The translations under genes and the position numbers were made by a program. A model generated the notes under the pieces. The model saw only the letters and a list, made by a program, of their open reading frames with translations, had not been told where the DNA came from and made no database searches. A stretch of 32,490 bases of DNA, taken from assembly GCA_017883185.1 (NCBI GenBank), contig JADGOB010000034.1, positions 1-32,490 of the forward strand. Reading direction: 5' to 3'. This document shows positions 1-32,490 of this stretch, one piece after another (the stretch's first letter is position 1; each line of letters starts with the position of its first letter). Source of the stretch: Acidobacteriota bacterium (GTDB taxonomy: Bacteria > Acidobacteriota > Vicinamibacteria > Vicinamibacterales > Fen-181).

Positions 1-1
1 A

Positions 2-1450
2 ATTCCACCCGACCCCTTTGACGATGCGGGGATGGATGTTGCTGAAGCGTTCATGCGACTCGTGGTTCGCTATTTCGCGGCGACGGCCGACAGCAGCGGC
101 CGGGTCTCCACCCCGCTCACGCCAGGCGAACTCGCGCGCCGGTTCGACGAACCTCTCCCGCAGAACGGAACGTCGATCGAGGCCGTGCTGGCGCGGCTCG
201 AGCACGAGGTGCTCCCCGACTGCAATCGCCTGACCCACCCGCGGTCGATGGGCCACCAGGTCTCAGCGCCTCTGCCGGTCGCCGTCTGGACCGAGGCCTT
301 GACCGCGGCGGTCAACCAGTCGGGCGCCGTGTGGGAGATGTCCCCAGTGGGGACGGCCATCGAGACGCAGGTGATCCGCTGGATGTGCGACCTGGCGGGC
401 CTCGGCCCCGAGGCGGGGGGCACCTTCACCTCAGGCGGAACGGAGGCGACGTTCGCGGGCCTGCTCGCCGCGCGCCAGGCGGCGATCCCTGACGTCTGGA
501 CGCGCGGTGTCGGCGCGAACCCGCCGGTGGTCGTGTGCGGCGAGCACGCGCACTACGGCGTCGCGCGTGCCATCGGTGAGCTGGGCCTTGGCACCGATCG
601 GGCTGTCGCGATTCCCTCGCGCCACTTCAAGATGGATGTCGGCGCGCTCGAGCACGAGCTCGACCGGTTGCGTCGCGATGGCCGGACGGTGATGGCCGTC
701 GTCGCCACGGCCGGCACGACCGCCACCGGGTCGTTCGACGACCTCGAGGCGATCGGCCGGCTGTGCGAGGCGCGAGGCGCGTGGCTGCACGTGGACGGCG
801 CGCACGGGGCGTCGGCGCTGCTGTCGGGCACGCACCGGCACCGGCTTGCGGGCATCCAGTACGCCCGATCGATCGCGTGGGATCCGCACAAGATGATGCT
901 GATGCCGCTCACCGCCAGCGTCGTGCTCGTGCGCCACGAGAGCGATCTCGAGGCGGCCTTCAGTCAGCGGGCGCCATACCTGTTCCACGCGCGCGACGGC
1001 GAGCGCCGCTGGGACCAGGGGTTGCGGAGCTTCACCTGTTCGCGTCGGATCGATGCGTTCAAGGTGTGGGTCGCCCTGCAGCGGCACGGGGCGAACGGCC
1101 TTGGGGCGCTCTACGATCACCTCTGCGCCAACGCCCGCACCATGCACGGGTTGCTGACCGCACGCCCGGACTTCGTCACGATCCACGAGCCTGAGTCGAA
1201 CATTCTCTGCTTCCGCTGGGTCGGGGACGGCACCCTGAACGACGAGCGGCTCGACCCGCTCAACCTTCGCCTGCGCGAGGCGTACAACCGCGCGGGTACG
1301 GGCTGGATCACGACGACGATGCTGGGCGGACGACGGGTGCTCCGGGTGACGCTGATGAACCCGCGCACGACCGCCACTGACCTGGCAGGCACGCTGGACG
1401 ACTTGTCGGAGACCGGCAAACAGCTGCAGGCAGAGCACAACATTGTATGA
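2..1450 (+). CDS. PLP-dependent decarboxylase (group II amino acid decarboxylase family), 5' end cut by window edge
   Basis: Fold-type I PLP enzyme of the glutamate/tyrosine/2,4-diaminobutyrate decarboxylase family, probably a cytosolic amino acid decarboxylase; the substrate cannot be read from the sequence. Counting from the ATG at 32, the Schiff-base lysine is K287 in DPHKMM, the Asp that binds the pyridine nitrogen is D255 in HVDGAHG, and the ring-stacking His is in CGEHAHYG. A phosphate-binding TSGGTEA segment is also present. The reading frame stays open from base 2 (PPDPFDDAG before the first ATG) with no stop and no ribosome site before the ATG at 32, so the true start is probably to the left of the window. 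The stop overlaps the next gene by four bases (ATGA), which suggests co-transcription. Family is certain, specificity is not. Confidence 0.88.
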   Translation: MPPDPFDDAGMDVAEAFMRLVVRYFAATADSSGRVSTPLTPGELARRFDEPLPQNGTSIEAVLARLEHEVLPDCNRLTHPRSMGHQVSAPLPVAVWTEALTAAVNQSGAVWEMSPVGTAIETQVIRWMCDLAGLGPEAGGTFTSGGTEATFAGLLAARQAAIPDVWTRGVGANPPVVVCGEHAHYGVARAIGELGLGTDRAVAIPSRHFKMDVGALEHELDRLRRDGRTVMAVVATAGTTATGSFDDLEAIGRLCEARGAWLHVDGAHGASALLSGTHRHRLAGIQYARSIAWDPHKMMLMPLTASVVLVRHESDLEAAFSQRAPYLFHARDGERRWDQGLRSFTCSRRIDAFKVWVALQRHGANGLGALYDHLCANARTMHGLLTARPDFVTIHEPESNILCFRWVGDGTLNDERLDPLNLRLREAYNRAGTGWITTTMLGGRRVLRVTLMNPRTTATDLAGTLDDLSETGKQLQAEHNIV

Positions 1451-2244
1451 AGACACTCTCTCGCGTCTGTCGACTGGCGGCCGCTGGCCTCGCGCTGCTC
1501 CTCGCGGGTGATCTCGCCGCCGATTCGACGTGGCAGCTGCAATCGAGTGGCACCACCGAGCGCTTCCGCGCCGTCAGCGCCGTGAGCGGGACAGTGGCCT
1601 GGGCCAGCGGCAGCAAGGGCTCGGTGGTCCGCACCGTGGACGGCGGCGCGCACTGGGCCGCGCTGGCCGTGCCGGGATCAGAGGCGCTCGACTTTCGCGA
1701 CATCGAAGCGATCGACGATCAGGTGGCCTACGTCCTCAGCATCGGGCCCGGCGACCGGTCACGCATCTACAAGACGGTCGATGCGGGGAAGAGCTGGACG
1801 CTGCAGTTCACCAACCCGGATCCGAAAGCCTTCTACGATGCGATCGCCCGCACCAGCGACGGCGGACGGACGTGGGCGTTGATCGGCAGCACGCGGCTTC
1901 GAGGTTTCAGGTCTGGCATCGTCTTCGTCCCCGGTTCTGGCGGGCGTCAGTTGATTGCCGTCGGCCCGGCCGGAACGGACCGGTCAGCGGACGGCGGCAG
2001 CACGTGGTCCCTGCTCGGTGAGGTTGGCTTCCACGCGGTGAGCGTGGACCGCGCCGGGAAGTCGGTGTGGGCCGTGGGCGAACAGGGCCGGGTGGGACGG
2101 TTGGTGGGCACTCCCGTCCTTGTCACTCGAGGTGTTCCTGCACGCTTCGCACTTCGAGCAGGCGGGCCGTGCGAGAGCCGGGATGGGCCTGGAATCTCAC
2201 GGTCACGGCCGTCTTGCCGGCCGTCTCGGCCAGAGGGAGACTGA
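1447..2244 (+). CDS. YCF48/HCF136-like beta-propeller protein, shortened and with altered C-terminus
   Basis: Exported BNR-type propeller protein. A hydrophobic signal peptide covers residues 1-25. Propeller repeats follow: VRTVDGGAHW, IYKTVDAGKSW, RTSDGGRTW and RSADGGSTW. The family resembles the photosystem II assembly factor YCF48; in non-phototrophs its role is unknown. Relatives as I recall them run to about 330-350 residues. Here FYDAIA (residues 129-134) is followed directly by RTSDGGRTW, where relatives have roughly 110-120 further residues forming middle blades. The recognisable protein ends near GRVGRLVG (about 2109). The frame then runs on to 2244 through DNA that encodes the end of the gene on the opposite strand, adding an Arg/Pro-rich tail that looks non-native. 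It may be a functional short propeller or a decaying copy. Confidence 0.6.
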   Translation: MKTLSRVCRLAAAGLALLLAGDLAADSTWQLQSSGTTERFRAVSAVSGTVAWASGSKGSVVRTVDGGAHWAALAVPGSEALDFRDIEAIDDQVAYVLSIGPGDRSRIYKTVDAGKSWTLQFTNPDPKAFYDAIARTSDGGRTWALIGSTRLRGFRSGIVFVPGSGGRQLIAVGPAGTDRSADGGSTWSLLGEVGFHAVSVDRAGKSVWAVGEQGRVGRLVGTPVLVTRGVPARFALRAGGPCESRDGPGISRSRPSCRPSRPEGD

Positions 2245-2650
2245 ACCTGACTTCCGACGCCGTGGACTCGTGCGATTCTCGCGTGCAGGTCGCGGCCTTC
2301 CGGCCGTCCACCAGGATGTCGAACGACTCTCGCGACCCTTCCCCATCGGCGAGCACGCAGACGAGCGTCAGGGGGCTGTCGTCGTAGATGCGGAGCGAGT
2401 AGCTGAACCAGGCGGTGGCGCTGCGCCAGTTCCGGTCTCCAGTTTCGCCGAGGATCATGCCCTCGCCTGCCAGCGAGTGGGACGCCTCGTCACGCGCAGC
2501 CGCCACGTTCACCGTGTCGACTACGCGGACACCCTGGACACCGCGTGCTCCCGCGACGCAGAGAAACACCGTTCCGAGGACGACGCCGGTAAGTCGGGCG
2601 AGTCTCATTCGCAAGAAACTACGCCGGTTTGGCGCTCGCGGGAAAGACAT
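2123..2650 (-). CDS. Small exported protein with a GH127-type C-terminal (DUF6805-like) domain
   Basis: 175-residue protein when started at the ATG at 2650. The N-terminus carries a twin-arginine-like motif (NRRSFLRM), then a hydrophobic stretch (LTGVVLGTVFLCVAG), so export is likely. The rest has a start resembling DEASHSLAGEGM, then WRSATAWFSYSLRIYDDSPL, TLVCVLADGEG, FDILVDGRKAA and VTVRFQAHPGS. This pattern matches, from memory, the C-terminal beta-sandwich of GH127 (DUF1680) beta-L-arabinofuranosidases. No catalytic barrel is present, so it is a free-standing accessory, possibly carbohydrate-binding, domain. An in-frame ATG at 2608 would shorten the signal and remove the twin arginines. 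It lies 53 bases after the M24 peptidase and probably shares its transcript. Its stop faces the propeller gene. Confidence 0.62.
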   Translation of the reverse strand: MSFPRAPNRRSFLRMRLARLTGVVLGTVFLCVAGARGVQGVRVVDTVNVAAARDEASHSLAGEGMILGETGDRNWRSATAWFSYSLRIYDDSPLTLVCVLADGEGSRESFDILVDGRKAATCTRESHESTASEVRFSLPLAETAGKTAVTVRFQAHPGSRTARLLEVRSVQEHLE

Positions 2651-2703
2651 TCCATTCCGCCCGACACCGCCGGGAGCCGCGGGTCGAGAGCCGGGAGCCG
2701 TTC

Positions 2704-4023
2704 CTACCGGATGAGATGCAGCGTCGTCTGCCTCTGATCCAGGAACTTCACGCCGTCCTTCGTGAGAACGGCATCCTGCTCGAGCGGGATGCGCACATCC
2801 TGGGTGCCCCACTCGGGCACCGTGGTCGTGACGTTCAGCTCGATCGAGTGCACCGTGTCATCGAAGAACGGGTAGTCGCCGACGCCCGGTACGCCGTTCT
2901 GCATGTCCCACATGCCAATCAGCGTCCCGGCCGCGTGCCCGTGAACGCCCAGCGGATGCGTGTACAGGCTCGGCCTCAGTCCCTCGTCCTTCGCGCGCCC
3001 GAGCGCGGATGCCAGCACCTGATTGCCCGTGCGCCCGGCCTTCATTTCGGCGATCTGAATGTCCTGGAGCCGGTTGCCCTGCGCGAGCGCGTCCTTCAGC
3101 CCTTTCGGCGCATCGGTCTCGCCCTCGCGCAGCACGTAGGCGAGTTGCTGGGTGTCGGTGCAGAGCCTCAGATAGACAATGCCGAAGTCGCAGTGGAGCA
3201 GGTCGCCGCGGTGGATCACCTGGCTGTTCTTGTGCGGGCTGTCTTTCGGACGCTGGATGTCCACCGTCGCGTGGAACCAGTTCGTCATCCCCAGCTGTCT
3301 CGACCGCTCCCGCAGCCACCACGCCACGTCGTCCGTCGTCGTCACGCCAGGCGTGATGACCGCGGACGAGAACGCCTCGGCGATGATGCCGTGCGCGATG
3401 GCGGCGATGTGCGGGTAGGTTTCGAGTTCCTGCTGCGAGCGCCGCTCGAGCCAGCGGACGGCGAGCCGCTCGGCCGACTGCACCCTGGGCGCCAGATCCG
3501 GCGGCAGGGCGGCCATCAGCTTCCTCTTCATGGTGGCGGTCATCCCGTCGCCGTAGTTGAACGTCTCCGACTCGTCGATCCCGATCTTCTTCGGGTTGCG
3601 CTCTTTGATGACCTGCGCGAGCCGGGTCCACTGCTCGATCTTGTCCGGCTCCCAGACGCTCTTGTACAGCTGCCCGATGCCCGATCGGCTGACCGTCATG
3701 CGCTCGACGCCCTCGGCGCCGCGGTCGAAGAACACCAGCATCGATGTTCGGCTGGCGTAAAGACTGTTGAACGGCACGAGCGACGAGAACACCGGGTCCT
3801 CGTTGTTCTCGCGGCAGATGACCAGCCACATGTCGAACCCTTCCTGCCGCATCAGTTCGGGAAGGATGCGATCGAGCCGATTCTCGAGCCACCCGTTGTA
3901 CACCGCCGCCTGTTCGCGGAGCGTGAGGATGGCGCGTTGGCTGGACGGGCCGGCCGAGGCAGAGAGCCCGACCGGTGAGGCGATGGCGAGAAGGACGACG
4001 AGAGCGAGAAGTGCGCGTTTCAT
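2704..4023 (-). CDS. Secreted M24 family metallopeptidase (Xaa-Pro aminopeptidase-like)
   Basis: 439 residues with a cleavable signal peptide (MKRALLALVVLLAIA, cleavage near SASA), so probably periplasmic. The C-terminal half is a pita-bread M24 fold with a complete dinuclear metal site: D279 (HCDFG), D290 (CTDTQQ), a His in HPLGVHGH (about H361), E395 (HSIELN) and E415 (IPLEQDAV). The N-terminal half resembles the creatinase-like domain. Substrates are likely X-Pro peptides, though secreted members may act on other peptides. A GGAG stands nine bases before the ATG. The gene follows the DinB-like gene by 36 bases, and those bases are almost entirely a short tandem repeat. The stop codon sits inside a 12-base sequence repeated at the coxD stop. 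Confidence 0.88.
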   Translation of the reverse strand: MKRALLALVVLLAIASPVGLSASAGPSSQRAILTLREQAAVYNGWLENRLDRILPELMRQEGFDMWLVICRENNEDPVFSSLVPFNSLYASRTSMLVFFDRGAEGVERMTVSRSGIGQLYKSVWEPDKIEQWTRLAQVIKERNPKKIGIDESETFNYGDGMTATMKRKLMAALPPDLAPRVQSAERLAVRWLERRSQQELETYPHIAAIAHGIIAEAFSSAVITPGVTTTDDVAWWLRERSRQLGMTNWFHATVDIQRPKDSPHKNSQVIHRGDLLHCDFGIVYLRLCTDTQQLAYVLREGETDAPKGLKDALAQGNRLQDIQIAEMKAGRTGNQVLASALGRAKDEGLRPSLYTHPLGVHGHAAGTLIGMWDMQNGVPGVGDYPFFDDTVHSIELNVTTTVPEWGTQDVRIPLEQDAVLTKDGVKFLDQRQTTLHLIR

Positions 4024-4034
4024 AGATGATGGCT

Positions 4035-4060
4035 CCAGTGGCCAGTGGCCAGTTGGCCCC
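4035..4060. repeat. Short intergenic tandem repeat (AGTGGCC units)
   Basis: Three near-identical CCAGTGGC/CCAGTTGG units lie between the end of the DinB-like gene and the start of the M24 peptidase gene. The last unit runs into GGCCCCTACC, which resembles the edge of the palindromic repeats near 5.4 kb and 32.4 kb. On the minus strand it lies in the leader just upstream of the peptidase ribosome site. No function is evident. Confidence 0.6.
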
Positions 4061-4533
4061 TACCGTCCGACATGTGCCGGCCCATAGACGCCGGGCACCA
4101 CGATCCCCGCCTGGCGCATCAGCACCGTCATCTGCCCGCGGTGATGCACCTCGTGGGCGATCAGTCCCCACAGGGCCTGGCCGCGCGGCCACGTCTGTCC
4201 GTACATCTCGATTTCAACCGGCAGGTCCGAGTCCTTCCAACTGGCCTTGACCGCCCGTGCGAGCGCCTCGGCGCTCGCGGCGTAGGCGTCGGCGATTACA
4301 GAAGCGCTGGCCGGCTGCGGCGTCTTCTCATCGGCCCCCTCCACCGCGAGGCCGGCGTGCCCGCCCATGTCGCCTAGCGTCTGCACGATGTGCCACGCAA
4401 TCCGGCCCAGGGTCCGCCCTCCGGGCGCCACCACCTGGCCCATGGATGCGTCCGTCAGCGCGCGCATGATCTTGAGGCTGCCTTCGCGCTCGTTCGCCCA
4501 TGCCTTTTCGAAGTCGTCAATCGTTCGAAACAT
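4060..4533 (-). CDS. DinB family protein (putative metal-dependent four-helix-bundle protein)
   Basis: 157 residues, the usual size of DinB/YfiT-type proteins. This helical-bundle superfamily often uses three His to bind a metal ion; some members are bacillithiol or mycothiol transferases, but most have no known reaction. The three candidate ligands are H48 (RIAWHIV), H127 and H131 (AHEVHHRGQM), followed by the typical ending VLMRQAGIVVPGVYG. A strong ribosome site, AAAGGAGG, precedes the ATG by a few bases and fixes the start. There is no signal peptide, so it is cytosolic. It is the first gene of the minus-strand group DinB, M24 peptidase, GH127-type domain protein. Confidence 0.88.
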   Translation of the reverse strand: MFRTIDDFEKAWANEREGSLKIMRALTDASMGQVVAPGGRTLGRIAWHIVQTLGDMGGHAGLAVEGADEKTPQPASASVIADAYAASAEALARAVKASWKDSDLPVEIEMYGQTWPRGQALWGLIAHEVHHRGQMTVLMRQAGIVVPGVYGPAHVGR

Positions 4534-4663
4534 CGGTCCTCCTTTGCTCTGATCGTGCGCCGGATCATCTCGCTCTGCACCGCGAGCGTTTCAACGTCCC
4601 CGAATGCCTGACCCGGTCTCAGGTAGGGTTCGCTTCCAGGAACCCGAAGCTCCAAATGGAGCT

Positions 4664-5156
4664 TCATAGGCGGGGACCTCGTTTTCGTGGCCGACGACTT
4701 TCTGGTCCACCCCCGGGCACCGGAAGCAGCTTCGCAGCCGACTCGAGCGCTTCCACGGCATCCCGTTCGCCCTCCGCCTCGAGCATCGCCCGTCGGCGGG
4801 CAGCGAACTGCGCCTCGCTGGCACGGATGTCCCGGATGCGCTCGAGTAACTCGTCGAAGTAGTCGGGAACGCCAGCCCCTGGCCTAGGGGCGCGTTTCAA
4901 TCGCTCGTCGTCCAGTGTGAAGCCCTTGACGCAGCGCCCTCAGATGCAAGGTGACGTTCTGCGGCCTCATCTGGAAGAGTTCGGCCATCAGGGCCTGACT
5001 GAGCCATAGCGTCTCGTCGGCAAACCGGCACTCCACCCGAGTGCGCCCGTCGTCAGTCTCGTACAGGAGCAACTCGCCTGAGGGCTCAGAGGACTCCGTT
5101 GCGCGGACGAGTCCTTGCTTCGTAATCACGACCTTCGTCAGTTGCTTCCTGGCCAT
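4664..5156 (-). pseudogene. Broken RhuM-family gene (internal deletion and frameshift)
   Basis: Two minus-strand fragments in different frames match the two ends of RhuM proteins, which are found in pathogenicity islands and phage-defence or toxin-like neighbourhoods and have no settled biochemical role. The 5' fragment (from the ATG at 5156) reads SGELLLYETDDGRTRVECRF and DETLWLSQALMAELFQ, the conserved N-terminus. After PQNVTLHLRAL the match ends; this frame stops near 4884. In another frame the C-terminal signature appears at once: VKGFTLDDERLKRAP, then GAGVPDYFDELLERIRDIRA. The middle of the protein, roughly 100-200 residues, is missing. The end after RASE (AQFAARRRAMLEAEGERD) does not match RhuM as I recall it and may be a second rearrangement. 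No function is expected. Confidence 0.75.
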
Positions 5157-5487
5157 CGTAGACTCACAGACTCCGCACGTTCGTCAGGCCGTGCTGCTGG
5201 AGAATCGCTGAGAGACGTGCCGGCGTTACGAACGAGTCTCATGGTGCTCGGCGTCCCCCGGTGTCTTCGTCACCACCCCGAAATGCGCTGTTGGCAGGGG
5301 GCGACTACCCGGCCGGGGTAAGTGTAGCCGAATCCAGCTCCAGAAGGCCCGGGCTGCTGCGCCGGGCGACTGGCCGGTCGCCCCTACGGCGCAACCTCTC
5401 GCAAGTCGCCCGCCGCGCCAGCCCGGTCGACGTCCGCCTCTCTCGTCTGGCCGGTCGCCCCTCGTTCCTCTCCATGCCGCTCCGTGC
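5157..5487. other. Gene-free region with palindromic repeat copies
   Basis: About 330 bases between the RhuM relic and the lipid kinase. No convincing coding frame is seen; the open frames are Arg/Pro/Ser-rich and match nothing I recognise. It holds one full palindromic element (5364-5384) and two partial ones (about 5297-5319 and 5448-5461). The kinase promoter starts at its right end. The RhuM relic beside it suggests a site where DNA has been gained and lost. Confidence 0.55.
5364..5384. repeat. Dispersed palindromic repeat, copy 1
   Basis: Inverted repeat with arms GGGCGAC and GTCGCCC around TGGCCG, followed by CCTACGG. A second copy with the same core and trailing CCTACGG lies at 32396-32416. 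Half copies, such as TGGCCGGTCGCCCCT at 5448-5462, lie nearby. All are intergenic, like REP-type elements. Confidence 0.65.
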
Positions 5488-5502
5488 TACAGTCCTCGAG
5501 CA
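5488..5502 (+). promoter_or_regulatory. Putative -10 box giving a near-leaderless transcript (lipid kinase)
   Basis: TACAGT at 5488-5493, preceded by GTGC, ends eight bases before the ATG at 5502. Transcription would then start at or within about two bases of the start codon. No Shine-Dalgarno sequence is present, which fits leaderless translation. No clear -35 box is seen. A similar arrangement precedes glnS. Confidence 0.35.
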
Positions 5503-6404
5503 TGTCCGCGGCGTTCATCATCAACCCCGTGGCGGGCGGGCGACGGGGAGGACTGCCCGCCGACCAGCGGGTGAAGCTGGTCGAGCAGGCACTCGAGCGT
5601 CACCACCTCGAGGGCCGAGTCGAACTGACCCGCGCGGAAGGACATGGACGGGAACTGGCGCGGCAGGCCGTCGCTGACGGGTGCGATCTCGTCGTCGCGT
5701 GGGGCGGCGACGGAACGATCAACGAGGTGGCGTCGCAACTGATCGGAACCGGCACGACGCTGGGAATCGTGCGGGCGGGCTCGGGGAACGGCTTCGCGCG
5801 GGAGCTCGGGATTCCCATCCGGCCGGGCGAGGCGATCGAAGTCACCCTGGGAGGCCGCGACCTCGTGATCGACGTCGGCGAAATCGGCGGACATTCGTTC
5901 CTCAACGTGGCCGGCATCGGATTCGACGCGGCGATGGCTGCCGAGTTCACGTTCCTCGGCGCCGAGCGTCGCGGGCCCGTCCGCTACGCGCTACAGATCG
6001 CGCGCGCGGCCTTTGCCTACCCGGCGTCGCACTACACGATCGAGGCCGACGGGCACCGGCTCGAGGTCGAGGCGCTCGTGATCGCCATCGCCAACCTCGC
6101 GCAATACGGATCGAACGCCGTCATCGCACCGGGCGCAAGACCCGACGATGGGTTGCTGGATGCGGTGGTGATCGAAGAGCGCGGCGTCCTGGGCCGGGTC
6201 GGCCTGGTCCCCCGTTTCTTCGACCGCACCATCCACAAGGCGCCCGGCGTCATCATTCTCCCGGCGAAACACATCATCGTCCGTTCCGACACCTTGATGG
6301 CCATTCACGTGGACGGCGAACCGCAGCCTGGCGGCCTCGAGATCGAGGCGCGCGTCCGGCCGGCTGCGCTTCGCGTGAGAGTCCCCCAGCGACGCTCTGC
6401 CTGA
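5502..6404 (+). CDS. Diacylglycerol kinase family lipid kinase (YegS/BmrU/DgkB-like)
   Basis: 300-residue member of the DAGK catalytic-domain family, close to the usual length. It probably phosphorylates diacylglycerol, sphingoid or another lipid alcohol at the inner membrane; the substrate is not deducible. The N-terminal nucleotide-binding half has INPVAGG (about residues 7-13), GGDGTINEV (68-76) and GSGNGFARELG. The C-terminal beta-sandwich has LNVAGIGFDAAMA, APGARPDDGLLD and the final MAIHVDGEP. The start at 5502 (SAAFIINPVAGG) is chosen because the family begins right before INP; an upstream GTG at 5484 in the same frame overlaps the proposed -10 box. The next gene starts 48 bases downstream on the same strand. 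Confidence 0.92.
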   Translation: MSAAFIINPVAGGRRGGLPADQRVKLVEQALERHHLEGRVELTRAEGHGRELARQAVADGCDLVVAWGGDGTINEVASQLIGTGTTLGIVRAGSGNGFARELGIPIRPGEAIEVTLGGRDLVIDVGEIGGHSFLNVAGIGFDAAMAAEFTFLGAERRGPVRYALQIARAAFAYPASHYTIEADGHRLEVEALVIAIANLAQYGSNAVIAPGARPDDGLLDAVVIEERGVLGRVGLVPRFFDRTIHKAPGVIILPAKHIIVRSDTLMAIHVDGEPQPGGLEIEARVRPAALRVRVPQRRSA

Positions 6405-6452
6405 AACCGCCAAGATCGGAGAAGACAGATTCCCGTCGTCAAGGAGCCGTTT

Positions 6453-8534
6453 ATGCCAGAACACGCCAAGAAAGAGTCCCTCCGCATCGATCGCTTCATG
6501 CGCCTCCCGCGGCGGACCAACGAGACCTGGCAGGGAGGTTCTGTCAGCCTGCCGTGGTTCTCGGACGACCCGCAGACCGGAGAGCCGATTCGCCAGCACG
6601 CCATTGCGTGGGCGAACCTGGTGACGAACGATGTTGCGCTCCTGACGGTCAGCGCCTTGGAGGCCGCCGACCGCGAACGGGCCCTCGATGCGTTCCTGGA
6701 TTTTGGCCTCAGGAACCGGAAGGCGCGCGAGGGCAGGCCATCCCGGGTGGAGGTGCAGGACGCCTCGCTGGGTGCGTTCATCAAGGAGGCGCTTCGGGAC
6801 GTGGAGCTGGAGGTCGTGGTTCTGCCAGACCTGCCGAGGATCCAGGAGGAGATCCTCGAGACCGTCAGGAGAGAAAGCGACGGTCCGCTGCCTCCCGGCG
6901 CTCTCGAGAGCCCCGGCGTGACGGTCGAACGCATGCGGTCGTTCGCCGACGCTGCACGCCGTCTGTACGAGCGCGCGCCGTGGAGCGAGATCGGCCCCGA
7001 GGACCTCGTTCAGGTTGAAGCGCCGGCGGCGCCCGAAGGCATGGCCTGCTTCGTCATCCTCGACGACCTCGGAGACGAGGTCAGCCTGGAGTTCTACGCG
7101 AGCCGCGAGCAGTTCGAGGAGGGGTTGGAAGACGGCGGGCACGAAGCGTGGGACGAAGACGACGAAGACGACGAAGACGACGAGGATGAGGATGAGGATG
7201 AGGTTGAGGTTGACGACGATGAGGACGACGACGATGAGGTGGACGCCGCCGCCGACCTGGAGGCCCACGGCCTGTGGGATCTCGACTACGTCGAAATGCA
7301 GCACGTCCCGGTGCTCGATGTCGGACTCTGGGCGGATTTCGACCTGCCTGTCGCCGGTCCGCGCGCCTATCCGGTGGTGATCAGGTCGCCTCCCGACAAC
7401 GAGGTTGAGCGGCCGGACGCCTCGCGCCTGGCGTTCGTCGAAGGGTTGTTGCGCGCGGTGGCTGAGACGACAGAAGCGGAGATTGACTCGGGTCGGTGGA
7501 CGAAGGTGGTGGAGACCGCCGCCGGCCCGGTCAGCTACCGCCTGTCGATCGCGTCACTGCTCGACGAACCGGTCGAGGGCCAGCCGAGCCGCGAGGCCCG
7601 CGAACGCGCGGCCGGGACCCTCGCACGCTTCCTCGATGAGGGCGAGTTCGAGAGCCTGGATGATGCCATCGCCGTCGCGGCTGCTCGCCCGGGTGGCCAG
7701 CCGACCGAGTACCCGCCACCGCGCACGCCGGCCGAAGAGGCGAAGGAGCTGACCTACCGTGTCGGCGGGGCCAGGGGGCGCCGGGCCATTCACTTGCTGA
7801 GCCAGGCGCTGGCCCTGTCTCCAGGTTGTGTCGAAGCCTACGTCCAACTGGGCAAACGCCTCAGAGACCCGGCGAAGGCGCTGGAGGTCTTCGAACGGGG
7901 TCGAGCCGTGGCCGAACGCCTCCTCGCACCGGGGGCTCGAGATCAGTGGAAGGGCCGTTTCTGGGAACACCAGGAGACCCGTCGTTGCCTTCGCCTCGGA
8001 TTTGGTCGGGCGTCGGTCCTGCAGGATCTCGACCGGGGGGACGAAGCGGCCGCCGAGTACCGCGAGTTGATGTCCCTCGACGAGGAGGACCACGCCGGTG
8101 CCGGCTACCGCCTCCTGGCGCTCCTGCTCGAGCAGGGACACGACGAAGAGGCGGGCGCGCTGCTCAGCGATTACGACGATCGCGGCCCCAAGTGGGCGTA
8201 TGGCCGGACGCTCTGGGCGTATCGAAACAGGTCCAGGCAGGACGCGAGGGAGGCGCTGGCGGTTGCGCGCGGGATCAATCCTCGGGTCGCGCCGCTCCTT
8301 GCCATCGGGGCCTTCGACCCGGACGAGGAGCTGGTCGGGCTGGCTGGGCCCGGTGATGACGACGACGAGGAGGAGGCGCACACCGAGATGGACGAAGCCT
8401 TCGAGTGTTCGCTCCTGCTGGGCCGGGCGTGGACTGAGACGCCCGGGGCGATCGACTGGCTCGCCGGTGAGTTGACCCGGCCACGAGGCGGACGCCGCTG
8501 GTCACCGCGTCGCCCGGGGCGCCGCGCTCACTGA
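6453..8534 (+). CDS. Large cytosolic protein with acidic tract and ST7-like TPR module
   Basis: 693 residues, start fixed by AAGGAG seven bases before the ATG. No signal peptide or membrane segment. The N-terminal 230 residues are not recognised; they include a segment (MRSFADAARRLYERAPWSEIG, then VQVEAPAAPEGM and EVSLEFYAS) resembling domains in uncharacterised bacterial proteins. Residues about 236-266 are almost only Asp/Glu, coded by GACGAAGAC-type repeats. From about residue 430 comes a helical-repeat region like bacterial ST7/tetratricopeptide proteins: CVEAYVQLGKRL, ALEVFERGRAVAERLL, GRASVLQDLDRGDEAAAEYR, and a final TPGAIDWLAGEL. A second short acidic run lies near residue 635. A scaffold or binding role is likely, but no partner is evident. 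The 40-bp repeat follows 12 bases after the stop. Confidence 0.78.
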   Translation: MPEHAKKESLRIDRFMRLPRRTNETWQGGSVSLPWFSDDPQTGEPIRQHAIAWANLVTNDVALLTVSALEAADRERALDAFLDFGLRNRKAREGRPSRVEVQDASLGAFIKEALRDVELEVVVLPDLPRIQEEILETVRRESDGPLPPGALESPGVTVERMRSFADAARRLYERAPWSEIGPEDLVQVEAPAAPEGMACFVILDDLGDEVSLEFYASREQFEEGLEDGGHEAWDEDDEDDEDDEDEDEDEVEVDDDEDDDDEVDAAADLEAHGLWDLDYVEMQHVPVLDVGLWADFDLPVAGPRAYPVVIRSPPDNEVERPDASRLAFVEGLLRAVAETTEAEIDSGRWTKVVETAAGPVSYRLSIASLLDEPVEGQPSREARERAAGTLARFLDEGEFESLDDAIAVAAARPGGQPTEYPPPRTPAEEAKELTYRVGGARGRRAIHLLSQALALSPGCVEAYVQLGKRLRDPAKALEVFERGRAVAERLLAPGARDQWKGRFWEHQETRRCLRLGFGRASVLQDLDRGDEAAAEYRELMSLDEEDHAGAGYRLLALLLEQGHDEEAGALLSDYDDRGPKWAYGRTLWAYRNRSRQDAREALAVARGINPRVAPLLAIGAFDPDEELVGLAGPGDDDDEEEAHTEMDEAFECSLLLGRAWTETPGAIDWLAGELTRPRGGRRWSPRRPGRRAH

Positions 8535-8546
8535 CGTTGGGTGTGG

Positions 8547-8586
8547 TTTTCCGGCCTGAGCCCCGCTTTCCGGCATCCGGAGGGCG
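8547..8586 (+). repeat. 40-bp dispersed repeat, copy 1
   Basis: A 40-base sequence beginning TTTTCCGGCCTGAGCCCCGC and ending CATCCGGAGGGCG. It recurs at 15652-15691 in the same orientation with one mismatch (T here, C there). It is intergenic, between the converging ends of the TPR protein gene and cysE. Two CCGG-containing segments could form a weak hairpin. Confidence 0.85.
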
Positions 8587-8621
8587 CCCGCGTTTCTCTA
8601 GATCCCTGCGCCGCTCGAGTG

Positions 8622-9566
8622 CTATGACTGCGGCGCTTCCGTCTGGCTGATTCGACTGCCGGGCGGAACGCTGTGCGTCAGCCAGACGTTGCCGCCAATC
8701 ACCGATCCCGCCCCGACCGTGATCCGTCCGAGCACGGTCGCCCCGCTGTAGATGATCACGTCATCCTCGACGATCGGGTGGCGCGGGATGCCCTTCACGG
8801 GATGTCCGTGCTCGTCGAGCGGGAAGCTCCGCGCGCCGAGCGTGACGCCCTGGTAGAGGCGCACCCGATCGCCGATCTCACACGTCTCCCCGATCACGAC
8901 ACCGGTACCATGGTCGATGAAGAAGCACTCGCCGATGCGGGCCCCGGGATGAATGTCGATGCCGGTCAGGCTGTGCGCGTGCTCGGTGATGATCCGCGGG
9001 ATCAGCGGGATATCGAGCCCGTACAGCTCGTGAGCGAGGCGCTGACACGTGAGCGCCAGGATGCCCGGGTAGCAGAGAATCGTCTCGGCCGGGCTGGTCG
9101 CGGCCGGGTCGCCGTTGTAGGCCGCGCGCACGTCGGTCGCGAGCAGGCGTCTGACGCCCGGCAACTGCGAGAGGAACCGCTCCGTGACCGCGTCCGCCCG
9201 TTGCTCGCACTCGGTGCATCGCACCGGGTCTTCGCCCTCGCATGTGAAACACAGGGCGCGCCGCACCTGCTCGCCCAGCGTGCGCAGCACCCGGTCGAGC
9301 GTGGCGCCGACGTAAAACTGCAGGGCCTCGCCATTCAACTCCGGAGTGTCGCCGACATAACCGGGGAACAACACCGAGCGGAGTCCTTCCACGATCCACG
9401 CCAGCGCCACGCGCGACGGCGGGTTGGGATGCTTCACCTGCGACTCGGGCCGGATCAGCCCATCGTCGCTCGCGCACAACTGCCGCACCACGGCGGAGAG
9501 CGTGAGGTGTTCGGGCGCGCGCGGAGCGGGGCCAACCGGGAGACGACGACCGGACCTGGGGTTCAT
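8622..9566 (-). CDS. cysE: Serine O-acetyltransferase
   Basis: 314-residue, cytosolic, long-form serine acetyltransferase: L-serine plus acetyl-CoA gives O-acetylserine for cysteine synthesis. The C-terminal left-handed beta-helix shows [17 protein letters not shown] with H219 as catalytic His, then [17 protein letters not shown] and [19 protein letters not shown]. The helical N-domain ends with [17 protein letters not shown] and [20 protein letters not shown]. Between them are two CxxC pairs, C106/C109 and C117/C120, likely a small metal site. The protein ends in SQTEAPQS, without the terminal Ile that inserts into the CysK active site in well-studied synthase complexes. Its ATG overlaps the cysK stop (ATGA), so the two are translationally coupled. 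Confidence 0.95.
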
Positions 9567-10495
9567 GCCTGATCCTCGAACAGCCAGGTGCTCAGGTACC
9601 GCTCACCGGTATCGGGCAGGATGACGACGATCAGTGCGCCGCGGTTCTCTTCGCGGCCGGCCACCGCCACCGCGCCTTCCATCGCAGCCCCGCAGGAGAT
9701 GCCCGAGATGATCCCCTCTTCCTTCGCCAGACGCCGCGCCATCGCGCCGGACGCCTCGTTCGAGACGGTGATCACTTCGTCGATCAGATCTTTGCGCAGC
9801 ACGTCGGGGACGAACCCGGCCCCGAGGCCCTGGATCTTGTGGGGCCCTGGCTTGCCACCCGACAGGACCGGCGAGGCTGACGGCTCGACCGCCACGATCC
9901 GGAACGACGGCTTCCGCGGCTTGATCACCTCGCCGACGCCGGTCAGCGTGCCTCCCGTCCCGACGCCGGAGACGAAGATGTCGACCTGGCCGTCGGTGTC
10001 CTTCCAGATTTCCTCCGCCGTGGTGCGCCGGTGCACGTCCGGGTTCGCCGGATTCGAGAACTGCTCGAGAACGAGGTATCGCGGGTCCGATTCCGCGAGT
10101 TCCTTCACGCGCCTGATGGTGCCCGGCATGCCCTCGCCGCCCGGCGTGAGAATCACTTCGGCGCCGAACGCCTTCAGCATCTTGCGGCGCTCCATGCTCA
10201 TCGTGTCCGGCATCATCAGCACGAGCCGGTACCCGCGGACGGCGGCGACGAACGCCAGGCCGATCCCCGTGTTGCCGCTCGTGGGCTCGAGCAGGATGGT
10301 GTCGGGCTTGATACGGCCGTCCTGCTCGGCGGCTTCGATCATCGCCAGGCCGATCCGGTCCTTCACGCTGGCGCAGGGGTTGAAGCTCTCGAGTTTGGCG
10401 ACGATTCGGCCTGGCAGGCCGGCGCCGATCCGGTTGATCGCGACCAGCGGCGTGTGTCCGACGAGCGCGGTGATATCGGGGGCGATATTGGTCAT
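9563..10495 (-). CDS. cysK: Cysteine synthase A (O-acetylserine sulfhydrylase)
   Basis: 310-residue PLP enzyme that converts O-acetylserine and sulfide to cysteine. PLP lysine is K45 in [11 protein letters not shown]; the substrate loop is EPTSGNTG (residues 70-77); the phosphate loop is [24 protein letters not shown] matches the family C-terminus. The start at 10495 ([16 protein letters not shown]) is supported by AAAGGAT about nine bases upstream and by the family's N-terminus. The frame is open much further upstream, but that extension is antisense to fumC and not real. It is the first gene of a cysK-cysE pair with a four-base overlap. Regulation by an upstream promoter in the 10.5-10.8 kb region is likely. 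Confidence 0.96.
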
Positions 10496-10832
10496 TGGGG
10501 CGATCCTTTCTGACGGGCTCGGGAAGCCGCCGGGTACCGCGCCCGCGTATTCGTGAGCGGCGCGGATCCGGTGGGCCCGGGTCGATTGTCGATGTGAGCG
10601 TGCCCTGGGTTTGAGCATAACAGCCGGTGTCGACTTCGGAAAGCTCAGCCGCAGTGCCAACCGGGCGGTCCGGCCGAGGTAGAATTGCAGGCAGGGGTCC
10701 TCCGCCGCCGCCCCGCGGCGCCTTCGAGCCCTACCGGACGCGCCCTGCAGACATGCAGGCCTCAGGGGAAAGACCAGGCTGCGCCGCCGCCCAATCGGCG
10801 TACACGCCGAGATGTGCCGAATGGAGGCAATG
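10496..10832. promoter_or_regulatory. Divergent intergenic region between cysK and fumC
   Basis: About 340 bases with no convincing gene, between genes transcribed away from each other. On the minus strand TGTTATGCT (-10 TATGCT at 10614-10619) could drive cysK with a leader near 110 bases. On the plus strand GGTAGAATTG (-10 TAGAAT at 10680-10685) could drive fumC with a leader near 140 bases. Clear -35 boxes, operators or a riboswitch are not evident. Confidence 0.35.
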
Positions 10833-12224
10833 ATGAGCGCATCACGAATCGAACGAGACAGCTTCGGCGAGATCGCCGTGCCCTCGGACCGCCTCTGGGG
10901 CGCCCAGACCCAGCGTTCGCTCCAGCACTTCGACATCTCCACCGAGCGCATGCCGCGCGAACTGATCCTCGCGCTGGCGCTGGTCAAGCGCTGTGCGGCG
11001 CACGTCAATCTCCAACTGGGCGTCCTGGACGAACGCAAAGCGCAGGCGATCGCGGCGGCGGCCGACGAGGTGATCGCCGGCCGGCACGAGGCGGAGTTCC
11101 CGCTCTCCTTGTGGCAGACCGGTTCGGGCACCCAGACCAACATGAACATGAACGAGGTGCTGGCCAACAGGGCCTCCCGGTTGCTGGGAGGGCCGCTCGG
11201 CAGCGACCGGCTGGTGCACCCGAATGACGAGGTGAACCACGGTCAGTCGTCCAACGACGTCTTCCCGACCGCGATGAGCGTGGCCGCTGTGCGCGCCATC
11301 GAGGGCGCGCTGCTGCCGGCACTCGCCGCGCTGCGCGACACCCTGGCGCGGAAATCGCAAGCCTATGCCGACGTGGTGAAGATCGGGCGCACGCACCTGC
11401 AGGACGCCACGCCGCTGACCCTGGGGCAGGAGATGTCGGGCTGGGTTGCGCAGCTTGGCCACGGCATCGGTCACGTCGAGGGTTCGCTTTCGCACTTGCG
11501 CGAGCTGGCGCTCGGCGGAACGGCGGTCGGGACCGGCCTGAACACGCACCCCGACTTTGGGCGCCTCGTCGCGGACGCGCTGTCGCGGGAGGCGGGCACC
11601 CTGTTCGTCACGGCGCCCAACAAGTTCGAGGCGCTGGCCGCCCACGACGCGATGGTGCACGCGCACGGCGCGCTCAAGACCGTCGCCGCGGCGCTGATGA
11701 AGATCGCCAACGACGTGCGCTGGCTGGCGTCCGGGCCGCGTTCGGGCCTCGGCGAAATCCGGATCCCGGAGAACGAACCGGGCAGCTCGATCATGCCGGG
11801 CAAGGTCAACCCCACGCAGTGTGAAGCGCTGGTGATGGCGTGCTGCCAGGTGATGGGGAACGACGTGGCGATCAACATCGCCGGCGCCTCGGGGAACTTC
11901 GAGCTGAACGTCTGCAAGCCGGTCATCGTCCACAACGTCCTGCAGAGCATCCGGCTGCTCGCCGACGGTGCGCGCAGCTTCGACGCGCACTGCGCGCGGG
12001 GCATCGAGCCCGACCGCGGGCGCATCGCCGAACTCCTGGAGCGTTCGCTGATGCTGGTCACCTCTCTCAACCCGCACATCGGCTACGACAAGGCGGCGCA
12101 GATCGCGAAAGCGGCACACCACTCCGGGTGCACGCTGCGCGAGGCAGCCGTCGCGTCGGGCCACGTGACGGCCGAGCAGTTCGACGATTGGGTGCGGCCC
12201 GAGGACATGGTCGGCCCCAGGTAA
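10833..12224 (+). CDS. fumC: Class II fumarate hydratase
   Basis: 463-residue iron-independent fumarase (fumarate plus water to malate, TCA cycle, cytosolic homotetramer), the normal length for FumC. Family features: the N-terminus [63 protein letters not shown], and the signature [11 protein letters not shown] at residues 317-327, whose serine is the catalytic base. The ATG at 10833 is preferred because GGAGG lies five bases upstream; ATGs at 10812, 10821 and 10830 in the same frame fit the ribosome site less well. Aspartase and argininosuccinate lyase share the superfamily, but the N-terminus and the [11 protein letters not shown] motifs point to fumarase. Confidence 0.95.
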
Positions 12225-12244
12225 CCGGACGGGCGGGCCCGGCA

Positions 12245-12549
12245 CTCGCGCGCCGCAACTCCCGGCGTCCGGATTGCGTTCTGCGATCCACGAGCGCCAG
12301 TTCGGCCGTTCGGAAAACCTGGGCCTGATCGTGCAGGACGTCGAGGACAACCACGAACACGCACGCCGCGATGAACACTCACGGGGTCAGAGGGGCCAGG
12401 GTGAGCCCCACGGCAACGCGGCTGTCCAGCCGACGGTTCCACAGCGCATGCTCGAAGGCTCCCCCCGAGAATGCGACGAGCGGAGCCGCAATTGCGTCGG
12501 GCAGCCTGGCAGGATCCGCTCCGCGCGCTGCGGCACGAATAGGACGATC
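12245..12549 (-). pseudogene. Possible relic of a small membrane protein gene
   Basis: Between the fumC stop and the end of the class V aminotransferase gene, one minus-strand frame reads plausible protein on both sides of an in-frame TGA (12379-12381). Before the stop: DAIAAPLVAFSGGAFEHALW, then VGLTLAPLTP. After it: VFIAACVFVVVLDVLHDQAQ and VFRTAELALVDRR. Most codons after the stop end in G or C, as in real genes here, and the hydrophobic run could be a membrane helix. No start codon with a ribosome site was found. No family is recognised. It could also be chance in GC-rich DNA. Confidence 0.28.
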
Positions 12550-12566
12550 TCAGCCCTGGAAGATGT

Positions 12567-13868
12567 CTAGACTCCCGAGTTCATGTACTTGCGGATCGTC
12601 GCGACGGTCCGCTCAATCTCGGCCACCGAGTTGTAGAAGTGAGGCGACAGACGCAGGCCAGGCCGGTCCGCTCCCGACCGCGCCGAACAGGCGATGCGTT
12701 CCCGCTCGTAGAGCGCGGTCGCCAGCTTCGATGGGTCGAGCGCGCCCGGCTGGAACGTGACGATGGCGGCCGAGTGTGCCGGGTCGGGTGATGTCCAGAC
12801 GCGCACGCCGTCGATGCGGCGGAGTTCTGTCATCAGGAGCTGGGCGAGGCGGCGCGATCGCGCCTCGATGGCCGTCCGGCCGATGGTGGCCTGCAGCGTC
12901 AGCGCTTCTCCCAGGCCCAGGATCTCGGCTTCGTTCCGCTGGCCCAAGCCTTCGAGGCGCCGGGACACACCCACAGCCCCCGCGTACAGGCTCACGACGC
13001 TTGGCCACAACCTCGCTTCGATCTGCTTGTTGACGTAGAGCACGCCGACCTCGCGAGGGCCGCACAGCCACTTGTGCGCGCTGCCTGTGAAGAAGTCGGG
13101 CTGCATGTCGGCCAGGTCGATGTCCAGGATGCCGAATGACTGCGCACCGTCGACGACCGACAGCACGCCGCGTTCGCGCGCCAGGCGACAGATCTCGCGG
13201 GCTGGAAACACGTCACCCGAAGAAGCCGTCACGTGCGTGAAGGCGACGATGCGGGTGGCGGGCGTGAACGCGGAGCGGAAGGCGTCGATGATGGCGACGT
13301 GGCCCGGGTGCGGACTCGGATGCGCCACGCGGCGCACCGAGAATCCAAACCGTTTCGCCTTCTCGACCCAGGCGTTCAGCAGGCTGGGGTGGTTCTCAGC
13401 CGAGACCAGCACCTCGTCGCCGGCCTTCAGATCGATCCCGCTCGAGACGAAGTTGTTGCCCTCGCTCGTGTTGCGCGTGATCACGATCTCTTCCGGCGTC
13501 ACCCTCAGCGCCGCGGCCACCGTGCGCCGCACCTGCTCCTTCGCATCGCTCAACTTCCGCCGGTTCGGCATCGATGGGTCCGCGTCCACGTCACGCGTGG
13601 CGCGGTAGACCGCTTCGATGACAGGCAGCGACGTAGGACACAGGTTCGCGGCGTTGACGATGGTGAGGCCCGGCGGCATGAGGAACTGTTGACGAACCTG
13701 TTGCCAGTACGCCTCGCCGGCCGAGGCTGGGGCTGCGGCGACCGGGGGCGTCTGCGGTGCCGCCCACGCCGGCAGTTCGAACCATCCGAGTGTGCCGGCC
13801 AGGCCGGCCAGTCCCGCGAAGGAGCGCCGGCTCATGGTCGGCCGGTGTGTGTCGTATTTCGTGCTCAC
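12567..13868 (-). CDS. Tat-exported class V aminotransferase-fold PLP enzyme (isopenicillin N epimerase-like)
   Basis: 433 residues. The start is GTG at 13868, supported by GGAGGG about six bases upstream. The N-terminus has a twin-arginine motif, MSRRSFAGLAGLAG (R14, R15), so the folded, cofactor-loaded protein is probably exported. The PLP fold is class V: TRNTSEGNN, VDGAQSFGILDIDL, and the Schiff-base lysine K266 in GSAHKWLCGP. Relatives include isopenicillin N epimerase and cysteine desulfurase; a cysteine-desulfurase role is less likely for an exported protein. Substrate unknown; epimerase, lyase or aminotransferase activity on an amino acid is possible. The gene lies 37 bases after the serine hydrolase and is probably co-transcribed. 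The signal is uncut Tat-like text in the sequence, not proof of export. Confidence 0.86.
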   Translation of the reverse strand: MSTKYDTHRPTMSRRSFAGLAGLAGTLGWFELPAWAAPQTPPVAAAPASAGEAYWQQVRQQFLMPPGLTIVNAANLCPTSLPVIEAVYRATRDVDADPSMPNRRKLSDAKEQVRRTVAAALRVTPEEIVITRNTSEGNNFVSSGIDLKAGDEVLVSAENHPSLLNAWVEKAKRFGFSVRRVAHPSPHPGHVAIIDAFRSAFTPATRIVAFTHVTASSGDVFPAREICRLARERGVLSVVDGAQSFGILDIDLADMQPDFFTGSAHKWLCGPREVGVLYVNKQIEARLWPSVVSLYAGAVGVSRRLEGLGQRNEAEILGLGEALTLQATIGRTAIEARSRRLAQLLMTELRRIDGVRVWTSPDPAHSAAIVTFQPGALDPSKLATALYERERIACSARSGADRPGLRLSPHFYNSVAEIERTVATIRKYMNSGV

Positions 13869-13905
13869 AGATTCCCTCCAGACAGTGAAAGGCTTACTGC
13901 CGCGC

Positions 13906-15558
13906 CTAGACCTGTTTCTCGAACCTCACGTGGCGGACTCGCCCCGCGAAGATCTCGAAGCCATCGACCGCGCCGTCCGCGCGCCTGGTGAACCGCAGCA
14001 CGCGACCCCCACCCATCTCGAACGCATCCGCGAAGGCAGGCTGGAGGTTCCAGCGCTCCCACTGGCGTTTTACGACCAGGGCGTCCTTCTCGACCGTCAC
14101 CGTGTAGAACACCTCGAGTTCCGCGCTGAAGTACCGGCCTGCATACCCCGCGAGGTCTGACGCCGACGGCGTGGCGACCGGAACCGGGAGATACTCGCGA
14201 GGACGGGTCCCGTCAGCCAGCTCGCTGAGCCGCTTCACGGCACCGTTCTCCATCACGAACTCGTAGGTGATGGTCCCCGCGCTCCGGAATCGCTGCTCGG
14301 AGAGCGGCACGACCTCCGTCGATCCGATGCGCACCTTGCCCTGGTCCACGGTGACCTTGAGCACCGCGTCTGTTGTCGGGTCGCGGTAGAGGCCGGTCCT
14401 GGCCCGCAGGACCTCCGCCGCGACCGTCGCCGCAGGCAGGGGACCGGGCGCCTTCAGGGCATCCCGAAGGTAGAGCTGCGCCACCTCGTGACCCAGGCGT
14501 TCCGGGTTGGCCGACGCCACGTTGCACAGCACGGCAACCGACAGGCGCTGGTCTGGATACCTGGCGAGGAACGAGCGGTAGCCCGCCGTCGAGCCGCCGT
14601 GGCTGACCTCCTTCACTCCCTGGAAGGTCCGGACATAGAGACCCTGGGCATACTCGTTCACGAACCCGTCGTTCAGCCGGCCGCGCGTGTGCAGCGATTC
14701 GACGAACGTCCGCCCGCCCACGCGCGCCGTGTCGAGGTTCTCGTTCCAGGCGAGGAGGTCCTTGACCGTCGTCAGCAGCCCGCCGTTGCCGACGACATCG
14801 GTGAAGGACATGTCCGAGTGGAACTGGGCGTCGCTGCCCCGTGTGTAGGCGGTCGCGCGGTTCCTGACGATCGCGGTGTGGTCCTCGCGCCACCGCGTGC
14901 TGTTCATGCCGATCGGTTTGAACAACCGCGCGTCGCAGAACTGCTGGAACGACTGTCCGCTCACGCGGGCGACGACCACGCTCAGGAGCGTGAAGGCGGT
15001 GTTGTTGTAGAGGAAGTCGTCGCCAGGTTCGAAGTTCAGCCGCTGCTGCCGGCTGACGAGATCGAGGATCTCCGGTATCGAGTGCACCGCCTCGCCCGGT
15101 GGGCGCCCCGCCAGCGTCAACAGCGGCCACTGGCTCCTCAGGCCGCTCGTGTGGGTGAGCAGGTGCCGGAGGCGAATGCCAGAGGCGATCGCCGGCAATT
15201 CGGGCAAGTACTTCCGCGCTGGATCGTCGAGCGAGAGCTTGCCGTCGAGCGCGAGCAGGTTGATGGCGGCGGCCGTGAACTGCTTCGAGACCGAGCCTGC
15301 CTCGAAGATCGTCTCCGGCGCAATCGGCCGGTCGTCCTCGAGGTCCGCCATGCCGAAGGAGCGGAGCAGAACCGGCTCGCCCGTCTGCGCCACGCCAAGG
15401 GCACATCCGGGTGTGTCCTTCCTGTTCCAGGCCGCGAAGATCGTATTCACGCGGTTGTCGATCGACTGCGCGCTCGGTGACGGACCAGCCAGCGCAAGAG
15501 CCGCCGCGGCAACGGCCGCCGCGACGACGGCTCTCCAGAATCTTCCGGTGTACGGCAT
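13906..15558 (-). CDS. Secreted serine hydrolase, class C beta-lactamase/D-aminopeptidase fold
   Basis: 550 residues with a signal peptide (hydrophobic residues 8-25, cleavage near PSAQS), so periplasmic or secreted. All three penicillin-binding motifs are visible: S89-V-S-K92 (nucleophile and base), Y184-N-N186, and H320-G-G in place of KTG. This set is typical of D-aminopeptidases, esterases and family VIII enzymes rather than true AmpC beta-lactamases. After about residue 370 two beta-barrel-like segments follow ([19 protein letters not shown] and [19 protein letters not shown]), as in related D-peptidases with lipocalin-like C-domains. AAGAGGAA precedes the ATG. A TATACT box lies about 50 bases upstream. 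It is the first gene of a pair with the Tat-exported PLP enzyme. Confidence 0.9.
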
Positions 15559-15608
15559 CTCGAGTTCCTCTTTTCGACTACAGGGAAGGAAGGGGCGTGC
15601 GATGCCGG

Positions 15609-15614
15609 AGTATA
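15609..15614 (-). promoter_or_regulatory. Putative -10 box for the serine hydrolase operon
   Basis: On the minus strand the sequence reads GGATATACTCC, a perfect-looking TATACT hexamer about 50 bases before the serine hydrolase ATG, giving a short leader containing the ribosome site. No good -35 box is seen at 16-18 bases. It points away from the glnS promoter, which carries the same TATACT hexamer. Confidence 0.35.
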
Positions 15615-15651
15615 TCCGTCTTCCTCACGCTCAGGTACCAGGGCCGCCTCG

Positions 15652-15691
15652 TTTTCCGGCCTGAGCCCCGCTTCCCGGCATCCGGAGGGCG
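15652..15691 (+). repeat. 40-bp dispersed repeat, copy 2
   Basis: Same 40-base sequence and orientation as at 8547-8586, with one substitution. It lies directly before the glnS promoter and ends six bases before the -10 hexamer. It occupies the place where a -35 region would be, so it may supply or separate promoter sequence. Confidence 0.85.
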
Positions 15692-15696
15692 TGGGC

Positions 15697-15708
15697 TATA
15701 CTCCCTGT

Positions 15709-15709
<1 letters not shown>
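15697..15709 (+). promoter_or_regulatory. Putative -10 box giving a leaderless glnS transcript
   Basis: GGGCTATACTCC: TATACT at 15697-15702 ends six bases before the glnS ATG at 15709. The expected transcription start is therefore the A of the start codon. There is no Shine-Dalgarno sequence before that ATG, which agrees with leaderless expression. Confidence 0.45.
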
Positions 15710-17439
<1,730 letters not shown>

Positions 17440-17461
17440 TCAAGGGCCCGAGAGGCGTCCG

Positions 17462-19276
17462 ATGAACCAGAAAATGCAGGACGAGCAGGACATCATCGCG
17501 CAGTGGTCGTTCGATACGCGGCCCATTCTCGGACGCTTCCACCTCTGGCTGGATGACGTGGAGATCGAGTGGGTGCGCGGCGAGCCGTCGAAGGAGTTCA
17601 CGCGCGAGTTGTCGTTCCTTGACGGCCGCATCGAGCGGCTGTTCGCGATGATGGGCGCCGTGACCGCGCTCGGCACGCAGGTGTTCGGCAGGCCCGGCGC
17701 AGGCGCTCACCTCGACAAGGCCGCGCTCAACCAGGTGAAGAAAGACGCGGACGCGATCTCGGCCTACGCGATGAGCGAGAGCCTCTGGTACCTCTCGCGC
17801 CAGCTCCCCGAGAACCACGCCATCATGGTCTGCCTCGGTGAGGGGTTGATGCCGAAGGCGGGCGAGACGCCCGAGATGGGGTCGAACCCGCAGATCGGTT
17901 TCGGCCGCGTCTACGCGCGCCCCGAGGTTGCCCGCTGGCTCGACCAGCGCGTCGTCCGGCTCCTCAACGACCCGACCTACGGGTGGGACGGGTTCTACGG
18001 CGAGATCAAGTCGTCGCGGATCACGGTGTGGGGGGCGGCGATCGACACGCTCGAGAACACGTCGCGCTTTGCGAAGGGGAGTCCGAGCGGGCCGATGACC
18101 GTCCTGCACCTGTTCAACCAGCCGCTGCACGTCGCGCGACCGTACGAAGGGTACGTCGGGATGGTCGTGATGCCGCGCGAAGTGGTGCAGACGGCAGCCG
18201 AGCACGCGGTGCTCATCAACTTCCGCACGCCGCGCGCGCGGATGGTCGAGGCGATCGACCGGACGTACCCAGGTATCCGCCGCGAGAACATCCACGTGTG
18301 GACGCTTGGCGGAAAGAGCCGCGCTCCACGCATTGCCTCGCTCTGGAACGCATGGCAGGAGCACGGCGTGCACGTGCTGGAAGATGGGTGGATGCTGCCG
18401 AGCGGCATGCCGGCGTTCACTGAGTCCGGCACCTACGCGCCCACGTTCCGCGTCGGCACGTGGAAAGACGACTCGGGGGCCCTGCACCTGTTCATCATCG
18501 ACGGTTACGCCGCCTCTGCCGAGGCGGTCCAGTCGGCCACCCTCGGCCCGATGCTCGGGCTCGACGTGTCGATGGTTCCGTTCACGTCGCGGTTCGACCT
18601 GCCCTACGACCGGGAGCAGGACGTGCTGCGCCTGGATCCCGACGCGTCCGATTTCGGGGCCCGGCTGTGCGCGCTCATTGGCTCGACGTGCGACCCGGAC
18701 ACGGTGAAGAACTACGCGAGGATGATCCGCGAAGCCGCCTCGGCGGGCCTGTTGCCGGGACGGATCACCCTGACGGCCGACGACTTTTTCCCCGAGAAAC
18801 GCTGGGAGGTGCTCGCGGTCTCCGGGTACATGGGGCCTGACCCGTATTCCGGCGCGCCCGGTGTGCAGGAAGTGTCGCCGGGTGTCTACCGGGCGACCGT
18901 CAGGCTGGCGTCTTCCGGCGGCGACAAGCGAATCACGCTCACGCTGCGTCTCGGCGAGACGCTCGAGCAGAGCCGCCTGATCTTCAGCCCACTGCTGAAC
19001 CGCTTCCTCGGGGGCGAGCTGTTCGAGACGCGGCCGGTCAAGATCTCCGACTCGGGGCGCATCCGCAATGAGCTTCAGACGCTCTGCGCCGAGGCGCTCG
19101 AGTTCGTCGATGCACGCTCGATCCGGCTGCACTTCGATCTGATCCCGCCGGAAGTCATCCCGTACGACAAGCAGAGGAAGCTGCGCGAGGTCCTTCGTTG
19201 GTACAAGCAACGTCATCCGATGTGGTTCTCATGGATAGAACTGGTGGAGCCGAAGGAGCAGGCGACGAGCGGGTGA
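17462..19276 (+). CDS. Uncharacterised 604-residue protein coupled to lpxD
   Basis: I do not recognise this protein. It is a clean, full-length frame with normal codon use, 22 bases after glnS. No signal peptide or membrane helix is visible, so it is probably cytosolic. The N-terminus (IIAQWSFDTRPILGRFHLWL) is followed by a helical section with LYDG-like acidic/aromatic segments. The middle shows mixed alpha/beta character (ITVWGAAIDTLENTSRFA, GPMTVLHLFNQPLHVARPYE, HAVLINFRTPRARM). Later come ALHLFIIDGYAASAEAVQ, RITLTADDFFPEKRWEVLA and LRFNQ-free beta-rich sequence (GVYRATVRLASSGGDKRITL). No catalytic signature was found. Its TGA overlaps the GTG start of lpxD (GTGA), so translation of the two is probably coupled, hinting at an envelope-related role. 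Confidence 0.85.
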   Translation: MNQKMQDEQDIIAQWSFDTRPILGRFHLWLDDVEIEWVRGEPSKEFTRELSFLDGRIERLFAMMGAVTALGTQVFGRPGAGAHLDKAALNQVKKDADAISAYAMSESLWYLSRQLPENHAIMVCLGEGLMPKAGETPEMGSNPQIGFGRVYARPEVARWLDQRVVRLLNDPTYGWDGFYGEIKSSRITVWGAAIDTLENTSRFAKGSPSGPMTVLHLFNQPLHVARPYEGYVGMVVMPREVVQTAAEHAVLINFRTPRARMVEAIDRTYPGIRRENIHVWTLGGKSRAPRIASLWNAWQEHGVHVLEDGWMLPSGMPAFTESGTYAPTFRVGTWKDDSGALHLFIIDGYAASAEAVQSATLGPMLGLDVSMVPFTSRFDLPYDREQDVLRLDPDASDFGARLCALIGSTCDPDTVKNYARMIREAASAGLLPGRITLTADDFFPEKRWEVLAVSGYMGPDPYSGAPGVQEVSPGVYRATVRLASSGGDKRITLTLRLGETLEQSRLIFSPLLNRFLGGELFETRPVKISDSGRIRNELQTLCAEALEFVDARSIRLHFDLIPPEVIPYDKQRKLREVLRWYKQRHPMWFSWIELVEPKEQATSG

Positions 19277-20277
19277 GCCTGTCGGCGCGCGAGATCGCCG
19301 GTTTGGTGGGCGGGACCGTGATCGGACCTCCCGACGCGGAGGTGGACGGCCTGTCTCCGCTTGCGTCGGCTGGTCCCCGCCACCTGGCCTTTGTCGAGGA
19401 CGACTGGGCGCTGCCGGCCGCGATCGCGTCTGCGGCCGGGGTGGTGATCGCGGGCGCCTTCGCGAACGGCGCGGTTCGCCCGGGCGGCGCGTTTGTGATC
19501 TGCGAGCAGCCCCGCCTCGCGTTCGCCCGCGCCGCGCGGCGCCTTGTCGTCCGCGCGCGTCCCCGGCCCGGCGCTCATCTCTCGGCCATCGTCGACCCGT
19601 CGGCCACGCTCGGCCGCGACGCGTCGCTGGCAGCGCACGCGGTGATCGACGCGGACGCGATCCTGGGCGACCGTGTCGTCGTCGGTCCCGGCTCACACAT
19701 CGGCCGCGGCGTGACGGTCGGCGAAGACAGCATCCTCGAGTCCAATGTCGTGATCTACCCGGGCACGACGATTGGCGCCCGCGTGATCGTCCACGCCGGG
19801 TCCGTGCTCGGCAGCGACGGATTCGGCTACGTCCGCGACGGGGCGACCGGCCGCTACGAACATTTCCCGCAGGTCGGCCGGCTCGTGATCGAGGATGACG
19901 TGGAGATTGGGGCGCTGTGCACGATCGATCGCGGGGCCATGGGGGAGACCCGCATCGCGCGCGGGACGAAGCTCGACAACCAGGTGCACGTCGGGCACAA
20001 CGTGTCGGTCGGCCAGGACGTCGTCATCGCGGCGCAGACCGGCGTCGCTGGAAGCTCCGTGATCGAGGACCAGGTGGTCGTGGCCGGCCAGGTGGGCATT
20101 GCCGACCACGTGCGCATCGAGAGCGGCGTCAGGCTTGGCGGGCAGTGCGGCGTCTCGACGGGGGAGGTCCTCACGGGCTCCGGCACGCTCTTCTGGGGCA
20201 CGCCGGCGAGGCCCATCAAGCAGTGCCTGAAGGAACTCGCCGCCCTCGTGCGCCTGGCGAAGAAGGGGAAGCCATGA
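19273..20277 (+). CDS. lpxD: UDP-3-O-acylglucosamine N-acyltransferase
   Basis: 334 residues, near the usual 340. LpxD transfers a hydroxyacyl chain from acyl carrier protein to UDP-3-O-acylglucosamine in lipid A synthesis. The N-terminal uridine-binding domain (SLSAREIAGLVGGTVIG, then DGLSPLASAGPRHLAFVED) is followed by a hexapeptide left-handed beta-helix (VVVGPGSHIGRGVTVGEDS, GSDGFGYV) and the catalytic His242 in VHVGHNVSVG, equivalent to E. coli His239. The C-terminal helix ends ELAALVRLAKKGKP. The GTG at 19273 is chosen because it matches the family N-terminus and overlaps the upstream stop by four bases; AAGGAG lies 14 bases before it. An ATG at 19231 would add 14 residues. The window has no lpxA, fabZ or lpxB beside it. 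Confidence 0.93.
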   Translation: MSLSAREIAGLVGGTVIGPPDAEVDGLSPLASAGPRHLAFVEDDWALPAAIASAAGVVIAGAFANGAVRPGGAFVICEQPRLAFARAARRLVVRARPRPGAHLSAIVDPSATLGRDASLAAHAVIDADAILGDRVVVGPGSHIGRGVTVGEDSILESNVVIYPGTTIGARVIVHAGSVLGSDGFGYVRDGATGRYEHFPQVGRLVIEDDVEIGALCTIDRGAMGETRIARGTKLDNQVHVGHNVSVGQDVVIAAQTGVAGSSVIEDQVVVAGQVGIADHVRIESGVRLGGQCGVSTGEVLTGSGTLFWGTPARPIKQCLKELAALVRLAKKGKP

Positions 20278-20537
20278 CCACACGTCACGAAGACACTCAT
20301 CCTGAGCCGGTCACGGTGTTCGAGTCGAGCGACACGGCGCTGCTTGCGGTGGCGGAGTCCCTGCTGGAAGAGGCCGACATCGAGTTCTTCGCCAAGGGCG
20401 AAGGCATCCAGGATCTGTTCGCCGGCGGGCGGATCGGAACCGGCTTCAACCCGGTCGTTGGTCCGGTGCAACTTCAGGTGCCGGCCGACGATGCCGAGGA
20501 GGCCACGGCCATCCTGCGGGAACTCTCCGGTTCGTAG
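20274..20537 (+). CDS. DUF2007-like small protein (putative signal-transducing protein family)
   Basis: 87-residue cytosolic protein. VTVFESSDTALLAVAESLLEE, ADIEFFAKGEG, and LQVPADDAEEATAILREL match the short ferredoxin-like DUF2007 pattern, whose members are often labelled putative signal transducing proteins without experimental function. The ATG overlaps the lpxD stop (ATGA) and AAGGGG lies some seven bases upstream. It is the last gene of the glnS-lpxD group and ends 27 bases from the convergent coxD stop. Confidence 0.82.
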   Translation: MTTRHEDTHPEPVTVFESSDTALLAVAESLLEEADIEFFAKGEGIQDLFAGGRIGTGFNPVVGPVQLQVPADDAEEATAILRELSGS

Positions 20538-20540
20538 ACT

Positions 20541-20567
20541 CGAGCCCTGAGCCCTGAGCCGTTCCTA
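20541..20567. repeat. Short GAGCCCT tandem repeat with stop-codon motif shared with the M24 gene
   Basis: GAGCCCTGAGCCCTGAGCC, then GTTCCTA. The 12 bases GAGCCGTTCCTA end in the reverse complement of the coxD TAG. The same 12 bases occur at 2695-2706, ending on the TAG of the M24 peptidase, also preceded by GAGCCGGGAGCC-like units. This is a small family of intergenic repeats abutting stop codons. Confidence 0.55.
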
Positions 20568-20855
20568 GAACCAGGCCCACCCTCTCGTCGTGTAGTCGCT
20601 CAGGATCAGCACCAGCAGGATTCCCAGCCAGAAGACCGCCGCGCCCGCGACGACCCAGGTGAGGCGGCTGCGGTATTTGAGGTGCATGAAGAAGAGGACC
20701 ACGAGCGACGCCTTGAAGACGGCAATGCTCAAGGCGATCACCGGGTTCGCCAGCCCCAGGTCGAAGAACGCCACACCCGTCGTCACGCCCGTCATCACGA
20801 CCAGGACGGCGAAGATCGTGTAGTACGTGGACCGGGGCACAATCACGTGTTCCAT
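20565..20855 (-). CDS. coxD: Cytochrome c oxidase subunit IV (CoxD/CyoD-like)
   Basis: 96-residue integral membrane protein with three predicted helices: YYTIFAVLVVMTGVTTGVAF, ALSIAVFKASLVVLFFMHL and TWVVAGAAVFWLGILLVLIL. The FKASLVVLFFMHLKY segment is typical of bacterial subunit IV (prokaryotic COX4). It is a non-redox subunit that stabilises the oxidase. The start at 20855 (EHVIVPRSTYY) follows AAGGG inside the tandem repeat. A longer frame upstream would translate the repeat as Asp/Ala/Glu-rich peptide and run into coxC antisense context; it is not supported. It is the last gene of the respiratory operon. Confidence 0.88.
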   Translation of the reverse strand: MEHVIVPRSTYYTIFAVLVVMTGVTTGVAFFDLGLANPVIALSIAVFKASLVVLFFMHLKYRSRLTWVVAGAAVFWLGILLVLILSDYTTRGWAWF

Positions 20856-20859
20856 ATCC

Positions 20860-20921
20860 GACCCTTCTGCGTCAGTTCCCGACTCTTCTGCGTCAGTTCC
20901 CGACTCTTCTGCGTCAGCCCC
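20860..20921. repeat. 21-bp tandem repeat between coxC and coxD, three copies
   Basis: Copies at 20860-20880, 20881-20901 and 20902-20921 (the last one base short) share GACTCTTCTGCGTCAG. They fill nearly all of the 68 bases between the coxC stop and the coxD start. On the coding strand each carries GCAGAAGAG, and the copy next to coxD carries GAAGGG, the probable ribosome site of coxD. Confidence 0.88.
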
Positions 20922-20923
20922 GA

Positions 20924-21589
<666 letters not shown>

Positions 21590-21620
21590 TGCAGCTCCTG
21601 TAGACGCGCCGTGAGGCAAG

Positions 21621-23225
<1,605 letters not shown>

Positions 23226-23231
23226 GCTCGT

Positions 23232-24272
23232 TTACTTCTTTGGATTCTGCCGTTGCCGCTCGGACGGGGACTGCGGTCCGCGCGCGGGCGTCGTTCTGCC
23301 TGGCGCCGGGCCACCCGGCGTGTCGGCGGCAGGCTGGCTGGGCGCCAGCCCCTTCAGCGACTTCACGTACTCGATGAGGGCCAGCAGTTGTTCTTCGCTG
23401 ACCAGGCCCTGGAAGGTCGGCATCAGCGGCTGGAAGCCGGCCGCGATCTTCGCGCTCGGCGACAGAATCGACTCGCGGAGGTAGGCCTCGTCGGCCACCA
23501 CCACCTGCCCGCTGTTGAGCGACACGCGGCTCCCGAAGACGCCCTCGAGCGCCGGCCCGCGACCTTGCCCGTCAGCCCGGTGGCAGGTGATGCACGCCAG
23601 GTCCTGGAACAGCTTCTGCCCCTGGGACGCCAGCGACCCCTCGCCGCCGCCGCCGGCGAGCCACGCCTGGTACTCGTTCGGCTCCATCACCACGACCGTG
23701 CCGACCATCCCGGAGTGCTTCGTCCCGCAATACTCCGCGCAGAACAGGTGATAACGCCCGGCCTTCGTCGCGTTGAACCACAGCGTGGTGTACCGCCCGG
23801 GAATCACGTCGGCCTTCAGGCGGAACGCCGGCACGAAGAAGGAGTGGATGACGTCTTCGGACGTCCCCGTCAGCCTCACGGCGCGGCCAACCGGCACGTG
23901 CAGCTCGTTGATCTCGCGCCGGCCGTCGAGGTGCTGGAACTTCCACATCCACTGCTTGCCGACGACGTAGATGTCGAGCGTCTCGGCGGGCGGCCGCGTC
24001 TGGTTGAAGTAGATCTGGGCGCCCCAGGCGAACATCACCAGGCCGAGGCCCAGCGGGATGATGGTCCACGCGATCTCGAGCGCCAGCGACGGCACCACCT
24101 TCATGCCCACCTCGCCGTGCGCCCGGCGGCGGTAGCGGATGCCGAAGTAGATCACGAACGCCGCGATCACAATCACGAAGAAGGCGCTGACGGCGACCAG
24201 GAAGAAGTAGAGTGCGTCCACCTTTCCGGCCATCGTGGAGGCGGCGACTGGAAACAGCGGTAGAGCGGGCAT
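23232..24272 (-). CDS. coxB: Cytochrome c oxidase subunit II with fused cytochrome c (caa3-type)
   Basis: 346 residues. Two N-terminal helices (LYFFLVAVSAFFVIVIAAFV and LALEIAWTIIPLGLGLVMF) anchor a periplasmic cupredoxin domain. The CuA site is complete: H143 (VIHSFFVPAF), then C178, C182, H186 and M189 in CAEYCGTKHSGM. WMWKFQHLDG is the aromatic patch for electron entry. A C-terminal class I cytochrome c follows, with C227-I-T-C230-H231 and axial Met284 in LMPTF. The Pro/Gly/Arg-rich tail after residue 310 is probably disordered. Electrons pass from the haem c to CuA. The start lacks a clear ribosome site; an alternative ATG at 24233 would lose 13 residues. It lies four bases after the SCO gene. 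Confidence 0.95.
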   Translation of the reverse strand: MPALPLFPVAASTMAGKVDALYFFLVAVSAFFVIVIAAFVIYFGIRYRRRAHGEVGMKVVPSLALEIAWTIIPLGLGLVMFAWGAQIYFNQTRPPAETLDIYVVGKQWMWKFQHLDGRREINELHVPVGRAVRLTGTSEDVIHSFFVPAFRLKADVIPGRYTTLWFNATKAGRYHLFCAEYCGTKHSGMVGTVVVMEPNEYQAWLAGGGGEGSLASQGQKLFQDLACITCHRADGQGRGPALEGVFGSRVSLNSGQVVVADEAYLRESILSPSAKIAAGFQPLMPTFQGLVSEEQLLALIEYVKSLKGLAPSQPAADTPGGPAPGRTTPARGPQSPSERQRQNPKK

Positions 24273-24276
24273 AGAT

Positions 24277-25164
24277 TCAGTTCGTCGCGGGCGTCGTCGG
24301 GCCGTCCTGCTCGGCCAGCCGACGCTTCTCGCGTCGCCGCATCAGCAGGATGAAGCCGCCAATCATGGCCACCGTGAGCACGCCGGCAAGGCGCAGGACG
24401 TTCATCAGCACCAGGCCGTACTTCCCGGTCGTCGGGTCGTAGTGGTAACAGTAGAGCAGCAGCCGGTCCACCGGCGTCCCGACCTTGTGGTCGGAGGCCT
24501 CGACCAGCGCCAGGCGAAGATCGCGCGGGCCGTAGTCGATGCCGTAGACGTACTTCGAGGTCTTCCCTTCAGGCGTCAGCACGATCATCCCGGTCGGGTG
24601 CGCGAACTGTTTCGTGGCGGCGTCGTACACGTAGTGGAAGCCCACCGTGTCGGTCAGCAGCCGGATCGACGCCTCGGTGCCCGTCAGGAAGTGCCAGGCA
24701 TCGGCGGCGCCCGGCCGCTTCAGGCGGGCGACGTACTCGTCCTTCTTCGCCGCCGCCTGCGCCGGGGTTTCCTCGGGGTTGAAGCTGACCGTCACGATCG
24801 CGTAGTCGCGGCCGGGCTCGAGCGCGAGGACCTTCAGCGACTTCACGAGGCCGTTCAACGCCTGCACGCACAACATCGGGCACTCGTAGTAGACGAGCGC
24901 CAGCACCACCGGCCGGCCGGTGAAGTACCGCGACAACTGGACGGCGCGACCCGTCTCGTCGCGGAACGGCAGATCCAGCGGGACCTGCACACCCAGGTTC
25001 TGCTCGAACGAGACTTGCTTCAGCTCGTTCGGCGAGATGCCAGCCGGCATCCCGCCCTTCGTCATCATCCCGGACTTCGGGACGCCGTTGTACTGCGCGC
25101 CGGAGGTGGCCGCGCTCCCGGTGACGAGCAAGAGAATCGCGACAGGAATCAGGACGTGCTTCAT
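24277..25164 (-). CDS. SCO1/SenC-like copper chaperone
   Basis: 295-residue protein that delivers copper to the CuA site of CoxB. A signal peptide (ILLLVTGSAATSGAQ) leads to a thioredoxin-like domain with the copper-binding C95-P-M-L-C99 and distal H189 (FAHPTGM). One C-terminal helix (VLRLAGVLTVAMIGGFILLM) ends in basic RRREKRRLAE, so it is anchored by its C-terminus with the domain in the periplasm. A long loop (SLKVLALEPGRDYAIVTVSF, then NPEETPAQAAAKK) matches the SCO family in Act/caa3 operons. Genes before and after are two and four bases away, so it is in the operon. Confidence 0.92.
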   Translation of the reverse strand: MKHVLIPVAILLLVTGSAATSGAQYNGVPKSGMMTKGGMPAGISPNELKQVSFEQNLGVQVPLDLPFRDETGRAVQLSRYFTGRPVVLALVYYECPMLCVQALNGLVKSLKVLALEPGRDYAIVTVSFNPEETPAQAAAKKDEYVARLKRPGAADAWHFLTGTEASIRLLTDTVGFHYVYDAATKQFAHPTGMIVLTPEGKTSKYVYGIDYGPRDLRLALVEASDHKVGTPVDRLLLYCYHYDPTTGKYGLVLMNVLRLAGVLTVAMIGGFILLMRRREKRRLAEQDGPTTPATN

Positions 25165-25166
25165 GA

Positions 25167-25643
25167 CTACCTCTCGGGCCGCGCCAGCGTCCGCCCGGAG
25201 CTCGATCGCGCCGGGAGGGCCGCGGGTGCCGACCCGTCCGTGCCGTGTCTGGCGGGCAGTCCCTGCTCGAGCGTCAGCTTCATCGCCTGCTCGATCGGGA
25301 TGTGCACCACGCCGCCATTCGCATCCACCCAGCCGTACGAGTTCAGGACCCGGTCTTCCTCGTCCCGCATCTGTTTGAGCTCCTCGCGCGGCTGTGTCTG
25401 CAGCCGCGGCGCCGGAGGCTGCGGCGGCGCCCCGACCTGCGCCATCGGGTACTGGCGCGGATAGGCGCGGTCGGCGAGGCTCCCGAAGTACAAATAGACC
25501 AGCCAGATCCCGACATAGACGATGACGGCGCCGACGACGAGCGCCACGCCGAAGTTCACCACCACGCGCGTGGAGATATCGCGCGTTTCGTGACCCACGT
25601 CAACGTTGGGAGGAGCCGTATCCGTCTCATGCAGTTCGTGCAT
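25167..25643 (-). CDS. Small single-helix membrane protein of the Act/Cox operon
   Basis: 158 residues with a soluble N-terminus (about 1-25), one helix (VVNFGVALVVGAVIVYVGIW, about 28-50) and an outward C-terminal portion. The segment RVLNSYGWVDANGGVVHIP, then IEQAMKLTLEQGLP, recurs from memory in small hypothetical proteins encoded between actF and SCO genes, which suggests a structural or assembly role. The Pro/Gln-rich stretch before it looks flexible. The final 30 residues (Ser/Arg/Ala-rich) are probably disordered. No enzyme motif is present. It lies 28 bases after actF and two before the SCO gene. Confidence 0.8.
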   Translation of the reverse strand: MHELHETDTAPPNVDVGHETRDISTRVVVNFGVALVVGAVIVYVGIWLVYLYFGSLADRAYPRQYPMAQVGAPPQPPAPRLQTQPREELKQMRDEEDRVLNSYGWVDANGGVVHIPIEQAMKLTLEQGLPARHGTDGSAPAALPARSSSGRTLARPER

Positions 25644-25671
25644 ATCGCTTCACGACCTTCTGTGACGCAAG

Positions 25672-26841
25672 CTAGTGTTTCCGCGCCAGTGCCGGCGCCA
25701 GCTCCGGGTCGTTCGGCGGCAGTAACGGCTGCGACCCGAGGCGCCAGAGGAACATCGTCACCCACAGCCCGCCCACGCCGGCGATGGCGGCAACATCGAG
25801 CCAGTGCACGCTCAGTCGGTCGCGGTAGAACTCTGGCATGATCAGGAAGAACAGGTCGAGCAGGCGCGCGATGATGATGGCCACCGCGATCGTCGCCAGG
25901 CGGTGGTGCTGGCGCTTGTTGCGCCGGCCGAGCAGCACCAGGAACGGCACCGCGAAATAGAAGATCGCCAGGGCCATCGCGATGAGGTTCCAGCCGCCCG
26001 CGATCCGGTGCAGGTACCAGGGAATCTCCTCGGGCAGGTTCCCGGCCCAGATGATCAGCAGCTGGGAGAACGACAGGTACGCCCAGATCATCACGAACGC
26101 CAACAGGAGGTTCCCGAGGTCGTTCAGGATCGTCGGCGCCAGCACCCGCGCGAACTCGGGGCGCCGCGACAGCAGGTACGCGACGGCGATGACGAAGGCC
26201 ATCGCGCCCAGCGCCTGGCCGCCGAGGAACAGCATCCCGAAGACCGTCGAGAACCAGTGCGGATCGAGCGACATCACCCAGTCGAACACCGCGAACGTGA
26301 CGGTGAACGCGAGGAGCACGATCCCGCCGCCGCTCAGCTTCCGCATGTTGACCGCGAGGCGCGGGTCGCCCGTCCGATCCTGCTCGCGGGACCACCGCGT
26401 GAGGAAGAACACGAGCGCGATCCACGCCGCGAAGTAGAAGACCGCGCGGGCGATGAAGAACGGGATGTTGAGATAGGGCAGCTTCGCCCGTAGCACCTCG
26501 TCGGCCATCATCGTCTCGGTGTGCGTCCACTCGTAGATCTGGTGGAGACCGAACAGCAGCGGCACGAACAGCACCGCCATCAGCGGCAGCGTGCCCGCGC
26601 CGGCCTCGAGCAGCCGGCGCACCGCAACGCCCCAGCCGCCCCCGGTCAGGTGATACACCATGACGATGCCGAGGCAGCCGATGCCGAAGCCGACCCAGTA
26701 CATGTAGGCGAACAGGTACGAATGGAAGAACTGCGCCGGGCTGAGGAACGCACCCACCAGCAAGGCAAGGACCCCCATGCCGCCCAGGACGAGCGCGGCG
26801 CGGCGAAGGCCGGAGAGTTCAGGAATGGCCGAGTCGTTCAC
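25672..26841 (-). CDS. actF: Alternative complex III subunit ActF (NrfD-like, ten-helix quinol-site family)
   Basis: 389-residue integral membrane protein with about ten helices, paired with ActC in the membrane core of alternative complex III, the quinol:electron acceptor oxidoreductase that replaces bc1. Examples of the helices: ALVLGGMGVLALLVGAFLSP, FHSYLFAYMYWVGFGIGCLG, GGIVLLAFTVTFAVFDWVMS, LLAFVMIWAYLSFSQLLIIW. The sequences FHSYLFAYMYWVGFGIG and AYLSFSQLLIIWAGNLPEEI are typical of ActF. It is slightly shorter than ActC and lacks cofactor-binding motifs. Six bases separate it from actE. Confidence 0.92.
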   Translation of the reverse strand: MNDSAIPELSGLRRAALVLGGMGVLALLVGAFLSPAQFFHSYLFAYMYWVGFGIGCLGIVMVYHLTGGGWGVAVRRLLEAGAGTLPLMAVLFVPLLFGLHQIYEWTHTETMMADEVLRAKLPYLNIPFFIARAVFYFAAWIALVFFLTRWSREQDRTGDPRLAVNMRKLSGGGIVLLAFTVTFAVFDWVMSLDPHWFSTVFGMLFLGGQALGAMAFVIAVAYLLSRRPEFARVLAPTILNDLGNLLLAFVMIWAYLSFSQLLIIWAGNLPEEIPWYLHRIAGGWNLIAMALAIFYFAVPFLVLLGRRNKRQHHRLATIAVAIIIARLLDLFFLIMPEFYRDRLSVHWLDVAAIAGVGGLWVTMFLWRLGSQPLLPPNDPELAPALARKH

Positions 26842-26847
26842 AGCGCG

Positions 26848-27432
26848 CTACCTCCCCGTTCCTGGCGCCAGCTTGTTGCGTTCCCCGGGCGGCACCACCT
26901 CGAGCGTGGCGTGTCCGCTGGCCTGCAGCGCGCGGATATAGGCGATGATCGCCCAGCGATCGCGCACGGGCACCTGCGCCCGGTAGTCGGGCATGGCGCC
27001 GAAGCCGTTGGTCATCACGTCGAAGAAGAGGCCCACCGGCGCCTGCCGCAGGCGATCGATGTGATACGACGGCGGCTGGCGGTACCCGCGCTTGACGACC
27101 ATCCCGTTGCCGCGCCCCGTGCGGTCGTGGCAGGGCGCGCAGAAGATGTTGTAGCGCTCCTGCCCGCGCGCCATCACCTCGGCCGTCACCGGGAACGGGA
27201 ACTCCGTCGCGTCCTGGCCGTTCTCCTTGCCGGTGTGCAGCAGGCCGTCGTCGTTCAGGTGTCCTCGCGCGACGGTGCCCTCGATGATCGGCCGCGCCGA
27301 CCGGGCGTCGGTGTAGAAGCCGTTTTCGCGCAGTGGGACGAACTTCGGCTGGTCGTGCATGTCCTGGCGGCACCCGCCCAGCAGCACCGCGGCCGTCAGC
27401 GCCAGGAGCAGCCTGGAATGATTACTGCTCAA
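26848..27432 (-). CDS. actE: Alternative complex III subunit ActE (monohaem cytochrome c lipoprotein)
   Basis: 194 residues. A lipoprotein signal peptide ends in LLGGC with lipidated C21. Class I haem motif C98-A-P-C101-H102 and axial ligand Met147 (GFGAMPDY). ActE sits on the periplasmic face of the complex and is thought to pass electrons from the complex's haems to the oxidase or a soluble cytochrome. The segment PIIEGTVARGHLNDDGLLHTG matches the ActE N-domain. Its start overlaps the actD stop by 11 bases, indicating coupling. Confidence 0.93.
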   Translation of the reverse strand: MSSNHSRLLLALTAAVLLGGCRQDMHDQPKFVPLRENGFYTDARSARPIIEGTVARGHLNDDGLLHTGKENGQDATEFPFPVTAEVMARGQERYNIFCAPCHDRTGRGNGMVVKRGYRQPPSYHIDRLRQAPVGLFFDVMTNGFGAMPDYRAQVPVRDRWAIIAYIRALQASGHATLEVVPPGERNKLAPGTGR

Positions 27433-27946
27433 CGTCGGTCACCTCACGAGGACCAAAACTCTCCAGGAACCGCCGCGTCGCCGTCGCGTCGAACTTCCGA
27501 TCCTTCGCCTCGATGCAGAGGAAGAAGCGATCGCGCGTGGCGAGGGCGAACCGCGGCGCGTTGAACACCGGGTGATACGGCATCGGCAGCTTGTTCAGCG
27601 CCAGCATGCCGAACACGGCGGTGATGGCGGCGAACAGCACGGTCATCTCGAAGGTCACCGGGATGAACGCCGGCCAGCTGTGGAACGGCCGGCCGCCGAT
27701 ATTCAGTGGATACGCGACAACCGACACCCAGTACTCGAGGCTGTAGCCGGTCACGCCGCCGACGATGCCACCGATCAGGACCAGCAGCGGCATCGACGTG
27801 TGGTGAATGTCGAGCGCCTCGTGCAGTTCCTCGATCGGGAACGGCGTGTAGGCGTCGAGCTGGCGGTAGCCTTCCTGGTGCGCCCGGCGGCTTGCGGCCA
27901 CCAGCGTGTCCGGGTTGTCGAATTCCGCCATCAGCCCATAGAGCAT
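27422..27946 (-). CDS. actD: Alternative complex III subunit ActD (DUF3341)
   Basis: 174-residue membrane protein with two helices (MPLLVLIGGIVGGVTGYSLE and VTFEMTVLFAAITAVFGMLA), N-terminus GLMAEFDNPDTLVAASRRAH resembling the DUF3341 family. It binds the ActC/ActF core; the molecular role is structural. The ATG at 27946 follows GAAGGAG located in the last codons of actC, with two bases between the actC stop and this start. The frame is open far upstream, but that stretch is the other frame of actC. Confidence 0.92.
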   Translation of the reverse strand: MLYGLMAEFDNPDTLVAASRRAHQEGYRQLDAYTPFPIEELHEALDIHHTSMPLLVLIGGIVGGVTGYSLEYWVSVVAYPLNIGGRPFHSWPAFIPVTFEMTVLFAAITAVFGMLALNKLPMPYHPVFNAPRFALATRDRFFLCIEAKDRKFDATATRRFLESFGPREVTDVEQ

Positions 27947-27948
27947 TC

Positions 27949-29343
27949 CTACTCCTTCACCTTCGACTCGGGTAGCAGCGTCCGCATCTCGAAGATCGAA
28001 ATCATCGGGAGGAAGCGCAGGAACAGGAGCAGCAGCGTGACGAACAGGCCCATCGTCCCGAGGTACGTGAACCAGTCCCACATCGTCGGGGAGTACATCC
28101 CCCAGGACGAAGGCAGGAAGTCGCGGTGCAGGCTCGTCACGATGATCACGAACCGCTCGAGCCACATGCCGGTGTTGACGATCAGCGAGATGACGAACAG
28201 CAGCGGGATGTTGTGCCGCACGCGCTTCAGCCATAGCAACTGCGGCGTGACGATGTTGGTGGCGATCAGCGCCCAGAACGCCGGCCAGTACGGCCCGGTC
28301 ATGCGATTCCAGTACATGAACCGCTCGTACGTGTTGCCGCTGTACCATGAGATGAACGCTTCCATGCTGTAGCCGTAGGCCACGATCAGGCCGGTGGCGA
28401 GCATGATCTTCGCCATGTTCTCGAGGTGACGGTCGGTGATGAAGTCCTTCAGGCCGTACGCGGCGCGGATCGGGATGGCCAGCGTGAGGACCATCGCGAA
28501 GCCCGAGTAGATCGCACCGGCGACGAAATACGGCGGGAAGATCGTGCTGTGCCACCCAGGCACGAGCGCAATCGCGAAGTCGAAGCTGACCACCGTATGC
28601 ACCGAGATGACGAGCGGCGTCGCCAGGCCGGCCAGCAGCAGGTAGGCCGCCTCGTAGCGCGCCCAGTGCCGCGCCGACCCGCGCCAGCCGAGCGCGAGCA
28701 CGCCGTAGATGACGCGGCCGGTCGTCGAGCGCGCGCGGTCGCGGAGCGTGGCGAGGTCGGGCACCAGCCCGACGAACCAGAACAGCGCCGACACCGTGGC
28801 GTACGTCGAGACCGCGAACACGTCCCACACGAGCGGGCTGCGGAACTGCGGCCAGATGGACATCGAGTTCGGGTAGGGGAAGAGCCAGTAGGCCAGCCAC
28901 GGCCGCCCCATGTGTAGCACCGGGAACATGCCGGCGCACGCGACGGCAAACAGCGTCATCGCCTCGGCGAACCGGTTGATCGACATGCGCCACCGTTGGT
29001 GCAGGAGCAGCAGGATTGCCGAGATGAGCGTGCCTGCGTGCCCAATTCCGATCCACCACACGAAGTTCACGATCGCGAAGCCCCACGCGACCGGGACGTT
29101 GATGCCCCAGATGCCGACCCCCTTGATCAGGAGCCAGGTGACCGTCATCAGGAACAGCATCATGAACGCGAACGCGATCCCGAAGCCGACGAACCAGCCG
29201 AGCGGCGTGCCCCTGGTCAGGACGATCGCGCTGATCTTGTCGCTGATCGTCGCGAACGTGTGGCCCGGCGCGATCACCGGCGGGTCGGCCAGCGCGGCTG
29301 ACGGCGGACGACCGGTCGGGGTCTCGGGTGACGCAGGGGACAT
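27949..29343 (-). CDS. actC: Alternative complex III subunit ActC (NrfD/PsrC-like, ten-helix quinol-binding subunit)
   Basis: 464-residue polytopic membrane protein of the NrfD/PsrC family with about ten helices. It carries the probable quinol-binding site next to the ActB iron-sulfur domain. Matching stretches include [60 protein letters not shown] and [20 protein letters not shown]. The conserved GHAGTLISA and HxGRPW segments are those of ActC. The C-terminus is cytosolic. actB is six bases upstream and actD starts two bases downstream. Confidence 0.95.
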
Positions 29344-29349
29344 GGGCCG

Positions 29350-32300
29350 TTACCTCTCCGCCTCGTGAGCCTTGCCGGCGTCCGGCATCTCCGGGTTCGG
29401 GTTCCTGACCGCCGCCAGGTACGTCGTGCGCGGTCGCGTGTTGAGATCCTCGAGGAGGCCGTAGTTCAGCGGCTCGGCCTTCAGCTTCGCCACGCGGCTG
29501 TTCGGGTCGTTGATGTTGCCGAACACGATCGCTTGCGGCGGGCACGCCGCCTCGCAGGCGGTCACGATCTCGCCGTCGCGCACCGGGCGGTTCTCCTTCT
29601 CGGCCTCGATCTTCGCCGCGTTGATGCGCTGCACGCAGTACGTGCACTTCTCCATGACGCCGCGGCTTCGCACCGAGACGTCAGGATTGCGCAGCATCTT
29701 CAGGGTGGGCGTCTCCCAGTCCTGGTAGAGCAGGAAATTGAACCGCCGCACTTTGTAGGGGCAGTTGTTCGAGCAGTAGCGCGTGCCCACGCACCGGTTG
29801 TAGGTCATGTCGTTCAGCCCCTCGGAGCTGTGCGACGTGGCGGCCACCGGGCAGACGACCTCGCACGGGGCGTTCTCGCAGTGCATGCACGGCACCGGCT
29901 GGTTGTACGCCGTCGGCCGCTCGGGATCGCCCGTGTAGTAGCGATCGACGCGCAGCCAGTGCATTTTGTGGCCGCGGCTCACCTCGGTCTTGCCGACCAC
30001 CGGGATGTTGTTCTCCGCCTGGCACGCCACGACGCAGGCATTGCACCCGATGCACGTGTTCAGGTCGATGGCCATGCCCCAGGCGTAACCCTTGTACTCG
30101 TGTTCCGGATACAAGGTGAGCGACCTGGCCGGTGCCTCGGCCTGGTGGTGCGCAAAATCGGGCGTCTGCCTGAACTCCTCGAGCGGCGCCGACCTCACGA
30201 TCGCGCGCCCCTCCATCGTCTGCTGGTTCTGCGTGGCGGCCAACTGGAGGCGATCGCCGGTCTGGCGAACCTCGAGGCCGTGCTCGAACCAGGGTGCGAA
30301 GCTGGTGCGCAGCGCGTAGGCGTTGAACCCGGCGTCGGTGCCGACGTGCCCGGCGCGCGTGCGGCCGTAGCCGAGGTGCACCGTGACGGAACCTGGAGCC
30401 TGGCCCGGCAGGATCCAGACCGGCGCCTTCACCTGCCGCCCGCGGTAGGCCAGCTCGACGACATCCTCGTTGCGGACGCCGAGGCGCTGGGCGGTGGAGG
30501 GGCTCATCAGCGCCGCGTTGTCCCACGTCAGCTTGGTATGCGGCTTCGGTAGCTCCTGCAGCCAGCCGTTGTTGGCAAAGCGGCCATCGAACACCGTCGG
30601 ATCGGCGCGGAAGACGATTTCGCGCCCCTTGCCGCCGCGCACAATCGCGCCGGCGTCCGCTGGGCGCGCTGTCACCGTCTTCACCGCCGCGGCCGTGTTG
30701 GCCACCATCCCGTCGTGCAGCGACTTGCGCCAGAACGTGTCGAACTCGGGACCCTGAAGGCTGCTGCGCTGCTGCCAGTACGCGCGGAGGATGTCGTAGC
30801 TCGACTGGCCCGCCTGCTTCGACAACATCGCGCCCACGACATCGTGCATCGTCCGGCCGTTGTACAGCGGGGCGATAAGCGGTTGGATGAGGCTGATTGT
30901 GCCGTCAGCCGCCCGCGCGTCGCTCCACGACTCGAGGTAGTGCGCTGCCGGGATGTGCCAGTGGCAGAGCGCGGCGGTTTCGTCGTGGTAGAGGCCGAGG
31001 TGAATCCGCAGCGGCACCTTGCCCATCAGGCGATCGTCGAACTTCAAGTCCGCGGGTGCGGTGTAGACCGGGTTGCTGTCGAGGATGACGAGGGTATTGA
31101 CCCGACCGGCCTCCATGTCGGCGGCCAGCTGCCGGAGCGACGACAACTGATCGGTCGGACTCGCTTCGACCGGTTCCGTGCAGACAACCGTTTCGCCGAT
31201 GTTGCCGAGCGCCTGGTTGATCGCGTGCACCAGCGCATGAACGGCCGCCGGCTGTTCGTCACCGACGACGACCAGGCTGGTGCCGCGGTGCTGCTGCAGG
31301 TCGCGTGCGAGCGGATCGATCCACGCGGCGTAGTCGTGCGACGCCGATGCCGCCGGTGCGCCCGCGACGCCAAGCGCGGCGGCCAACGCGACCGCAAAAC
31401 CTCCGACCGCGCTGGCCTGGATCGGCAGCCGGTGATCGGCGATGGATCCGGTCTGGGTCGGCGTGGCTTCAACCGCGTACAGGCGGTTCATCTCGCGGCG
31501 GCCACCCGTGACTCGCCGCCCCTCGGCGAACTCGCGGGCGTAGCGGAGGCTGTGCGCCCCGCAGCCGAGGACGTCGGCGTCGAGCGCCAGGATCACCTGC
31601 GCCTTGTCGAGCCGGTAGTGGATGTCCACGTGTTCGCCGAAGGCCAGCCGCGCGCCTTCGCGGGCCTGGTCGCGCCCGACAGGTTCCCACTGGTGCCACT
31701 TCATGGCCGGGAACTCGGCCAGCAGTTGCTGCAGTTGGCCGGCGAGCGTCGGCGAGGTGACGCTGCCGGTGAGGAAGCGGAGGCCTTCGCCGCCAAGCGC
31801 GCGCTTGGCCTCGACGGCAGTCTTGATGGCCGTGAGGAAGGTGCCCCAGGGACGGATCTCGCCGCGATAGGTGAGCGTCTGCGATCGATCAGGGTCGTAA
31901 AGGCCGAGGATCGAGGCCTGCGCGAACACGTCGGTCGAGCCGCGGTTGACGGGGTGATCGGGATTGCCCTCCACCTTCGTCGGGCGTCCCTCGTGGCTCT
32001 CGACGAGCAGAGGCGTCGCGTAGCCGGCGAGCGGCATCGCGGTGGCGAAGTAGAGCGGCATGCCAGGGACGATCTCTTCCGGCTGCCGCACGTAGGGCAC
32101 GATCTTCTCGGCGGGCTGGCGGGTGCACGCCGTGACGCCGGCGAGCGCCAGCGAGGCGCCCATCAGTTTGACAAAGGTCCGCCGGCTGACCGGGTCGAGG
32201 AACTCGGAGGCCCCTTGCGGAAACTCGCGATGGAGCAGTTCCTGGAACTCGGGGGTATCGGCCAGTTCGTCGAGACTTCGCCAGTATTCCGGCCCGCTCT

Positions 32301-32358
32301 TCGCCTGCAGGCGCGACCGCACGGCCGACAACTCATCCGTCTTCGCGTCGTCTTTCAT
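29350..32358 (-). CDS. actB: Alternative complex III subunit ActB (Tat-exported iron-sulfur protein with molybdopterin-like domain)
   Basis: 1002 residues, periplasmic iron-sulfur subunit. Tat motif SRRTFVK (R59-R60) followed by GASLALAGVTACT. The large N-terminal part (about 80-740) resembles a molybdopterin oxidoreductase fold, which in ActB holds no molybdenum. The C-terminal part is a four-cluster ferredoxin-like domain: CIGCNACVVACQAENN (about residue 770), CMHCENAPCEVVCPVAA (about 825), RCVGTRYCSNNCPYKVRRFN (about 855), CTYCVQRINAAK (about 905) and CEAACPPQAIVFG (about 932). These relay electrons from the quinol site to haems of ActA and ActE. The start is an ATG at 32358; the ribosome site (GGGAC) is weak. 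ActA, usually upstream, lies beyond the window or elsewhere. Confidence 0.95.
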   Translation of the reverse strand: MKDDAKTDELSAVRSRLQAKSGPEYWRSLDELADTPEFQELLHREFPQGASEFLDPVSRRTFVKLMGASLALAGVTACTRQPAEKIVPYVRQPEEIVPGMPLYFATAMPLAGYATPLLVESHEGRPTKVEGNPDHPVNRGSTDVFAQASILGLYDPDRSQTLTYRGEIRPWGTFLTAIKTAVEAKRALGGEGLRFLTGSVTSPTLAGQLQQLLAEFPAMKWHQWEPVGRDQAREGARLAFGEHVDIHYRLDKAQVILALDADVLGCGAHSLRYAREFAEGRRVTGGRREMNRLYAVEATPTQTGSIADHRLPIQASAVGGFAVALAAALGVAGAPAASASHDYAAWIDPLARDLQQHRGTSLVVVGDEQPAAVHALVHAINQALGNIGETVVCTEPVEASPTDQLSSLRQLAADMEAGRVNTLVILDSNPVYTAPADLKFDDRLMGKVPLRIHLGLYHDETAALCHWHIPAAHYLESWSDARAADGTISLIQPLIAPLYNGRTMHDVVGAMLSKQAGQSSYDILRAYWQQRSSLQGPEFDTFWRKSLHDGMVANTAAAVKTVTARPADAGAIVRGGKGREIVFRADPTVFDGRFANNGWLQELPKPHTKLTWDNAALMSPSTAQRLGVRNEDVVELAYRGRQVKAPVWILPGQAPGSVTVHLGYGRTRAGHVGTDAGFNAYALRTSFAPWFEHGLEVRQTGDRLQLAATQNQQTMEGRAIVRSAPLEEFRQTPDFAHHQAEAPARSLTLYPEHEYKGYAWGMAIDLNTCIGCNACVVACQAENNIPVVGKTEVSRGHKMHWLRVDRYYTGDPERPTAYNQPVPCMHCENAPCEVVCPVAATSHSSEGLNDMTYNRCVGTRYCSNNCPYKVRRFNFLLYQDWETPTLKMLRNPDVSVRSRGVMEKCTYCVQRINAAKIEAEKENRPVRDGEIVTACEAACPPQAIVFGNINDPNSRVAKLKAEPLNYGLLEDLNTRPRTTYLAAVRNPNPEMPDAGKAHEAER

Positions 32359-32395
32359 CCGTGGTCCCGTTTCCTGATCCCCGATTGGGCCCCGC

Positions 32396-32416
32396 GGGCG
32401 ACCGGCCGGGCGCCCC
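32396..32416. repeat. Dispersed palindromic repeat, copy 2
   Basis: GGGCGAC, CGGCCGG, GCGCCCC followed by TACGG: the same arms and trailing CCCCTACGG as the copy at 5364-5384, with three changes in the centre and right arm. It is in the leader of actB. Confidence 0.65.
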
Positions 32417-32435
32417 TACGGTGGTTTCCGCGCCC

Positions 32436-32490
32436 CTGGCCCCTGCCCCCCGACTCCTGGTCCCTGCCCCCCGACTCCTGGCCTCTGTTC
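32436..32490. repeat. 21-bp tandem repeat at the right edge, at least 2.6 copies
   Basis: Units at 32436-32456 and 32457-32477 differ by one base; a third begins at 32478 and runs off the window. The shared core is CCTGCCCCCCGACTCCTGG. This and the preceding 77 bases before actB contain no convincing coding frame on the minus strand. Confidence 0.85.

Follow-up and report, generated by a model that had tools for sequence, protein, structure and literature searches.

A predicted Tat-exported class V PLP enzyme from an Acidobacteriota genome, compared with PvdN, PtaA and the cysteine desulfurases

PLP is loaded in the cytoplasm; therefore each PLP enzyme exported by Tat has to take its cofactor along and to keep it functional outside. 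Among exported enzymes there are also racemases which use PLP but have another fold, namely the broad-spectrum racemases of Vibrio. According to the part of PMC6206403 which was available to us, two Pseudomonas enzymes are exported by Tat with PLP bound: PvdN, a periplasmic tailoring enzyme of pyoverdine, and PtaA, a periplasmic transaminase; the same excerpt reports that PvdN remains in the membrane when its active-site lysine is replaced. PvdN converts glutamate into succinamide using O2 (excerpts of PMC6411801 and PMC7497351), and in CcbF the replacement of Tyr195 by Gly gave an oxidative-amidation product (excerpt of PMC11794154). Literature searches for exported PLP enzymes of Acidobacteria, or for such enzymes within the set of Tat substrates, showed nothing on point as judged from titles and from the beginnings of abstracts.

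The first-pass annotation of the locus described here started from the statement that PLP enzymes are mostly cytosolic. This is fair in general, but exported ones are already known in PvdN and PtaA (PMC6206403, in the part available). Hence the exported kind is not new in itself, and the clade described below is an uncharacterised member of it.

The gene, its family and its signal

We analysed a stretch of 32,490 nucleotides from an Acidobacteriota bacterium, called the window in what follows, and listed in Table 1 the features of interest. The coordinates first given for the gene are confirmed, and its strand, which had not been stated, is the minus strand: the plus-strand reading of the same interval is interrupted by stops. 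When the window is compared with a relative of 97% identity (L037, which seems to be one record with L040 and L008), one counts 7, 5 and 20 differences at codon positions 1, 2 and 3, that is 20 synonymous and 11 non-synonymous codons. As expected, this pattern fits a coding frame, though the changes are few.

Table 1. Positions in the window of the enzyme gene, of its signal and active-site residues, and of adjoining features
Feature	Position	Strand	Basis or conservation
Class V (fold type I) PLP enzyme with Tat signal	12567..13868	-	433 aa, GTG start at 13868
Predicted Tat signal peptide, residues 1-36	13761..13868	-	Sequence; twin arginines conserved
Twin-arginine motif SRRSF, residues 13-17	13818..13832	-	R14 and R15 in 29/29 orthologues
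His160	13389..13391	-	29/29 orthologues, also PvdN and SufS; wider relatives His 13/20, Tyr 7/20
Asp240	13149..13151	-	29/29 orthologues, 20/20 wider relatives, PvdN and SufS
Lys266, Schiff-base lysine in SAHKW	13071..13073	-	29/29 orthologues, 20/20 wider relatives, PvdN and SufS
Arg406	12651..12653	-	29/29 orthologues, 20/20 wider relatives, PvdN and SufS
GGAGGG, likely ribosome binding site of the GTG start	13874..13879	-	Sequence; five bases ahead of GTG
Serine beta-lactamase/D-aminopeptidase family gene (PF00144), possible operon partner	13906..15558	-	Upstream, 37 bases away

The protein matches Aminotran_5 (PF00266) over residues 105-419 with 169.8 bits (E 1.1e-49), which passes the Pfam gathering cut-off of 21.5. 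The best NCBIfam model is PvdN (NF051467), with 155.9 bits, far below its cut-off of 650, followed by SufS with 137.1 bits, below its cut-off of 475.1; in the one genome searched with the PvdN model, no match rose above the cut-off. In the PDB, a search with the single sequence placed PvdN (5i90) on top (residues 14-423, E 2.3e-38) and also returned 6wci, annotated as a cysteine desulfurase (residues 74-427, E 4.6e-37), while a four-row profile placed 6wci first (E 1.4e-46) and PvdN second (1.1e-43). Further matches, to C-DES (1elq) and to hercynylcysteine sulfoxide lyase, are weaker than those to PvdN or SufS. Because of these scores, we concluded that the enzyme is about as distant from PvdN as from the desulfurases, and lies in neither curated family. 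It had been credited with a complete class V fold: the Pfam and PDB matches establish the membership in class V, and the completeness rests on homology. AlphaFold, run on four sequences, gave a pLDDT of 44.5 and a pTM of 0.34.

At the N-terminus, the SRRSF motif precedes a mildly hydrophobic stretch (residues 17-34 have a mean Kyte-Doolittle value of 1.09; the h-region of the predicted signal peptide contains Glu31), after which an A-W-A, noticed by eye, is a possible signal peptidase I cleavage site. We compared it with 29 non-redundant orthologues (47-100% identity, the enzyme itself included), a set in which loci sharing the same matched sequence were merged and from which L040-L060 were excluded, so that the second copies in the genomes G028 and G019 are absent. 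Every one of these orthologues has the twin arginines where the alignment places them, in the form RRxF for 28 and RRxL for one, and so do 19 of the 20 wider relatives (31-43% identity); the lone wider relative devoid of them (L025) comes from a short locus of 2728 bases, probably cut by the contig end. The same genome contains six other class V matches. Five of them were read (L002-L006, the start of L005 being uncertain, while the sixth, L007, was left unread), and none of these five has RRx[FL] in its first 60 residues. As a further control, RRx[FL] was sought anywhere in the first 60 residues of other ORFs: it occurs in 4/36 background ORFs from related genomes, among which L114 has by eye a Tat-like signal and L099 a signal with arginines, and in 10/106 neighbour ORFs.

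The clear twin-arginine motif announced ahead of the enzyme is thus real, and a search for orthologues lacking it, which would have spoken against export, found it in all of them. The genome also encodes TatC (214 bits). Taken together, the conserved motif, the intact PLP-site residues and the TatC gene support well the prediction that the enzyme crosses the membrane with PLP bound; that it is exported by Tat at all is likely.

Gene neighbourhood

The product of the PF00144 gene upstream has, by eye, a Sec-like signal; its match to DUF3471 is below the cut-off, and it reaches 157 bits against a D-aminopeptidase model whose cut-off is 443. Of all the loci compared, the window and the 97% relative (L037/L040/L008) are the only ones in which this gene is paired with the enzyme. 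PF00144 proteins are common, with 9 matches in this genome and matches in 59 of the 60 genomes searched; therefore the upstream gene may be incidental. As the pair is so restricted and the family so widespread, we rejected this gene as a fixed partner, and no conserved operon partner was found when one was sought across the loci of relatives.

In the window, the pair is flanked by fumC and by a class I tRNA synthetase (GlnS by eye). The neighbours scanned there (PF00144, fumC, the class I tRNA synthetase, LpxD and cytochrome oxidase) do not look pyoverdine-like by their family matches. On the minus strand, at 8622-11167 and thus 2-4 kb from the enzyme gene, lie a serine acetyltransferase-like gene and a cysteine synthase-like gene, the frames of which both extend N-terminally past the matched domain. 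A second PLP enzyme gene, Pyridoxal_deC (PF00282, 237.8 bits), is found at 32-1450 on the plus strand. One NRPS Condensation domain of the genome (378.7 bits) belongs to an open frame of 1594 aa on another contig than the enzyme (G000:C158:9647-10984).

In a relative of 84% identity (L041), the enzyme gene is adjoined, on its own strand, by genes for an oligopeptide-type binding protein and an S9 peptidase. Elsewhere, peptidases of families M20 (L042), M28 (L054), M24 (L055) and M1 (L047) are met in the neighbourhood, as are amidohydrolases (L047, L058, L095, L096), together with MacB/FtsX, aldose epimerase, GlgE, PFOR, FTR1, an MFS/POT transporter, a fucosidase and others. Peptidases and amidohydrolases make up 12 of the 40 neighbour proteins scanned, three of the twelve (L052, L090, L091) having the M20 dimerisation domain only, versus 1 of 20 background proteins (S15), or 2 of 20 if the signal peptidase S26 is counted. 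The one-sided Fisher test gives p 0.024 in the former case and 0.076, which is not significant, in the latter. These figures must be read with the sampling in mind: the 40 neighbours were picked by hand (30 of the 106 listed and 10 from further gene calling), the background is 20 of 36 proteins, the gene caller is crude, five of the twelve matches are not immediate neighbours, and some of the loci are close kin. We did not count as peptidases an SBP_bac_5 protein (L041), a metallo-beta-lactamase fold (L043) and a sub-threshold Hydrolase_4 (L053). The neighbourhood is variable, with a hint of a weak leaning towards peptidases and amidohydrolases.

One can also notice that the PF04909 Amidohydrolase genes which adjoin the orthologue in two loci (L095:3897-4964 and L096:3988-5070) start with RRxF and a hydrophobic stretch (HRREF and DRRGF, respectively); from their N-termini, these two proteins look Tat-exported too.

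Active site and candidate reactions

The residues expected around PLP are those of Table 1. We take His160 to stack on the PLP ring, by analogy with SufS, Asp240 to pair with the pyridine nitrogen, and Arg406 to bind the alpha-carboxylate of the substrate; the conservation of the latter argues for a substrate bearing such a group. The catalytic Cys of desulfurases presumably sits in a C-terminal loop aligned with residues 395-410, and all 29 orthologues lack a Cys at residues 395-410; Cys394 is present in 11 of them. SufS-type desulfurases are of the same fold family as the enzyme, which has 6wci as its best profile match, but differ from it in having this Cys, and they are not known to bear a twin-arginine signal.

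Conservation was counted on an alignment from which rows under 60 bits were excluded (L006) and in which L007 gave no match. Between residues 50 and 430, 79 positions are invariant across the orthologues, and five of these invariant residues (P65, S142, H187, S302 and R397) are absent from all 20 wider relatives; D219, present in 28/29 orthologues, likewise occurs in 0/20. Cys77, in the motif NAANLCP, is shared by all the orthologues and by 13 of the 20 wider relatives. At the position expected to face the 3-hydroxyl of PLP, which is Ala215 here, the residue is small in 22 of the 29 orthologues (Ser 15, Ala 6, Gly 1) and Asn in the other 7, and Asn is also found in 14/20 wider relatives; PvdN has Ser there and SufS has Asn. 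Gln243, present in 28/29 orthologues, is aligned with a His in PvdN.

We consider it rather probable that the enzyme is a periplasmic class V PLP enzyme, exported by Tat with its cofactor, which acts on the alpha-amino-acid group of an amino acid or of a peptide, probably in peptide processing. It would fold and bind PLP in the cytoplasm, cross the inner membrane in the folded state via Tat and, once in the periplasm, act on a substrate whose alpha-amino and alpha-carboxyl groups are both free, either an amino acid or the amino-acid end of a peptide. There it would probably help to process what secreted hydrolases release, namely peptides and amino acids.

Which reaction this could be is a matter of comparing the precedents. 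PvdN, the closest described one, shares with the enzyme the class V fold of type I, the Tat signal, the top rank in NCBIfam and in the single-sequence search of the PDB, and the aligned Lys, Asp, His and Arg of the PLP site. One may therefore think of an O2-dependent oxidative decarboxylation of the amino-acid group carried by a secreted peptide or siderophore, and the small residue which most orthologues have at the Ala215 position, as PvdN has its Ser, would parallel the Tyr195 to Gly change of CcbF (PMC11794154, in the part available), given that we infer the correspondence of the two positions ourselves. This possibility is nevertheless quite unlikely. The score is far under the PvdN cut-off, the profile search ranks a desulfurase above PvdN, Asn takes the Ala215 position in a part of the orthologues and in most of the wider Tat relatives, and PvdN differs from the enzyme at N72, N75, C77, R132, D219, Q243, R311 and R397. 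The setting seems to differ as well, PvdN belonging to pyoverdine synthesis while the scanned neighbours of the enzyme show no such character and one Condensation-domain gene is on another contig; pyoverdine tailoring itself was rejected mainly on score. A transaminase or an amino-acid epimerase of the periplasm, both of which the class V fold allows, is unlikely too, even with PtaA as a precedent of a Tat-exported transaminase (excerpt of PMC6206403). The resemblance of the upstream gene to D-aminopeptidases would fit a chemistry of D-amino acids, but this gene is confined to the window and one relative, the transaminase models listed do not exceed 45 bits, and no epimerase model is among the 25 NCBIfam families listed. 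Racemisation, which had been put forward at first as plausible, finds no specific support in the sequence data.

Beta-lyase chemistry had been suggested alongside it, and a C-S beta-lyase which would work in the periplasm on cysteine, cystine or S-conjugates would agree with the presence of C-DES and of hercynylcysteine sulfoxide lyase among the PDB matches and with that of the serine acetyltransferase-like and cysteine synthase-like genes nearby. We find it quite improbable, since the lyases match less well than PvdN or SufS, fumC, on the other strand, separates the enzyme from these two genes, and the serine acetyltransferase and cysteine synthase families are absent from the 40 neighbour proteins scanned at other loci. 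Finally, the scores of annotated cysteine desulfurases are close to that of PvdN, so that one could imagine a desulfurase-like protein staying in the cytosol, with its N-terminal arginines there by chance. Against this stand the arginines kept in all the orthologues and missing from the five class V relatives read in the same genome, as well as the loop devoid of Cys, and we hold such a protein to be extremely improbable.

Relatives and distribution

Relatives of the enzyme were collected from 60 related genomes, from contigs of named genomes (3 loci) and from 396 genomes of the phylum. Matches at E 1e-40 or better were obtained in 46 of the 60 related genomes, and matches at E 1e-70 or better in 77 of the 396; 20 of the 396 sampled genomes, the enzyme's own included, have a match of at least 561 bits. 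The distribution of the orthologue is patchy: two genomes of the same genus, G002 (91% complete) and G003 (77% complete), hold only relatives of 30-33% identity.

In a tree of 55 rows computed with IQ-TREE, the 29 orthologues are monophyletic (100/100). A weakly supported branch (84/81) has on one side the Tat-bearing rows and PvdN, the latter as a long branch about which the program warned that long branches may meet, and on the other side the rows presumed to be cytosolic. This topology is compatible with a single origin of export.

We can go further and propose that the Acidobacteriota possess an unnamed family of class V PLP enzymes, diversified and exported by Tat, which would rework periplasmic amino acids or the ends of peptides, with an O2 chemistry like that of PvdN in the clade of the window. 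Taken as a whole, this proposal is decidedly improbable. If true, it would mean that PLP metabolism has a periplasmic branch which does not belong to siderophore biosynthesis. Both of the exported precedents considered here, PvdN and PtaA, come from Pseudomonas (PMC6206403, in the part available), and the clade, present in 20 of 396 genomes, offers a second system for the study of periplasmic PLP chemistry.

Two other observations were made among the relatives. An orthologue of 58% identity (L039) belongs to a Gemmatimonadaceae MAG, inside a clade which is otherwise from Acidobacteriota, and may reflect either a transfer or a binning error. In another genome, three class V genes of the wider family are clustered on one strand (G009:C1:1308603-1314193, with genes at 1308603-1309853, 1309886-1311154 and 1312940-1314193), which suggests a local duplication.
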